DNA of 64,000 bases from an unicellular cyanobacterium SU2 (GTDB lineage Bacteria; Cyanobacteriota; Cyanobacteriia; Cyanobacteriales; Microcystaceae): assembly GCA_002110465.1 (NCBI GenBank), contig NEED01000023.1, positions 1 through 64,000 of the forward strand, in the 5' to 3' direction. Shown here one piece after another: positions 1 to 64,000 of the stretch (position 1 is the stretch's first letter; each line of letters starts with the position of its first letter). The position numbers and the translations under genes are program-made. The notes below the pieces were generated by a model that was not told where the DNA came from, did no database searches, and worked only from the letters and a program-made list of their open reading frames with translations.

Positions 1-202
1 CTACAGGCTCACGGATACCATCGATATCAACGGGAGGAGCCGCGATGAAAGCGATGATGAAACAAGTGGTCGCAGTTAAGAGAGTGGGGATCATTAAGAC
101 ACCGAACCAACCTACATAGAGGCGGTTGTTGGTGCTGGTGATCCACTGACAAAACTGTTCCCATAGAGAAACGCTTTCGCGTTGCTGTAAGGTAGTAGTC
201 AT
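1..202 (-). CDS. psbA: Photosystem II D1 protein, N-terminal part, runs off the left edge
   Basis: The minus strand reads [17 protein letters not shown] and continues through the first transmembrane stretch to the IDGIREPV loop before the window ends, about 67 of the roughly 360 residues of D1. D1 binds the P680 chlorophylls, pheophytin, QB and the manganese cluster in the thylakoid membrane. The residues seen fit ordinary cyanobacterial D1. The ATG at 202 is preceded by AGGA and an AT-rich stretch. Cyanobacteria usually carry several psbA copies, so which isoform this is cannot be told from the N-terminus. Confidence 0.97.
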
Positions 203-259
203 AATGGTATAATTCCTATTTCGTTTTCGAGGTACGAATTATTTGGTATGTATGTCACT

Positions 260-288
260 ATCTTAACGAATTTGTAACAGCTTGTAAA
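260..288 (-). promoter_or_regulatory. Probable psbA promoter, sigma-70 type
   Basis: On the minus strand TTTACA (288-283) and TAAGAT (265-260) are separated by exactly 17 bases and lie about 60 bases upstream of the psbA start. This leaves a short AT-rich leader, as is usual for cyanobacterial psbA genes. Seen by eye only; no transcription start is known. Confidence 0.6.
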
Positions 289-828
289 GGATTTTTATAA
301 AAGTATTACTTTTATTATTCATAAGCTTGGCTTATGTAAATAGGGTTTGAGTGGATTTGCCCATAGCCACAACAGATGTTTGGTTGCAATGGTTAGATTT
401 ATATGTAAGGTTATATGAAGCTCAAGCTTCCCAGAAATTTCAGAAATCAGGGGTTGATCTTTTTGACGACTTACCTTTATAATAGGTGATTGTGACTAAA
501 GACAAACTGAATAATTGCAGTAATCGCAAATGATTCAGAGTCTTAGTTGGACTGGCATCATAAAAGCATCCAGCAACTTTAATGATGTTGTTAAGCCGCC
601 TTGAAGATACTGAAGATATAGAATAATCTTTAAGTCTTAAGGAAAAAACGGCATGCAAACCTTAACCAGGTATATTTCAGAGACTGGTTAAATGTGTAAT
701 CAAGCATCTTCTTGATCTACCAAATCTAATATCACCCAGGCATAGGAAAGCGAGGAATATCTATCTCGTACCTTTAGCTGTGATTAATTGCTGATCGCCT
801 GTCGTTTAATAATGTAGAGGGAAAATCC
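289..828. other. Intergenic region between psbA and rplC
   Basis: No convincing gene. A 72-codon frame on the minus strand (658-440) has no recognisable domain and no clear ribosome binding site. It could be decayed insertion-sequence coding DNA, because its frame continues for a few codons past the stop. A perfect 8-bp inverted repeat TTAACCAG/CTGGTTAA lies at 662-669 and 684-691, about 140 bases before rplC; it could be a terminator stem or an operator. A small hairpin ATAAGC/GCTTAT sits at 321-335. The rplC promoter must lie here but was not resolved. Confidence 0.5.
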
Positions 829-1467
829 GTGGCTGTTGGTATCCTCGGAACTAAGCTCGGTATGACCCAGATCTTCGACCAGGAAACGGGAATCGCCATT
901 CCTGTTACCGTCGTACAAGCAGGGCCATGTACCGTTACACAAATCAAAACATCTGATACAGATGGATATAGTGCCATCCAGCTTGGCTATGGTCAAGTAA
1001 AAGAAAAAGCGTTAAGCAAAGCCGAATTAGGACATTTGAAAAAAAATGACGCGCCCCCCTTGCGTCATTTAAAAGAATATAGGCTTGATGATCCTAGTCA
1101 ATATCAATTAGGAGATGCCATCAAAGCAGATATTTTTAGTACAGGTGATTTAGTCGATATAGCGGGCAAAAGCATCGGTCGTGGCTTTGCTGGATATCAA
1201 AAACGCCATAACTTTAAACGGGGAAATATGACCCACGGGTCAAAAAATCATCGTCTTCCAGGATCAACTGGAGCCGGAACTACCCCAGGACGGGTATATC
1301 CAGGTAAGCGCATGGCAGGTCAATATGGCGCGACCCAAGTCACCATCCGCAAACTTCAAGTGGTGCAAGTTGATGGGGACAGGAACCTACTACTGGTTAG
1401 AGGTGCAATTCCTGGCAAACCTGGAGCCTTGCTTAATATTACCCCCGCCAAAAAAGTCGGCAAATAG
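829..1467 (+). CDS. rplC: 50S ribosomal protein L3
   Basis: L3 (212 aa) is an early-assembling protein near the peptidyl-transferase centre. The sequence begins [16 protein letters not shown], the family signature, and contains the conserved central [11 protein letters not shown] and [15 protein letters not shown] stretches. The start is GTG at 829, with AGAGGG about 7 bases upstream; no in-frame ATG lies nearby. It is the first gene of the ribosomal block. rpsJ (S10) is not in front of it, which is the normal cyanobacterial arrangement, where rpsJ travels with tuf. Confidence 0.98.
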
Positions 1468-1511
1468 TCGTGTATCACGACAACCGATCACTCAATAACT
1501 AAGAGCTAAAA

Positions 1512-2144
1512 ATGGTTAATTGCATCATTAAAAATTGGCAAGGAGAACAAGCTGGTCAAGCTACCTTGGAACTAAAAGTAGCAAAAGAAGAAAATGCTGC
1601 TCACATAGTTCATCGCGCTTTAGTTCGGCAGCGCACAAACGGCCGCCAAGGAACTGCGTCAAGTAAAACTCGTGCTGAAGTTAGAGGGGGTGGACGGAAA
1701 CCCTGGCGACAGAAAGGAACTGGACGGGCTAGAGCCGGATCAAATCGTTCTCCATTATGGCGAGGCGGTGGAGTCATTTTTGGACCCAAGCCCAGAAACT
1801 TCAATGTCAAGATGAATCGTAAAGAGCGTCGTTTAGCTCTCAGAACCGCTTTACATAGTCGTGCTGAAGACTGGGTAATCGTGGAAAACTTTGCCGAGCA
1901 ATTTGCCCAACCCAAAACCAAAGAACTAATCGGTGCTTTTGAGCGTTGGGGGATTGAACAGGGAGAGAAAGTGACTTTAATCTTGTCAGAAATTCCCGAC
2001 AACGTCTATTTATCTGGTCGCAATGTCCCCTATCTACAGATAATAAGAGCCGATAATTTGAATATTTATGATCTATTGGTAGCGGACAAAATTGTTGCCA
2101 CCCCAGAGGCATTAGAGAAAATTCAGGAGGTGTACGGTGACTAA
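1512..2144 (+). CDS. rplD: 50S ribosomal protein L4
   Basis: L4 (210 aa) lines the peptide exit tunnel. The sequence shows the conserved loop with [18 protein letters not shown] near residues 62-79 and the [13 protein letters not shown] stretch that follows. The start ATG at 1512 lies 44 bases after rplC. Its TAA stop overlaps the start of rplW by 8 bases, so the two are probably translationally coupled. In some bacteria L4 represses its own operon; nothing here shows whether that holds. Confidence 0.98.
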
Positions 2145-2439
2145 TTATAACCCCCGTGACTTGGCTGATTTAGTGATTAAGCCTATTGTCACTGAAAAAG
2201 CAACCTTACTTTTAGAAGACAATAAATATGTCTTTGAAGTCGCCCCTAAAGCAACAAAACCCGAAATAAAAGCGGCTGTTGAAAGCCTATTTGAGGTGAG
2301 TGTGCTAAAAGTTAATACGGTTCGCCCACCTCGAAAAAAGAAAAGAGTTGGCCGATTTATAGGGTATAAACCTTTGTACAAACGGGCGATTGTAACGTTG
2401 CAAGACGGGGACTCCATTGCCTTATTCCCTGATGTCTAA
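2137..2439 (+). CDS. rplW: 50S ribosomal protein L23
   Basis: L23 (100 aa) sits at the tunnel exit and docks trigger factor and SRP. The protein contains the family core KPIVTEKAT, then [15 protein letters not shown] and a C-terminal YKRAIVTL. The start is GTG at 2137, inside the end of rplD, with AGGAGG at 2125-2130 placed correctly for it. After its stop comes a heptamer-repeat spacer leading to rplB. Confidence 0.97.
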
Positions 2440-2473
2440 AACAGTCAATAGTAAATAGTGAATCACTTAACCA

Positions 2474-2508
2474 CTATTACCTATCAACTATCAACTAATA
2501 ACTATCAT
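2474..2508 (+). repeat. Heptamer tandem repeat before rplB (5 units)
   Basis: Five phase-locked 7-base units: CTATTAC, CTATCAA twice, CTAATAA and CTATCAT, ending one base before the rplB ATG. No Shine-Dalgarno sequence is present in this stretch. The layout resembles the short tandemly repeated repetitive (STRR) sequences described in cyanobacteria. Confidence 0.85.
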
Positions 2509-2509
2509 T

Positions 2510-3340
2510 ATGGGTATTCGTTCTTATCGGCCTTACACTCCAGGAACTAGACAAGCCTCCGTCTCAGATTTCTCGGAGATTACCAAAAGTAAGCCGGAAA
2601 AATCATTAACAAAATCCAAGCATAACCCCAAAGGGCGCAATAATCGAGGGGTAATTACCAGCCGTCATCGGGGAGGAGGCCATAAACGTCGTTATCGCAT
2701 CGTCGATTTTCGTCGCGATAAACACAATATCCCTGCTAAAGTAGCTGCTATTGAATACGATCCCAATCGGAACGCCCGTATTGCTCTCTTATTTTATCAA
2801 GATGGAGAAAAACGTTATATCTTAGCTCCAGCAGGGATTCAAGTAGGAACCATGGTGGTTTCGGGGGAAAACGCCCCCTTTGAAATTGGAAATGCTCTAC
2901 CTCTAATTCGGATTCCTTTAGGAACAGAAGTCCATAACATTGAACTCATCCCAGGAAAAGGCGGACAAATGGTACGGGCTGCAGGAGGAGCCGCTCAAGT
3001 AGTGGCTAAAGAAGGAGACTACGTTACCCTCAGATTACCCTCAAAAGAAGTGCGAATGGTTCGCAAAGAATGCTACGCCACCATTGGAAAAGTAGGGAAC
3101 ACCGAAGCAAGAAATCTAAAATTAGGAAAAGCAGGACGCAAACGCCATCTTGGACGACGACCTCATGTACGAGGAAGTGTCATGAACCCAGTAGACCACC
3201 CCCATGGTGGTGGAGAAGGACGCGCTCCTATTGGTCGCAGTGGACCTGTAACTCCTTGGGGGAAACCGGCCTTAGGGGCAAAAACCCGCAATAAGAAAAA
3301 ACAGAGTTCTAAACTAATTGTGCGCCGTCGCACCAAATAA
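2510..3340 (+). CDS. rplB: 50S ribosomal protein L2
   Basis: L2 (276 aa) is a primary 23S binder needed for subunit joining and peptidyl transfer. It starts [15 protein letters not shown], has the [15 protein letters not shown]-binding stretch near residues 53-64, and the conserved C-terminal [18 protein letters not shown] loop containing the histidine close to the active site. Length is normal. The start codon follows the heptamer spacer with one base between and has no SD. rpsS follows after 63 bases. Confidence 0.98.
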
Positions 3341-3403
3341 ACTAACCAGAAAGTTAAATTTCTGTAGAATATTAACCCTCAACTTATTACCATTGAACTG
3401 CTT

Positions 3404-3685
3404 ATGGGTCGCTCTCTTAAAAAAGGTCCGTTTGTGGCCGACAGTCTCCTCTCAAAAATTGAAAAACTTAACGATAAAGGAGATAAACAGGTCGTTAAAA
3501 CTTGGTCAAGGGCTTCAACTATTGTTCCCCAAATGGTTGGTCATACCATTGCTGTCCATAATGGAAAACAGCACGTCCCGATCTTTGTCTCAGAACAAAT
3601 GGTGGGACATAAATTAGGAGAATTTGCTCCTACCCGAACCTTTAGGGGACACGCCAAAAGTGATAAAAAATCGGGTCGTCGATAA
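3404..3685 (+). CDS. rpsS: 30S ribosomal protein S19
   Basis: S19 (93 aa) binds the head of the 30S subunit with S13 near the A site. It has the usual start [15 protein letters not shown] and conserved blocks [18 protein letters not shown] and [12 protein letters not shown]. The C-terminal basic tail is normal. Another overlapping frame at 3318-3617 is a shadow. The spacer to rplV contains the clearest heptamer array of the window. Confidence 0.98.
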
Positions 3686-3711
3686 CCTAGCTAATAGTCA
3701 ATGGTCAAAAG

Positions 3712-3746
3712 CTATTAACTATTAACTATTAACTATTAACTATTAA
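3712..3746 (+). repeat. Perfect heptamer tandem repeat before rplV (5 x CTATTAA)
   Basis: Five identical copies of CTATTAA, followed by CTAG and four A residues before the rplV ATG at 3755. It occupies the place where a ribosome binding site would be expected, and no SD is visible. Confidence 0.95.
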
Positions 3747-3754
3747 CTAGAAAA

Positions 3755-4117
3755 ATGGCAGTTGATACGACAGTAGAAGTAAAGGCGATCGCTCGTTACA
3801 TCCGAATGTCACCATCAAAAGTGCGGCGGGTGTTAGACCAGATTCGCGGACGTTCTTATCGAGAAGCTCTAATTATTCTCGAATTTATGCCCTATCGGGC
3901 TTGTGATCCCGTTCTCAAAGTCCTGCGCTCAGCCGCAGCGAATGCAGAACATAACCAAGGATTAGATCGGGCAACCCTAGTGGTGAGCAAAGCCTACGCT
4001 GATGGTGGGCCTAGCTTAAGACGCTATCGACCCAGAGCCCAAGGGCGAGCTTATCAAATTCGTAAACCTACCTGTCACATTACGGTTGCGGTTGCACCTG
4101 ATGTAGCAGAAGACTAA
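3755..4117 (+). CDS. rplV: 50S ribosomal protein L22
   Basis: L22 (120 aa) reaches into the exit tunnel with a long hairpin. It shows [18 protein letters not shown] at the N-terminus, then SAAANAEHN, and ends with [15 protein letters not shown], the tunnel-hairpin region. A HIP1 octamer lies at its start. The gene follows the CTATTAA array without an SD, so translation probably depends on coupling or an unstructured leader (inference). rpsC follows after 36 bases. Confidence 0.98.
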
Positions 4118-4153
4118 CAAAAACCCCTAATATTTTCCTCCTTTTACGTCAAT

Positions 4154-4879
4154 ATGGGACAAAAGATACATCCAATTGGGTTTCGTCTCGGCGTTACCAA
4201 AGAACACAAATCCTGTTGGTACGCTGATACCAAACAATATCCAGAACTACTACAAGAAGATCGCAGAGTTCGCGATTATATTACTAAAAACCTCAGTAAT
4301 GCGGGGATTTCTGACATTCGTATCGAGCGTAAAGCCGATCAAATCGATCTTGCTATTCATACGGCACGACCAGGAGTTGTCGTCGGTCGAGGAGGTAGTG
4401 GAATCGAGCAACTACGAGTTGGGTTACAACAAGAATTGGGCGGTAATCGTCAAATTCGGATTAATGTGATAGAAGTCTCGCGGGTTGATGCTGACGCGGC
4501 GTTAATTGCAGAATACATTACTCAACAGCTTGAGCGAAGGGTTTCCTTTCGTCGGGTTGTCCGTCAAGCGATTCAACGGGCGCAACGGGCAGAAGTTAAA
4601 GGCATCAAAATCCAAGTAGGCGGTCGTCTCAACGGAGCAGAAATTGCCCGAACAGAATGGGTAAGGGAAGGACGGGTTCCTTTACATACTCTTAGAGCCG
4701 ACATTGACTATTCCTATAAAACCGCTCAAACCATCTACGGCATCCTAGGGGTTAAAGTCTGGGTCTTCAAAGGAGAAATCATCCCTGGTCAAGAAGAACA
4801 ACCCGTCCCCATGCCAACTCAGTCCCCCCGTCGTCAACGTCGTCGTCAACAATTTGAAGACCGATCTAACGAAAATTAA
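4154..4879 (+). CDS. rpsC: 30S ribosomal protein S3
   Basis: S3 (241 aa) is at the mRNA entry channel and helps unwind mRNA. It begins [16 protein letters not shown] domain with [13 protein letters not shown] (the GXXG loop) lies near residues 75-88, and the C-terminal domain has [14 protein letters not shown] and [18 protein letters not shown]. The last 20 residues are Arg- and Gln-rich, typical of cyanobacterial S3. The length is normal. Confidence 0.98.
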
Positions 4880-4926
4880 CTAACCAACAAGAGTCCAAGG
4901 GAATAGTCAATAGAGAACGATTGAAT

Positions 4927-4961
4927 AACTATCAACGATTAACTACTAACTACTAACGACA
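4927..4961 (+). repeat. Heptamer tandem repeat before rplP (5 units)
   Basis: Units AACTATC, AACGATT, AACTACT twice and AACGACA run in strict 7-base register. The last unit abuts the rplP ATG at 4962 with no gap. No SD is visible. Confidence 0.85.
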
Positions 4962-5381
4962 ATGCTTAGTCCTAGAAGAACTAAATTTCGGAAACAGCAT
5001 CGAGGGCGAATGAGAGGCATGGCCTACCGAGGTAATACTCTCAATTTTGGTGAATATGCCCTACAAGCCACCGAACCCTGTTGGATTACCTCTCGCCAAA
5101 TTGAAGCCGCTCGACGAGCTATGACCCGTTATATTCGTCGGGGTGGGAAAATTTGGATTCGGATTTTTCCTGACAAACCAGTGACAATGCGCCCTGCCGA
5201 AACCCGAATGGGTTCAGGAAAAGGTAACCCAGAATACTGGGTAGCTGTCGTTAAACCTGGACGTATCATGTTTGAATTATCAGGGGTAACCGAGCCCATT
5301 GCACGGGAAGCCATGAGATTAGCGGCTCAGAAACTGCCCATAAAGACGAAATTTATTACTCGCGAGGAGGAATACGTCTAA
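4962..5381 (+). CDS. rplP: 50S ribosomal protein L16
   Basis: L16 (139 aa) organises the A-site tRNA region of the 50S subunit. The start [19 protein letters not shown] is standard. Further conserved blocks are [20 protein letters not shown] and [19 protein letters not shown], which includes the flexible loop. rpmC starts 3 bases after the stop, so L16 and L29 are tightly coupled. Confidence 0.98.
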
Positions 5382-5384
5382 ATC

Positions 5385-5660
5385 ATGCCCCTACCTAACA
5401 TTGAAGATGCCAGAAAGCTTAACGATGAAGAACTGGTTGATGAAATTTTAGCCACCAAGCGTCAGCTATTTAACCTAAGATTTCAGCAAGCCACCCGTCG
5501 CTTAGAAAAACCCCATGAATTTAAGCATACCCGTCATCGTTTAGCTCAACTTCTCACCGTGGAACGAGAACGCCAACTCAAAGCTAATAATTCGGCTTCC
5601 ACAGGCAAATTAGATACCACGGTCACTGAAACCCCATCCGTAACTCAAGAGGAGGAATAG
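5385..5660 (+). CDS. rpmC: 50S ribosomal protein L29
   Basis: L29 (91 aa) is a two-helix protein next to L23 at the exit tunnel. The core has [19 protein letters not shown] and a later [14 protein letters not shown]. It is longer than the usual 65-70 residues because of a C-terminal tail rich in Thr, Glu and Ser (about residues 70-91). An acidic or polar tail on L29 is not essential to the fold and looks lineage-specific. The AGGAGG inside its 3' end serves rpsQ, which starts 7 bases later. Confidence 0.95.
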
Positions 5661-5667
5661 ACGGAGC

Positions 5668-5910
5668 ATGGCAGTTAAAGAAAGAGTAGGATTGGTTGTC
5701 AGCGACAAAATGGATAAAACTGTGGTCGTTGCGATTGAGAACCGTTCTCCACACCCAAAATATCGAAAAATTGTCGTGAAAACCAAGAAATTCAAGGTTC
5801 ACGATCAAGAAAACCAATGTCAAGAAGGCGATCGCGTTCGCATTCGAGAAACGAGACCCCTCAGCAAAACTAAACGCTGGGTAGTCACAGAAATTTTAAC
5901 GTCCCATTAG
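5668..5910 (+). CDS. rpsQ: 30S ribosomal protein S17
   Basis: S17 (80 aa) is an early 16S-binding OB-fold protein. It contains [19 protein letters not shown], then [14 protein letters not shown] and [17 protein letters not shown], all family signatures. A strong AGGAGG at 5650-5655 precedes the ATG. A HIP1 octamer lies within the gene. rplN follows after 16 bases. Confidence 0.98.
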
Positions 5911-5926
5911 TTCTTTTGTTACCCCC

Positions 5927-6295
5927 GTGATTCAACAGCAAACCTATCTTAATGTCGCTGATAACAGTGGTGCTCGCAAATTAATGTGTTTGCGAGTTCT
6001 CGGAACTGGCAATTGCACCTACGGTGGGATTGGAGATGTCATCATTGCAGTTGTTAAAGATGCCATTCCCAATATGCCAATCAAACGCTCCGATATTGTC
6101 AGAGCAGTCATTGTACGGACTCGCCAAGCTCAAAGGCGAGCGAGTGGTATGAGTATTCGGTTCGACGATAACGCCGCTGTCATTATTAATAATGACGGGA
6201 ATCCGAGAGGAACCCGTGTTTTTGGACCCGTTGCGCGGGAACTGCGCGATAAAAACTTCACCAAAATCGTTTCCCTGGCTCCGGAGGTACTCTAA
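5927..6295 (+). CDS. rplN: 50S ribosomal protein L14
   Basis: L14 (122 aa) contacts 16S RNA in an intersubunit bridge. It begins [18 protein letters not shown] and has the signature VRAVIVRT and [10 protein letters not shown] blocks. The start is GTG at 5927. Its stop codon overlaps the rplX start in a TAATG arrangement, so reinitiation is likely. The length is the family standard. Confidence 0.98.
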
Positions 6296-6645
6296 TGAGT
6301 AATAAAAACAGCCAAAAACCCCAACGGCATAAAATGCACGTCAAGACCGGTGATACCGTTCAAGTGATTTCTGGTCGAGATAAAGGCAAAGTTGGGGAAA
6401 TCATTAAAACCGACCCTAAAACCAGTAAAGTGGTGGTTCAAGGGGTAAATGTGAGAACAAAACACGTAAAACCCCAACAAGAAGGAGAATCTGGGCAAAT
6501 TGCTACCTTTGAAGCCCCGATTCACAGTTCTAACGTCATGCTCTATTCCACCAAAGAAAAAGTCGCCAGCCGAATTAGCTATACCTTTACCGAAGAAGGT
6601 CGGAAAGTGCGGATGCTGAAAAAAACTGGAGAAATTATTGACTAA
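6295..6645 (+). CDS. rplX: 50S ribosomal protein L24
   Basis: L24 (116 aa) is an assembly initiator of the 50S subunit. A KOW motif, [19 protein letters not shown], lies at about residues 17-35, followed by [12 protein letters not shown] and the [10 protein letters not shown] block. GGAGG upstream inside rplN provides its SD. The stop TAA is followed by 63 bases before rplE. Confidence 0.98.
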
Positions 6646-6708
6646 CCAATCGATTTATTGATCAACTCCATCCCTGACCAAGCCCAGGGAAACAAAGGAT
6701 AAAATGCC

Positions 6709-7251
6709 ATGACTCAACGACTGAAAACTGTTTATCAAGAAACCATTGTCCCTAAACTCAAAGAACAGTTTGGGTACAAAAATATTCACCAAGTCCCCAA
6801 GGTAGTCAAAATCACCGTTAATAGAGGATTGGGTGAAGCCTCTCAAAATGCCAAAGCCCTAGAATCTTCTATTAGTGAATTGTCCACTATCACTGGACAA
6901 AAACCCGTTGTTACCCGAGCCAAAAAAGCGATCGCTGGCTTTAAAATCCGTGAAGGAATGCCTGTCGGGGTTATGGTTACCCTGCGTGCAGATCGGATGT
7001 ACGCCTTTTTGGATCGTTTGATTAACTTAGCATTACCCCGAATTCGAGACTTTCGCGGCATTAGTGACAAAAGCTTCGATGGACGAGGTAATTATAGCTT
7101 AGGCATTCGCGAACAACTTATTTTCCCTGAGATTGACTACGACACCATCGATCAAATTCGAGGAATGGATGTCTCGATCATTACCACGGCAAAGACCGAT
7201 GAAGAAGGACGCGCCTTACTCAGAGAAATGGGAATGCCTTTCCGCAAGTAG
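6709..7251 (+). CDS. rplE: 50S ribosomal protein L5
   Basis: L5 (180 aa) binds 5S rRNA and the P-site tRNA. It shows [35 protein letters not shown] and the [17 protein letters not shown] region. The length is typical. In many bacteria rpsN (S14) follows here; it is absent, as in other cyanobacteria, where S14 is encoded elsewhere. Confidence 0.98.
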
Positions 7252-7407
7252 TCACCAGATTACTCGGCTGACAACCAACGGGGTTAACAACCACTTAAAT
7301 ATCGATAGACTACGTCACCCTTCACTGAACAAGTGACCCACCCCCAAAGCCGACTCTGACCCTTGGTCAATCAGCGACTTTATAGGAGAAATTCACCTAA
7401 AGCAATA

Positions 7408-7809
7408 ATGGCACCTAACGATACTATCTCAGATATGCTCACTCGCATCCGCAATGCTTGTGCTGTTCGGCATCCCACCACCCAAGTGCCGACCACAAAA
7501 ATGACCCGCAGCATTGCTCAAGTTCTCAAAGAAGAAGGCTTTATCGAAGGCTTTGAAGAAACAGGAGAAGGGGTTCAACAATATCTGGTCTTGAGGCTCA
7601 AGTACAAAGATAAGAGCCGTCAACCTATTATCAATATGCTTAAGCGGGCCAGTAGACCAGGATTACGAGTCTACTCTAAGCGCAAAGATTTGCCTCGGGT
7701 ACTTGGGGGCATTGGCATTGCTATTGTTTCCACCTCCAAAGGCGTAATGACCGACCGAGAAGCAAGACGTCAAAACGTGGGTGGCGAAATCTTATGCTAC
7801 ATCTGGTAG
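7408..7809 (+). CDS. rpsH: 30S ribosomal protein S8
   Basis: S8 (133 aa) binds the central 16S domain and can regulate the spc operon. The start was set at ATG 7408 ([18 protein letters not shown]) because S8 begins there. The frame is open for 15 more codons upstream, from 7363, but that part is not S8-like. TAGGAG lies at 7383-7388. The C-terminal block [19 protein letters not shown] is the diagnostic S8 motif. Confidence 0.97.
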
Positions 7810-7833
7810 CCCTTTTCAGTAAACAGGAAACAA

Positions 7834-7875
7834 TAACTGATAACTGATAACTGATAACTAATAACTGATAACTGG
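7834..7875 (+). repeat. Heptamer tandem repeat before rplF (6 units)
   Basis: Six in-register units: TAACTGA three times, TAACTAA, TAACTGA and TAACTGG, ending 11 bases before the rplF ATG. The spacer shows no SD. Confidence 0.9.
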
Positions 7876-7886
7876 TAATTAAACCT

Positions 7887-8426
7887 ATGTCTCGTATTGG
7901 TAAACGTCCTATTCCCATTCCTAATAAAGTCACCATCGAGATCAACGGGCAATATGTGGCAGCCAAAGGCCCTAAAGGGGAATTAGATCTCACCCTTCCT
8001 GAGAAGGTTAAAGTAGTTCAAGAGTCCGATACCCTTGTAGTAGAACGAGCCGATGATTCTCGGACTGCCAAGGAGCGTCACGGACTCAGTCGTACCCTTG
8101 TTGCTAATATGGTTGAAGGGGTCTCTAAAGGATTTGAAAAACGCCTCAGCATCCAAGGGGTTGGTTATCGAGCTCAAGCTCAAGGGACAAAACTGACCTT
8201 GAACGTAGGCTACAGCAAACCCGTGGAAATGAATATGCCCAAGGGAATTGACGTAAAAGTTGAAAACAACACCCAAGTTGTGGTCAGTGGCATTGATAAA
8301 GAAATTGTGGGCAATATTGCTGCCCAAATCCGTGCCGTTCGTCCCCCAGAAGTTTATAAAGGCAAAGGCATTCGCTATTTAGGCGAATATATCAGACGTA
8401 AAGCAGGTAAGGCCGGGAAGAAATAA
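7887..8426 (+). CDS. rplF: 50S ribosomal protein L6
   Basis: L6 (179 aa) sits near the sarcin-ricin loop and the factor-binding site. It starts [15 protein letters not shown] and has the tandem L6 folds, with [20 protein letters not shown] in the middle and [15 protein letters not shown] near the C-terminus. rplR follows after only 2 bases. Confidence 0.98.
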
Positions 8427-8428
8427 CC

Positions 8429-8791
8429 ATGAAACTCACACGCAGACAATCGACTCAACGTCGTCATCGGCGGATTCGCAAAAAAGTCAGTGGGACTCCC
8501 GACTGTCCCCGTCTAGCGATTTTTCGCTCCAATCAGCATATTTATGCCCAAGTCATTGATGATGTGGCTCAGCAAACCCTAGCAGCCGCGTCTACTGTAG
8601 AACCAGACTTAAAAAAATCTCTCTCTTCTGGGGCTACTTGTGAAGCCTCAGCCTCCGTGGGTAAATTAGTCGCTCAGCGTACTCTCGATAAGGGAATTAA
8701 ACAAGTGGTCTTTGACCGAGGGGGAAATCTTTATCACGGACGAGTCAAAGCATTAGCTGATGCAGCCCGCGAAGCTGGATTGCAGTTTTAA
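8429..8791 (+). CDS. rplR: 50S ribosomal protein L18
   Basis: L18 (120 aa) is a 5S rRNA binder. It shows the basic N-terminus [37 protein letters not shown], and the C-terminal [20 protein letters not shown] signature. Its start nearly abuts the end of rplF, which implies coupled translation. Confidence 0.98.
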
Positions 8792-8829
8792 ACACAACGA
8801 AATTATATCTCACACAAGGGGTAGAAATT

Positions 8830-9351
8830 ATGGCAAAACGTCGTAAAGGCAGCAGAACAAAAGCAAAAGAAACCAACTGGCAAGAACGGGTGATTCAAAT
8901 CCGTCGGGTTAGTAAAGTTGTCAAAGGTGGTAAAAAACTGAGTTTCCGTGCCATTGTGGTCGTTGGTAATGAAAACGGACAAGTCGGTGTAGGTGTCGGC
9001 AAAGCCGGAGATGTTATCGGAGCCGTCCGTAAAGGAGTCGCTGATGGCAAGAAACAACTAATAGACGTATCTTTGAACAAAGCCAGTTCCATTACCCACA
9101 TTGCTAAAGGAATTTCTGGAGGAGCTAAGGTGATCGTTAGACCGGCCGCACCAGGGACAGGAGTAATTGCCGGGGGAGCCGTGCGTACAGTTTTAGAATT
9201 AGCCGGCGTGAAAAATATTTTGGCTAAACAACTTGGATCGAGTAATCCTCTCAACAACGCTAGGGCTGTAATTAATGCCCTTGAAGGCATTCGTACCTTC
9301 TCTGAAGTTGCCCAAGAGCGGGGAGTTCCTTTAGAGCATATCTACACCTAA
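8830..9351 (+). CDS. rpsE: 30S ribosomal protein S5
   Basis: S5 (173 aa) is at the mRNA entry site and affects decoding fidelity. The N-terminal domain has [20 protein letters not shown] followed by [15 protein letters not shown]. The C-terminal domain has [16 protein letters not shown] and [15 protein letters not shown] lies before the ATG. rpmD (L30), which follows S5 in many bacteria, is missing, as expected for cyanobacteria. Confidence 0.98.
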
Positions 9352-9422
9352 TCTGTCGTTCCACAGGTTATGAGTAGAAAGCAAATCATTGGCTAAACCC
9401 TATTTTGATCAAAAAAAACATT

Positions 9423-9899
9423 ATGAGACTTCATGAAGTAACGCCCAAAGAAGGTTCCAAAAGACACCGCCGTCGGGTCGGACGGGGAATTTCAGCCGGA
9501 CAAGGAGCTAGTTGCGGCTTTGGGATGCGTGGACAAAAATCTCGTTCAGGAACAGGAACTAAACCTGGGTTTGAAGGAGGACAAATGCCTTTGTATCGCC
9601 GTGTTCCTAAATTAAAGCACTTTCCCATTGTTAATCCCCATTACTACACCATTATTAATGTCGGTCAACTCGATGGTCTTCCAGCCAAGACAGAAGTAAC
9701 CTTAGAAAGTTTGATAGAACAAGGGATCATTACTACCAATGATGGTCCATTGAAGGTTTTGGGAGATGGAGAACTCAAGACTTCTTTAATGGTTACAGCA
9801 GCAGCTTTTACCAAAGTTGCTCAACAAAAAATAGAAGCAGCCGGAGGAAGTTGGGAAGAGTTATCTAAAGACCCTCAACAAAACACGGAAAACAATTGA
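9423..9899 (+). CDS. rplO: 50S ribosomal protein L15
   Basis: L15 (158 aa) is a late 50S assembly protein. The start is set at ATG 9423 ([16 protein letters not shown]) because the six codons in front (from TTG 9405) are not family-like. The glycine-rich [18 protein letters not shown] and the [16 protein letters not shown] blocks identify it. Its last codons already belong to a heptamer repeat that continues into the spacer. Confidence 0.96.
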
Positions 9900-9935
9900 T
9901 AATTGATAAGTAATAATTGATCATTGATAACTGAG
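9894..9935 (+). repeat. Heptamer tandem repeat at the rplO end and before secY (6 units)
   Basis: Six in-register units: AATTGAT twice, AAGTAAT, AATTGAT, CATTGAT and AACTGAG. The first unit covers the last sense codons and stop of rplO. The array ends 10 bases before the secY ATG. Confidence 0.85.
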
Positions 9936-9945
9936 GTAGCCATTA

Positions 9946-11262
9946 ATGGTTGTCAGTCGAGATAAAACTCCCACAGCACAAGAGACATTTTTACAAATGG
10001 CTCAAGCCGCCGGTCTTCGAGGTCGGCTCTTGATTACCATTGGATTATTGATTTTAATTCGTTTTGGAATTTTTATTCCTATTCCAGGAATTGATCGTGA
10101 AGCATTTGCCGCCGCTATTAGTAATAGCCCCGTCTTAGGGTTTCTCGATATCTTTACCGGGGGGGGGATTGCCGCCTTGGGGATCTTTGCCCTGGGAATT
10201 CTCCCTTTTATTAATGCCTCCATTATTATGCAGCTATTAACCGCTGCCATTCCTGCCCTCGAAGATTTACAAAAAAATGAAGGAGAAGCAGGACGACGAA
10301 AAATATCCCAAATTACTCGCTATGTTGCCCTAGGTTGGTGTATAATACAGAGTTTGGGCATTACTATCGGTTTATTGAGACAATATGCTCTCAATGATAG
10401 CTTTTGGTTCGTGCCTGAAACTGTTTTAGCCTTAACGGCTGGTTCCATGTTCGTTATGTGGGTGTCAGAAATTATCACCGAACGAGGCATTGGAAATGGA
10501 GCATCTTTATTGATTTTTGTCAATATTGTGGCTAGTTTACCAAGAACTTTAGGGAATACCATTGATTACGCCCAAACAGGTGGTCGTCAAGCCGTTGCCC
10601 AAGTCGTTATTCTCTTGTTGGTGTTTTTGGTGATGATTGTCGGAATTGTTTTTGTCCAAGAAGGGACTCGACGCATTCCTATTATTTCAGCTCGTCGTCA
10701 AGTAGGCCGACGGTTATACCGAGAAAGAACCAGTTATTTACCTTTACGGTTAAATCAGGGTGGGGTGATGCCCATTATTTTTGCCTCAGCTGTCTTGATT
10801 TTACCTCAGTCGTTAGGAGGATTTTTTGGCAATCAAGGAACAGTGAGTCAAGTGTTAGTTCAAATTGCTAATACCTTACGCCCTGGAACTTGGACTTATA
10901 TCGGGGTTTACTCCTTGTTGATTCTGTTTTTTAGCTACTTCTATGCCTCTTTGATCGTAAATCCTGAAGATGTCTCCAAAAATCTTAAGAAAATGGGTGC
11001 AAGTATTCCAGGGATTCGCCCAGGGGATAAGACGAAACAGTATTTAGAAGGGGTTCTAAACCGTCTGACTTTTCTCGGGGCAATCTTTTTAAGTATTGTC
11101 GCCACCGTTCCCACCTTGGTTGAAGGCGCAACTGGAGTAACCACCTTTCGGGGATTAGGAGCAACTTCTCTCTTAATCTTAGTGGGGGTGGCCATTGATA
11201 CCGCCAAACAAATTCAAACCTACGTCATCTCTCAACGTTATGAAGGAATGATCAAACAGTAG
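9946..11262 (+). CDS. secY: Protein translocase subunit SecY
   Basis: SecY (438 aa) is the channel of the Sec translocon in plasma and thylakoid membranes. Ten hydrophobic segments can be traced. The first begins with LLITIGLLILIRFGIFIPIPG, followed by the plug region with FTGGGIAALGIFALGI. The conserved cytoplasmic loop EGEAGRRKISQITRY and the C-terminal RYEGMIKQ are present. It is the last translocation gene of the spc part and is followed by adk, the usual order. Confidence 0.98.
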   Translation: MVVSRDKTPTAQETFLQMAQAAGLRGRLLITIGLLILIRFGIFIPIPGIDREAFAAAISNSPVLGFLDIFTGGGIAALGIFALGILPFINASIIMQLLTAAIPALEDLQKNEGEAGRRKISQITRYVALGWCIIQSLGITIGLLRQYALNDSFWFVPETVLALTAGSMFVMWVSEIITERGIGNGASLLIFVNIVASLPRTLGNTIDYAQTGGRQAVAQVVILLLVFLVMIVGIVFVQEGTRRIPIISARRQVGRRLYRERTSYLPLRLNQGGVMPIIFASAVLILPQSLGGFFGNQGTVSQVLVQIANTLRPGTWTYIGVYSLLILFFSYFYASLIVNPEDVSKNLKKMGASIPGIRPGDKTKQYLEGVLNRLTFLGAIFLSIVATVPTLVEGATGVTTFRGLGATSLLILVGVAIDTAKQIQTYVISQRYEGMIKQ

Positions 11263-11344
11263 GTGATTCAGGGGATAGGGAACTTAATGATTCCCAGTCC
11301 CTATTGTTGACAACGCCTAATTAACCTTAAGACACACAATAGCT

Positions 11345-11908
11345 ATGAGTCATGCAAAAGGATTAATTTTTTTAGGACCCCCAGGTTCAGGAAAAGGAAC
11401 CCAAGCCCAACTTTTATCAGCACAGTTCACTATTCCCCATATCTCAACGGGGGAAATGTTACGACAAGCCATCGCCCAACAGACGGAGTTAGGGAAAAAA
11501 GCCCAGCATTACGTTGACCAAGGGGAGTTAGTTCCTGATGAGTTACTGCTAGACTTAATTCGAGAGCGACTTAACCAGGATGATGCCCAAAATGGTTGGA
11601 TTTTAGATGGGTTTCCTCGTAACGTTTCTCAAGCCACTTTTTTAGATAAACTTCTGTCAGAGTTGGGGAAATTTTCGGAACAGGCGATTAATTTAGAAGT
11701 GTCTGATCACCTACTGATTGATCGACTTCTGTCAAGGGGGCGAAAAGACGATAACGAGGAAACGATTCGCCGTCGATTAGATGTTTACCGAGAAAAAACT
11801 AAGCCGGTTATTGATTATTATCATAATCATGGCAGACTTACTTCTGTAGATGGTAATCCTCCACCAGAAGAAGTGACAGCGTCTTTGAATAAAATTGTTG
11901 CTAATTAG
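11345..11908 (+). CDS. adk: Adenylate kinase
   Basis: Adenylate kinase (187 aa) converts AMP and ATP to two ADP. The P-loop GPPGSGKGTQAQLL lies at residues 11-24, the AMP-binding ISTGEMLRQ follows, and DGFPRN is the LID-flanking motif. The LID is the short form (SRGRKDDNEETIRRRL), giving the short-type enzyme usual in cyanobacteria. The location after secY is conserved. The 82-base secY-adk spacer contains an imperfect GGGA/TCCC stem but no clear terminator. Confidence 0.97.
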   Translation: MSHAKGLIFLGPPGSGKGTQAQLLSAQFTIPHISTGEMLRQAIAQQTELGKKAQHYVDQGELVPDELLLDLIRERLNQDDAQNGWILDGFPRNVSQATFLDKLLSELGKFSEQAINLEVSDHLLIDRLLSRGRKDDNEETIRRRLDVYREKTKPVIDYYHNHGRLTSVDGNPPPEEVTASLNKIVAN

Positions 11909-12082
11909 CTTTGTAAGGTGAATCGATTATCAAACAAGTTAATGAATGCCACAGCCCAAAAATTTTTGATAAGATAAGCGAAAGAGGCGGGCTAAACGCC
12001 CACAAATTAGTGTGCCTAAACTATTTAATTTGTTGGTCTCCGTCTAATCTTTTTTCAAGTGTACCATTTGAGGCTTAGAATT

Positions 12083-12310
12083 TTGTCTAAACAAGATTTA
12101 ATTGAAATGGAAGGAACGGTAACAGAATCACTTCCTAATGCTATGTTTCGGGTTGATCTTGATAATGGGTTTAATGTATTAGCCCACATTTCGGGAAAAA
12201 TCCGCCGCAACTATATCAAAATTCTTCCAGGCGATCGCGTCAAAGTAGAATTAACTCCCTATGACTTAACAAAAGGGAGAATTACCTATCGGCTAAAAAC
12301 GAAAAAATAA
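12083..12310 (+). CDS. infA: Translation initiation factor IF-1, TTG start
   Basis: IF-1 (75 aa) blocks the A site during initiation. The family sequence begins at [18 protein letters not shown], so the start is taken as TTG at 12083. GAGG lies at 12069-12072, 10 bases upstream. The frame opens eight codons earlier with GTG 12059, but that stretch is not IF-1-like. The conserved [19 protein letters not shown] and the terminal YRLKTKK are present. A HIP1 octamer lies inside the gene. Confidence 0.93.
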
Positions 12311-12425
12311 GGCGTTAGTTGGCTGACGCTTGACAACGACTCCTTAAAAAATTTGTTATACTAGCTGAATTTGAAGACAATTATTGCTATAATAGTAAGC
12401 TTGCAGTCAAAGCTGTAAAAAATCC

Positions 12426-12539
12426 ATGAAAGTTAGAGCATCAGTCAAAAAAATGTGTGAAAAATGTCGCGTCATCCGACGACGTGGAAGGGTAATGGTA
12501 CTTTGTACTAATCCTAAACATAAGCAACGTCAAGGTTAG
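12426..12539 (+). CDS. rpmJ: 50S ribosomal protein L36
   Basis: A 37-codon gene between infA and rpsM reads [20 protein letters not shown], then [17 protein letters not shown]. It has the zinc-binding pattern C-x2-C ... C-x4-H of the standard L36 form. L36 binds the 23S RNA near the L7/L12 base. The position infA-rpmJ-rpsM is conserved across bacteria. Confidence 0.97.
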
Positions 12540-12622
12540 TCATTATCATTACACGATAGTGAAACCCATCTCAAAGTAAACACAACAAACGCAAACAGCA
12601 AGATTGTAGAGGGAGAAAAAAC

Positions 12623-13006
12623 GTGGCGAGGATAGCTGGTGTAGACCTGCCTCGGGATAAACGAGTAGAAATTGGACTAACTTATTTATTTGGCATCGGT
12701 CTATCAAGATCTCAAGAAATTTTAGCAGAAACGGGAGTCAATCCCGATACCCGAGTTCGAGATTTAAGCGATGAAGATGTCGCTACTTTACGTTCTTACG
12801 TCGAAACTAACTATCAAATCGAAGGGGATTTGAGACGTTGGGAAGCGATGAACATTAAGCGTTTAGCCGATATTGGGACATATCGAGGCCGTCGTCATCG
12901 TCAAGGGCTACCAGTACGGGGACAACGAACTCGAACTAATGCTCGTACCCGTCGCGGAAGAAGACTGACCGTTGCTGGGAAGAAAAAAGCCCCCTCCAAA
13001 AAATAA
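12623..13006 (+). CDS. rpsM: 30S ribosomal protein S13
   Basis: S13 (127 aa) forms intersubunit bridges and contacts the P-site tRNA. It begins [19 protein letters not shown] from a GTG start with GAGGGAG just upstream. The C-terminal [18 protein letters not shown] tail is normal, and [18 protein letters not shown] is the family signature. rpsK follows after 48 bases. Confidence 0.98.
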
Positions 13007-13054
13007 TGAGTTTCTATTGGTAATTGAGTTAGACAGAAGATTCAGTAAAGAACT

Positions 13055-13447
13055 ATGGCGCGACCAACAAAAAAAAGCGGTGCAAAGAAACAAAAGAAAA
13101 ACGTCCCTAATGGCATTGCTCACATCCAATCTACCTTTAATAATACTATCGTCACCATCGCTGATACAAAAGGGGACGTTGTATCCTGGGCATCTGCTGG
13201 GTCAAGCGGTTTTAAGGGAGCTAAAAAAGGGACTCCCTTTGCAGCACAAACCGCAGCCGATTCGGCAGCTCGACGAGCAATTGATCAAGGAATGCGGCAA
13301 ATTGAAGTGATGGTCAGTGGACCTGGAGCCGGTCGGGAAACTGCGATCCGCGCTCTTCAAGGAGCAGGATTAGAAATAACCCTAATTCGGGATGTTACCC
13401 CCATACCTCATAACGGTTGTCGTCCACCAAAACGACGCCGAGTTTAG
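13055..13447 (+). CDS. rpsK: 30S ribosomal protein S11
   Basis: S11 (130 aa) lies on the 30S platform near the mRNA exit. It shows [18 protein letters not shown], then GARKGTPF-like [14 protein letters not shown], and the C-terminal [17 protein letters not shown] typical of S11. The basic N-terminus [15 protein letters not shown] fits the bacterial form. Confidence 0.98.
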
Positions 13448-13544
13448 CCAACAGTTGTCAATCTTGCAAAAATAGAGATTTGGCGTGGAATGAGGCGCGA
13501 ATCCGCGTCGTAGAGGCATTTGACAAAGAAGGGAGGTCATGGTC

Positions 13545-14489
13545 GTGGCGCAGTTTCAAATTGAGTGTGTAGAGTCTAAGACTCAAAAAAATCAAAGTCA
13601 GTATAGTAAGTTTGTCCTGGAGCCTCTAGAACGAGGGCAAGGCACAACAGTCGGTAATGCTCTAAGGCGAGTATTGTTAGCCAACTTAGAAGGGGCGGCT
13701 GTCACGGCTATCCGCATTGCAGGAGTGAACCACGAGTTTGCTACCATTCCAGGGGTCAGAGAGGATGTCTTGGAAATCATGTTAAACATGAAGGAAATAG
13801 TCCTCAAAAGTTATAGCGATCAGCCTCAAATTGGTCGCCTAGTGGCAACAGATGCAGGCACAGTGACAGCGGCAAGCTTTGAATTGCCGTCAGAAGTGGA
13901 GGTTGTTGATCCAACTCAGTACATTGCGACCCTGACAGAAGGGTCAAAGTTAGAGATGGAGTTTCGTGTTGAGAAAGGAACAGGATACAAAGGAGTTGAG
14001 CGAAACAACGATGAGGCTTCCTCCCTTGATTTCTTACAAATTGATTCAGTCTTTATGCCGGTTACTAAAGTAAATTATAGTGTAGAGGACATTAGAGGAG
14101 ATGGGACAGAGCAAAAAGATAGACTGATTTTAGAGATTTGGACTAATGGCAGTTTTAATCCAAAAGATGCACTTTCTGAAGCAGCAGAAATTGTTGTGGA
14201 TTTGTTTAGCCCCCTTAAAGATCTTAATCAACTTGAAACAAGTCCGCCTGACTATCAAGATGATGATAATCCCCAAAGCCAAATTCCGATTGAAGAATTG
14301 CAACTTTCAGTAAGAGCTTACAATTGTTTGAAAAGAGCTCAAATAAACACTGTAGCGGATCTATTGGATTATAGCCAAGAAGATTTGCTGGAAATCAAAA
14401 ATTTCGGACAAAAATCGGCTGAAGAAGTAATTGAAGCTTTACAAAAGCGGTTAGGAATTACCTTACCTCAAGAAAAAGCTAAACCCTAA
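13545..14489 (+). CDS. rpoA: RNA polymerase subunit alpha
   Basis: The alpha subunit (314 aa) nucleates RNA polymerase assembly and contacts activators. The start GTG 13545 (MAQFQIECVES) is chosen over ATG 13539: GGGAGG at 13531-13536 is only 2 bases from the ATG but 8 bases from the GTG, and the family starts at this residue. The assembly domain has LEPLERGQGTTVGNALRRVLL. The C-terminal domain (about residues 230-305) has the helix-hairpin-helix KRAQINTVADLL. Confidence 0.96.
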   Translation: MAQFQIECVESKTQKNQSQYSKFVLEPLERGQGTTVGNALRRVLLANLEGAAVTAIRIAGVNHEFATIPGVREDVLEIMLNMKEIVLKSYSDQPQIGRLVATDAGTVTAASFELPSEVEVVDPTQYIATLTEGSKLEMEFRVEKGTGYKGVERNNDEASSLDFLQIDSVFMPVTKVNYSVEDIRGDGTEQKDRLILEIWTNGSFNPKDALSEAAEIVVDLFSPLKDLNQLETSPPDYQDDDNPQSQIPIEELQLSVRAYNCLKRAQINTVADLLDYSQEDLLEIKNFGQKSAEEVIEALQKRLGITLPQEKAKP

Positions 14490-14578
14490 TTGGCTTACTT
14501 GGTTAACAGTGATTACACACTGAGATCCAAGGAGTGAGACTTAACCCGTTAAATTACATTTTAGGAGAAAGACAAACC

Positions 14579-14929
14579 ATGCGTCATCAGTGTCGCGTTC
14601 CGCGACTAGGAAAAGCAGCAGACCAGAGAAAAGCGTTGTTGCGATCGCTGACAACAGAGTTGATCCGTCACGGTCAAATTACAACAACCAAAACTAGAGC
14701 GAAAGCCGTACGCTCGGAAGTAGAAAGAATGATTACCTTAGCTAAAGATGGCTCCTTAGCAGCTAGACGCAGAGCATTGGGCTACATCTACGATAAACAA
14801 TTAGTTCATGCCCTATTTGCCGAAGCCAAAGACCGCTATAGTAACCGCAATGGGGGTTACACTCGCATTGCCCGTACCCTACGCCGTCGGGGAGATAATG
14901 CAGAAATGGCTATTATCGAGCTGGTTTAA
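14579..14929 (+). CDS. rplQ: 50S ribosomal protein L17
   Basis: L17 (116 aa) is at the tunnel exit. The start is set at ATG 14579 ([17 protein letters not shown]), with TAGGAG 8 bases upstream. The frame is open from GTG 14534, but those 15 codons are not part of the family. Motifs [18 protein letters not shown] and [17 protein letters not shown] are diagnostic. Confidence 0.97.
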
Positions 14930-14959
14930 AATCCTTGAGGGAATGGTTGTCTAAAACAA

Positions 14960-15853
14960 ATGCAAAAGAACCAACCAAAAGAAAAACAACGAGTTGCCCT
15001 AGTTATTCAATATCTGGGGAGTCGTTTTCATGGTTGGCAATGGCAACCAAACCAGCGAACAGTTCAAGCGGAAATTGAAACGGCGATCGCTCAAGTGCTT
15101 GAAACAAAAGTCACCTTACATGGTGCAGGGCGAACGGATGCTGGAGTCCATGCAGCCGCTCAGGTGGCTCATTTCGACCATATTAGTCCTATTCCTCCCA
15201 CTCGATGGGCAGACATTCTCAATTCTCGCTTACCCGAAGATGTACTCATTCGAGGCTCAGCCCGCGTTGCTGACCATTGGCACGCTCGTTTCTCTGCCCA
15301 GTGGCGACGCTATCGCTATACTTTTTATACTGAAAAGCGGCCAAACTTATTTGTCCAACCTTTTAGCTGGCACTATTACCATGCGCCTTTGAATGAATCT
15401 GTGATGAATCAAGCGCTAAAACCTTTGATGGGAAGACATCATCTGGCGGCATTCTGTCGCGCTGGTTCCCATCGTGATCATTGTTGGGTTGAGGTTCAAG
15501 CTGCCCATTGTTATCGACAAGGGCCATTTATTCATCTAGAAATTCAAGCCAATGGATTTTTGTATGGGATGGTGCGGTTATTGGTCGGAACATTAGTGGA
15601 AGTGGGCAGTGGTAAGCGTTCTGCTGATAACTTTACCGATATTTGGGTCAATCAACGACGAGAAGAGGTTAAATATTCTGCCCCAGCCAAAGGATTATGC
15701 TTACTGCGGGTCGGTTATCACGATTTTCCCTTTCCCTCTAGCATTTGGTTTGATACTCAACCGTTTTTTGTCTTCAATCAAAGTTGTGACCCACAATTTT
15801 CTATGTCTGAGCGGCCAATAACTTGTGCCATGGGTTCTTCAAGAACTCGATGA
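14960..15853 (+). CDS. truA: tRNA pseudouridine(38-40) synthase TruA
   Basis: TruA (297 aa) makes pseudouridine at positions 38-40 of tRNA anticodon stems. The catalytic aspartate is in GAGRTDAGVHA near residues 56-66. Other family marks are YLGSRFHGWQWQPN at the N-terminus, RRYRYTFY and FLYGMVRLLVGTLVEVG. The last 30 or so residues extend past the usual end and look unconserved. truA sits between rplQ and rplM, its common position. Confidence 0.96.
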   Translation: MQKNQPKEKQRVALVIQYLGSRFHGWQWQPNQRTVQAEIETAIAQVLETKVTLHGAGRTDAGVHAAAQVAHFDHISPIPPTRWADILNSRLPEDVLIRGSARVADHWHARFSAQWRRYRYTFYTEKRPNLFVQPFSWHYYHAPLNESVMNQALKPLMGRHHLAAFCRAGSHRDHCWVEVQAAHCYRQGPFIHLEIQANGFLYGMVRLLVGTLVEVGSGKRSADNFTDIWVNQRREEVKYSAPAKGLCLLRVGYHDFPFPSSIWFDTQPFFVFNQSCDPQFSMSERPITCAMGSSRTR

Positions 15854-15892
15854 ATAAACTAAATATTCCCTTAATTCCTGACTCAGTTACCC

Positions 15893-16351
15893 ATGAATAA
15901 AACCCTAACTTCAACCTTAGAAAATATCGACCACAAATGGTACGTTGTCGATGCAACTGACCAACGTTTGGGGCGTTTAGCCTGTGAAATTGCTAAAGTT
16001 TTACGGGGAAAAAATAAACCCACTTTTACCCCTCACATGGATACGGGAGATTTTGTTATTGTTATCAATGCCGAAAAAGTCCTAGTGACTGGTAGAAAAA
16101 ATACCCAAAAACTCTACCGTCGTCATTCAGGTCGGCCAGGGGGAATGAAAATAGAAACCTTTGAAAAACTCCAAGACCGTCTTCCTGAGAGAATTATTGA
16201 AAAGGCTGTTAAAGGAATGCTGCCGAAAAATTCTTTGGGTCGTAAACTATTTACAAAACTTAAGGTATATAAGGGAGCAACCCATCCTCATCAAGCCCAA
16301 CAACCTGAACCACTCAATATTAATACTATTCCTAATGGAGGAGAAAATTAA
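15893..16351 (+). CDS. rplM: 50S ribosomal protein L13
   Basis: L13 (152 aa) is an early 50S assembly protein. It contains [20 protein letters not shown], then THPH-type residues near the end and [17 protein letters not shown]. Its TAA stop overlaps the rpsI ATG (TAATG), and GGAGG inside its 3' end serves rpsI. L13-S9 pairing is universal in bacteria. Confidence 0.98.
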
Positions 16352-16764
16352 TGCAAGCTACTGTTTCTGAAGATAAAGTCGTTTATTGGGGAACTGGTCG
16401 TCGTAAATCGTCAGTTGCACGAGTTCGGTTAGTTCCGGGTAGTGGGGATCTCACAGTTAATGGTAAACCGGGGAATATCTACTTTAATCGGATTGCTTCT
16501 TATCTCCAATCGATTAAGTCTCCCTTAGAAACTTTGGGGTTAGAAAATGACTATGATATCCTAGTAACTGCTCATGGAGGGGGATTAACAGGACAAGCAG
16601 ATGCGGTTAAACTCGGTGTAGCTAGAGCCTTATGTGAACTGTCTCCCGAAAATCGCCAACCCTTGAAAATTGAAGGGTATTTAACCCGTGATCCCAGAGC
16701 GAAAGAACGGAAGAAATACGGGTTGCATAAAGCTCGTAAGGCTCCTCAATACTCAAAACGATAG
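16351..16764 (+). CDS. rpsI: 30S ribosomal protein S9
   Basis: S9 (137 aa) reaches the P-site tRNA with its C-terminal tail. It shows [18 protein letters not shown], then [20 protein letters not shown] and the classic terminal [17 protein letters not shown]. It overlaps rplM by one base, indicating coupled translation. Confidence 0.98.
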
Positions 16765-16812
16765 TTGAATTATTCATCAAAATCATTAATAAGTTATAGC
16801 AGGAGGAAAATT

Positions 16813-17070
16813 ATGGCTAAACCAGACATTCATCCCACTTGGTATCCCGAAGCTAAAGTTATTTGTAACGGGGAAGTTGTTATGACAGTGGGATCTACCC
16901 AACCTGAAATTAACGTAGAAGTTTGGTCAGGAAACCACCCTTTTTATACTGGAACTCAGAAAATGATCGATACGGAAGGACGAATTGATCGCTTCCAAAA
17001 ACGGTATGGAAAGGTTGTTAAAGGAGGCAGCAAAAAATCTAAAAAGAAATCTGATGCTGCTAAAAAATAG
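16813..17070 (+). CDS. rpmE: 50S ribosomal protein L31
   Basis: L31 (85 aa) starts at ATG 16813 ([20 protein letters not shown]), 9 bases after a strong AGGAGG. The longer frame from 16765 adds 16 non-family residues. It has [14 protein letters not shown] and a Lys-rich tail. The zinc cysteine set is reduced: only one Cys is seen in the N-terminal half, the zinc-independent type common in cyanobacteria. It closes the ribosomal block and is followed by a hairpin terminator. Confidence 0.96.
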
Positions 17071-17091
17071 CAACGAAATTAGTTTGACTAG

Positions 17092-17122
17092 CCCAGCAGA
17101 ATTTCTGCTGGGTTAATAGTTT
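17092..17122 (+). terminator. Terminator after rpmE
   Basis: Perfect 9-bp stem CCCAGCAGA/TCTGCTGGG with a 3-base loop (17092-17112), followed by a T-rich stretch. It lies 21 bases after the rpmE stop and probably ends the ribosomal transcript. Confidence 0.8.
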
Positions 17123-17127
17123 TAGAG

Positions 17128-17673
17128 ATGAAGATGAAAAAAATCGCTGTGTTTGGAAATACTGGCGGCGGTAAATCAACTTTAAGTCAGAGATTATCAG
17201 AAATTACCAATTTGCCTCTTTACGTCTTGGATAAAATTCAATATAAATCAGGAGGGGAGAAGGTTTCTTCTGAAGAATATAAGCGCGCTCATGAAGAGAT
17301 TTTGGCAACTGATCAATGGGTTATTGATGGATTTGGGTGTCTAGAAACGGTCTGGTTAAGGTTGTCACAAGCGGATACTCTAGTTTATATTGATTTTCCC
17401 CTGTATATACATTTTTGGTGGGTAACGAAACGATTTATTACTGGGTTCTTTACCCCTCCACAAGGGTGGCCTGAAAATAGTCCCATTTTGAAAAGTTCAA
17501 TGAGCAGTTACCGCACCCTTTGGTTATGTCATAAACGTTTGACTCCAAAATACCGTGAGTATGTAATGCAAGTAAGAAACACAAAAAAAGTTTATCATCT
17601 TGAATCTACTAAACAAATCTCACAATTTGTTGAATTAATTCAAACTGATTTGAGAACAAATTCCTCGACGTAA
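17128..17673 (+). CDS. P-loop kinase, adenylate-kinase / FlaR-like topology modulation family
   Basis: A 181-residue P-loop protein. Walker A GNTGGGKSTLSQ lies near residues 9-20, LDKIQYKSGG follows, and VIDGFGCLETVW is a lid-proximal segment. The pattern matches small NMP-kinase-like proteins annotated as DNA topology modulation protein FlaR, whose substrate is unknown. The start could be ATG 17128 or ATG 17134. It stands alone between the rpmE terminator and prfA. Function beyond nucleotide binding is not established. Confidence 0.8.
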   Translation: MKMKKIAVFGNTGGGKSTLSQRLSEITNLPLYVLDKIQYKSGGEKVSSEEYKRAHEEILATDQWVIDGFGCLETVWLRLSQADTLVYIDFPLYIHFWWVTKRFITGFFTPPQGWPENSPILKSSMSSYRTLWLCHKRLTPKYREYVMQVRNTKKVYHLESTKQISQFVELIQTDLRTNSST

Positions 17674-17716
17674 TCTTGTTATTGTTAAATTAGAAGTATT
17701 AAAGTAGAAAAATACT

Positions 17717-18829
17717 ATGGCTGAATCCTATCTATTAGAAAAATTACAATCAGTTGAACAAACCTATAAAGAGTTAACCCATCGTTTAGCTGATCCTGAT
17801 ATCGCCACGAACCCCGATGAACTGCAACGGGTAGCTAAAGCCCGTTCCTCCTTAGAAGAAACCGTTCTTACTTATGAAAAATGGAAAGAAACTCAAGAGG
17901 AGTTAAAAGGGGCTAAACAAATTCTTAAAGATGCCGGAGGCGATCCCGAAATGAAGGAAATGGCTGCCCTAGAAGTTGAGGAATTGGAAGAAAAGTCAGA
18001 ACAGTTAGAACAAAGACTCAAAATTCTCTTACTTCCCCGCGATCCTAATGACGATAAGAATATTATGTTAGAAATTCGTGCTGGAACTGGAGGCGATGAA
18101 GCCAGTATCTGGGCAGGAGATTTAGTGCGGATGTATTCTCGTTATGCAGAATCTCAAAAATGGGCGGTTAAGCTAGTCAGTGAGTCTCTCGCGGATATGG
18201 GAGGGTTTAAAGAAGCTATTCTTGAAATTCAAGGAGAACAGGTATACAGTAAACTCAAGTTTGAAGCGGGAGTCCATCGGGTACAACGAGTTCCGGTGAC
18301 GGAAGCAGGGGGACGGGTTCATACGTCAACTGCAACAGTCGCTATTATGCCAGAAGTAGATGATGTGGAAATTCAAATTGATCCCAAAGATATAGAAATC
18401 TCGACAGCCCGTTCAGGGGGTGCTGGGGGACAAAACGTTAATAAGGTAGAAACAGCAGTAGACTTGTTCCATAAACCCACCGGTATTCGTATTTTTTGTA
18501 CCGAAGAGCGATCGCAACTCCAAAACCGTGAACGGGCAATGCAAATTTTACGGGCAAAGTTGTATGAGGCGAAGTTACGAGAACAACAAGAAGCAGTTAG
18601 TTCGATGCGTAAGTCTCAGGTAGGAACTGGGGCGCGTTCTGAAAAAATTCGGACCTATAATTATAAGGATAATCGAGTTACTGATCATCGTTTAGGTCAA
18701 AACTTTGCCCTTGCAGGAGCCTTAGAAGGTAATATTGATGATATTATCGAAACCTGTATTAGTCAGGATCAGCAGGAACGTTTAGAAGAATTAGCAGCTT
18801 CTCCAGAAACGGCTGAAGCTTTGAATTAA
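17717..18829 (+). CDS. prfA: Peptide chain release factor 1
   Basis: RF1 (370 aa) reads UAA and UAG stop codons and hydrolyses peptidyl-tRNA. The GGQ catalytic motif lies in [16 protein letters not shown] near residues 233-248. The codon-recognition tripeptide belongs to domain 2, around the [22 protein letters not shown] region. The length is normal for RF1, with no RF2-type in-frame shift. It follows the kinase gene by 43 bases. Confidence 0.97.
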
Positions 18830-18853
18830 TAAGGTTGATAGTCTCTAATTCTC

Positions 18854-19216
18854 ATGAAAATTACCCAGTATCTTCACACAGCTATTCTCGTTTCTAATTT
18901 GGAAAAAGCTGAATATTTCTATGGTCAAATTTTAGGGTTAGCAAAAGTTGATCGTGTCCTAAATTATCCAGGGGTTTGGTATCAGTTAGGAAACTATCAA
19001 ATCCATCTCATTGTACATCCTAATTTTGCTGCTACGTTAACCAATGAGGAGAAATTGGGACGAAACCCTCATATTGCTTTTGCGGTTGATAATCTGAATG
19101 AAGCCATAAAAAAATTAGAAAGTTCTGGTTATTTTGTTGAAAAAAGTCGTTCAGGACGGGCGGCTTTTTTTACTCAAGATTCTGATGGAAATGTTATTGA
19201 AATAAGTCAAGTTTGA
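18854..19216 (+). CDS. VOC-superfamily (glyoxalase-like) protein
   Basis: A 120-residue vicinal-oxygen-chelate fold. It begins with YLHTAILVSNLEKAEYFYG (strand plus helix of the first beta-alpha-beta-beta-beta unit) and has HIAFAVDNLNEAIKKLE opening the second unit. It ends with DSDGNVIEISQV, which holds the metal-ligand glutamate of the family. Likely metal ligands are H7, H53 and E117 (by position). The substrate is unknown; the family includes glyoxalases, dioxygenases and resistance proteins. Confidence 0.85.
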   Translation: MKITQYLHTAILVSNLEKAEYFYGQILGLAKVDRVLNYPGVWYQLGNYQIHLIVHPNFAATLTNEEKLGRNPHIAFAVDNLNEAIKKLESSGYFVEKSRSGRAAFFTQDSDGNVIEISQV

Positions 19217-19307
19217 GCAATCAAACCATTTCAAGAGATATAATGACACTAAAATCTTGCTAACTCTTGCAATCCACTCATTAACTTTATTCATCTAAAG
19301 ACAAGTT

Positions 19308-19745
19308 GTGATCGCATTTACAGATCGAGAAATCCAAAGAGCTTATCGATAAAACAAATCAGCTTATCATAATACTGGAAAACGAACTAATGCTCATCGA
19401 TTACTTCTCTTTTATTCTGTAGAATGTGGTCTAAAAGCAGTCATTATGAAAAGACAACGTAAAAATCGTACTGATTGCTGTCAAGAGATTATTCAATCGC
19501 AACACAACATCAATAAGTTATTAGATTGTTTAAAAGCTGGTAAACAATTAAAGTTACCTGAACAATTAAATATGAAATTTTTGAAAATAACCAACACTCA
19601 AATAGAAGAAAGAAAATGTGAGATTGGTAAAATCAATCAGATGTGGCGTTATGGAGGTTGTTCAGAAAGCGTTAATAATAAAGATACTGAACTAGAAGAA
19701 AAATTAGTTAAAATATCACACTGGATTGAACAAGAACTTAGGTAA
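19308..19745 (+). pseudogene. HEPN-like small protein interrupted by an in-frame TAA
   Basis: One reading frame runs from GTG 19308 to 19745 and is broken only by TAA at 19350-19352. Before the stop it reads IAFTDREIQRAYR, and after it NKSAYHNTGKRTNAHRLLL, FYSVECGLKAV, and a helical remainder with a late RYGG. An ATG at 19446 could start the intact last 99 codons. The all-helical layout with H-RLLLFYSVECGLKA is reminiscent of HEPN-domain proteins (inference, not proved). It ends 3 bases before the NTPase gene, so the two form an operon. It is either a disabled partner or a gene translated only from 19446. Confidence 0.55.
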
Positions 19746-19748
19746 ATT

Positions 19749-22514
19749 ATGACATTTCTTAGATTGCTAACATGGTTGGATGTTAAGCGCGTAATTGCTC
19801 AAAAGACTAATTATGGTAACAAGTTACCTAATGGAATAATTCGGATAAGTTGCTTTTCAGATGCTTTAGAAATAAGTTTACATGACGAAAGTCATAAAAA
19901 TAATACTTCTACTATCTTAAAAGAATGGTTTCGGGATTGGTATCAGGAAGAAAAAGAAGTTATTCAATTAGATTTTGGGGAAGTTGACTTACCAATAGAA
20001 TTTATTTTTGATGAGCAAGTATTATCGGTTCATCCTTCAATTCATCCCTTTTGGAAAGAAGTTACCTATCTTAGTAACAATAATCAAATTAGCAAATTTC
20101 TCCCAAAACCCTATTCCGAAAAACCAAATTTAATTGCTTTCTATTCTTTTAAAGGTGGTGTAGGAAGAACGTTACACCTAACAGCTTATGTTTTTGCATT
20201 GCTAGAAAGAGCTAAACAAATCAATAAAAAGATTAATGTATTAGTCATTGATGCTGATTTAGAAGCACCTGGATTAACCTATTATTGGAATTCTTCCCAG
20301 AAACTCAAACCTAAGATTTCATTTATTGATTTTCTAGAGATTTATCATTATTCTCCTGATTCTGTAGAAAAATCGTTAGAACTGTTGGCATCTGAAATCA
20401 AAAAATCTCCTCACAGTGAAGGTAAATCAACCTTGTATTTTTTACCTGCTTTTTATGAAGAAAAACAGTTATTAGATACTCCTACTTTACCAGAAAATTT
20501 AGTAAGAAACTTAGATGGAACTTGGGAATGTGGGGATGCTATCTATAAATTAGGTCAAGCGGTGGAGGCAGATTATATATTTATTGATCTTAGAGCAGGA
20601 TTAAGTGAAATTTCTAGTCCACTAGTCTTTGATCCCAGAATGCAACGCTTTTTAGTAACTACTTTAAATGAACAATCTATTAATGGGACAAAGTTAGTAT
20701 TAGAACAATTAGGCCATATCGCTTATATCGAAAGTGAAACTAATGATGAAAACAAACTCAATCATGAGAAATATTTTGATCCATCGGTTATTATTAGCTG
20801 GCTGACTCCTGAAGTAAAATCTTTACCAGCTTTTGATGAAAGTATTACTAAATTGCAATCAGCTTATATTCAATCTAAAAACGAAGATTTATATTCAACT
20901 AGACTAGAGATTCAAGAATCTTCTTTTGCTCAAGAATTACTTTACATTAATAATTGGGAAGAAGCTCAAAAAAAACTAGAAGGAACTTCAGTAATGGATA
21001 TTGCTACAATATGGGCTGAAGAACAATTAATGTTGGAATCAACCAAGAGACGAAATCAAGATAGTCAAGAACTTGATCAAGTTAGAACACTCCGAGAAAT
21101 TTGTAGAAAATATGAGTATGCAGAGGAAGGCGAAAGCGACGATTTATTAGTGACAGAACCGTTGAAAAATTTAGCCCTCAATTTTCAAGATAATTTACCT
21201 CATATTGTTTCCATTGGTTCCAAAGGTGCAGGAAAAACTTTTAACTATATTCAGTTATCACGGTTTAAATATTGGGAAAAATTCCTAGAAAAAACTAATT
21301 CAACTAATACTCAGGTAGAACGGACAACCTATATATTACCTTTACTAGAATCTACTAACTTAAGCGATACAGCTAAAGATATTACGAGTGAAGCAAGAGA
21401 TATGGCAAGAAAAGCTGTAGGCGATGATTTATCTGAATTTTTACCATCGGAATGTCGTGATAGAATCAAAAACAATCTTACTTTTGATCATCTGAGTGAA
21501 CCAGATTGGACAGAAATTTGGGTAAGAGAAATTTCTCAAGCTATTGGGGTAGCAACCACAAAAATATCAACAATGACTCTTTCTAGTCTTAACCAATATC
21601 TTCAAGAAAAATCATTAAAATTGATTATTATATTTGATGGATTGGAAGACATATTTCCTAACATTGCTACTAATGAAAAAGAGAAGATTGCGTTAAAAGC
21701 TTTAATCGATGATCTTCCTAATAAACTCTCAGAAATTAGACAAGCAAACTTAGGAATCATTATTTTCCTTAGAAGAGATTTTTTAAGAAATACAATCACT
21801 CAAAATGTGAATCAATTTGAGAATCGTTATAGTGCTTATGATTTAACTTGGAATCAAGAATCTTTCTTGAAATTAGCTTTTTGGCTGTGTGGTCAAGCTC
21901 AAGTTATTGAAGCAAAAACAGATGCTATAGATATTTTAAGTAGAGAAGAATTAAAGGACAAACTTGAACTCTTATGGGGTAAAAAATTAGGCACAGATAA
22001 ATCAAAAGAGTCTTATTCCGCTTCTTGGATTTTTGCTGCTTTAACTGATTTTAATGGAAGACTTCAGGCCAGAGATATTGTTCGCTTTTTATACCACGCA
22101 GCGAATATTACTATTGAGAGAGCATCAGAAGTACAATTTGAAAGATGGTCTAGGAGTCGATTATTACCCCCTCAAGCTATTCGTCGCGCTCTTAAACCTT
22201 GTAGTGAAAAGAAAGTTGAAGAAGCTAAAGAAGAATATCCAGCTTTTAAAAAGTGGGTTGAGCAGGTACTTCCTAAATATCAACCTATCGATTTAAAAAT
22301 TCCTTTTGATGATAATCAGTTTGAATTAGATATACTGACGAAAAATATTCTTGAACAAATGGGAGTAATTTATGAAGATAAAGAAAAAGGAAACTTAGAA
22401 CGTTTTTATATACCAGAAATTTTCCGAGAAGGATTAGGATTTTCTGGTAAAGGTGCGCGTCCTCGCGTTGTTGCTTTAAAGCGGAAAGTGTTAGGTCAAA
22501 CTTTTAAAGATTAG
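19749..22514 (+). CDS. KGGVGR-motif dual P-loop NTPase, candidate conflict/defence protein
   Basis: A 921-residue protein with two NTPase units. Residues 127-180 hold a ParA/MinD-like deviant Walker A, FYSFKGGVGRT (KGGVGRT at 135-141), and a VIDADLEAPGL motif; YIFIDLRAGLSE near 276-287 is the Walker B-like region. A second P-loop, GSKGAGKT, lies at 490-497 with Walker B LIIIFDGLED at 625-634. No transmembrane segment is seen. KGGVGR ATPases paired with small partners have been predicted as NTP-dependent conflict systems. Composition is AT-richer than the ribosomal block. It is probably cytosolic and coupled to the upstream HEPN-like gene. Function is inferred from architecture only. Confidence 0.75.
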   Translation: MTFLRLLTWLDVKRVIAQKTNYGNKLPNGIIRISCFSDALEISLHDESHKNNTSTILKEWFRDWYQEEKEVIQLDFGEVDLPIEFIFDEQVLSVHPSIHPFWKEVTYLSNNNQISKFLPKPYSEKPNLIAFYSFKGGVGRTLHLTAYVFALLERAKQINKKINVLVIDADLEAPGLTYYWNSSQKLKPKISFIDFLEIYHYSPDSVEKSLELLASEIKKSPHSEGKSTLYFLPAFYEEKQLLDTPTLPENLVRNLDGTWECGDAIYKLGQAVEADYIFIDLRAGLSEISSPLVFDPRMQRFLVTTLNEQSINGTKLVLEQLGHIAYIESETNDENKLNHEKYFDPSVIISWLTPEVKSLPAFDESITKLQSAYIQSKNEDLYSTRLEIQESSFAQELLYINNWEEAQKKLEGTSVMDIATIWAEEQLMLESTKRRNQDSQELDQVRTLREICRKYEYAEEGESDDLLVTEPLKNLALNFQDNLPHIVSIGSKGAGKTFNYIQLSRFKYWEKFLEKTNSTNTQVERTTYILPLLESTNLSDTAKDITSEARDMARKAVGDDLSEFLPSECRDRIKNNLTFDHLSEPDWTEIWVREISQAIGVATTKISTMTLSSLNQYLQEKSLKLIIIFDGLEDIFPNIATNEKEKIALKALIDDLPNKLSEIRQANLGIIIFLRRDFLRNTITQNVNQFENRYSAYDLTWNQESFLKLAFWLCGQAQVIEAKTDAIDILSREELKDKLELLWGKKLGTDKSKESYSASWIFAALTDFNGRLQARDIVRFLYHAANITIERASEVQFERWSRSRLLPPQAIRRALKPCSEKKVEEAKEEYPAFKKWVEQVLPKYQPIDLKIPFDDNQFELDILTKNILEQMGVIYEDKEKGNLERFYIPEIFREGLGFSGKGARPRVVALKRKVLGQTFKD

Positions 22515-22517
22515 TCT

Positions 22518-22760
22518 ATAGACTGGGGGGCGACACTGAGGTTTTAAAGCATTATACAATCAGGGTTTGAGCCATATATGGTTTACAAAGATAGTCCTTT
22601 TTCACAAGCTATTTTTGGGAAAACTTGCAATCATTTTTGCTAAAAACCCCATTATCTCGTTTAGTTCATTGGCGATCGCTACTTCTATCTTTTTCAAGCA
22701 CAACTTTCAGAAGTTAGACCAGGTATGGATTATAGGCGACTTGTCGCCCCCCAGGTCTAT
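22518..22760. mobile_element. MITE-like element with 18/19-bp terminal inverted repeats
   Basis: ATAGACTGGGGGGCGACA at 22518-22535 is matched in inverse orientation at 22742-22760 with one extra base. The element is about 243 bp, starts 3 bases after the NTPase stop codon and encodes no intact protein. The left end also contains the perfect palindrome AGTCTATAGACT (22513-22524). The internal 98-codon frame is not recognisable. No target duplication could be established. Confidence 0.5.
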
Positions 22761-22783
22761 GGAAAAACATAAAATAAACATAC

Positions 22784-22814
22784 AAAAAAAGGGTCAACCT
22801 CAAAAGGTCAACCC
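22784..22814 (-). terminator. Terminator after the Ycf35-like gene
   Basis: Reading leftward, GGGTTGACC (22814-22806) pairs with GGTTGACCC (22799-22791) with two G-U wobbles across a 6-base loop and is followed by seven T. It lies 26 bases beyond the Ycf35-like stop. Confidence 0.8.
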
Positions 22815-22840
22815 AAAAGCTTGGGAACGCGCTTTAAATC

Positions 22841-23194
22841 TTAGTTGTGAACAACTAACTTAACATTAGCGTTTTCTAGACCTTGCTGTTTAACTTCAGC
22901 GAGGGTCTTGTTAACAGCATACTTTTGATTAATGGAATTGATGAGTTCGGTTTGGTTGTGCTTTTTAGCAACACCCCAGAGGTCAGCAATTAGGTCAAAG
23001 GTTCCATCGCTATTGCGAGACCAACCGAGATCATACTCGCCGTCGAGAACAGCAACGATGTCGGAACGAACACGCTGTCCGTTGTAACCACGAACATCAG
23101 CTTCAGTCTTAACGGAGATACCTAGGTCGCGTAAAGAAGCTTTTAAAATGGTAGCATCTGTGATCTTAGTGTGCAGAGTGCTAAAGTGAGACAT
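22841..23194 (-). CDS. DUF1257 / Ycf35-like protein
   Basis: A 117-residue conserved cyanobacterial and plastid family. It starts MSHFSTLHTKITDATILKAS, has SLRDLGISVKTEADVRGYNG and later DIVAVLDGEYDLGWSRNSDG. Molecular function is unknown. It is the last gene of a leftward group with ycf46 and a ribbon-helix-helix gene. A comparable trio in Synechocystis (slr0373-slr0374-slr0376) was reported as stress-responsive; that match is from memory and needs a search. A 136-base spacer separates it from ycf46. Confidence 0.88.
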   Translation of the reverse strand: MSHFSTLHTKITDATILKASLRDLGISVKTEADVRGYNGQRVRSDIVAVLDGEYDLGWSRNSDGTFDLIADLWGVAKKHNQTELINSINQKYAVNKTLAEVKQQGLENANVKLVVHN

Positions 23195-23330
23195 TTTCGA
23201 TTTCCTCCAGTAGAACAGAAGTCAACAACAACAATTTACAGTTTGCCGTCTTAAAGTTAAGAAACGGCTTTTGATTATACTGCTAACACAAGGTTAGCCT
23301 TTCGTCCTGTTGGGAGCAGGAGAAAGCTTG

Positions 23331-24842
23331 TTAGAACTCCAGTCGCTGATATTCAGCAACGGAGGCTGAGGCAGGTCGCGCGCGTTGTCGCGCCCAGTCC
23401 CGAAGGGCTGTTACCTGTTCAGTCATTGTCCGCGACAGAGGTAGGGTAGATTTAATCGCAGCGATAATATCAAGCTGCGTAAACTCCCTATCTTGAGCAA
23501 AAGCCTCATACATTGCAGCTATTAGGGCTTGCTCAATTTCTGCACCGGAAAAACCATCAGAAACCTTAGCTAATTGGCCAATATCGAAGCGAGAAATATC
23601 AGAGCGACGCTTGCTAAGGTGAATATTAAAAATAGCTTGACGTTCATCAGGGGTAGGCAAGTCAACAAAGAAGATTTCATCAAAACGCCCTTTGCGTAAA
23701 AATTCCCCTGGTAGTCTTTCTACTCGGTTAGCAGTTGCCATTACGAAAACAGGTGAGGTTTTTTCCTGCATCCAAGTAAGAAAAGAACCGAAAATACGGC
23801 TCGAAGTTCCTCCATCAGAGTCAGCCGACCCCGTTCCTCCGGCAAATGCTTTATCTAATTCATCAATGAAGAGAATAACTGGTGAGATAGATTCTGCCGT
23901 TTTGAGAGCATTACGAAGGTTCGCCTCAGAACGTCCGACCATTGAACCATCATAAACCCGTCCCATATCTAATCTTAGTAAGGGCAATCCCCACAGACGG
24001 GAAGTGGTCTTAGCTATTAGGGATTTTCCACACCCTGGAACCCCTAAAATCAGCATCCCTTTAGGTTGGGGTAAACCATATTCTCTGGCTCTCTCCGTAA
24101 AGGCATCGGAACGTTGTTTGAGCCATTTCTTTAATTCTTCTAAACCACCGACCCCATCAATAGTTTCATCTTCTTCAATGTAGTCAAGAACTCCATTGCG
24201 GCGGATAAGTTGCTTTTTCTCAGATAGAACAATATCTACTTCATCCTCTGTCAGGCGACCTGCTTTCACATAAGCTTTACGATAAACTTTTTCGGCTTCA
24301 TCTTTTGTTAATCCTAACGCCGCTTTTAGAAGTTTTTCTCGGACTTCTGTGGTAGTTCGACGGGCTTTCGTTTTCTGTAACTGATCAGAAAGAACTTGGT
24401 TTAATTCGCTTAAATCTGGAAACGGAAAATCAAGAACAACAATATCTTTTTCTAATTCAATAGGTATCTCTTGTAGCGGAGACATTAGAATAATTATTTT
24501 TTCTGTTTCTTTGAAATTAGTAATTGCATCTCTTAACCACCGCATCACTGGAGGCGATGTAATAAAAGGATGTAGATCTTTGAAGATAAAGATACCAGGT
24601 TCACGCTGGCGCACAACCCACTCTATTGCCGCTTCGGGAGAAACCGTATTATGCTGGGTGCTTTGCCGTTGCTGACCATATTCCACAATGCCGTGGGTAA
24701 CAGTCCAAACAAATACTCGTCGATGCTGAGTTTTGAGTTGGGCAATTCTCGAAATTGCTTGTTCAGCCCGCTCTTCTTCTGGAGTAACAAGATAAATTAA
24801 GGGGTATTGAGCTTGTATTAGGATATTTAGCTCTTCTTTCAT
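23331..24842 (-). CDS. ycf46: AAA+ ATPase Ycf46
   Basis: A 503-residue AAA+ protein. The N-terminal half (about 1-200) is the Ycf46-specific part starting MKEELNILIQAQYPLIYLVTP. The AAA module has Walker A GVPGCGKS near residues 268-275, the MGRVYDGSMVGRSEANLR pore region, Walker B ILFIDELDKAF, and sensor residues in FVMATANRVERLP with RKGRFDEIFF as the arginine-finger region. Ycf46 is linked to carbon uptake and stress in cyanobacteria. It is the middle gene of the leftward trio. Confidence 0.95.
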   Translation of the reverse strand: MKEELNILIQAQYPLIYLVTPEEERAEQAISRIAQLKTQHRRVFVWTVTHGIVEYGQQRQSTQHNTVSPEAAIEWVVRQREPGIFIFKDLHPFITSPPVMRWLRDAITNFKETEKIIILMSPLQEIPIELEKDIVVLDFPFPDLSELNQVLSDQLQKTKARRTTTEVREKLLKAALGLTKDEAEKVYRKAYVKAGRLTEDEVDIVLSEKKQLIRRNGVLDYIEEDETIDGVGGLEELKKWLKQRSDAFTERAREYGLPQPKGMLILGVPGCGKSLIAKTTSRLWGLPLLRLDMGRVYDGSMVGRSEANLRNALKTAESISPVILFIDELDKAFAGGTGSADSDGGTSSRIFGSFLTWMQEKTSPVFVMATANRVERLPGEFLRKGRFDEIFFVDLPTPDERQAIFNIHLSKRRSDISRFDIGQLAKVSDGFSGAEIEQALIAAMYEAFAQDREFTQLDIIAAIKSTLPLSRTMTEQVTALRDWARQRARPASASVAEYQRLEF

Positions 24843-24923
24843 GGCATCGACCTGATAATCTGTATAACGGTAAATTAACCAGCTTAATCTTAAAAATGTT
24901 TTGAGTAGGCTAGTAACTCACCC

Positions 24924-25274
24924 TTAGCAAGTTACTAACGCTTCTTCCCCTGGAATCTCCGCTTGAGCGTTGACTGTTTCTCGAACTTCAAGGGGAAATT
25001 CATCAGTAATCACACTAGGCTGGTCTTTTAAGGAAACCATTTCTCCCTCTCGCATGACCATCGCGGCTTCACATTCTGGACAAATATGAACTTGATGGGT
25101 TTTTCCGTAAGCGGCTGCCTCTACTTCTTCTACCTTATCGGGATATTTGAGGTAAAAAGCGATCGCTTTCTCAACGAGGGACGACATTGAATGTTCGTCG
25201 ATGGCGGCTCTGATTTTCAGTTGCCGATGGGTTCCTGGGGAAAGATATAGTGTGACTTTTTGCTTGTCTTGCAT
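24924..25274 (-). CDS. Ribbon-helix-helix protein with a C-x2-C pair, partner of ycf46
   Basis: A 116-residue protein. KVTLYLSPGTHRQLKIRAA (about residues 5-23) followed by SMSSLVEKAIAFYL looks like a ribbon-helix-helix DNA-binding unit. Then come HICPECEAAMV (a possible half zinc site) and an acidic tail. It is the first gene of the leftward group and ends 81 bases before the ycf46 start, so it may regulate the group (inference). A HIP1 octamer lies inside the gene. Confidence 0.7.
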   Translation of the reverse strand: MQDKQKVTLYLSPGTHRQLKIRAAIDEHSMSSLVEKAIAFYLKYPDKVEEVEAAAYGKTHQVHICPECEAAMVMREGEMVSLKDQPSVITDEFPLEVRETVNAQAEIPGEEALVTC

Positions 25275-25448
25275 ATCACTCTAGTTTGGTGTAGCCCGGG
25301 TTACGTGCTTTTACTTTAGCGATTCCTACAAGGGCTGTCAAGCTGTTATGCCAGTATGACGGTAGTTTTGTAATATTACTTAATAAATTAGGAAAGACTT
25401 GGTCATCTAAAGCGGATACAATACCTAAAGAATTAATCGTGAGGAGTT

Positions 25449-26279
25449 ATGAATCGAGAAAAAACAGTGACAGCTTTATTTATTTGGATATTATTAGCTA
25501 TTTTTCCTGTAAGGGTGTTATCTGAGTCGATTTTAGATAAAATTGAACGCACAGGAGAGATGACTGCTGGGGTAAGAAGAGATGCTATTCCCTTTGGTTA
25601 TGAAGATAAGGATGGGCAATGGACAGGATATTCTGTAGATTTGGTCAATTTAATTCATCAAGAACTAGAAAAGAAATTCAATAAATCTATTAAATTAAAT
25701 CTTCAAGAAGCAACCATAGAAAACCGTTTTAAAATAGTACAAGATGGAACTGTTCATTTGATATGTGGAGCAACGACTATTACTCAAAACCGATTACAAA
25801 AAGTAGATTTTTCTCTACCTTTTTTCATGACGGGAGCGCAATTTTTAGTGACACTTGAAGAGGCTCCTTATTTTAATATTAATGGAACTTTAGCAAATAT
25901 TCCCATTGCTTTTATTCCAGGAACAACTACTCAAGAAATCATCCCGCAAATTTATCCGTTTGCAAAGTGGAAAGTGGTAAAAAGTAGAGAAGAAGGAGTA
26001 AATCAACTAAAGAAAGGAGAAGTTCAAGCAGTGGTTAGTGATGGCATTTTATTAGTAGGAGAAATTGTTCAACAGGGAAATGATCCCAGAGATTTTGCTC
26101 TCACCCCTCGCCAACCCATCACCACCGAACTTTATGGCTGTATGTTACCGAAAAATAACCCTACTTGGAAAAAATTTGTTGATAATGTTATTGGTAGTGA
26201 TGATATTTTTAATCTTCAAGATAAATGGTTTAATATTGAGAAAAGTCAATTTCCTTACGTCATTCGCACAAATCCTTAA
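25449..26279 (+). CDS. Periplasmic solute-binding protein, family 3 (amino-acid type)
   Basis: A 276-residue secreted protein. A signal peptide spans about residues 1-25 (LFIWILLAIFPVRVLSES). The mature part begins with LDKIERTGEMTAGVRRDAIPFGYEDKDGQWTGYSVDLV-type spacing, typical of family 3 binding proteins, and has DFSLPFFMTGAQFLV and PITTELYGCMLPKNN. GAGGAG precedes the ATG. No permease or ATPase gene is adjacent, so its transporter partner is unknown. It could also act as a stand-alone sensor. Confidence 0.88.
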   Translation: MNREKTVTALFIWILLAIFPVRVLSESILDKIERTGEMTAGVRRDAIPFGYEDKDGQWTGYSVDLVNLIHQELEKKFNKSIKLNLQEATIENRFKIVQDGTVHLICGATTITQNRLQKVDFSLPFFMTGAQFLVTLEEAPYFNINGTLANIPIAFIPGTTTQEIIPQIYPFAKWKVVKSREEGVNQLKKGEVQAVVSDGILLVGEIVQQGNDPRDFALTPRQPITTELYGCMLPKNNPTWKKFVDNVIGSDDIFNLQDKWFNIEKSQFPYVIRTNP

Positions 26280-26422
26280 TCAAACTATGTATTCTTGCTA
26301 TTAAAAAATAGGTCTAAATTTTTCTAAGTTTCCCACTATTGGTAGATGTTTGAACTGAAAAATATCCCTTAGCTGCTGTTATTATTTTGTTAGCTCAAAG
26401 TAATCCCACCTAAAATTTTATA

Positions 26423-26518
26423 ATGACACCCCATCATGATCATTTCCACTCTCACTCTCACCATGAACATTCTGCTATAGGTCATGGACATCATCACACT
26501 CCAAGGCGTTTTTTATGA
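26423..26518 (+). pseudogene. Histidine-rich stub, probably the start of a cation diffusion facilitator
   Basis: A 31-codon frame, MTPHHDHFHSHSHHEHSAI then GHGHHHTPRRFL, has 13 histidines. It stops at TGA 26516-26518, but the same frame continues LAIAK before a second stop. His-rich leaders followed by RRFL-LAIA match the N-termini of CzcD/ZitB-type zinc exporters. The rest of such a gene is absent, and an IS1-type element begins about 28 bases later, so an insertion probably truncated it. A genuine small His-rich metal-binding peptide is the alternative. Confidence 0.5.
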
Positions 26519-26545
26519 TTAGCGATAGCCAAATAAAAAAGGAAA

Positions 26546-27239
26546 ATGAACTGTCCTAAATGTAGCTCTAATAATATTAGAAAAAACGGTCATAGACGAG
26601 GAAAGCAAAACTATCAATGTAAAGATTGTGGAAGACAATTCATTAATTTTTATTCTCATAATGGTTATCCTGAAAAGTTTAAAGAAGAATGTTTGACTAT
26701 GTATGTAAATGGGAATGGATTTAGGGCTATTGAAAGAATTAAAAAAGTCAACCGTAATACAGTCATACGCTGGGTAAGAGAGAAAGGAAAACAGTTACCA
26801 GACAGTCCTGAAGACTACAAAATTCCACAGGTTGCTCAATTAGATGAATTACAAACATTTGTAGATAAAAAAAAATAAGATATGGATTTGGACAGCTTTG
26901 GATAAGGATTACTCTTCTATTTTAGAATATGTAATAGGTAATAGAAGTGCAGAAACCTTTGAAGAATTATGGTCAAAAGTAAAAAAATGGAATTGTTATT
27001 TTTGGATAACAGATTGATATAAAGTTTATCCAAAATTCATTCCTGACGTAGACCAGATTATTAGCAAAACCTCTATGACAAGAATAGAGGGAGAAAATAG
27101 TCGTTTACGTCATTATTTAGCTAGACTGCATCGCAAAACATTCTGTTATTCCAAGTCAAAAGAAATGCTATTTTTATCGCTCAAACTACTTATTTATTAC
27201 TTAAAAAATAAAGATATTTATTCCCTAATTAAGAATTAG
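26546..27239 (+). pseudogene. IS1-family transposase, frameshifted and interrupted by TGA
   Basis: The first frame (26546-26878) has the InsA-type zinc domain CPKCSSNNIRKNGHRRGKQN with CKDCGRQF, a helix-turn-helix, and ends in QLDELQTFVDKKK. It stops just after A9 (26867-26875). The second frame continues NKIWIWTALDKDYSSILEYV and ends with RIEGENSRLRHYLARLHRKT, giving the DDE catalytic glutamate. Losing one A (or adding two) restores continuity. A further in-frame TGA at 27015-27017 replaces the residue after FWITD. The element is therefore dead. The exact IS ends were not found. Confidence 0.9.
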
Positions 27240-27677
27240 ATATTGTTATTTTACTATTAGGCGCAGCCGAAGGCTCCCGCAAGCGGGATCGCTCAAATTA
27301 AATTCCAAAAAAACCTAGTTAAAAATAGCAGATCATCCCGTAATGATGCAACGCCAAAGGAACAAATGTCGGTGAATTTTGACTAAACATATCGAAAACT
27401 TTGTTGTTTTACAGGAATAGAAATATTCTTCTAAAGCACTATTGCACCAAAGTAGTTTGTTTCAACAGTTCTTCTTTGTTCTGAGATTTAGTTAGAGAGC
27501 TAAATGTTCCTCATATCTGCTAAGTATAGGGATATTCTTTAATTGGCAATTCTGTATTGATTGTACCAAAAAACTATTGCACTAAAGCACTATTGCACCA
27601 AAGTAATAATTGTGAAAAGATGAATTTACCCTTTTCAACGCCAGATTATTGTTACTGTTTATGGAGAATGATGGTAG
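27240..27677. other. Gene-free stretch of repeats after the IS1-type element
   Basis: No gene seen. It holds two adjoining mini-hairpins, AGCC/GGCT (27265-27275) and CCCGC/GCGGG (27276-27287), of a type dispersed in cyanobacteria. It also holds the 42-bp inverted-repeat copy at 27314-27355 and a 22-base direct repeat AAAGCACTATTGCACCAAAG plus TA at 27433-27454 and 27584-27605. A third, partial copy lies at 27572-27587. It looks like accumulated mobile-element debris. Confidence 0.6.
27314..27355 (+). repeat. 42-bp inverted repeat, left copy
   Basis: This 42-base segment (CCTAGTTAAAA ... TGATGCAACGCC) is present as an exact reverse complement at 30835-30876. The right copy lies about 150 bases upstream of the IS5/IS1182-type transposase remnant, so the repeat may be an end of that element family. 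Confidence 0.9.
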
Positions 27678-28373
27678 CTAAATTTGTCCGTAAACGGGAA
27701 TAGCGGCTCCTCGCAAATCTTTAGCTGCTTCAGAAGCTAAGAAACAGATGACTTGAGCTAAAGAAACTGGTGAAACCCATTGAGAAGAATTATCGGCTCC
27801 CATTGCTTCTCTGTTGGCTGGTGTATCAATGACACTGGGGAGAACAGTATTAGCCGTAATATCAAGATCTTTGGTTTCTTCAGCTATGGATTTAGTTAAA
27901 GCGACAACTCCAGCTTTTGAGGCACAGTAAGCAGCTAAATTAGCTCCTGGTTGTTCAGCCCCGCGCGAGCCTACTGTCACGATCCTGCCATATCCTGATT
28001 GATACATAACCCGTAGACAATGCTTGCAGACTAAAAACGTCGTGTTCAAGTTCAAATCGAAAGCAAATTTCCAATCCTCGTAAGATTGTTGAGCGACTTT
28101 GGCCATGGAAAAGCCACCGACGAGATGAATTAACACGTCAACTTTTCCTAAATCATTAATTAGTTGTTCAACAACCGCTTCTTGGAGCAAATCAGCTTGA
28201 ACAAAACGAATTTGTTGAAAATCAGTAGCTGTTAACTTTTCTTTGAGGCTTTGAACTTCTTTTTCGTGTCGATAAGTAACAGTGACCTGACCGCCACGGT
28301 GAATTACTTCGGGGGTAACTCCTGAACCAAGACCCCCAGTTCCTCCAGTTAATAAAACGTGTTTTCCTTGCAT
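27678..28373 (-). CDS. Short-chain dehydrogenase/reductase
   Basis: A 231-residue SDR. The nucleotide-binding motif is LTGGTGGLGSGV near residues 7-18 (TGxxxGxG). VDVLIHLVGG takes the place of NNAG. Catalytic residues are Ser in TVGSRG, then Y-x3-K in AAYCASKAG, and an Asn in LNLNTTF. The fold is complete, and the substrate is unknown. It lies between mobile debris and a recD2 fragment, yet appears intact. Confidence 0.88.
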   Translation of the reverse strand: MQGKHVLLTGGTGGLGSGVTPEVIHRGGQVTVTYRHEKEVQSLKEKLTATDFQQIRFVQADLLQEAVVEQLINDLGKVDVLIHLVGGFSMAKVAQQSYEDWKFAFDLNLNTTFLVCKHCLRVMYQSGYGRIVTVGSRGAEQPGANLAAYCASKAGVVALTKSIAEETKDLDITANTVLPSVIDTPANREAMGADNSSQWVSPVSLAQVICFLASEAAKDLRGAAIPVYGQI

Positions 28374-28447
28374 GATGATTTGAGAAATTTATCTTATAGC
28401 TATGAGCTAACATAACTTAATCAGCAAAATTGTCTCAACCTCCTATT

Positions 28448-29164
28448 TCAACATTGAGCTAATCTCTCGACCAACCGCGTATATCGCTGTTTCTGGTTCC
28501 ATTGATCAACGGAGAGTGCAATGGCCTTCGACGAACCGACGATGATAGCGAGTTGCTTAGCGCGGGTTAATCCAGTGTAAATGAGGTTTCGCGAAAGCAT
28601 GACGTAGTGAGACATAGACACAGGCATAATCACAACGGGATACTCAGAGCCTTGGGACTTGTGGATGGTGCAACTCCAAGCTAATGTGACTTCGTTTAAA
28701 TCAGCATAATCGTATTCGATTTCCTCGCCATCAACGGTAATAATCGCCGATTTTTCAATGGGGTCGATGGCGGTGACTGTTCCTAAATCTCCGTTAAAGA
28801 CGCGGCGATCGTAATCATTCTTGAGTTGGATTACTCTGTCGCCGATTCGGAATGTTGTACCGCCCCAAGTGAGTTCTGGTTTCTCTGGGGAGGGAGGATT
28901 AAGAAGCTGCTGCAAAACTTGATTAAGATTACGAGTGCCTACGAGTCCTCTGGTCATGGGACATAGTACCTGTACATCTGACCTTGGGTCAAAACTCTGA
29001 CGTGGAATAAAGTCCGTGACTAATTCAGAGATCACTTGGACAGTATGCTCAGATTCAGTCCCGCCGTTGTGCCAGAGGCAATCACCATTAGGGTTGTCTG
29101 AGATAGGTTCGAGTTTTGGATAGTGACCTTGGTTAATTTGATGGGCGTTCCGAATAATGGCACT
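28448..29164 (-). pseudogene. C-terminal fragment of a RecD2-type helicase
   Basis: About 239 residues homologous to the C-terminus of RecD2/TraA-like SF1 helicases: SAIIRNAHQINQGHYP, then FRIGDRVIQLKNDYDRRVFNGD-type SH3 region, motif V TIHKSQGSEYPVVIMP and motif VI IYTGLTRAKQLAIIVG. Family members are about 700 residues or more, and the Walker A half is missing. The frame's first 15 codons (29209-29165) do not belong to the family, so the breakpoint is near 29164. DNA beyond it is unrelated. It is non-functional as a helicase. Confidence 0.85.
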
Positions 29165-29621
29165 CGTAGGCGTTAGACTAAGCCAGGTTGTCAAAACGGG
29201 GGCGGCCACTCACAGGGCGATCGCTCTTGCTTTGGGGAAATCCCATAATGCTATCTCGAAATTCCTCAAAGAGAATGGGTTAACTTTAGACCAGATTGTT
29301 GAACGAGTAAGTAAATATGCTTGTCAACCCACCCTATATAGCTCTAATAAGGCTCTGTTGACGCTTCGGCTGCGCTCAGCGTCAACACCGAGCGTAGCCG
29401 AGGTGTTGACACCTAATGGTTTAGTTAATGAGTTTAGGGATCTTCTCAATCTAGATTTGGTTACTTTGGCTAAAGAGGTGATCAATGCTATCTGTGTCTT
29501 GGGTTGGGATGATTTTCTGCGATATTTGTTCGATGGTTGGTCAAAGCCGTTGCAGTGTAAGGTCTTGGGGCTTCTTTGGGGAGTCGTAGATGGGGTCTTA
29601 CAGGTGTCTGATTCAGGCTGA
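29157..29621 (+). CDS. Unrecognised 154-codon frame containing a hairpin repeat
   Basis: The frame spans the recD2 breakpoint and includes AIALALGKSHNAISKFLKEN (possible helix-turn-helix) and a hydrophobic C-terminal half, DLVTLAKEVINAICVLGW. In the middle, the double hairpin repeat at 29357-29410 is read through in frame. No clear SD and no recognised family. It is probably a relic of a foreign gene rather than an active one. Confidence 0.25.
   Translation: MALVGVRLSQVVKTGAATHRAIALALGKSHNAISKFLKENGLTLDQIVERVSKYACQPTLYSSNKALLTLRLRSASTPSVAEVLTPNGLVNEFRDLLNLDLVTLAKEVINAICVLGWDDFLRYLFDGWSKPLQCKVLGLLWGVVDGVLQVSDSG
29357..29410 (+). repeat. Double hairpin repeat with shared loop TCGGCT(G/A)CGCTC
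   Basis: Hairpin 1: GTTGACGCT (29357-29365), loop TCGGCTGCGCTC, then AGCGTCAAC (29378-29386). Hairpin 2: GTCAACACC (29381-29389), loop GAGCGTAGCCGA (the same loop inverted), then GGTGTTGAC (29402-29410). Both stems are perfect 9-bp, and they share GTCAAC. The same loop occurs at 36788-36799. Confidence 0.9.
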
Positions 29622-29790
29622 GGCATTGTCTTTCCTGTGCTCTTTCTCATCGACTAAGCTCAGTAACGACTCAGGTAACTCAACAAACTCTTAAGCTTAA
29701 TTCATAATTGAGTCATTAATTTCTCAGATTACTCCCACATACTAAAAACATGAAATTAATTAAACATTTCTTTAATTGGAGTAATTCATC

Positions 29791-30132
29791 ATGAAAACTT
29801 TTATTGTTAGTGGCTTATCTTCTTTAATCTTTGGTAGTTTTATTTCTTCTGTCTTCGCTAGTGAACTCGCAATGACCTCTAATTCTCAAACAGCTAATCA
29901 ACCTTTTCTTGGTGCTGTTACCTTAGTTGGTCTTGCTAATCAAGGATTTTTAGCTGACCAAGGAATTCCTAGTCATTTAGCATTAGGCTTTGCTGTAAAA
30001 TCTGGTAAAATTGATGGGTACACTTTAGTTAAAGCAGCAATTGAGTCTGGTCGTTTATCCCCTGATACTATTAATAACGCAACTTATTTATCCCAAGTCC
30101 AATTAGAATTATCACAATTGGATAAGAGTTAA
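29791..30132 (+). CDS. Secreted protein of unknown function
   Basis: 113 residues. A signal peptide is clear: MKTFIVSGLSSLIFGSFISS, with cleavage likely after VFA near residue 23. The mature part has GAVTLVGLANQGFLADQGIP and helical segments, with no Cys and no known motif. GGAG lies 11 bases upstream of the ATG. Codon use and gene structure look real. The family was not recognised; a periplasmic location is inferred. Confidence 0.6.
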   Translation: MKTFIVSGLSSLIFGSFISSVFASELAMTSNSQTANQPFLGAVTLVGLANQGFLADQGIPSHLALGFAVKSGKIDGYTLVKAAIESGRLSPDTINNATYLSQVQLELSQLDKS

Positions 30133-30257
30133 TTATTTTCTTAAATAAGCTCTAAGTAAAAAGGAAAATTAGAGCCAATCAGTTAAATTCCTACTGCTAA
30201 ATAAAGAATAGTAGGAATTGAAAATTTCAAGAAATCGACAGAACCTTGAGGAGAATT

Positions 30258-30656
30258 ATGAAAAGAGTCGTTTGGCTATTGTCAGCATTAACTTTGGCTA
30301 TGAGTCCTACAGTAGTAAAAGCAGAAGATATTTTAAGGGGAGGAGAATTAATCGAAACAGGGAGCTTTATAGGGCAAAGCGGTCATACAGTAAGTGGGGA
30401 ATTTCAAATAATTAAAAAAGGAGAAATTCATTATTTAGTTCTTCAAGATAATTTTAAATTTGATGGCGCACCTGATCCCAAAATTGGCTTTTCTAAAAAT
30501 GATGAATTTAGTGAAGATACTCTATTTTCTGGGTTAAATTTAGATGCAGGAAAACAAATTTATCGTTTGCCGTTCGATTTCAACCCAGCTCAATACGATG
30601 AAGTGACACTTTGGTGTGACAAATTCAATGCCGATTTAGCAGAGGCGAAATATTAG
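30258..30656 (+). CDS. Secreted DM13-domain protein
   Basis: 132 residues starting at ATG 30258, with GAGGAG 5 bases upstream; the frame opens at TTG 30246 but that overlaps the SD. A signal peptide (MKRVVWLLSALTLAMSPTVV) ends near KAED. The mature part shows GSFIGQSGHTVSGEFQI, LVLQDNFKFDGAPDP and the terminal VTLWCDKFNADLAEAKY with one conserved Cys, all DM13 features. DM13 is proposed to act in redox or electron transfer at the cell surface. Confidence 0.8.
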   Translation: MKRVVWLLSALTLAMSPTVVKAEDILRGGELIETGSFIGQSGHTVSGEFQIIKKGEIHYLVLQDNFKFDGAPDPKIGFSKNDEFSEDTLFSGLNLDAGKQIYRLPFDFNPAQYDEVTLWCDKFNADLAEAKY

Positions 30657-31022
30657 AGATTGCTCAATAGATGGTCAACACTCAGCAGGAGTTGAAAGGC
30701 ACTCAGCAGGAGGTTTCAGGTTTCTTGAAAGGAGGGAGTGCAAGCTCCCTCCAAACCCCTTTCTCCTTGAAAGGGGAGGCTTGTCAAAGGATTGCAGATT
30801 GCCGATTGTAGATTGTACCCACGACTGAAGTACGGGCGTTGCATCATTACGGGATGATCTGCTATTTTTAACTAGGGTTTGCTGAAGAAAGGATAGAACA
30901 GTGACTCTATGCACGTTACAGACCGATCTAGCGAAGGAAAAAGTGCAACAAAAAAACTTTCTATGGCCCCCAAAAAGCCCTAAAATTGGTAAAAGCCCCT
31001 TGCACTTGGTTTTTCAGAACAA
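30657..31022. repeat. Gene-free repeat patch between the DM13 gene and the IS remnant
   Basis: Holds a 13-base direct repeat CACTCAGCAGGAG (30679-30691, 30700-30712), a perfect hairpin GGAGGGAG/CTCCCTCC (30731-30752), a second hairpin CCCCTTT/AAAGGGG (30756-30776), four in-register heptamers of type ATTGNNG starting near 30791, and the right copy of the 42-bp inverted repeat. The two hairpins could terminate the DM13 transcript. After 30876 the DNA looks like the leader of the IS remnant. Confidence 0.7.
30835..30876 (-). repeat. 42-bp inverted repeat, right copy
   Basis: Exact reverse complement of 27314-27355 (42 of 42 bases). It contains the small palindrome ATCAT/ATGAT. The 3.5 kb between the copies carries the SDR, the recD2 fragment, the 113-residue secreted protein and the DM13 gene. 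Confidence 0.9.
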
Positions 31023-31592
31023 ATGTACCGTAAGAAATCGCGCTCGCTAGATAACATAGAAAACTTTGAATTATTGCCAGGAACCAAGTTATCGTCAGAA
31101 AATCGTTGGGTAATCATAGCGGAACTAATACCTTGGGAGGAGTTTGAAGAAGAATACGCCAAACAGTTTAAAATGGAAAAAAAGAAAAAGCCAAGAACGT
31201 ATCGAAATATAGCAAGAAAAGAGTATTTAAGAATAGCTAAAAAACGTTGTTCTACTAAAAAAGAGAGAAGAGAAGCGATTAGAAAACAACTCAAGTATAT
31301 TGAAAAGAATCTAGTCAGTATAGAGAAACTAATCTTAGAAGGAGCCACCCTAGATAGCCTAAATAAAAGACAAAGAAAGCTTCTGGGAGTTGTCAAAAAA
31401 GTCCATGAACAGCAACTCCAGATGTGGGAAAAAGAAACCAAAAGTGTTCCCCAAAGAATTGTCAGTATAACTCAACCGCATATTCGACCTATCGTGAGAG
31501 GAAAAGCAGGAAAACCCACAGAGTTTGGAGCCAAACTATCTATAAGTTGTATAGATGATTATATATTTTTAGATCGAATAAGTTGGGAAAAC
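31023..31592 (+). pseudogene. IS5/IS1182-type transposase remnant, internally deleted and truncated
   Basis: It starts MYRKKSRSLDNIENFELLPG and IIAELIPWEEFEEEYAKQF, the N-terminus of this transposase group. It then jumps to KKKPRTYRNIARKEYLRIAKK and RIVSITQPHIRPIVRGKAG, omitting the central 100 or more residues that carry the first catalytic Asp. It ends at DRISWEN, where the sequence switches to an oppositely oriented tnpB remnant. About 190 residues of a protein usually over 450 are left. Family naming is from recall. Confidence 0.8.
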
Positions 31593-32340
31593 TATGTGAC
31601 CACAATTCCCACAGCGTTTACTGCTAGGAAAATAGCGATCAATCTTAATTAATTCTTTCCCGTACCATTGATATTTATACTCTAGTTGTCGGTTAAATTC
31701 TCCCCAACTAGCGTCACTAATTGACCTAGCTAATTTATGGTTCTTTACCATATTTCTAATAGCTAAGTCTTCAATAGCAATCAGATCATTTTCTCGAACA
31801 AGCTTAGTGGTTAACTTGTGGAGAAAATCGGTACGGGAATCTTTTATTTGAGCGTGGATTTTAGCTACTTCTAACCTTGCTTTATAGCGATTGTTTGAGC
31901 CTTTGGTTTTCCGACTCAATGCTTTCTGCTTTCTTTTTAGCTTTTTATATAAGCGATTAAATTGTTTGGGGTTGGCTACTTTTTCCCCGTCGCTAGTAGT
32001 AATCAAGCTAGTAATCCCGACATCAATCCCTACTTGTTTACCTGTTTTTGGTAATGGCTTAATAGTCGGATCTTTAATTAAAATCGATACAAACCAGCGT
32101 CCCGATGGGTCAAGTTTCACTGTTACGGTAGAAGGCTTACAATCTTGAGGGAAAAAGCGACTCCAGACAATATTAAGAGGTTTTTTGCTTTTAGCTAAAA
32201 ATAACTTACCATCCTTCCATTTGAAAGCTGATTTAGTAAATTCTGCACTCCCTCCATTACGTTTTTTCTTGAAGTTAGGGTATTTAGCTCGTTGAGCATG
32301 AAAGTTAGTAAAAGCGGAATCGATAGGCACGTTCTGTCAT
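31593..32340 (-). pseudogene. IS200/IS605 tnpB (OrfB) remnant with deletion and lost C-terminus
   Basis: From ATG 32340 it reads MTERAYRFRFY and then meets a stop. The body resumes in another frame as AFTNFHAQRAKYPNFKKKRN and runs through VGIDVGITSL (first RuvC Asp) and IAIEDLAIRNMV (RuvC Glu) to PSSKRCGNCGHI, the first half of the zinc ribbon. Roughly 85 codons between the two parts are missing, and the shared bases GCTTTTAC at the junction suggest a microhomology deletion. The last RuvC Asp and the 3' guide-RNA end are gone. Not functional. Confidence 0.88.
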
Positions 32341-32500
32341 GCCTCACAGTTTAACATATATTCTGTGAGTATGCTAGACTAAAAGAGTAAAGCCGTCCTA
32401 AAAGCGCACCGCCCCGTCTGAGGTTCCCTCAGACATAGGGACGGAGCAAGAAGGACGGGGTTTCAGACCGCAATTTTTCGATTGATCATTCAACCCTACA
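32341..32500 (-). other. Upstream end region of the tnpB remnant
   Basis: On the minus strand, in front of the tnpB start, CCCCGTC and GACGGGG can form a stem around an inner TCTGAGGGAACCTCAGA hairpin (about 32420-32465). Structured ends of this sort are recognised by the IS200/IS605 transposase. The exact element boundary was not fixed. Confidence 0.45.
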
Positions 32501-32630
32501 AGTTGAGTTAGGCGATTCACAATATCCTTGTGTGTTAGAACCGAACGAAAGAATCTAACAGCATCATCGAAATTTTTGGGTTAACAAAAAATATTACTGA
32601 ACAACTATTTTTATTTTAGAAGGAACTTCT

Positions 32631-35255
32631 ATGTCTTTTGTAGGATTACACATTCACAGTGATTATAGTCTGCTTGATGGAGCGTCTCAACTAGATGCTT
32701 TAATTGAGCGAGCGGTAGAATTAGAAATGCCAGCGATCGCTCTAACGGATCATGGAGTGATGTATGGAGCGATCGAACTGATGAAAGTTTGCCGTAATAA
32801 GGGAATTAAACCCATTATTGGCAATGAAATGTATGTTATTAATGATGATATTGAAGTTAACAAACGCCACCGAAGATATCATCAAGTTGTCTTAGCAAAA
32901 AATACTCAAGGCTATAAAAATTTAGTCAAATTAACAAGTATATCCCATCTTAAAGGAATTCAAGGAAAGGGGATTTTTTCCCGTCCCTGTATCAATAAAG
33001 AATTACTAACCCAATATCATGAAGGGTTAATTGTTACCAGTGCTTGTTTAGGCGGAGAAATTCCCCAAAGAATTTTAGCGGGAGATTTAAAACAGGCCAA
33101 AGAAGTGGCTAAATGGTATAAAAAACTCTTTAAAGATGACTACTATTTAGAAATTCAAGATCATGGCTCTAAAGAAGATCGAATTGTTAACCGAGAACTT
33201 GTGAAAATTGCTCGTAATTTAGATATTAAAATTATTGCTACCAATGACTCCCATTTTATCTCTTGCTATGATGTAGAAGCCCATGATGCTTTACTTTGTA
33301 TTCAAACAGGTAAATTAATTACAGAAGACAAACGTCTTAGATATAGTGGGACTGAATACCTAAAATCTGCCGCAGAAATGCGATTATTATTTCGAGATCA
33401 TCTCCCGGATGATGTCATTGAAGAAGCTATTAATAATACCCTAGAAGTTGCTGATAAAATTGAACCTTATAAAAATATTTTTGGAGAACCTCGCATTCCT
33501 AATTATCCTGTTCCTCCAGGACATACTCCTGATAGTTATGTTGAAGAAATAACCTGGAAAGGGTTAATGGAACGGCTAAAATGTCGCTCCCGTGAAGAAA
33601 TTCCTGAGGACTATAAAGAAAGATTAGAATATGAATTAAAGATGCTGCAAAGAATGGGATTTTCGACCTATTTCTTAGTAGTTTGGGATTATATTAAATA
33701 TGCAAGAGATAACAATATTCCTGTAGGACCAGGAAGAGGATCGGCTGCGGGATCTTTAGTCGCTTATTGTTTAAAAATAACTAATATAGATCCGGTTCAT
33801 CATGGTCTTTTATTTGAAAGATTTTTAAATCCTGAACGGAAATCGATGCCCGACATTGATACAGATTTTTGTATTGAAAGACGGGATGAAATGATTCAAT
33901 ATGTTACTGAAAAATATGGAGAAGCTAATGTTGCTCAAATTATTACTTTTAACAGAATGACTTCTAAAGCTGTTTTAAAAGATGTGGCTAGGGTGTTAAA
34001 TATTCCCTATGCAGAATCCGATAAAATGGCGAAAATGATTCCAGTTTCAAGGGGAAAACCCACTAAATTAAAGGTAATGATTTCCGATGAAACTCCTTGT
34101 GTTGAATTCAAAGAAAAATACGATAATGACCCCGAAGTTCGCCGTTGGTTAGATATGGCAATTCGCATAGAAGGAACCAATAAAACTTTTGGAGTTCATG
34201 CAGCAGGGGTGGTTATTTCTTCGGAACCGTTAGATGAAGTTGTCCCTCTCCAAAAGAATAATGAAGGAGCAGTTATTACTCAATATTTTATGGAAGATTT
34301 GGAGTCCTTGGGATTACTAAAAATGGACTTTTTAGGATTACGAAACTTGACAACTATTCAGAGAACAGCAGATTTAATCAAGCAAAATAGAAATATAGAT
34401 ATAGATTTAGATCAATTACCCTTAGAGGAAAGAAAAGCTTTACAAATTATTGCTAAAGGAACTGCCAAAAAGCTTCCAGGTGATATAGAAAAAACCCATA
34501 AACTTTTAGAAAGAGGAGACTTAGAGGGAATTTTTCAGTTAGAATCATCGGGAATGAAGCAAATTGTTAAAGATTTAAAACCATCAGGAATTGAAGATAT
34601 TTCTTCTATTTTAGCTCTTTATCGTCCTGGTCCTTTGGATGCGGGACTTATTCCTAAATTTATTGATCGTAAACATGGAAAAGAAGCGATTCAATATGAA
34701 CATTCTCTATTAGAACCTATTCTTAAAGAAACCTATGCTGTCTTAGTTTATCAAGAACAAATTATGAAGATGGCACAAGATTTAGCCGGTTATTCTTTAG
34801 GAGAAGCCGACTTATTACGTCGAGCAATGGGAAAAAAGAAAATCTCAGAAATGAAAAAGCATCGAGAGATTTTTATTGATGGTTCTACTAAAAATGGGGT
34901 TCCTAGAGATGTAGCAGAAAATTTATACGAACAAATGGTTAAGTTTGCCGAATATTGCTTGAGTTATGACACAGAGATATTAACCGTAGAATATGGAGCA
35001 ATTCCCATCGGTAAAGTGGTAGAAGAAAATCTTGATTGTACCGTTTATACTGTGGAGCAAAATGGCTTTGTTTATACCCAACCGATTCAACAATGGCATC
35101 CGCGAGGACAACAAGAAATCTTTGAATATTGTCTTGATGATGGTTCGATTATTCGAGCAACAAAAGATCATAAATTTATGACGACTGAAGGAGAAATGCT
35201 ACCCATTCATAATATTTTTGAGCAAGGATTAGAGTTACAGCAAATATTTCTCTGA
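32631..35255 (+). CDS. dnaE: DNA polymerase III alpha subunit, N-part, with N-terminal split intein
   Basis: 874 residues. Residues 1-775 are the N-extein: a PHP domain from [18 protein letters not shown], the [11 protein letters not shown] block near 366 and the catalytic PDIDTDF near 407-413. At Cys776 (34956-34958), directly after KFAEY, begins the 99-residue IntN with [14 protein letters not shown] and RATKDHKFM (TxxH block). The partner dnaE-C with IntC is encoded elsewhere, and the halves are joined by protein trans-splicing. AGAAGGA precedes the ATG. This is the known cyanobacterial arrangement, not a truncation. Confidence 0.97.
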
Positions 35256-35300
35256 AAATAATCACTAATTGACTTAGAATTGTTTCAGCTAAAGGAATTT

Positions 35301-35382
35301 AACCCAAGTGGGTGAGCTACCTAGGGGAAGTACCCAACCACATCATTATCCTAAACTGAGGGTTAAGAAATTGCCTAGGAGC
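35301..35382 (+). ncRNA. Candidate structured leader RNA, unknown family
   Basis: ACCC/GGGT hairpin at 35302-35313. A long-range helix pairs GCT-A-CCTAGG (35316-35325) with CCTAGGAGC (35374-35382), with one bulged A. The AACCC at 35301-35305 could instead pair with GGGTT at 35360-35364, so two folds compete. It is followed by very short frames and the 22-residue membrane peptide gene. I could not match it to a riboswitch class. Confidence 0.35.
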
Positions 35383-35446
35383 AAAAAAGCCATGGAAATA
35401 TGAAAGTCTTTCACTTTTATTGCATAGATTAAGCAGGAGAACCCCT

Positions 35447-35515
35447 ATGGAACTAATTTCCCTTACTCTTATTTTGGCTGGCACCTTTTTAGCTGATTAT
35501 CTCCTTCACGGTTAG
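35447..35515 (+). CDS. 22-residue hydrophobic membrane peptide
   Basis: ATG 35447 with GCAGGAG 7 bases upstream encodes MELISLTLILAGTFLADYLL plus HG, one transmembrane helix. Its size suits the single-helix subunits of photosynthetic or transport complexes, but no named subunit was recognised. In front lies a 10-codon frame (MKVFHFYCID, 35400-35432) that ends just before its SD. Confidence 0.4.
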   Translation: MELISLTLILAGTFLADYLLHG

Positions 35516-35565
35516 CGGAAAAGGTTCTCTCAGATTCTGGGTAACTTACTAAATTAATAACGTCG

Positions 35566-35605
35566 AAAAAATCCCCCGTCAAATCCAAGATGATGATGGG
35601 GGATT
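35566..35605 (-). terminator. Terminator after cysH
   Basis: On the minus strand AATCCCCC (35605-35598) pairs with GGGGGATT (35577-35570) and is followed by a run of T. It lies about 30 bases past the cysH stop. It can also serve the small plus-strand gene that ends at 35515. Confidence 0.75.
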
Positions 35606-35636
35606 ATGTTAACTCAATTATGAACTAGAGTTGAGA

Positions 35637-36464
35637 CTATAAGGTACTCGAGTCTAAACTTTGTGCCGCCTCTGGGCTTAAAGGTAAATGTAACCCACAC
35701 TCTTGTTTAAGTCCATGAAAACGGCCATCTCGTTCGCCTTCATCTTCTGCCATCATGGGACGACTTGAATGCCAATCTCCGACCGACACATATCCTTTGT
35801 CAAAATAAGGATGATAGGGCAGATCATGAGCGGTTAAATAGTGATAAATATCACGAGAATTCCAATTTAGGATTGGGTGAACTTTATAGAAGTTTCCCTG
35901 TAGTTCAACCTTTTCCAAAGACCTGCGATGATCGGTTTGATCCCGACGTAACCCTGCTAACCAAGCTGTTGCATTTAATTCAAGTAAAGCCCGTTGCATT
36001 GGTTCTACCTTACGAATCTGATCGTATTGATTGAGAGAATCTACATCTTTCTTATCCCAAAGCTTCCCATAGAGAGCTTCCATGCGGGCTGGAGTAAGGG
36101 GAGATTGATAGACCTTTAAATTGAGGTGTAATCGATTAGTTAGTTCTTCAGCAAAACGATAGGTTTCCGCCGGAAGATAGCCAGTATCAACCCAAATTAT
36201 CGGAATGTGAGGCACAACTTGAGTAACTAAATGGAGCATAACTGCTGCTTGGATACCAAAGCTGGTACTCATTACTAACCCATCTCCGAAGGTAGTAGCA
36301 GACCATTCGACTAGGTTTTGCGCATTGGCCTCTGATAGGAGTTGATTAGTTGCTTGTAAATCAAGATCCGGTTTAGGGGATTGGGGACTGTGGCGAGGTG
36401 TAGAACCCTGAACGAAGGTAGCTTGGGTACCATTTACGGAGTGGAGCAAATCGATATGGGGCAT
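35637..36464 (-). CDS. cysH: Phosphoadenylylsulfate (PAPS) reductase
   Basis: CysH (275 aa) reduces PAPS to sulfite with thioredoxin in assimilatory sulfate reduction. The PP-loop-type substrate site is [31 protein letters not shown] and [16 protein letters not shown] follow, and the catalytic Cys is in QECGLHLP near the C-terminus. The CC-x-C iron-sulfur cysteines of the APS-reducing type are absent, which favours PAPS as substrate. The first 35 residues are variable. It is transcribed leftward, alone. Confidence 0.94.
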
Positions 36465-36498
36465 TCGGTAACTGTTTCCCTGGCGTTCAACAATCTTG

Positions 36499-36534
36499 AA
36501 GTTGGGTAATCTTGGCCGTTAAAGTTGGGCAATC
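36499..36534 (-). promoter_or_regulatory. Direct repeat upstream of cysH, possible operator
   Basis: AAGTTGGG(T/C)AATC occurs at 36499-36511 and 36522-36534, 23 bases apart (about two helical turns), 35-70 bases upstream of the cysH start. Nearby, AACTAC/GTAGTT form an inverted repeat (36554-36573), and TATACT (36554-36549, minus strand) may be a -10. A LysR-type regulator of sulfur genes is a guess. Confidence 0.3.
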
Positions 36535-36778
36535 CCAATATATATGGGAGTATAACTACATTGTATCGTAGTTCTTAAAAGGACAACTCTCGTGGTTAAT
36601 TCATTATTATTCTTTAAGATTGATACTGACTAAAATACTTGATCCATAGACCCAAGAGTCATTGAGCGATATGATTATCTAGAAACTGTAACAGATTTGA
36701 ATTAGAGTTGACAGACATACTCAAATCAGTCATGTTACACAAAACACTTCATTGTGCTGTCAGGCAGCCAGTAGAAGT
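36535..36778. other. Gene-free spacer between the cysH control region and the element debris
   Basis: AT-rich DNA without a recognisable gene. Besides the AACTAC/GTAGTT inverted repeat noted for cysH, nothing definite is seen. A promoter for pyrH is expected somewhere between here and 36968 but was not resolved. Confidence 0.4.
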
Positions 36779-36808
36779 TTTAAGACCTCGGCTACGCTCG
36801 GTCTTAAA
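36779..36808 (+). repeat. Hairpin repeat with loop TCGGCTACGCTC
   Basis: TTTAAGACC (36779-36787), loop TCGGCTACGCTC (36788-36799), then GGTCTTAAA (36800-36808). The 9-bp stem is perfect, and its sequence differs completely from the stems at 29357-29410, although the loop is the same. It directly precedes the IS605 right-end relic. Confidence 0.9.
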
Positions 36809-36812
36809 TTAA

Positions 36813-36923
36813 GATACTTGTGGAGGGGAATCTGGACGAGGCGATCCTCCCAACTAACGGGGAGATCAACGAGACAAACCCAATGAAGCAAGAATCCCAC
36901 GTGGTTAAACCCGTGGGAGTATC
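36813..36923 (+). mobile_element. Orphan IS200/IS605 right end with an omega-RNA-like tail
   Basis: A short frame DTCGGESGRGDPPN followed by TAA (36813-36857) resembles a TnpB C-terminus. It is followed by a region ending in CAAACCCAATGAAGCAAGAA and the hairpin TCCCACG/CGTGGGA (near 36895-36918), then GAGTATCC. This layout matches the 3' end of cyanobacterial tnpB elements, from which the guide (omega) RNA is made. No tnpB body is adjacent. It lies 45 bases before pyrH, so it may now be part of the pyrH leader. Confidence 0.65.
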
Positions 36924-36941
36924 CATAGAGATAAATTCTAG

Positions 36942-38226
<1,285 letters not shown>

Positions 38227-38262
38227 TTAGTCAAACCTTTCTATCTATTTGAAGTCAGCCTA

Positions 38263-38291
38263 AGTAGGGGCTTTAAAATGAAACCCCTACT
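38263..38291 (+). terminator. Hairpin after frr
   Basis: Perfect 8-bp stem AGTAGGGG/CCCCTACT with a 13-base loop, about 35 bases after the frr stop. No T-run follows, so this may be a stability or attenuating hairpin rather than a complete terminator. Confidence 0.5.
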
Positions 38292-38410
38292 AGATTAAGA
38301 CGAAGTGCAGATCAATAAAGAGAAAATCCATCTAAAAATTAATTTAGTCGGGATGGCTTCAACATTAACAGTAACAGACAAGAAGCAGCCAAGGAGGTTA
38401 ATTAATATCT

Positions 38411-38851
38411 ATGAAATTTCGAGTGATCGCGACTATTTTAATTGCCTGTCTTCTATGGCTATCAAGTTGGTTAATGACTCCATCAGCAATAGCCTTAACT
38501 CCCATCAAACTATTTGATGTGGACTACCAAGATTGTCCTCCTGAATTAGCCGAAGGCAATGTTACCAGTGGAGGCTCAAGTTTACCTGCTAGTTGTTATA
38601 TTGTTACTGGAAAAGCTAAAAACACATCTGGAAAAACTGTCTATGATGCGGATGTTTTTGGACGCATTCTGGATGCTAATAATGAGCCAGTCTTGCAAAA
38701 CCGGAGTCGGGTGGGTTCAATTACTGAAGTCCCTCCAGGGGTCAGCGATTTTGAACTAAGGATTACTGTTCCAGCCAATCAACCAACCCCCCTTAAATTA
38801 AAGCAATTCAAAGCTTCTGGGTTTACCAGTAAAGTAACGCCTATTTTTTAA
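38411..38851 (+). CDS. Secreted FxLYD-like protein of unknown function
   Basis: 146 residues. A signal peptide (IATILIACLLWLSSWLMTP) with cleavage near SAIA leads to a beta-rich domain. GKAKNTSGKTVYDADVFGRI and GVSDFELRITVPAN give the pattern of FxLYD/DUF3426-like immunoglobulin-type modules. Two Cys (in QDCPPE and PASCYIV) could form a disulfide. AAGGAGG lies about 18 bases upstream of the ATG. It is probably periplasmic or lumenal; no partner is evident. Confidence 0.65.
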   Translation: MKFRVIATILIACLLWLSSWLMTPSAIALTPIKLFDVDYQDCPPELAEGNVTSGGSSLPASCYIVTGKAKNTSGKTVYDADVFGRILDANNEPVLQNRSRVGSITEVPPGVSDFELRITVPANQPTPLKLKQFKASGFTSKVTPIF

Positions 38852-38859
38852 GCTTGACC

Positions 38860-39138
38860 CTAGAGGATAGCAGGGACTTGGGTAAGCATTGAGGAAATAA
38901 ACTGCAGTGCCAAAATGGCTAGGATAGGAGACAGGTCTAAACCACCCAAGGGAGGGATAATAGACCGAAAAACATTGAGATAAGGGTCAGTAATTGGGCT
39001 TAGGAAAGCCATTGCGCTGTAAGCCCACTCAGCAGTTTGGAACCACGAGAGTAAGATTCTCACAAATATCAACAGTAAATAGATATTGATGGACTTGATC
39101 AAGGTTTCAATAATTAATGCGGCAGCCATAAGTTTCAA
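38860..39138 (-). CDS. YggT-family membrane protein (YlmG/Ycf19-like)
   Basis: 92 residues with two hydrophobic segments (INIYLLLIFVRILLSWF, and a second near LSPILAILALQFISSML). It has the family signature LLSWFQTAEW ... ITDPYLNVFRSIIPPLGGLD. YlmG/Ycf19 proteins are linked to membrane organisation, cell division and thylakoid or cytochrome assembly. It converges with the FxLYD gene, 8 bases apart. Confidence 0.9.
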   Translation of the reverse strand: MKLMAAALIIETLIKSINIYLLLIFVRILLSWFQTAEWAYSAMAFLSPITDPYLNVFRSIIPPLGGLDLSPILAILALQFISSMLTQVPAIL

Positions 39139-39191
39139 TCTTCCTGGATTAGTTGATTACAATTATACAAATTGATCTTATCAGTTTTCTG

Positions 39192-39226
39192 AAAAAAGCC
39201 CCTAACCGATAAAGTATTCGGGGCTT
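39192..39226 (-). terminator. Terminator after the YqeY-domain gene
   Basis: On the minus strand AAGCCCC (39226-39220) pairs with GGGGCTT (39202-39196) and is followed by TTTT. It lies about 85 bases beyond the YqeY stop. Confidence 0.8.
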
Positions 39227-39311
39227 CCATTAAAGGTAAGAGACTTCTGTACTGTCTTACAGGGGAAAAAGACGAACGAACTTATTCCCATTCGTAGCAA
39301 CAACTTAGTTT

Positions 39312-40448
39312 CTAGGCTAATTTTGCTTTAACTAACGCTTGAACTTTTTTTCCGTCGGCTTTCCCTTTTAGCTGTTGCATCGCAGGTCCCATAACTTTCC
39401 CCATATCTTTAGGAGAAGTAGCACCGACATCTGCAATAATATCATCGATAATCTGACTAATTTCTTCTTCAGACGCTTGAGCAGGTAAATAGGTTTCGAT
39501 AATGGCTAGTTCTTGTGCTTCTTTATCAGCCAGGTCATCTCGACCCCCTTGACGATACTGTTCTATCGAGTCCCGACGCTGTTTTGCTTGTTGCGCTAAA
39601 AGTTCAAGTTCCTGTTCTGAAGTTAAGGTTTCTTGTCCGTCAGGACGAACTGCAACCTCCTTTTCGAGGACAGCTTTTTTAATGCTTCTGATGGTTTCCA
39701 AGCGAATTTTGTCCTTCGCTTTCATAGCTGTTTTGATATCTTCAGTTAACCGTTCTTTAAGTCTTACTGACTCTGAGATTGACTCAGATCGTTTTTCGGC
39801 TTCAGAAGTCGGTTCTGCGGGTTCTTCTTTGACTTCCGCGATAGAGGTTTCTACTTCTAGTTCAGCAGTTGGTTCTTCCTCTACCTCCGGGACAGGAGTT
39901 TCTACTTCAGCTTTCGGTTCAGGTTCAGCAGTTGATTCTTCTTGTACTTCAGCAACAGGAGTTTCTACTTTAGCTTTCGGTTCAGGGTCAGCAGTTGATT
40001 CTTCTTGTACTTCCTCTACTTCCGGGACAGAGGTTTCTACTTCAGCTTCGGGAGTTGGTTCGATTTTCGATTTGGGAGGGTTAACTAAAGTCATTTCTTT
40101 AGTCTTTTTCTCCTTTAGTTTTGATTTCTCCAGAGAAGACGTTGTTGAACCAGAAACTAAGGAAGATAACTCTCCTGTTAAAGAAAGTTGCTTAATAATA
40201 CCTTTATCGAGGTTGGTTTTATCTTTTTCTTGAGATAGTGCAACAATTTTTTTTGCTATTTGATTAGCAACGTTCTCAGCTTGCTCAAAAGAGGTAAAAG
40301 GTTCTTTTGCAAATTGCTTAACTAAAAGTTCTAATTCTTTATCCCCCGTGCGGGTACTAGGATTAATTCCATGGTTAGCAACTACTCTTCTGATTTTCTT
40401 TTTCAGAAACTTGACTAATTTAGTACCTTTAAGAACCTGTTGAGTCAT
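39312..40448 (-). CDS. GatB/YqeY-domain protein with a long acidic repeat extension
   Basis: The C-terminal 150 residues are a complete YqeY domain (RLTEDIKTAMKAKDKIRLET, later PKDMGKVMGPAMQQLKGKAD), a domain shared with the GatB amidotransferase tail. Ahead of it lie a basic N-terminal unit (about 1-95) and four imperfect Glu/Pro-rich repeats of type VETPVxEV-EE-TAEPEPKAE (about 135-220). YqeY proteins are normally about 150 residues, so the extension is unusual. ATG 40448 has GAGG 11 bases upstream; ATG 40472 is the alternative start. Confidence 0.82.
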   Translation of the reverse strand: MTQQVLKGTKLVKFLKKKIRRVVANHGINPSTRTGDKELELLVKQFAKEPFTSFEQAENVANQIAKKIVALSQEKDKTNLDKGIIKQLSLTGELSSLVSGSTTSSLEKSKLKEKKTKEMTLVNPPKSKIEPTPEAEVETSVPEVEEVQEESTADPEPKAKVETPVAEVQEESTAEPEPKAEVETPVPEVEEEPTAELEVETSIAEVKEEPAEPTSEAEKRSESISESVRLKERLTEDIKTAMKAKDKIRLETIRSIKKAVLEKEVAVRPDGQETLTSEQELELLAQQAKQRRDSIEQYRQGGRDDLADKEAQELAIIETYLPAQASEEEISQIIDDIIADVGATSPKDMGKVMGPAMQQLKGKADGKKVQALVKAKLA

Positions 40449-40708
40449 TATTTTCTCTACCTCAATGTACATCTATAAAATTGCGCTTTCATGTTAAAGC
40501 AATTTGATAAAGTATAGATTAAGAAAACCTCGAAAATTTTTCAACTAAGTCAAGTCGATTTTTTATAAGTGAGTACATAAAATTAATTGCACATCAAGCT
40601 AGACTAAAAACCTGATTATATAAGCATTGTAGGAAATTAAAGTGTGCAATTAATTAAGTTTAGGTACTTATCTACATTTTTTAACTTTGTTGTTAACTAT
40701 CTACTTAT

Positions 40709-41347
40709 CTACTCACTAGGGGTGGTCGCTGTTGGAGGAGTCCCAAAAGGAACATCAACAAACCCTAGTTCATATAATTGCTGATAGCATTTTTTACCTA
40801 AATCAGTTGTGGGGTTTTGAGAACGAATAACTTGGATTAATAGGGGAACAGCCAATTCTGGTTTATCTTGCGCTCGGTGAACAAGGGCTAACTTATAGGT
40901 AGCTGAATCGCGCATTTGACCTGTTTTTAACGCGCTATTTCGTTGAGATTCATAAATATCACTATCAATTCCAGAAAAACTATTGGCTAATTGTAAATAG
41001 AAGTTGGATAACTGATTATAAATTTTGCGAGCTTGCTGAAGTTTACTAGCAGCTAAGTCATAGTTTTCACTATTAACAGCTTCATTGGCTTCTGAAATTA
41101 GTCTTTGAGCTCCTTGTAAGCTAAGCAAACTATCAGCTTGAGTTAGGGGACGCAAATTAGACGGGTCGCTGAGATCTTCCTCTGGGGTTTCTCCTTCATT
41201 GTCTGAGGTGGGTGATTCAGTAGCCTCCCCACTTTCAGAGTTGACAGAGGGCATTTGAGCCTGTACTGGACTTGATGGGATAATTAATACCAACAAGGTA
41301 ACCATCAGACTATTAAAACTGAAGCAGCGTATTAACACCTTTAACAT
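40709..41347 (-). CDS. Secreted TPR-like protein of unknown function
   Basis: 212 residues. A signal peptide (MVTLLVLIIPSSPVQA) is followed by an acidic Ser/Glu linker (about 32-70) and a helical part. EANEAVNSENYDLAASKLQQ, then YNQLSNFYLQLANSF and LALVHRAQDKPELAVPLLIQ, suggests tetratricopeptide-type helix pairs. It is probably a periplasmic or lumenal scaffold. It stands alone, 175 bases from the next gene on the same strand. Confidence 0.6.
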   Translation of the reverse strand: MLKVLIRCFSFNSLMVTLLVLIIPSSPVQAQMPSVNSESGEATESPTSDNEGETPEEDLSDPSNLRPLTQADSLLSLQGAQRLISEANEAVNSENYDLAASKLQQARKIYNQLSNFYLQLANSFSGIDSDIYESQRNSALKTGQMRDSATYKLALVHRAQDKPELAVPLLIQVIRSQNPTTDLGKKCYQQLYELGFVDVPFGTPPTATTPSE

Positions 41348-41522
41348 AACAGGACTCGCTCAAGCCGAGTTTGAGTAAAACAAATTATGAATACTTGAGA
41401 TATGTTAACATTTGTTCTTACATTTTTACTTTTTAGTTAATCTTTTTACTGTTGATTAATCCTCCGAATCAAGAGGTAGCCTATAGGGAGAGGGAATTAT
41501 CCTAGCCAATCAAGTGGATGGG

Positions 41523-42803
41523 TCAATTTAACTGTTCTTTAAGAATTTTGGCGATCGCCTTGGCGGCTCCTGGTTGTCCCCGGACTTGTAGTAAGCGATG
41601 GCGCATTTTCTCTAATTTAATAGGATTAGAAAGCCACTCTAAGACTAATTGGGCGACATCAGACGGTTGAAGTTCTCCCACTAATTCCGGCACAATTTCT
41701 TCGTTAGCCCAAATATTTGGCCAAGCAAATAGTCGTCCTTGTTTGAGTACCATTAAATTAATGGCTTTAGCCAAGCTTCCCCCGACTAAGGGCAAACTCG
41801 CTAAAATCCCCGGAATCCCATCCCAAGTCCGCATGGCATCTAGTTGTTGAGTCGGAAGTAAGACAATCATAGGAATGCCTAATGCTCCTAATTCGGCAGT
41901 GTTAGCCCCCACAGTCGTTAAAGCTAAACACGAGTGACACAGGTGATCATGGGCAGGAAAATGGGTAATTAATTCTACTTGGAGTCCGTTGGGGGTTTCA
42001 AGTCGGGGAGGTTGAGAAGAGTCAGAATTAGTCATCACTAATTTAGCACTGACTCCCCCCATCTTCATCACTAGAGGATTTCGATTAGGATCAGCAAAGG
42101 TAGCTAAGGAAGATAAATCTAAGGTAGGGGCAACAGGGAGAATAAAGCGGGTTTGAGGTCTTTTTTGATAAACTTCTTGGGCGATCGCTAAACATAAGGG
42201 AACCCCCTGCATCAATTTTCCCGGTTTTGACCCTGGTAGAATGCTGATGGTCGGTGAAGTAGGTAAATTAGGATATTGTGAATTTGTGGGAATAATATCT
42301 GCCATTAAATCCCCTACTACAGTCAATTTATGTTGATAAGGTCGGGGAATTGGCTTAATCACCTCTGCATTCATGACCCCAAAGTGATCAATCCAACGAT
42401 ACCAACGGGCTTCCCATTCAGCATAAATGACGGTGCGGTAGCCTAATCGTTTACCGAGTAGCACCGGATAAAATTGATCACCGCCTAGAAATAAGACAAT
42501 TCCCTGTTGATGCCAGTTCCAATGATCAACTGTTTTGCCCCAGAGAAGAAAATCAAAAAAATGCTCACTTGACTGAACCCGATCAACTTCTGGGTAGCGA
42601 CGGGCAATGGCGGCTTCTTGACCAGTAGCATGAGGACAAGGAGATAACATCACCGAAATTCGCAGTTGAGATCGATCCCAACCGAGGGTTTCTCGTATCG
42701 CTTTGACCACAGGACGTACCCAGGTGGTGACTTCTCCTGGCCCGTTAGACAAAATAAGAATATCAGCAGGTTGCATTGATAGTTGTTGATCCTTGTTTAG
42801 CAC
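41523..42803 (-). CDS. Lipid-A-disaccharide synthase-related protein
   Basis: 426 residues, GT-B-like. ADILILSNGPGEVTTWVRPV at the N-terminus resembles LpxB. PTISILPGSKPGKLMQGVPL holds the nucleotide-sugar loop, and TTVGANTAELGALGIPMIVL is the C-terminal donor site. Cyanobacteria have this LpxB-related family separately from true lpxB. The substrate is unproven. GTG 42803 or ATG 42776 could be the start. Confidence 0.8.
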   Translation of the reverse strand: MLNKDQQLSMQPADILILSNGPGEVTTWVRPVVKAIRETLGWDRSQLRISVMLSPCPHATGQEAAIARRYPEVDRVQSSEHFFDFLLWGKTVDHWNWHQQGIVLFLGGDQFYPVLLGKRLGYRTVIYAEWEARWYRWIDHFGVMNAEVIKPIPRPYQHKLTVVGDLMADIIPTNSQYPNLPTSPTISILPGSKPGKLMQGVPLCLAIAQEVYQKRPQTRFILPVAPTLDLSSLATFADPNRNPLVMKMGGVSAKLVMTNSDSSQPPRLETPNGLQVELITHFPAHDHLCHSCLALTTVGANTAELGALGIPMIVLLPTQQLDAMRTWDGIPGILASLPLVGGSLAKAINLMVLKQGRLFAWPNIWANEEIVPELVGELQPSDVAQLVLEWLSNPIKLEKMRHRLLQVRGQPGAAKAIAKILKEQLN

Positions 42804-42978
42804 AATATCCCATTCTTCAATATTTTTAGCTTAGCGATCGCAGTTTCTCTTGACGTTTCGACACTCAGAGGATTGTCTTATTTCCTCCCCATTATGGCGA
42901 GCCATTTGCTATCCTAAGACCTAATGAGTGAATTTGCTTAATTTTCTCTTAAACCACTTTTAGCTAAAAAAACAAACT

Positions 42979-43542
42979 ATGAATAAGAATCGTTTATTTA
43001 TCCTCAATTTTCTTCCTAAGCGTCTTATTTCTGCCTTAGCTGTCTCTGGTTGTTTATTAACTGGCTTACAAGCTCTTACTTGGGCAGGAAGCAATCCTGG
43101 GTTAACCATTTTTAGTGGAGTTGAAGACCGTAAGGATATCCTTAATTATCATTTGGATTTTAATGGCCGCCCCAGACAGGTAGGGGAACGGTATAGACTA
43201 TATGTTCCAGGGAAGAAGTTGACTCAAGGGGCAAGTAAATTTTTTATCTCTTACCTCGAAAGACCTGAATTTGATGGAAAATTTAATCTTGATAAAGTAG
43301 AAGTCCGTGTTGATGGCGAATCTTTACCCTTAAAAGAAGTATATTGGGATAAGGAAAGTCGCGTTGTTGAAATTGACTTAGAAACCCCGATCGAAGCTAG
43401 TAAAAAAGCAGAAATCGTTTTTTCTGGTGTAAAAAATCCTAGCAATGGAACTTATTATTTAATTTGTGATGTTCTCAGTTCAGGAGATATCCCCATTCGT
43501 ATGTATGTGGGAACTTGGATTGTATCAATTGAAAGAGTGTAA
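42979..43542 (+). CDS. DUF2808 secreted protein
   Basis: 187 residues. A signal peptide (ISALAVSGCLLTGLQALTWA) is followed by a beta-rich DUF2808 domain, recognised by LTIFSGVEDRKDILNYHLDF, RYRLYVPGKKL and the terminal IPIRMYVGTWIVSIERV. It is restricted largely to cyanobacteria. Function is unknown; a cell-envelope location is inferred. Confidence 0.85.
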   Translation: MNKNRLFILNFLPKRLISALAVSGCLLTGLQALTWAGSNPGLTIFSGVEDRKDILNYHLDFNGRPRQVGERYRLYVPGKKLTQGASKFFISYLERPEFDGKFNLDKVEVRVDGESLPLKEVYWDKESRVVEIDLETPIEASKKAEIVFSGVKNPSNGTYYLICDVLSSGDIPIRMYVGTWIVSIERV

Positions 43543-43589
43543 TTAGGCAATGACCCAAGTTTTTTGGGTGAAAATTAGATTATTTTAGC

Positions 43590-43620
43590 GGTCAACCATT
43601 GTTGACCATTTTTTGTTTTT
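43590..43620 (+). terminator. Terminator after the DUF2808 gene
   Basis: GGTCAAC (43590-43596), loop CATT, GTTGACC (43601-43607), then a T-rich run. It is also positioned to end the convergent TreT transcript from the other side. Confidence 0.85.
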
Positions 43621-43623
43621 TAA

Positions 43624-44859
43624 TTACAATTCAATTCTTCCTTTAGCGTTATCAACTAAACCTACCATTAAGGTTAAATATTCTCTAAGTTGGCGGGTCA
43701 TTAAAAAGTTTTCTCGAACAAACTCTTTAGCCTTTTTTCCCATGGCTTGTAACTGATCAGTTTGTTTTAATAAATAGCGAATACGCAATGCTGTTCCCTC
43801 TGGCGTATTAACCAAAAATCCTGTATGGTAATTGATTACTTGTAAACAAATTCCTCCTGTATTACCCCCAATAACGGGTTTTCCCTTCCACATCCCCTCA
43901 GTCACCGTTAAACCAAACCCTTCTTTAGTAGACTTTTGAATAATAATATCAGCCGCTCTTTGTAGGGCATTAATCGTACGATGAGCATCAGAAGGAAGGG
44001 ACAATACATGAATATCCTTATCTCCATCAGCCGCCGCTTTAACCTCTTCTAAAACCAATTTTCCTTCAGGATCATCCGTGGCACTTCCTCCAGCTAAAAC
44101 TAATTGTAAGGTAGGAATAAATTTAGTGGCTAATCGATAGGCTTGGATAACGCCTACAGGATCTTTAAAACGATCAAAACGGGAAATTTGAACCAATAAA
44201 GGACGCTGAAGATCAATCGAAAATTCCTGGCAAACTGACTCAATTTCTGCGGGATCAAGCTCTATATTTTTATCACTCAGGGGATCAATACTAGGAGGAA
44301 CAATATATTCTCGATGGGGCAAATCTCTGGCAAAAGTAGCTAAGGAAAAAATACTGGCATTATAGGGAACTAAAAACGGTTTAAGGGTTCTCCAAACAGG
44401 ACGATAAGGACGACTAGCATTAATATGACATCGCCATACCCATTTACCCTGACGTTGAGGAAAATATTTAATTAAAGCAGCCGGTTGGGGGTCATGAATA
44501 AACACAAACGGGGCAGATTCTAAAAGCGGTCGATATTCTTCGGCGTTTTGGGCATTTACCTGCTCATAATGTTGCCACCAATCATCAGAAATTTCTACAG
44601 ATTTTCCTTGAAGGGCGTTGTGCATTTTTTTCGTCCCTTCAAAAAAATATTCATCTCCTCGAATCACCTCCCAACAAGCATCAATCCCCAATTCCCGCAT
44701 TAACGGAACAAATTTAGTTAAAATCTCTGCCACACCTCCTCCCACGGCTGTAGAATTAATATGAACGACTTTCATCCCTTTAAGGGGTGCAGCGAGTTGC
44801 TTGAGATGGTCGATCGCTGATTCTCCACAGACTTGAGTGTAAGTATCGAGTAAATTCAT
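43624..44859 (-). CDS. Trehalose synthase / TreT-type glycosyltransferase (GT4)
   Basis: 411 residues from ATG 44859 (MNLLDTYTQVCGESAIDHL); the longer frame to 44946 shadows the upstream gene's end. The GT-B halves are seen in VVHINSTAVGGGVAEIL (acceptor side) and QISRFDRFKDPVGVIQAY with QKSTKEGFGLTVTEGMWKGK (donor site, EGFGLT glutamates). This matches TreT, which joins NDP-glucose and glucose to trehalose. It is the last gene of a leftward trehalase-DUF5752-TreT operon. Confidence 0.88.
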   Translation of the reverse strand: MNLLDTYTQVCGESAIDHLKQLAAPLKGMKVVHINSTAVGGGVAEILTKFVPLMRELGIDACWEVIRGDEYFFEGTKKMHNALQGKSVEISDDWWQHYEQVNAQNAEEYRPLLESAPFVFIHDPQPAALIKYFPQRQGKWVWRCHINASRPYRPVWRTLKPFLVPYNASIFSLATFARDLPHREYIVPPSIDPLSDKNIELDPAEIESVCQEFSIDLQRPLLVQISRFDRFKDPVGVIQAYRLATKFIPTLQLVLAGGSATDDPEGKLVLEEVKAAADGDKDIHVLSLPSDAHRTINALQRAADIIIQKSTKEGFGLTVTEGMWKGKPVIGGNTGGICLQVINYHTGFLVNTPEGTALRIRYLLKQTDQLQAMGKKAKEFVRENFLMTRQLREYLTLMVGLVDNAKGRIEL

Positions 44860-44924
44860 GATCTTAACCTGATAAAAGACGATGGATTTCTGTGTTCTCG
44901 ATTGTTGTCTCCTACCTCCTGCTT

Positions 44925-45626
44925 TTAACTTAATTCCCCACAACAATTATTAAAAATCTGAGTAAGCTGTTGACGAAGTTCGGTTAGGGTCGAAAAATAA
45001 AGATCGAGAGCCGCTAATTGTTGACAAATATCATCATATTTTCCATTAAATCCTGTTAACCAGGCACGAAAATCATCACTGCGATCGCTCAAACGTCGTC
45101 TGGCATCAATGAAATGATAGAAAATACTACTGGTAGATAGGTTTGGTAGCAACGTTGTTAGCTCTTCTGGTTGTTGAATTCGTTTATCGGTGTCAAAAAC
45201 AACAATTTGAGACTCGATAAAAACAAAGGGTTCGGTGGCGAGTCGCCAGGGAAGAGATTCATTTTCATCCCAACGTTCTTCAATAATTTCAATTAATTCT
45301 TCTCGTAACTGTTCGAGGTTGGTATACTCACTAGGATCGACCATCGCTAAACGTTCAGCTAGTTTATCATCGTGAAGTCCCCGTCTAGCCCAAGCGGCAA
45401 AATCATTATTGTATTCTCGTTCCTCGAACAGAGGTTCTAGAAGACTTCCCCAGAAATGTTGATAAATACTATCCTCACTCACAATATTCAAGTCATCTCG
45501 TAATTCTTTGAGGTTAAATGCCCGTTTTCCCGTGGCAATGGCAATTAAGGCACAATCTTTGAGGACAAAAGGAGTTTGTTCTGTTGACTGCTTTTGAGTT
45601 GACTTCCTTTTAACATGATTAACCAT
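44925..45626 (-). CDS. DUF5752-family protein
   Basis: 233 residues, soluble, built of two similar halves. Each contains a stretch like SIYQHFWGSLLEPLFEE or SIFYHFIDARRRLSDRSDD followed by an FAAW/FRAWL pair and a -LRE/RQQL helix. DUF5752 proteins are typically encoded beside TreT-like synthases, as here, which suggests a regulatory or scaffold role. The gene starts 42 bases after trehalase, so they are co-transcribed. Confidence 0.8.
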   Translation of the reverse strand: MVNHVKRKSTQKQSTEQTPFVLKDCALIAIATGKRAFNLKELRDDLNIVSEDSIYQHFWGSLLEPLFEEREYNNDFAAWARRGLHDDKLAERLAMVDPSEYTNLEQLREELIEIIEERWDENESLPWRLATEPFVFIESQIVVFDTDKRIQQPEELTTLLPNLSTSSIFYHFIDARRRLSDRSDDFRAWLTGFNGKYDDICQQLAALDLYFSTLTELRQQLTQIFNNCCGELS

Positions 45627-45668
45627 ACTTTTATCCTCCTTATCCTCCCGACACTTCCCAGACTTTCT

Positions 45669-47210
45669 CTAAATCACTCCATCTCGTTCTAACATCGCTA
45701 ACAGATCTAAAACGACCCCATTAGTCCAACCGAAACCGATTTCATTGGAACTATAGCCAAAGAAAATCTCATCAGAGACATCGGCCGAGCATTTTTCGAC
45801 ATCGTACTTTTCTACTATCGTGCCACTGGTCAGAAATTCTTGAAGCACTAGCTTAATAAATTTAAAAGCAATGCGGTGAGCATCTTGAACAAAACCGTAG
45901 CGACGCAACCCATGAACCGCCATTAAATGTAGGGGAGCCCACCCAAAAGGAGCATCCCATTGATTCCCTGAGACGTGGGTACTGGTTAAAAGTCCTCCAG
46001 GAGCCTCAAATTTCGGTAAATTATTGGCTACCAATTGCGCTTGGGGGGGAGAAGCAATACCAGCCCAAAGGGGAAAAAAGGTGGTGGCAAATTCATAGGG
46101 ACGACATTGGCTGGTGCGAAAATTGTAGTCAAAATAAAACCCCGATTTTTGCTCCCAAAGATACTGAGTAATGGCATTACGGCGATTTTTAGCGTGGTTA
46201 AGCCAATAGGGAACGGCATGATCGTAACCAAGTATCCGTTGTATCTCGGCTATATCTAACTCCATTTGATAAAGAAAGGAATTCAGACAAACGGGGGCAT
46301 AGTGAATGATATCAATACTAAAAGGCCCAAAACGGTTCGTGGGATCAAACCCCGATTCTCGCATCGAGCGATCGCCTCGATAAAATAATTCAGTTAAGCA
46401 ATCTTGATGGCGATCGTAATACAGACTGACATCGTAATCTTCAACATGGAAATGACGATAATATTCTTGAACTCGTTCATAATGGTTTCGTCCTGCGTCA
46501 TCGAGTTCTGAACTCACTACTTCTGGGGCTGGCCCTGTCCCTAACGCATTATAGTGGGATAATCCGGTTGCTTGGTTGAGGTGTGGGGGAACCGTCCAGT
46601 AGAAATAATAACTTTCCACAGTCGGTAAAAGCGATCGCAACCACTCTACATCCTGGGTATGAGCAAATAAGCCTAAAATCATCAGCGTTAGCACGGGGGG
46701 TTGGGAACGGTTGAGCATATAGGTGCGATTTGCGTTGAGAATCGTTCCATAGTGTTCAATTTCGTAGATAAATTGGTCAACCATACTTTGGGCTAACTCG
46801 ATTTCTCCATCATGGAGTAATCCCAGGTTAATGAAATAACTGTCCCACCCATAGAGTTCGTTAAATCGTCCCCCAGGAACGACATAGTCCCCAGGAAGGT
46901 AGAGGAGTCCATGTTCTTTGATTTGATCGACTTCTGGGGGTAAAATTCGCAGTTCAATTTCTTTAAATTCTTCTGGTGTTAGGACTTGACGCAGCGTTTT
47001 TTCCACCTGATCGTAATTTTCTTTGGCGGATAAGTAAACTGGTAGGGGATGATTCGCAATAGCTTCAATTTTGGGATCTTTAGCGGCTTGAACAAGATGC
47101 TGATGGGAGCGAGTGAGGGTTTTCCAGGTTTGCTTAATATAGTCTCTGAGAGGTTCAAGCTGTTGGAGAGAAAGAGATGACGGCTCAGAAAAAGAAAGGG
47201 AACTGCTCAT
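45669..47210 (-). CDS. Alpha,alpha-trehalase, glycoside hydrolase family 37
   Basis: 513 residues. Both family signatures are present: PGGRFNELYGWDSYF near residues 115-129, containing the catalytic-domain Arg/Asp region, and QWDAPFGWAPLHLM near 398-411. It hydrolyses trehalose to two glucose. There is no signal peptide, so it acts in the cytoplasm. It is the first gene of the operon that also encodes a TreT-like synthase, so synthesis and breakdown share one transcript. A HIP1-like site lies inside. Confidence 0.93.
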   Translation of the reverse strand: MSSSLSFSEPSSLSLQQLEPLRDYIKQTWKTLTRSHQHLVQAAKDPKIEAIANHPLPVYLSAKENYDQVEKTLRQVLTPEEFKEIELRILPPEVDQIKEHGLLYLPGDYVVPGGRFNELYGWDSYFINLGLLHDGEIELAQSMVDQFIYEIEHYGTILNANRTYMLNRSQPPVLTLMILGLFAHTQDVEWLRSLLPTVESYYFYWTVPPHLNQATGLSHYNALGTGPAPEVVSSELDDAGRNHYERVQEYYRHFHVEDYDVSLYYDRHQDCLTELFYRGDRSMRESGFDPTNRFGPFSIDIIHYAPVCLNSFLYQMELDIAEIQRILGYDHAVPYWLNHAKNRRNAITQYLWEQKSGFYFDYNFRTSQCRPYEFATTFFPLWAGIASPPQAQLVANNLPKFEAPGGLLTSTHVSGNQWDAPFGWAPLHLMAVHGLRRYGFVQDAHRIAFKFIKLVLQEFLTSGTIVEKYDVEKCSADVSDEIFFGYSSNEIGFGWTNGVVLDLLAMLERDGVI

Positions 47211-47328
47211 AGTCTGGAAAATATGGAAATCTTGTTATTTTTATTATCCTCAATGTATCAATTAGATTAGTATATTTTTTGAAGGTGGGGAAATTTTAGT
47301 TTAAAAGTATCTGAATAACCAGAAAATT

Positions 47329-48159
47329 GTGGTAATGGGTGAAGACACAAATCAGAAAATCTATAAAACCCGTGATATTGTTCAATATTATGGGCAGTTA
47401 CGTCAGCTACAGCCCGCAGAGCAGACAGTTCTCAATTTTTTCCAAAAACAATTATCTTCTATGACTATGCTCGATATTGGGGTAGGAGGAGGGCGCACCA
47501 CGCAACATTTTGCTCCAATGGTCAAAAAATACATCGGTATTGATTATTCTCGTGAAATGATTGCTGCTTGTCAGAATCGATTTAACTTAACGACTAAGAC
47601 TATTTCATTTGATGTCTGTGATGCTAGGGATTTAAGTCAATTTGAAGATAATTCTTTTGATTTGATTTTATTTAGTTTTAATGGCATTGACTATATTTCT
47701 CACGATCAACGATTGCAAGTGTTTCAAGAAATTTATCGGGTTGGGAAATCGGGAGGCTATTTTTTCTTTTCTAGTCATAATCTTCAAGGAATTGAGCGAG
47801 AATTTTATTGGAGAAATCAGCTTAGTTTTAACCCATTTACAACCTATGTTAATGGAATTATGTTTGCTTTTCTCCGTTTTTTTAATCGATCAATTAATTA
47901 TACTCAACTTAAAGCGTCTAATTTTGCCATCCTCAGAGATGAATCCCATAATTTCCGTTTAAAAACCTATTATATTAGACCAACGGAGCAAATTAAACAA
48001 TTAGACTCTAATTTTAGAGAAATTAAAGTTTATTCATGGAAAACGGGTCAAGAAATCCCGAGCAAAAATGACCTAATTACCAATTCTGATATGTGGCTTT
48101 ACTATCTATGTCTAATTGATAAAAATTTTGAAGAAACTAATCAAGAAATTGGTTTATAA
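47329..48159 (+). CDS. SAM-dependent class I methyltransferase
   Basis: 276 residues. Motif I is MLDIGVGGGRTTQHF near residues 46-60, then YIGIDYSREMIAACQ (motif II/post-I) and FDVCDARDLSQFEDNSFDLI. FSSHNLQGIEREF is the post-core region. The start is GTG 47329 or ATG 47335. The substrate is unknown. It is more AT-rich than the neighbouring trehalose genes and has no operon partner. Confidence 0.88.
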   Translation: MVMGEDTNQKIYKTRDIVQYYGQLRQLQPAEQTVLNFFQKQLSSMTMLDIGVGGGRTTQHFAPMVKKYIGIDYSREMIAACQNRFNLTTKTISFDVCDARDLSQFEDNSFDLILFSFNGIDYISHDQRLQVFQEIYRVGKSGGYFFFSSHNLQGIEREFYWRNQLSFNPFTTYVNGIMFAFLRFFNRSINYTQLKASNFAILRDESHNFRLKTYYIRPTEQIKQLDSNFREIKVYSWKTGQEIPSKNDLITNSDMWLYYLCLIDKNFEETNQEIGL

Positions 48160-48328
48160 ACTCAATAAACCCTAGGAATAAAAACCTTAAATTCTCAACG
48201 TTAATCGATCTAAATAAAGATTGCTTATTTTCTCGAACCTTAAGTCAAAAAAAGCGGGCTTTATTCTTGTCTAAATAGATTTTTTTACTTTAAAATAATC
48301 AGCTAATTACAATCATAAAATTATAAGG

Positions 48329-48384
48329 GTAGAGACACTATTAGGAATGTCTCTACAAGCAAGAGATTTAATCGTTAAATCTCT
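48329..48384. terminator. Tandem perfect hairpins between convergent genes
   Basis: GTAGAGACA/TGTCTCTAC (48329-48337, 48348-48356) is followed by AGAGATTTAA/TTAAATCTCT (48362-48371, 48375-48384). Both stems are perfect, 9 and 10 bp. The position between converging genes suggests a bidirectional terminator. Confidence 0.7.
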
Positions 48385-48404
48385 AGTGTTCTAACTTTTG
48401 GTAA

Positions 48405-48797
48405 CTATTGAACCATCGGTTCAGAATCTGTTTCTTCAGAAGAATTGGAGTCGGAAGTGGGAAAAGCCTTCGGACTAGATTTTAGGGTTTCTTCTGATTC
48501 AGAAGTGGAAGTTTCTGAGGGATCTTCTTCAATAATGGTGAGATTTTCTTGAGAAGCATCAGCTTCATCCGATTCTACTTCAGTTTCCTCTAAGATAGTC
48601 GTTTCTTTTTTATCAGAAATAGAAGAAGGAGAGTCGGAAGTCATGTCATCTGAGGAGGTTTCAGAAGGGGTTGCTGAAGGATTTTCTATAGTTCCCTCGA
48701 AATCAGTTTCTTGGGCAATTATGGGCAAACTTAAGGTGATCGCACTAACAAAGGCTAAAACTCCTGTTCCTATAAAACGTATTGATTGTAGTTTCAT
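48405..48797 (-). CDS. Secreted acidic Ser/Glu-rich protein
   Basis: 130 residues. A signal peptide (GVLAFVSAITLSLPIIAQ) leads to a low-complexity mature part made almost entirely of Ser, Glu, Thr, Asp and Pro, for example SETSSDDMTSDSPSSISD. It has no Cys and no fold is expected. It is probably an exported disordered protein; the ATG has AAGGAG 9 bases upstream. Biological role unknown. Confidence 0.6.
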   Translation of the reverse strand: MKLQSIRFIGTGVLAFVSAITLSLPIIAQETDFEGTIENPSATPSETSSDDMTSDSPSSISDKKETTILEETEVESDEADASQENLTIIEEDPSETSTSESEETLKSSPKAFPTSDSNSSEETDSEPMVQ

Positions 48798-49683
48798 AAC
48801 AGACTCCTTGCTATTGATTGTTTGGAGAGGATTTAACTAAATTCCTACAAGTAATTAATTTTTATCAAACCGCAACAAAGTCAAAAATTCGATAAGTTAT
48901 CCATCAGTTTACTGAAGCTAAAATTTAAAGAAATCGGAAGTTAAAGAACGTTCCGAGTTCATTACGGATAAAGTTCTAGAATTTTGGGTAAAATCCCAAC
49001 CAATCAATTAACGTTCACTTTCTATAAACTGGTGATTTACTGTTTCGTCTAGTAAACCCGTGTACTAGCGTGACTGAACTCATTGTCAGTTCCTTAATTG
49101 TAAAGATTTGTTGCCGATTTTTGATTGAGTTGCTAAGCTATGTCTAACGAGGTCAATCTAGTCAACTCTCGTATCAAGGAGACATATTATCAATGCTCTA
49201 CAACAACCAATACTTAGTCTCTTGTACTGTGCCATCTGTCGAGTAGTGACAGCTTTTTAGACCAAAGATTTTTCTGGGAGAAAAGAAAGAAGTTACGACG
49301 CAATAATCAACAAGACTCCTAACCTCTGTACGAACCAGTGTTTATCCTTTTTATTAGGTCGAGTTAAAGAAAGGATGTACTAAAAATAGGTTCTCAAGTT
49401 AAACAGTCCCATCAAGCAGTTATTATCTGGTAAATCATCAGTTTTATCCCTCGAAGACCCCTGTCTTCCTTGATAGATAAACGACTTTAATAGTGAGTTT
49501 CCCCTTAACACATTCCGAATAATTGTTGAGTGTTGATCTATTGAAAATTTTTCTTTCGATCTAACTTCTTCCCAATTCTCTCACAGTGCAATCACAGACC
49601 AACTTATCTTGTCTTATCTAGAGTAAGGATGCAGTCTTCGTGCGCCTAACCTTTGAGACTTTCCATTGAGTGAGGTGTTAAAT
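48798..49683. other. Long intergenic region (886 bases) with one tiny frame
   Basis: No substantial gene. The only frame with a good SD is at 49193-49246 (AAGGAG 11 bases upstream), encoding MLYNNQYLVSCTVPSVE, 17 residues; it could be a small protein or an upstream frame. About 440 bases separate it from the SDR gene. No tRNA-like cloverleaf or strong terminator was found. Such length in a compact genome makes a non-coding RNA possible. Confidence 0.4.
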
Positions 49684-50499
49684 ATGAGATTTTTAGGAAA
49701 AACTGGACTGGTAACAGGGGCTTCCCGTGGTATTGGACGGGCGATCGCCTTTGAATTAGCCCGCTATGGCTTTAAACGCCTGTTATTAGTAGCTCGTGAT
49801 GCGGCACAATTGGCTTGTGTGGCTACAGATATCGAAACAATGGGAGTAGAAGTCATAATTCTCCCCCTAGACCTCACCCAATTGCCTGTCGTTAATAAGA
49901 CTATTAGCCAAGCTTGGCGAGACTATGGCCCTATCGATCTCCTGGTTAACTGTGCCGGCGTAGCTCATCAAACTTCTTTTTTGATGTCCCAAGTGTCTCA
50001 AGTCAAAAATGAACTGGCTGTCAATTTAATGGGAACCTATGGCATTACTCGGGTTGTGGCGCGACGCATGGCTCAACAAAAACAGGGAACTATTGTCAAT
50101 GTTTCAAGCTTGATGGGAAAAATTGCTGCTCCCACTATGGCCACTTATTCCGCAACAAAATTCGCTCTTTTGGGCTTTACTCAAGCCTTACGGGGAGAAC
50201 TCGCTCCTTACAATATCAAAGTAGTCGCTTTGCTTCCTTCTTTAACTGATACGGATATGGTGCGAGGGTTAAAGTTATTTCGCTCGATGAAACCTGTTTC
50301 TGCTGAAAACGTTGCCCAAGCTTTGGTAAAAGGACTGCAAAAAGACTCCCCAGAAATTCTCGTAGGATGGCAAAGCTATTTAGCTGTCTGGTGTCAACGA
50401 TTAGCTCCTTGGCTGATGGAAAAAATTACCGTTATGGCCGCGCCTGTGTCTCGGCTACCTCAAGTTCCTCAATGGAGACGTTTTGAACTAACCCGATAA
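49684..50499 (+). CDS. Short-chain dehydrogenase/reductase, ketoacyl-reductase type
   Basis: 271 residues from ATG 49684 (MRFLGKTGLVTGASRGIGRA), with GAGTGAGG upstream; the frame also opens at TTG 49666. TGASRGIG is the NADP-binding motif, and VNCAGVAH the NNAG equivalent. Catalytic Ser in NVSSLMG and Y-x3-K in ATYSATKFAL are present. The C-terminal 60 residues contain basic and hydrophobic patches, suggesting membrane association as in lipid-modifying SDRs. The substrate is unknown. Confidence 0.9.
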   Translation: MRFLGKTGLVTGASRGIGRAIAFELARYGFKRLLLVARDAAQLACVATDIETMGVEVIILPLDLTQLPVVNKTISQAWRDYGPIDLLVNCAGVAHQTSFLMSQVSQVKNELAVNLMGTYGITRVVARRMAQQKQGTIVNVSSLMGKIAAPTMATYSATKFALLGFTQALRGELAPYNIKVVALLPSLTDTDMVRGLKLFRSMKPVSAENVAQALVKGLQKDSPEILVGWQSYLAVWCQRLAPWLMEKITVMAAPVSRLPQVPQWRRFELTR

Positions 50500-50533
50500 C
50501 GATAACAGATTAACCTGCTACTCTATTGTCTTT

Positions 50534-50597
50534 TTCCCAGGGTTTACCTGGGAAATCACTTTTAGCAGAAACAAGATCACACTTTAAATGTGATCTT
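50534..50597 (+). terminator. Two hairpins after the SDR gene
   Basis: TTCCCAGG/CCTGGGAA (50534-50541, 50547-50554) and AAGATCACA/TGTGATCTT (50573-50581, 50589-50597), both perfect. They probably end the SDR transcript. Confidence 0.7.
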
Positions 50598-50704
50598 AAT
50601 CCTTGAGGATAGTTGATCAATCCCATACTATAAAAATATTGGAATTCAAAAATGAGGTGTATATAACTCAAATTATGTATTGTTATTAGTTATCTAGTTT
50701 GGGT

Positions 50705-50789
50705 TATAGAACTATCTTTTTTGAACAAAAAAAGTTTTTAAAATACTACCTTTACAACACTTTCTCTTCATTGAGAGAGTATTTTTTTT
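50705..50789 (+). ncRNA. Candidate small RNA with its own terminator
   Basis: A TATAGA -10-like box (50705-50710) is followed about 50 bases later by the hairpin ACTTTCTC/GAGAGAGT (50759-50766, 50773-50780; one wobble) and eight T. No frame of note lies between, and the preceding gene already has two hairpins. A free-standing short transcript is the simplest reading. A known cyanobacterial sRNA is possible but was not identified. Confidence 0.4.
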
Positions 50790-50939
50790 GCCAGACTTAA
50801 AAAGACTATCGATAAGATAAAACGACCCCAAATCCTACAAGTGATGAGATGAGTTTGATCTGTGATGGCTTAATTTTTTGACTATAAATTTTTGACTCTA
50901 AATAAATTGGACAACCCCAAGAGTTGCCCAACTGACTCC

Positions 50940-51548
50940 TTACGCTTTCCGAGAATAATACTCAACCACCAACAATTCATTAATTTGTAAAGCTATCCAT
51001 TCCCGTTCGATAACTCCATTAACCTTCCCTGTCAAGGTATTTTTATCAAATTCTAAATGACTCGGAAGGTTAGCTAGACCAGGGTACTCCATATTCGCCT
51101 CAACCAAGCGACGAGAACGATCCTGATTACGAACTGCGATCACATCTCCAGGACGACACTGATAACTAGGAATATCGACAATTCCACCATTGACAGTAAC
51201 ATGACCGTGAGAGACTAATTGACGCGCCCCAGGGATTGTTCCAGCCATTCCTAAGCGAAAAACTGTATTATCCAAGCGCATTTCTAGTAGTTCTAGCAGT
51301 TTTTGACCAGTAGAACCTGTTGCTTTACGGGCTTTTTTGACATACCGAACTAGCTGCTTTTCGGTTACGCCGTAATTGAAACGTAGTTTTTGCTTTTCTT
51401 CAAGGCGGATGGCGTATTCTGAACGCTTTCTACGTCCTTGTCCATGTTGACCGGGGGGATAGTCGCGACGGGCGGTTTTACGACTTAAGCCAGGAAGTTC
51501 TCCTAACCGCCTTACAATTCTTAGGCGTGGTCCTCTATAGCGAGACAT
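50940..51548 (-). CDS. rpsD: 30S ribosomal protein S4
   Basis: S4 (202 aa) nucleates 30S assembly with the 5' domain of 16S RNA. It starts [20 protein letters not shown]. The S4 RNA-binding domain has [20 protein letters not shown] and [11 protein letters not shown] near residues 90-120. It is separate from the alpha operon, normal in cyanobacteria. A GGGCAAC/GTTGTCC stem (about 50909-50930) downstream may terminate it. Confidence 0.98.
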
Positions 51549-51793
51549 ATAATTTATTTTCTCCTAATACGCAATTATTCCAAAACTATTATTATACAAT
51601 ACTTTTATTTTGTTTTGTAGACCCACGAATGGGTGTGGGTTAAAGGGTATGGCCTCTGATCAGAAGTTGAGGTCATCATGGTCTGAGAGACTGTTTTTTG
51701 ACTCAAAATAGAGATGACTATGATATATTCAGAATCGAAGGTAAATATTAAAGCTTGCCCAAGGGTTAGCAAAATGGAGGACACTTAAAGCTT

Positions 51794-52393
51794 ATGACGA
51801 CAGAAGGATGCTTGCGCGTTGGGGTAAGTGCCCCTGATTTTACAGCAACAGCTGTTATTGATCAGGAGTTTCAGACAAAAAAACTCTCTAGCTATCGTGG
51901 AAAATATGTTGTCTTGTTTTTCTATCCCCTAGATTTTACCTTTGTTTGCCCCACAGAGATTATTGCTTTTAGCGATCGCTATGAAGAATTTTCCAAGCTT
52001 AACACAGAAATTTTAGGGGTATCGGTAGATAGTGAGTTTTCTCACCTGGCTTGGATTCAAACTGATCGTAAAGAAGGGGGAATTGGTGATATTAATTATC
52101 CCTTGATTTCTGATATCAAAAAAGAAATTAGCTTAGCTTACAATGTATTAGAGCCAGATGCAGGAGTCGCCTTAAGGGGACTATTTATCATCGATAAAGA
52201 AGGAATTATTCAACATTCAACCATTAACAATCTCTCCTTTGGTCGCAGCGTTGACGAAACTTTACGGACTCTAAAAGCGATTCAGCACGTTCAAAGTCAC
52301 CCCGATGAAGTTTGTCCAGCCGGTTGGAAGGAAGGCGACAGAACCATGATTCCTGACCCTGTTAAAGCGAAAGTCTATTTTTCGGCTATTTAG
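51794..52393 (+). CDS. Typical 2-Cys peroxiredoxin
   Basis: 199 residues, reducing peroxides with thioredoxin. The peroxidatic Cys is in [10 protein letters not shown] near residue 53, and the resolving Cys is in [10 protein letters not shown] near residue 175. GGLFI-like [12 protein letters not shown] and the terminal helix are present. The ATG is preceded by GGAGG at 51776-51780. It is first in a set of three peroxiredoxin genes in this region. Confidence 0.95.
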
Positions 52394-52502
52394 TCTCTGG
52401 TTTATCTATTAGCATTAATCGATCACAAAAGAAACGGAGTTTTTCTCTAGGAAGCTTAGTCAAATAATTTTAACGTCGAGTAGAGTTATTTTTGAATAGA
52501 TA

Positions 52503-53036
52503 ATGTTAACTTCTACAGATTTTACTGGGTTAATAAATAAGCGTTTTTTTGGGAACTTTTTACCAATTCCTGCTAATAATTGTTTACCTTTAGGAGCCAC
52601 TGCCCCCGATTTTATTTTACCAGATATTACCCACAACCGACTGCTTAGACTCTCGGATTGCTGGAAACAAAAGCCTGTTATCTTAGCCTTTACAAGGATA
52701 TTTACTGAAAAACAATATTGTCCTTTTTGTTATCCTCATATTATCGCCCTTAACCAATACTATGAAAAGTTTGTTGAGCAGGGAATTGAGGTATTAATGA
52801 TTACCAGTACCGCTCAAAAACAAAGTCAAATTGTGGTTAGAGATTTAGAATTAAAAATCCCATTATTGAGTAATCCTGATTGTCAAGTTTTTCGGAGGTA
52901 TCATACGGGACAAGCCTTGGGCGCGCCCCTTCCTGCACAATTCATCTTAGATAAAATGGGAAAAATACAATACAAACATTTATTCTCTTTTCTTAATCCT
53001 AATGCTAGTGTTGAGGAGCTTTTGAGCAAGGTTTAG
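52503..53036 (+). CDS. AhpC/TSA-type peroxiredoxin-like protein with a C-x2-C motif
   Basis: 177 residues of thioredoxin-fold AhpC/TSA type. The active region reads FTRIFTEKQYCPFCYPH, with two Cys three apart instead of the usual single peroxidatic Cys in a PxxxT/SxxC context. GATAPDFILPDI opens the domain. This resembles cyanobacterial PrxQ-like or thioredoxin-like proteins. No good SD is apparent; the frame begins 109 bases after the 2-Cys gene. Confidence 0.78.
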   Translation: MLTSTDFTGLINKRFFGNFLPIPANNCLPLGATAPDFILPDITHNRLLRLSDCWKQKPVILAFTRIFTEKQYCPFCYPHIIALNQYYEKFVEQGIEVLMITSTAQKQSQIVVRDLELKIPLLSNPDCQVFRRYHTGQALGAPLPAQFILDKMGKIQYKHLFSFLNPNASVEELLSKV

Positions 53037-53099
53037 TTTTCTGTCCTTTATAAAAGAGCAGTGTGGAAAAGGGGAATTAGTGACTTGAGAATGCTTAAA

Positions 53100-54293
53100 T
53101 TATTTGGTTAATTTTTGTTCTAGTTTACGGCTTGCTACTGACATAGAATAACAAAATACCCAATAAATTGCAGCAATAAATAAATAAACTTCGGCGTAAC
53201 GACCAATAAATTTAGGATTAGCGAGAATTGATTGAGACATACCTAATAAATCTACTAATCCAACAATAGCGAGTAACGAAGTATCCTTGAATAAGCTAAT
53301 AAATTGACCGACAATGGCAGGAATAACTGCTTTTAATGCCTGGGGTAAAACAACGAAAGTTAACACAAAAATCGGATTTAATCCCAAGGCTTTTGCTGCT
53401 TCTATTTGTCCTTTGGGAATAGATTGTAACCCTCCTCGAACATTTTCTGCTAAATAAGCCGCACTAAACAACGTTAACCCTGCGATCGCTCGAATTACTC
53501 GATCAACTCGTACATCCATTGGTAAAACTAAAGGTAACATAACCTGAGCCATAAAGAGGATACCAATCAGGGGTAAACCACGAATTAATTCTATATAAGT
53601 AATAGATAACCATCGAATTACAAGTAAATCACTTTGCCGTCCTAGGGCTAATAAAACCCCAAAAGGAAAAGATAATATAATACTCACAATAGCAGTTAAT
53701 AAAGTCAGAATTAATCCACTCAAATCGTCTAATCTAACTGTCTGGAGAAATAGTCCCCCTTGGAGTAACCACAAAAGCACAAAAAAGGTGAGCAACCAAA
53801 TCAATCCTAACCAAGTTCCTAAATGAGGCAATTTTTGTCCGATTTGTTGTCCGCCTAAAGCACTGATAGGTAATAAAATTAGTAATCCTAAAAGTATCAT
53901 ACTAGATTGAATACTAATAGGAATAGCTAATAGGGAACACACAACTGCCAACACAGCAAAAAAACTTATAATAAATGGATTAAATAACTTTATTTTGCAG
54001 TATAAAATTCCCCAAGACAAGCCTCCTAAAGTAATAATTATTCCTAAACTTAACCAAGTGCGCCATAATAAATCGATTGGATATCTTCCTACGAAAAACA
54101 AACGTAAATTTGCTCCAATAACTCCCCATTTTGCTTGAGTAAAAGACCAATGAAATAAACCTGAACTGATCCAATATAACAAGAGAAGACTAAGTATAGT
54201 AAGAAGACTATTGTACCAGTTACTAAAAAGATTTTTCTTGATCCAGGTTAAGAGACTAATACGATAAACAGGAGGAAGAATAGGATTAGGCAT
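53100..54293 (-). CDS. Amino-acid ABC transporter permease (HisM/GlnP type)
   Basis: 397 residues. The C-terminal half carries the inner-membrane permease domain, with the EAA loop GQIEAAKALGLNPIFVL near residues 300-316. The N-terminal half adds several extra membrane segments (LLTILSLLLLYWISSG onward), the pattern of NatG/NatH permeases of cyanobacterial amino-acid uptake systems. No ATPase or binding protein is adjacent; the family 3 binding protein at 25449 is a conceivable but unproved partner. Confidence 0.85.
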   Translation of the reverse strand: MPNPILPPVYRISLLTWIKKNLFSNWYNSLLTILSLLLLYWISSGLFHWSFTQAKWGVIGANLRLFFVGRYPIDLLWRTWLSLGIIITLGGLSWGILYCKIKLFNPFIISFFAVLAVVCSLLAIPISIQSSMILLGLLILLPISALGGQQIGQKLPHLGTWLGLIWLLTFFVLLWLLQGGLFLQTVRLDDLSGLILTLLTAIVSIILSFPFGVLLALGRQSDLLVIRWLSITYIELIRGLPLIGILFMAQVMLPLVLPMDVRVDRVIRAIAGLTLFSAAYLAENVRGGLQSIPKGQIEAAKALGLNPIFVLTFVVLPQALKAVIPAIVGQFISLFKDTSLLAIVGLVDLLGMSQSILANPKFIGRYAEVYLFIAAIYWVFCYSMSVASRKLEQKLTK

Positions 54294-54778
54294 AAGTAAA
54301 GTTCAACATTAATCTAATCGATTATAAAACAAAATCAATTATCATATAACCTTGATTGATTATCCATTCTAGTTACCTATTTTAGAAATGAATCCAGTTT
54401 GCTCTGAACTTTCTTTATTTTCTGTCTAACCGTGAGGATCTATAACTGGATCTAGCTTTTACATTCCATATTCTAATTGACTGATTCTACATTCAGAACT
54501 AACTACTTAACTTTTAAGATAAAGGTAATTAATCTATTTTTTGTCAGAGATTTTGTTATGCTTTTCCTAAAAAGTATAGAGTTGTATAGATTTATTACTT
54601 AAAGATATCAATAATTATCGACATTTTACTATTTTTTCCTGTTATTTTAAGAGCTAAACTATCAATAGCTAATGATTCCAGATGAATTATTATAAATATC
54701 TAAAGAATTCAGAAAAAGCTCAGGTTCTGTGGCAATAATGAGAATTGCTCCTCTTAAATTGTATAGGAAGTTACGATT
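54294..54778. other. Intergenic region before the 1-Cys peroxiredoxin gene
   Basis: AT-rich, no frame or repeat worth naming. The two flanking genes diverge, so promoters for both must lie here, but none could be picked with confidence. Confidence 0.5.
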
Positions 54779-55414
54779 ATGGCTCTCCAATTAGGTGATG
54801 TTGTTCCAGATTTTACCCAAGAGTCCAGTGAAGGAACGATTTCCTTCCATGAATGGGCTGGAGATAGCTGGGTTGTTCTTTTTTCTCATCCAGCCGATTA
54901 TACTCCCGTTTGTACCACAGAATTAGGGGCGGTTGCTAGTCTCAAATCAGAATTTGACAAACGTAATGTCCAAGTTTTAGCGTTAAGTGTTGATGATGTA
55001 GAATCCCATAAAGGTTGGATTAACGACATTAATGAGACTCAGAATACCACTGTCAATTATCCTATTTTGGCTGATCCTGATCGCAAGGTTGCTGACTTGT
55101 ACGGAATGATCCATCCTAATTCCCTTAATAACCTAACGGTGCGTTCAGTTTTTATTATCGACCCCAACAAAAAACTACGCTTGATGATTACCTATCCAGC
55201 AAGTACGGGACGTAATTTTGATGAAATTCTGCGTGTGATTGATTCGTTGCAATTAACGGATTATCATCAAGTTGCAACCCCTGTTAACTGGAAAGACGGA
55301 GATGATTGTGTGGTTGTTCCTTCCATTTCTACAGAAGAAGCTAAGAAGAAATTTCCTAAAGGCGTTACGGAAGTTAAGCCATATTTGCGGATGACTCCCC
55401 AACCTAATAAGTAA
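54779..55414 (+). CDS. 1-Cys peroxiredoxin (Prx6 type)
   Basis: 211 residues. The peroxidatic Cys lies in HPADYTPVCTTELG near residue 46. The C-terminal Prx6 extension includes VNWKDGDDCVVVPSIS and FPKGVTEVKPYLRMTPQP. A resolving Cys in the 2-Cys position is absent. It reduces hydroperoxides, possibly with glutathione or ascorbate as reductant. AGGAAG lies about 9 bases before the start. Confidence 0.95.
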   Translation: MALQLGDVVPDFTQESSEGTISFHEWAGDSWVVLFSHPADYTPVCTTELGAVASLKSEFDKRNVQVLALSVDDVESHKGWINDINETQNTTVNYPILADPDRKVADLYGMIHPNSLNNLTVRSVFIIDPNKKLRLMITYPASTGRNFDEILRVIDSLQLTDYHQVATPVNWKDGDDCVVVPSISTEEAKKKFPKGVTEVKPYLRMTPQPNK

Positions 55415-55432
55415 GGAATCATAAAAATTAGG

Positions 55433-55449
55433 GGTGGGTATTTCCCACC
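55433..55449 (+). terminator. Hairpin after the 1-Cys peroxiredoxin gene
   Basis: GGTGGG/CCCACC with a 5-base loop, 18 bases after the stop. It is followed by three heptamer units of type TTAATAG (55456-55476). The T-run is weak. Confidence 0.55.
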
Positions 55450-55538
55450 TCATATTTAATAGTTAATAGTTGATAAAATTCCAAAAAGAGAAGGTATTAC
55501 TTCGGTGAATAGATTAATATAAATTGTCAATAAGTTTT

Positions 55539-56687
55539 TCAAGAACACGATAAAAATCGATTGATCTTAAATAGACTAATATCGTATTCAGTTTTCCTTT
55601 GAATAATTAAATCTTTGAGTATTTTCCCTATCAATGTTGTAAACTTAAAACCATGTCCTGAAAATCCAGCAGCAATCAGAATATTAGGGTTTTGTGGATG
55701 GTAATCAATAATAAAATGTTTATCAGGAGTCATGGTATATAAACAGCGTCGAGTGGATATTAATTCCCCACTAGCATCAGGTAAATATTGATTTAAAAAT
55801 ACTTGTATGTTTTTTATCCATTTCTGGGAGGGTTGATAGTCCACTTCATTAACATTTTCAACTGTATCCCAACCATAAAAAGTAGAAATTTTAAACCCTT
55901 CATGATCACAACTAGGAAGTCCATAGGGAAACTCTCCATAGTCTCCTGTTAAATGCGCTAAAAATATTGGGAATTTTCCTGGTTTAAAGTTATCTGAGTT
56001 TTGGCATTTAAAAAATCCGATTTGACAAGGCATAATCGTTAAAGGTAAGCTTAAACCTGTCTTTTCTACAAGTTGTTTTGTCCAACTTCCTGCTGTTATA
56101 ATTAATTTAGCACAGGAATAGTTATCATTCTGGGTTTTAATCGTAATACTATTAGACTCGGTTTTAATATTAGTAACCGTAGTATTATCTTTGATAATTG
56201 CTCCTTGTTTTTTAGCTAATTTAAGATGAGATAATACACATCGAGAAGCTTTAAGAATCCCTGTCTCTTCTTGATAAACTCCTCCCATTTCATCAGAAAG
56301 ATTAAATTGAGGAAATCTTTGTTCAAGTTCTTTGTAAGTTAATTGTTCATAGGGAATATTATTGTGTGCCATAGTGCTTACAAGTCGCTGTAAACTAGAA
56401 CTGTCTAGTCTACCAAAATCGAGTTCTCCTGTTTTAATATAAAGGGTTTCTTTGGCTTCTTCTTGTAATGAAAACCATAGGGGATAAGCGGATTTAATTA
56501 AGTTAATATAAATAGGGTTATCGTAAGCATAACGAATGACTCGTGAGTAGCCATAAGAACTTCCTTTTTGATGATTAATTTCAAATTGTTCAAGAAGAAG
56601 AACTCGCAGTTTTTGTTTTGTTAAATAATAGGCTGCCGCGCTACCAGCCGCACCGCCTCCTATAACAATTACATCAAAGTTATTCAT
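55539..56687 (-). CDS. FAD-dependent N-methyl amino-acid oxidase (SolA/MSOX type)
   Basis: 382 residues. The Rossmann motif is DVIVIGGGAAGSAAAYYLTK at the N-terminus. SSYGYSRVIRYAYDNP and the C-terminal GFSGHGFKFTTLIG, which leads to the FAD-covalent-site region, place it with N-methyltryptophan oxidase and monomeric sarcosine oxidase. The substrate is not determined. It lies 31 bases after the glycosyltransferase-like gene on the same strand and could share its transcript. Confidence 0.88.
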   Translation of the reverse strand: MNNFDVIVIGGGAAGSAAAYYLTKQKLRVLLLEQFEINHQKGSSYGYSRVIRYAYDNPIYINLIKSAYPLWFSLQEEAKETLYIKTGELDFGRLDSSSLQRLVSTMAHNNIPYEQLTYKELEQRFPQFNLSDEMGGVYQEETGILKASRCVLSHLKLAKKQGAIIKDNTTVTNIKTESNSITIKTQNDNYSCAKLIITAGSWTKQLVEKTGLSLPLTIMPCQIGFFKCQNSDNFKPGKFPIFLAHLTGDYGEFPYGLPSCDHEGFKISTFYGWDTVENVNEVDYQPSQKWIKNIQVFLNQYLPDASGELISTRRCLYTMTPDKHFIIDYHPQNPNILIAAGFSGHGFKFTTLIGKILKDLIIQRKTEYDISLFKINRFLSCS

Positions 56688-56718
56688 TTTTATTTAATTA
56701 AAAATAATTGATTAGGGC

Positions 56719-57813
56719 TTATATTATATCATTTTTAAAATAGTCCATAACTGCCTGGGCAATAACTTCATCCCCATCTTTTTTTAAGGTTATATTTGTT
56801 AAAGGTTGGCTAGGATCTTCCAGGAAGAATTCCCAATTGTCTTGATAAAATTGTTCAGTCTCAATAATTTGATGATAGGAATAATTTCGGATCCCTTCTA
56901 AAAGGACAGAAGCTTCAGCAAAATCGTTTCTGGTTAAGGAAATAATGGGAACATCTAAGCGCATTGCTTCGGAAAAGGTACTAAACCCAGGTTTAGAAAA
57001 TACTCTTCCACATAAAGGCATAAAATCTACAGGACGATAAGCATTATCAGTAACTTTGATTAAATTCGGTAAATCGGGGGCTTGACGATCAAAGGTGATA
57101 AATTGCCAATTTGGAAAGTTAGTTAAATTTTGATAAGGAATCGCCTCTAATCCCAAACCGCCAAATGTTAACAAAATAATTTTCTCTTGAGGGGCAGTTA
57201 AGTTGAATTTTTGTCGTAATTCTGCTTCACTATAATTAGGATTTCCTCCAGTTAATCCCACATCAATAATATTATTAAATGCCGTCATCGGTTCAGCCAT
57301 TGGAAGACGAAATAAGCGATCGCATTGTTGATAACATTGGCTAATCCAATCAGTAATTTCTTGAAATTGTTCTCCCCATGCTTGATAAATAAAATCCCAA
57401 CCAAAATTACTCATCATCCAACAAGGAATCCCCGCAGCCTTTGCTATGGGAGCAATTAAAGGTGGTATATCGGCTAAAATAAGGTCTACCTTATTTGTTT
57501 TAATAAAGTTAACTTCTGAAGCAATTAAAGCATTCTTTTTTCTGAAAATTTCTTGCCATTTTTGCAGGGTTGCGTCTTTGTTCATTCTCAAACTATCAGA
57601 TTGAATCACCCCTATATCAAAAGCTCGTGGACGATGAATAAAATTCCCTTCAATATAAGATTCTAGTAACCAACGAGGGGCAGTTGTAACTAGAATTAAT
57701 AACGCATTAGGATTAAGTTTTTGAATAGCGGCGGCTACTGAACAGATGCGGACAGCATGGCCAAAACCATGACCTGTTGCAGCTAAATAAATTATCGGTT
57801 GAGATTTACTCAT
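56719..57813 (-). CDS. Glycosyltransferase-like protein related to the L-arabinokinase N-terminal domain
   Basis: 364 residues, GT-B-like. YLAATGHGFGHAVRICSVAA opens the first Rossmann half. DLILADIPPLIAPIAKAAGI and MMSNFGWDFIYQAW match the N-terminal domain of plant L-arabinokinases. ILLTFGGLGLEAIPYQNL and KPGFSTFSEAMRLDVPII form the donor half. No kinase domain is present. A sugar-transfer role is likely, but neither donor nor acceptor is known. Confidence 0.75.
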   Translation of the reverse strand: MSKSQPIIYLAATGHGFGHAVRICSVAAAIQKLNPNALLILVTTAPRWLLESYIEGNFIHRPRAFDIGVIQSDSLRMNKDATLQKWQEIFRKKNALIASEVNFIKTNKVDLILADIPPLIAPIAKAAGIPCWMMSNFGWDFIYQAWGEQFQEITDWISQCYQQCDRLFRLPMAEPMTAFNNIIDVGLTGGNPNYSEAELRQKFNLTAPQEKIILLTFGGLGLEAIPYQNLTNFPNWQFITFDRQAPDLPNLIKVTDNAYRPVDFMPLCGRVFSKPGFSTFSEAMRLDVPIISLTRNDFAEASVLLEGIRNYSYHQIIETEQFYQDNWEFFLEDPSQPLTNITLKKDGDEVIAQAVMDYFKNDII

Positions 57814-58099
57814 TGTGTTCTTTTTCCAATCTGATACAATTGACTTTTTAGTTATATAAAATTTGTCCTAACTTATGGTTATGATTTTGCTATTACTAAA
57901 TTATTTTAAACTTAATTATGCTCTTCTTCACTCCTTATAATTTTACTAGCTTCTTGAATATTTAAGTCTAATACTTCATATTATAATTAACTGTTTAGAT
58001 TCTCGCTCTTTAATATCAGCAAAAATATCATGAAAACTCATTTTATCTAAACATTGATGACACTCTTCAGTTAACGTTAGATAAAGCCCGTAACCAGTT
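57814..58099. other. Intergenic region with a decayed coding remnant
   Basis: On the minus strand a frame ending at 57976 reads GYGLYLTLTEECHQCLDKMS and continues FHDIFADIKERESKQLII. It begins right at the end of the DUF29 gene in another frame and has no start or SD. It looks like the tail of a lost gene, family unrecognised. Confidence 0.35.
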
Positions 58100-58576
58100 C
58101 TAGGGTAAGTAATCAGGATTCAGCACTTGGTCAGGAGTGAAAGGAGATTTCGCAGGAAAGGTATCAAGAGGTAATCCAGTTTCATCGGCGGCCTGTTCTC
58201 TGCTATCTTGATAAGACTCATCAAAAACTAAGGCAAAATAATTTTTTAAACTAGGACTAGCTCGAAAATCATCTCTTAATCTACGGCGATGCTCTCTGAT
58301 ACTAGCTTTCCAACTATTCGTTCTTTTCTGGGGCTGATACTTGTATTTGAGTAAATGGAGTAAGACAACAATTAAATTACTTTTGATTGCTTTCTTCTCA
58401 CTTCTGCCCATATCGCTGATTTCTTCAACTAAGTTAGCTGTATCTACCTCAGAAAATTTACCTTCAGAGATTAATTGGGCAGTATGTTCTAACCAAAGAT
58501 AATAATCGCGTTCGTAAAGATTATCTGTATTAGTCGTTGATGACAAAGGATTATTGGAACAGTTTAAATACAGCAT
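58100..58576 (-). CDS. DUF29-family protein overlapping the DUF262-AlbA_2 gene
   Basis: 158 residues. The DUF29 core is LYERDYYLWLEHTAQLISEG, then NLVEEISDMGRSEKKAIKSN and LLHLLKYKYQPQKRTNSWKA. DUF29 is common and often multicopy in cyanobacteria, of unknown function. The frame overlaps the upstream gene by 26 bases; the first 17 residues are unlike the family, so a start at TTG 58546 is also possible. The overlap suggests coupled expression. Confidence 0.85.
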   Translation of the reverse strand: MLYLNCSNNPLSSTTNTDNLYERDYYLWLEHTAQLISEGKFSEVDTANLVEEISDMGRSEKKAIKSNLIVVLLHLLKYKYQPQKRTNSWKASIREHRRRLRDDFRASPSLKNYFALVFDESYQDSREQAADETGLPLDTFPAKSPFTPDQVLNPDYLP

Positions 58577-60341
58577 TCACTTGTTTTCCAGATACTTCTT
58601 GTGGTTGCTTCTCATGTCCATCACGTATATATAGTTTATCGTCATACCATACAGGTTCATCTCCTGCTTGTATTGTACACATTAAGACTGTATGATCTTT
58701 ATAAGTAATAGGTGTTAAATTTGTATTAATACTTGTTTTCAGCCATTCAGGTAATTTTGATTTTCTAATTTTTCTACTAATTAACATAATATAATCATCC
58801 AAACTCATATTGTTTATCTTTGCCTCTCTTTCTAAACCAACAATACCAAAATAACCAACTCTAGGAGCAATAATATTATCTAATTTTTCTATTTTTTGCG
58901 TATCTGTCTCTTTGTCAGTAACTCCGATAAATATATAACCCTTTTTCCCTTTGCCTAAATTTGCCATCGCAGAAAAGTTTTGACAAATTTTTTCAAAGCT
59001 GTCTTGATTAAATTCTCTATTTTTTGGGTTTAAACTAATAAGTCCTTGTTTAAAATCATAACTTGGAGCTTCTGTTTTTGAAAGTCTTAAATAATTTTCA
59101 AAGTCTATAGTATGTGATCCACTACTACGAATTTTAGAACTACAAGCCTTAAAATATTTTTCAATTAATCCTCTTGTAAGATCGATATTATGGATTCTAT
59201 TTTCCGTTGTAATACTTGAACTCATTTTTAACTTAGCTATTAAACCTTCAACAGCTTCAAAGATTTTTTGATAAATAAAAGGTTCTTTTTCTTGTTGTAT
59301 AATCAATTCATAAAAAGCCATAAATAAAGTATAAAAAGGCTCCTTTACAGGATTAGTTGTTCCACCACTACGGCTTAATGTTTTTCTTAAAAAATTCCTA
59401 TCATTATTTGGTTCTACTGACGAAATTGAATTTTTAATATATGAAATTACTGTTTTTACATCTGTCTTTAGATTATCTAAACCATACTTTGATACAGCTA
59501 TTTCTATCTCATCTAATTTACTATTATCAGCTTTACCGTAGTACGCATCAAAATTCTCTTTTTTAGCAGCAAAGGGTTTACCTAAAGCTATTGATAAAAT
59601 TAAATCGGCTAATAGTTGCTCGTCAGAACTATCTCTAAGATCTCGATTTCTAATAATTCCCTGATAACACCAAAATGTATCTTCTGCTGACACTCCATAT
59701 CCTAAATCAACAGACTTAAAATCAATACTAATTTCTGGCATCTCGGTTAAAGGTATAATTTCTCTGGATACATCTCCTCGAATTTCAGAAGCTAAAGTTC
59801 TTACTAATTCAGAAAAACTTGTTGTTACACCAGCTTGTCTAACTTCTTGTGGTGACAAATGCTTTCCATTTGAATTAATCCTATCAAAAACATTTTCAAT
59901 ATCTCTTGTAGATTGCGGTTCATAAAATGTCACAGCTAGTGAATATTCTAAAAAACTGACGCATTTATCGGAGTCAAATAAATTTTCTTTCTTAACTTGA
60001 ACAGCTTTGAAAACACCTTTTTTACTTAATTCATTAGCGAGTGGATGCTGTGACACATCAAAGAATTTTTCATTAACAGAAAACTGATTTTCAATGAAAC
60101 TACATATTGCGTTTAATCGTTGCATTCCATCAATAATTTCATAGGCATTTTCGTCTTTTTCTGATTTGCCCAATAAAATTAAAGGAATCGGATAATTTAA
60201 AAAAATACTTTCAATTAAAGATGCTTTTTCTTCTTTTGTCCATACAAGTTTACGTTGATATCGTCGGTTAACTATTAATTTTTTATTTCTGTAAAGACGA
60301 TACAATTCTAATATACTCATTCCTTTTGGTGTAATACTCAT
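58551..60341 (-). CDS. DUF262 - AlbA_2 fusion protein, candidate defence gene
   Basis: 596 residues. The N-terminal DUF262 (ParB/GmrS-like) domain has NRRYQRKLVWTKEEKASLIE and the catalytic-type IIDGMQRLNAI (DGMQR at 71-75). A helical middle (about 230-420) follows. The C-terminal AlbA_2 domain begins near residue 430 and has GKKGYIFIGVTDKE and YIRDGHEKQPQEVSG. DUF262 is found in GmrSD-type modification-dependent restriction, AlbA_2 in Schlafen-like and regulator proteins. The gene lies beside DUF29 and hicAB. The role in defence is inferred. Confidence 0.85.
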   Translation of the reverse strand: MSITPKGMSILELYRLYRNKKLIVNRRYQRKLVWTKEEKASLIESIFLNYPIPLILLGKSEKDENAYEIIDGMQRLNAICSFIENQFSVNEKFFDVSQHPLANELSKKGVFKAVQVKKENLFDSDKCVSFLEYSLAVTFYEPQSTRDIENVFDRINSNGKHLSPQEVRQAGVTTSFSELVRTLASEIRGDVSREIIPLTEMPEISIDFKSVDLGYGVSAEDTFWCYQGIIRNRDLRDSSDEQLLADLILSIALGKPFAAKKENFDAYYGKADNSKLDEIEIAVSKYGLDNLKTDVKTVISYIKNSISSVEPNNDRNFLRKTLSRSGGTTNPVKEPFYTLFMAFYELIIQQEKEPFIYQKIFEAVEGLIAKLKMSSSITTENRIHNIDLTRGLIEKYFKACSSKIRSSGSHTIDFENYLRLSKTEAPSYDFKQGLISLNPKNREFNQDSFEKICQNFSAMANLGKGKKGYIFIGVTDKETDTQKIEKLDNIIAPRVGYFGIVGLEREAKINNMSLDDYIMLISRKIRKSKLPEWLKTSINTNLTPITYKDHTVLMCTIQAGDEPVWYDDKLYIRDGHEKQPQEVSGKQVNAVFKLFQ

Positions 60342-60401
60342 AATCGATCCTCGAAAAGATAAAATATTTAACTATTTGAGACATCAATAACATTGATTGA
60401 A

Positions 60402-60650
60402 TTAACTTTTTGGTGATGGTAACGGAATCTCTTTCTTTTCACTATAATAAACCGTTTCTATCCATAATTCCCTTGCTTCTTCAATGTTAATAACAACTTC
60501 TTCTAAGGTTTCTCCTTGAGTCATACATCCTGGTAAGTCAGTAATTAAAGCGGCATATCCTTCCTCATCTTCAGGAAAAATTGAGATAGGATATTTTAGA
60601 GATAAAAAATACTCTAAAGATGGACGTTCTAACTTTTTATTGACTGTCAT
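60402..60650 (-). CDS. HicB-family antitoxin
   Basis: 82 residues, a short HicB fold: YPISIFPEDEEGYAALITDL and PGCMTQGETLEEVVINIEEA, the partial RNase H-like core of the family. The C-terminus is short and ends IPLPSPKS without a helix-turn-helix. It overlaps the hicA frame by 14 bases. HicB would normally bind and silence the HicA mRNA interferase; here the toxin gene appears damaged. Confidence 0.88.
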   Translation of the reverse strand: MTVNKKLERPSLEYFLSLKYPISIFPEDEEGYAALITDLPGCMTQGETLEEVVINIEEARELWIETVYYSEKKEIPLPSPKS

Positions 60651-60879
60651 CTTTCCAATTCGCTAAATCTAATAACTTAATGATTTCTTCTATATAAGTT
60701 CGTTTAACTTTTTTCCCTCCTTTTTTGGGAATAATAATGACATTTCCTGCATTATTTTCAAAGGCGTGATGACTTCCTCTAGAACGAGTTTCAACATAAC
60801 CGAATGCTTCTAAGATATATCTTAAGTCGTCAAAACGGACTTCTGGAGGACGAGAGAGAAATTTTTGGATTAATTTACT
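60637..60879 (-). pseudogene. HicA-type toxin frame without a start codon
   Basis: The frame reads IQKFLSRPPEVRFDDLRYIL, then EAFGYVETRSRGSHHAFENN, VIIIPKKGGKKVKRTYIEEI and LDLANWKDD. The GSHH histidines are the HicA catalytic type. After the upstream TAA (60882-60880) there is no ATG, GTG or TTG before the conserved part. A GTG at 60892-60890 is in another frame and stops after four codons. The start was probably lost next to the hairpin at 60906-60922. Confidence 0.75.
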
Positions 60880-60905
60880 TTAGTTTACCCACTTTTAAAA
60901 GTTAA

Positions 60906-60922
60906 GGTGGGCATTGCCCACC
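60906..60922 (-). terminator. Hairpin between chlH and hicA
   Basis: GGTGGGC/GCCCACC with a 3-base loop, 9 bases beyond the chlH stop. The sequence GGTGGGCATTGCCCACC resembles a dispersed cyanobacterial palindrome. It can terminate chlH, although the T-run is weak. Confidence 0.6.
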
Positions 60923-60930
60923 CTACTATT

Positions 60931-63900
60931 TTATTCTACTCCTTCAATTCTGTCCTCAACCTCCTGATACAATTCCTGTAACCTTTCTAAGTTTTCTTCT
61001 GAGGTTTCCCAATAACCTCGTCCATTAACTTCGAGTAAAGTTCCAACCATTTTACGGAAAGAATTAGGGTTTAAATTCATCAGACGTTTACACATTTCCT
61101 CGTCTTCAATGAAGGTAGTATTCACGTCTTCATACACCCAATTATCCACCGCGTCAGCAGTTGCACTCCATCCCATTGTATTCACTAACCGCTTAGAAAG
61201 TTCCCTCACACCTTCGTAACCATGAGATAACATTCCTTCGTACCATTTAGGGTTTAATAATTTGGTACGCGCGTCTAAGCGGACGGTTTCTGATAATGTC
61301 CGAACTTGTGCATTTGCGGTAGTTGTATCGGCAATATAAGAAGCGGGTTTTTTACCATCTTCCCGTAAACTAGAGACAACTTTTGTGGGATCAGAGTCAA
61401 AATAATGGGAGACATCCGTTAAGCTAATTTCCGATGAATCTAAGTTTTGGAAAGTTGCATCGGCAGTTTTTAAGGCCGACTCAAACACTTTTCGGTTATC
61501 TTTCATGATACCAGGATTGTCTGAATCAAAGGCAAATCCTTTGCGGTTGAGATACATATCTTGTAACTCTTTTTCTTCTTCCCAACTGCTGTTTTCAACC
61601 GCTAAGTTTACGTTAGAAGAGTAGGAACCTGAAGCATTAGAAAAGATACGGGTTGCAGCTTGACGAAGGTTTATTCCCATTTCGTCCGCTTGTTGTAAAG
61701 CGTGTTTCCGAACATAGTTCATTTTTAGTGGTTCATTGGCTTCTGCTGCCATTTTAACCGCTTGATCTAATAAGTTCATTTGGTTAATAAACAGGTCACG
61801 AAAAACCCCAGAACAGTTAACCACTACATCAATACGGGGTCGTCCCAATTCTTCGAGGGAAATTAACTCTAATTTATTAACTCGTCCTAAGGCATCGGGA
61901 ACGGGTTTTACTCCTACCATCCACATAATTTGTGCCAGGGACTCCCCATAAGTTTTGATGTTATCGGTTCCCCATAAGACACAAGCAATGGTTTCAGGAT
62001 AATTGCCACCGTTGTCAATTTTTTGACGCGCTAATAACCGATCTACCACTATTTTGGCAGACTTAACCGCCGCTAAAGTGGGAATAGACTGGGGATCTAA
62101 CGCATGGATGTTTTTTCCAGTAGGTAAAACATTGGGGTTACGAATAGGATCGCCACCAGGGCCAGGTAACACATATTCTCCTTCTAATGCTTTGAGTAAC
62201 CCCCCTAATTCGTTATCCGCACAAACTTGTTCTAAACAAAATTCCAGGTATTCAAACAGGGGTTTTAATGCCTCTTGATCAACTCCTTTGTAACCTAATT
62301 GATGCAAGGTTTCTACCCAGGGTGCTTTTTTCCCCATATTAAAGAAATTCAGTTTAGAAACCAGAGAAACTCGTCCATCTGCGTCTATTTGTGCTTTAAC
62401 TAAAGAGGCGACTGCTTCACGGGTAGCTAAAGTAATTTGTTGCAGTAATTCCACATCTTCTAAAATACCGCGATCGCTGTTTTGATAAACTTCTTCAATA
62501 TCCCGTCCTAAACTGTTAGCAATAATGCGAGGTAAGGAGGTAATTTCTTCTTCTTCTCGGTCTAAAGACGCAATATTTACTAAGGTTGCGATCGCTTCTT
62601 CTGCGGTGGGAGGTTTACCCACAACATGAAGTCCACAAGGAAGTAAACGAGACTCAATTTCCATCAATTTTCGGTAGACAGAACCGACAATATTATCCCG
62701 TTGTTCTGTTTCCATGTCTTTAGCATCGGTGTCAGGTAATTCAATATCCTGATCCAAATTGACTAAGCGACATTTATCCATGATAGTGTTAACAATTTGA
62801 ATGCCGCGACCACTATCTTTGAGGGTTTGATAGGAACCAATTAACTCACTTAATTCTTGCAGTCCTTTGTATAATCCTGCATTCTCTGCGGGTGGGGTTA
62901 AATAAGAGATGGTTTCTGCATAGCTGCGACGTTTAGCAATGGTCGCCTCACTGGGATTATTTGCGGCATAATAATATAGGTTAGGAATATTACCAATGAG
63001 ACTATCAGGGTAACAATCACCGGACATTCCCATCTGTTTTCCTGGCATAAATTCCAATGATCCATGCGTTCCAAAATGCAACACGGCATCTGCTTTCCAA
63101 ACTTGGTTTAAATAGGTGTAATAAGCAGCAAACCCATGATGAGGACTGGCAGATCTTGAAAATAGTAACCGCATGGGATCACCTTCATAGCCAAAGGTGG
63201 GTTGAACCCCAATAAAAACGTTACCAAAATGCTTGCCGTAGATTAATAAATTCTGTCCGTCACTGTTTAAATGTCCAGGAGGTGGTCCCCAATTTTCCTC
63301 TAAACGAACCGAATAAGGGGTTAACCGTTCATATTGTTCAACGGACATCCGATGGGCGATATTTAATTCAGGGGACGCATATTCTGCTTGTGCATCGTGA
63401 ATAACCGCTTCCATCAATGCTTTAGGAGAGTCGGGTAAGTCTTCTACGTCATACCCATTTCCTTGTAAGGCTTTCATTACCTCATAAATTGACCCAAATA
63501 CATCTAAATACGCGGCGGTTCCTACATTGCCTTTATCAGGAGGGAAGCTAAACACCGTAATAGCAACTTTTTTGTCTAATTTAGGTTTCTTCCTTAAACT
63601 CGCCCATTTCATCGCCCGTTGCGCTACTGCTTCGATGCGATCTTGGAGTGCGATCGCCCGTCCGGTATTGCCATCCCGTCCTGAGAGGATAATAGGTTCG
63701 ATCGCCCCATCTAATTCGGGAATAGCTATTTGTAAGGCAACTTGGATCGGATGTAACCCCAGATCGCTTTCTTCCCATTCCTGGGTGGTTTGAAATACCA
63801 ACGGTAACGCACACATATAGGGACGGTTAAGGCGTTGTAATGATTCTATCGCTTTGGGGTGATCTTGGCGCGCTGGCCCTCCCACTAAGGCAAACCCTGT

Positions 63901-64000
63901 TAAGGAAACCACTGCGTCTACAATAGCAACGGGTTCAACTCCCTTGACACTACGATCCCAGAAATAGGCATCCACCGGTTTAGAAAAGTCTAACCCTCCG
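60931..64000 (-). CDS. chlH: Magnesium chelatase subunit H, C-terminal three quarters, runs off the right edge
   Basis: ChlH carries protoporphyrin IX and with ChlI and ChlD inserts Mg2+ in chlorophyll synthesis. The 1,023 codons here, from [15 protein letters not shown] at the edge to the stop, cover most of the roughly 1,330-residue protein. Key blocks are [40 protein letters not shown] (porphyrin-metal site histidines) and [20 protein letters not shown]. CobN is the nearest relative, but the sequence fits ChlH. The start lies beyond 64000. Confidence 0.96.

Follow-up and report, generated by a model that had tools for sequence, protein, structure and literature searches.

Organization of the A-BC locus

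The window analyzed here is a 64,000-nucleotide stretch of DNA from the unicellular cyanobacterium SU2 (contig NEED01000023.1). It carries an A-BC module, which consists of a small HEPN-fold gene, A, and a fused double-ATPase gene, BC (Table 1). The frames of A and BC are separated by 3 bases, as the sequence-only reading had reported, and the 921-residue protein that it described, with KGGVGRT at residues 135-141 and a second P-loop, GSKGAGKT, at residues 490-497, is read as an open frame. The Walker B that it assigned to the second P-loop domain also holds, as a Walker B-like stretch reading IIIFDGLED lies at about residue 630.

Table 1. Features of the A-BC module, in window positions
Feature	Positions	Strand	Details
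Gene A, HEPN-family small protein, broken	19308..19745	+	GTG start 19308, in-frame TAA 19350-19352
Longest start-to-stop frame remaining in A, 99 aa	19446..19745	+	First two helices and ExxLK motif gone
Gene BC, fused KGGVGR ParA-like ATPase and Sll1717-type P-loop ATPase	19749..22514	+	921 aa, intact
Domain B, KGGVGR ParA/MinD-like ATPase	20124..20711	+	BC residues 126-321
Deviant Walker A of B, KGGVGRT	20151..20171	+	BC residues 135-141
Domain C, Sll1717-type P-loop ATPase	21201..22325	+	BC residues 485-859
Walker A of C, GSKGAGKT	21216..21239	+	BC residues 490-497
Walker B-like FDGLED of C	21633..21650	+	BC residues 629-634
C stretch, counterpart of stand-alone phage protein Mic1_05	21180..21839	+	BC residues 478-697; 40% identity

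ParA and MinD proteins carry a P-loop lysine where the KGGVGRT of domain B has an arginine. This position was arginine in all 72 copies examined, a count that is partly circular, as most loci were chosen with a KGGVGR model. In domain C, all 59 full-length fused relatives have GxxxxGK[ST], and a Walker B-like pattern was found in 43 of them. The window BC matched the NCBIfam model AAA_KGGVGR (NF047398) with an E of 1.2e-48 and 165.9 bits, above the curated cut-off of 90, and ATPase_Sll1717 (NF047389) with an E of 1.7e-18 and 67.0 bits, under the curated cut-off of 75; the split-type C of locus L037 clears the latter cut-off with a score of 98.9. A Pfam scan of the window BC gave nothing above cut-off, with NCBIfam and PADLOC being the informative libraries, and a sequence search of PDB chains with the C profile gave no match at E up to 1. 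Foldseek and VIA were run on a poor BC model, and only domain-level rows were used; the absence of a family from the fold lists was not read as evidence against it. For residues 459-772, which are modeled with low confidence, these rows were RADAR RdrA, BREX BrxC, ORC/Cdc6 and Apaf-1-like NTPases.

Gene A is broken in the window. The frame that begins at the GTG at 19308 hits a TAA at codon 15, the next ATG, GTG or TTG start is the ATG at 19446, and the helices missing from the 99-residue remnant were placed by aligning the window copy to the helix positions of an intact relative. The TAA may be real, or it may be a sequencing error. The window copy is 69% identical to the intact A of locus L049 over 145 columns, with a dN of 0.19 and a dS of 0.62 after the stop, while BC gives a dN of 0.12, a dS of 0.58 and a dN/dS of 0.21 between the same loci; these values are consistent with purifying selection on both genes until recently. 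A is intact in all six of the nearest loci of relatives. A peptide-pattern scan of a one-genome-per-species collection, which shares some organisms with these six, found 16 loci, 14 of them with an intact A touching BC; one of the remaining two is cut by a contig end (L059) and the other has a broken A (L063). With A broken and BC intact, the module of this genome is probably inactive or impaired.

The A family is predicted from structural models to adopt a HEPN fold. The fold was found by a fold search on an intact relative of A, not on the window copy, and Foldseek with the A model gave no match at E under 0.001. HEPN traits that recur in A are an ExxLK motif, a histidine and an Arg-Tyr. Rx4-6H is not conserved among 72 A proteins (58 intact ones from the 72 KGGVGR places described below, without L107 and L092, nine from the 16 pattern-scan loci and five mobile copies). 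It starts at the conserved Arg-Tyr in three of them (L062, L073 and L076) and occurs anywhere in 40, at a position that varies, so an RNase action of A is putative. A Pfam scan of the window A gave nothing above cut-off, and window-type A is unmatched by the HEPN model PF05168. The earlier description of a small HEPN-like partner, for which structure prediction had been suggested, therefore stands in one part, as the fold search on the intact relative led to HEPN, and not in the other, as reading from 19308 does not give an intact gene.

Conservation and mobile settings of the pair

A KGGVGR search of 386 genomes of the phylum placed 50 genomes over the family cut-off, with 72 places, all of which were read. 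BC is fused at 51 of these, and A lies upstream in 51 of 51 (48 intact and three damaged), contrary to the refuting case of a pair that never co-occurs in other genomes. The fused loci comprise 46 intact pairs, two with an intact A and a BC that is interrupted or lacks a start (L107 and L092), and three with a damaged A (the window, L084 and L086); L107 was scored as fused because its two frames form one gene with one stop. Separate B and C genes were found at ten places, nine with A and one at a contig end (L048). At three more, A is followed by a B that is cut after about 400 residues (L040, L042 and L125), and at the remaining eight KGGVGR occurs in other contexts without A, four of them adjoining HTH genes. 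'Intact A' denotes a crude residue pattern, supplemented by a by-eye check of the sequences and rechecks of failures. An upstream-ORF scan covered 69 of the 72 places (L119, with a 404-aa neighbor, was left out, and L124 and L048 had no ORF). Seven of the 69 ORFs are not A (L092, L098, L106, L108, L123, L043 and L044), with the A of L092 lying one frame further upstream. At E up to 0.01, PDLC04558, the A model of the PADLOC system PDC-M28, matches 45 of the 69 ORFs and PF05168 matches 20.

Distances among A proteins track those among B domains, with a Mantel r of 0.96 and none of 2000 permutations as high (67 of 72 rows; L036, L095, L113, L118 and L122 were dropped, as their motif RGGVGRS was missed by the pattern). 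Part of this correlation is species relatedness, yet L070 has two different types next to each other, and each comes with an A of its own. Several loci come from the same organism and are hence not independent: L057, L050 and L003, for example, share one, and L127 has the B domain of L077 without a difference. In the B-domain tree the window groups with G048 and a copy from Microcystis, G030. Within the window's taxonomic family, seven of 50 genomes, its own among them, carry a near full-length BC relative. The peptide-pattern locus scans, which gave 16, 4, 5, 11, 7 and 1 loci, are lower bounds. A-BC is a real conserved pair that co-diverges, and the two different NTPase units in one chain with a HEPN-like partner, as first proposed, are part of that pair.

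In the relative L149, prfA, a VOC gene, a DUF1257 gene and an AAA gene stand in the window's order without A-BC, the last three as remnants, and tblastn found neither A nor BC in the eight prfA stretches fetched from relatives, each 5 to 7.5 kb long. The pair at this place is therefore an accessory insertion or one that was lost there, and the suggestion that it begins the accessory stretch of the window is supported. Six plasmid records match BC, and three were looked at. In a Nostoc plasmid (NZ_CP091916), A and BC are close to hsdR and to a gene for a recombinase; the B domain there does not differ from that of L077, and the two are probably the same organism. A Pantoea plasmid (NZ_CP031652) has A and a 928-aa BC adjoining a tyrosine recombinase, and an Agrobacterium plasmid (NZ_CP110834) has A, B and C adjoining an integrase. 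A viral-contig scan with BC gave at least five contigs, two with A-BC (L134 and L135) and three with other KGGVGR genes or weak matches, and a scan with window-type A gave at least one. In L134, a window-type A and BC are flanked by a phage portal gene (phrog_68) on one side and a gene for a replication nickase (phrog_91) on the other, the gpQ-gpA hotspot of a P2-like contig. For P2-like phages, the available text of Rousset et al. (2022, PMC9122126) describes a hotspot in the gpA-gpQ region that harbors many anti-phage systems along with some other genes. This hotspot and the plasmid sites beside an integrase or hsdR support an anti-phage role.

Several other genes in and around these loci are recorded here as observations. 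Within the window, IS1-type transposase-like and TnpB-like fragments, identified by eye at 26546-26878 and 31569-32330, mark a mobile part. The 58100-60650 stretch holds what we take to be DUF262-like, DUF29-like and HicB-like genes, with no HicA seen there, and 32631-35255 presumably encodes the N-terminal half of DnaE, at whose end the N half of a split intein seems to lie. An XRE-type HTH gene precedes the KGGVGR ATPase gene at L043 (4725-6995), L044 (5313-7620), L045 (5258-7564), L106 and L108. At L043 to L045 the HTH and ATPase genes are accompanied by a small gene that we assume to be HigB/RelE-like, and this three-gene operon, different from A-BC, resembles a toxin-antitoxin pair to which an ATPase has been added. 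Three consecutive genes of the viral contig L136 (1994-7348) encode a protein that is caspase-like by eye, one of 338 aa and a KGGVGR protein of 1096 aa, and L137 (1811-6443) has a different 616-aa KGGVGR protein and a putative HTH gene near a portal gene (phrog_68). Beside Microcystis A-B loci, L040 (3517-5170) and L031 (3125-4811) carry a DUF262-like gene with a 167-aa protein containing RNRAAH, judged by eye to be possibly another HEPN RNase pair.

Stand-alone C cores in Microcystis phages

A search of 50,697 phage records with BC matched a single protein, Mic1_05 of Microcystis phage Mic1, which has 206 aa and 61% identity to residues 471-691 of a Microcystis BC and 40% to residues 478-697 of the window BC; no phage record matched split-type C at E up to 0.001. 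Viral-contig scans add at least 11 contigs, which with Mic1 make 12 records and seven distinct sequences. All of these copies stand alone, and their match to the 913-position BC profile is confined to positions 454-730, so that the KGGVGR domain and the C-terminal part of C are missing. In the flanking sequence fetched for the 12 records, one of which (L145) is cut by a contig end, neither A nor a KGGVGR part was seen. Four of the seven distinct copies have lost Walker A (Mic1, L130/L131, L132 and L133), and three retain it (L139, L140-L144 and L145). The six complete copies share changes relative to three Microcystis host copies, such as FWVKEFSR versus FWIKEISR or FWIREIST, which suggests that they stem from one capture. 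They occur in two phage backgrounds, one Mic1-like and another with a ribonucleotide reductase gene in L142.

For each of the four phage proteins that were scanned, Sll1717 was the best NCBIfam match, with E from 2.3e-4 to 3.8e-7 and every score below the cut-off; ParA families were absent from their NCBIfam matches. Mic1 ORF5 was nevertheless published as ParA, and in the portion of that paper available a ParABS plasmid state was deduced from it together with a ParB-like gene and a palindrome (PMC7156551). Fused host protein records are labeled 'ParA family protein', and Mic1 ORF5 matches their non-ParA half; the ParA label may have come from these fused host proteins. The accessible parts of PMC7156551 and of another cyanophage paper (PMC9927357) do not treat the phage C core as a captured defense ATPase.

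We regard it as an evenly balanced possibility that Microcystis phages captured the C ATPase core from this module of their hosts and made of it a dominant-negative decoy that stands alone, a candidate counter-defense protein. This reading draws on the C core being carried alone, its P-loop being lost in four of seven distinct copies, the open frames, dN/dS below 1 and the two backgrounds. The fragments could instead be chance captures without function, which we consider unlikely. In favor of chance capture, the three distinct copies that keep the P-loop look less altered, and the selection signal is weak among the closest copies, L130, L132 and L133 (p 0.038-0.043, uncorrected), whose pairs are certainly younger than the P-loop loss. 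It is at odds with dN/dS values of 0.30-0.52 in all 15 pairs of the six phage sequences (L145 excluded; one-sided Fisher p < 0.05 each, uncorrected and not independent), and with a simulation of substitutions only, in which 141, 32 and 5 of 5000 frames stayed open at 10, 15 and 22% divergence. The length differences among the copies are also in frame, and in the Mic1-like contigs the neighbors are the same by length. That phages carry the C core alone, at dN/dS below 1, in turn supports an anti-phage role for the module. If the decoy reading is true, this would be a counter-defense protein against a system whose own activity we infer, and the Mic1 'ParA' behind the ParABS plasmid state would be a captured immune ATPase fragment. 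The present data put the published reading of ORF5 as ParA in question. Phages of hosts with the module carrying pieces of it looks like an arms-race signature, and the function of A-BC can be tested directly with one published phage and one gene.

Proposed action and relation to known systems

Two further readings of the module are at hand. A-BC could be a toxin-antitoxin addiction module with A as the HEPN toxin and the ParA-like protein as antitoxin; the two-gene HEPN and ParA-like layout fits, and the available text of Anantharaman et al. (2013, PMC3710099) proposes just such a dyad for the MAE_18760 HEPN family. We find this improbable. A is damaged beside an intact BC in the window, L063, L084 and L086, and BC is broken or cut beside an intact A in L107, L092, L040, L042 and L125. 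This independent loss of A and BC argues against a plain toxin-antitoxin pair, as an A kept after BC loss would harm the cell were it a free toxin. Moreover, BC is large and has two NTPase domains, and A is without the conserved Rx4-6H that the MAE_18760 family is listed as keeping in the accessible part of that paper. A role in plasmid or chromosome partition, which the 'ParA family protein' record labels imply and for which the ParA-fold domain also speaks, is more improbable still, and very much so: the canonical lysine is arginine in all 72 copies examined (with the circularity noted above), the partner is HEPN-like, the loci are patchy and often decayed, and the phage copies have no ParA domain.

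We favor, as moderately probable, a mobile module directed against phages and related, in fused and divergent form, to PDC-M28; in it, BC would act as sensor and switch and A as effector, and the phage fragments would interfere with it. The pair is conserved and co-divergent, BC has two P-loop domains, the prophage and plasmid sites are of a sort that defense genes use, and Microcystis phages have kept a captured C core. The conflict-system role first suggested for the pair is thus probable from its conservation, its mobile sites and the phage copies. Each step of the action is inferred. The C domain, tentatively an ORC/STAND-like ATPase, would sense a phage cue and assemble with ATP, and the KGGVGR domain, with its canonical lysine replaced by arginine, would gate by nucleotide binding rather than fast turnover. 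A would then serve as a HEPN effector or adaptor acting on RNA or translation, probably without standard Rx4-6H chemistry, and its action would stop the infected cell. Phage C-core fragments may join or titrate the C assembly.

Open-licence papers held nothing on point for PDC-M28, KGGVGR or Sll1717, most subscription papers lying outside that search; an earlier computational prediction of KGGVGR conflict systems was not found in this literature, in which the one paper with the string KGGVGR is unrelated. Among known families, AAA_KGGVGR and ATPase_Sll1717 correspond to the two halves of BC, the latter under its curated cut-off. The likeness of C to RADAR RdrA, BREX BrxC, ORC/Cdc6 and Apaf-1-like NTPases is one of predicted fold in a low-confidence model, with no sequence membership shown. 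A shares with HEPN-T (PF05168) the predicted fold, ExxLK, the histidine and Arg-Tyr, and the Pfam model recognizes relatives of A, but A lacks a conserved Rx4-6H and the window-type family is unmatched. The HEPN/ParA-Soj dyad of the MAE_18760 family likewise sets a HEPN gene beside a ParA-like ATPase gene. Its HEPN family is a different one, however, with a retained catalytic motif that A does not conserve, and the available text of PMC3710099 mentions no second ATPase.

The closest known system is PDC-M28, a phage defense candidate in PADLOC with genes A, B and C in the same order: a small HEPN-like A, a KGGVGR-type B and a Sll1717-type C. Its B model (PDLC04559) matches BC residues 123-322 with an E of 6.7e-15, and its C model (PDLC04561) matches residues 607-868 with an E of 3.9e-12. 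The A model scarcely registers, with weak matches to the window A piece (E 0.0074) and the A of L052 (E 0.019), and window-type A gave 98.9% against profile A6, 70.7% against A7 and 39.7% against the split-type A5. Unlike PDC-M28, the window has B and C fused in one chain and an A that is very divergent and, in this copy, broken. By these sequence comparisons, A-BC is a fused, divergent relative of PDC-M28, already listed as a candidate, and a variant of it rather than a new category. What was a database candidate is now given an architecture, HEPN plus two different NTPases that are often fused, and its relatives a wide cyanobacterial and mobile distribution.
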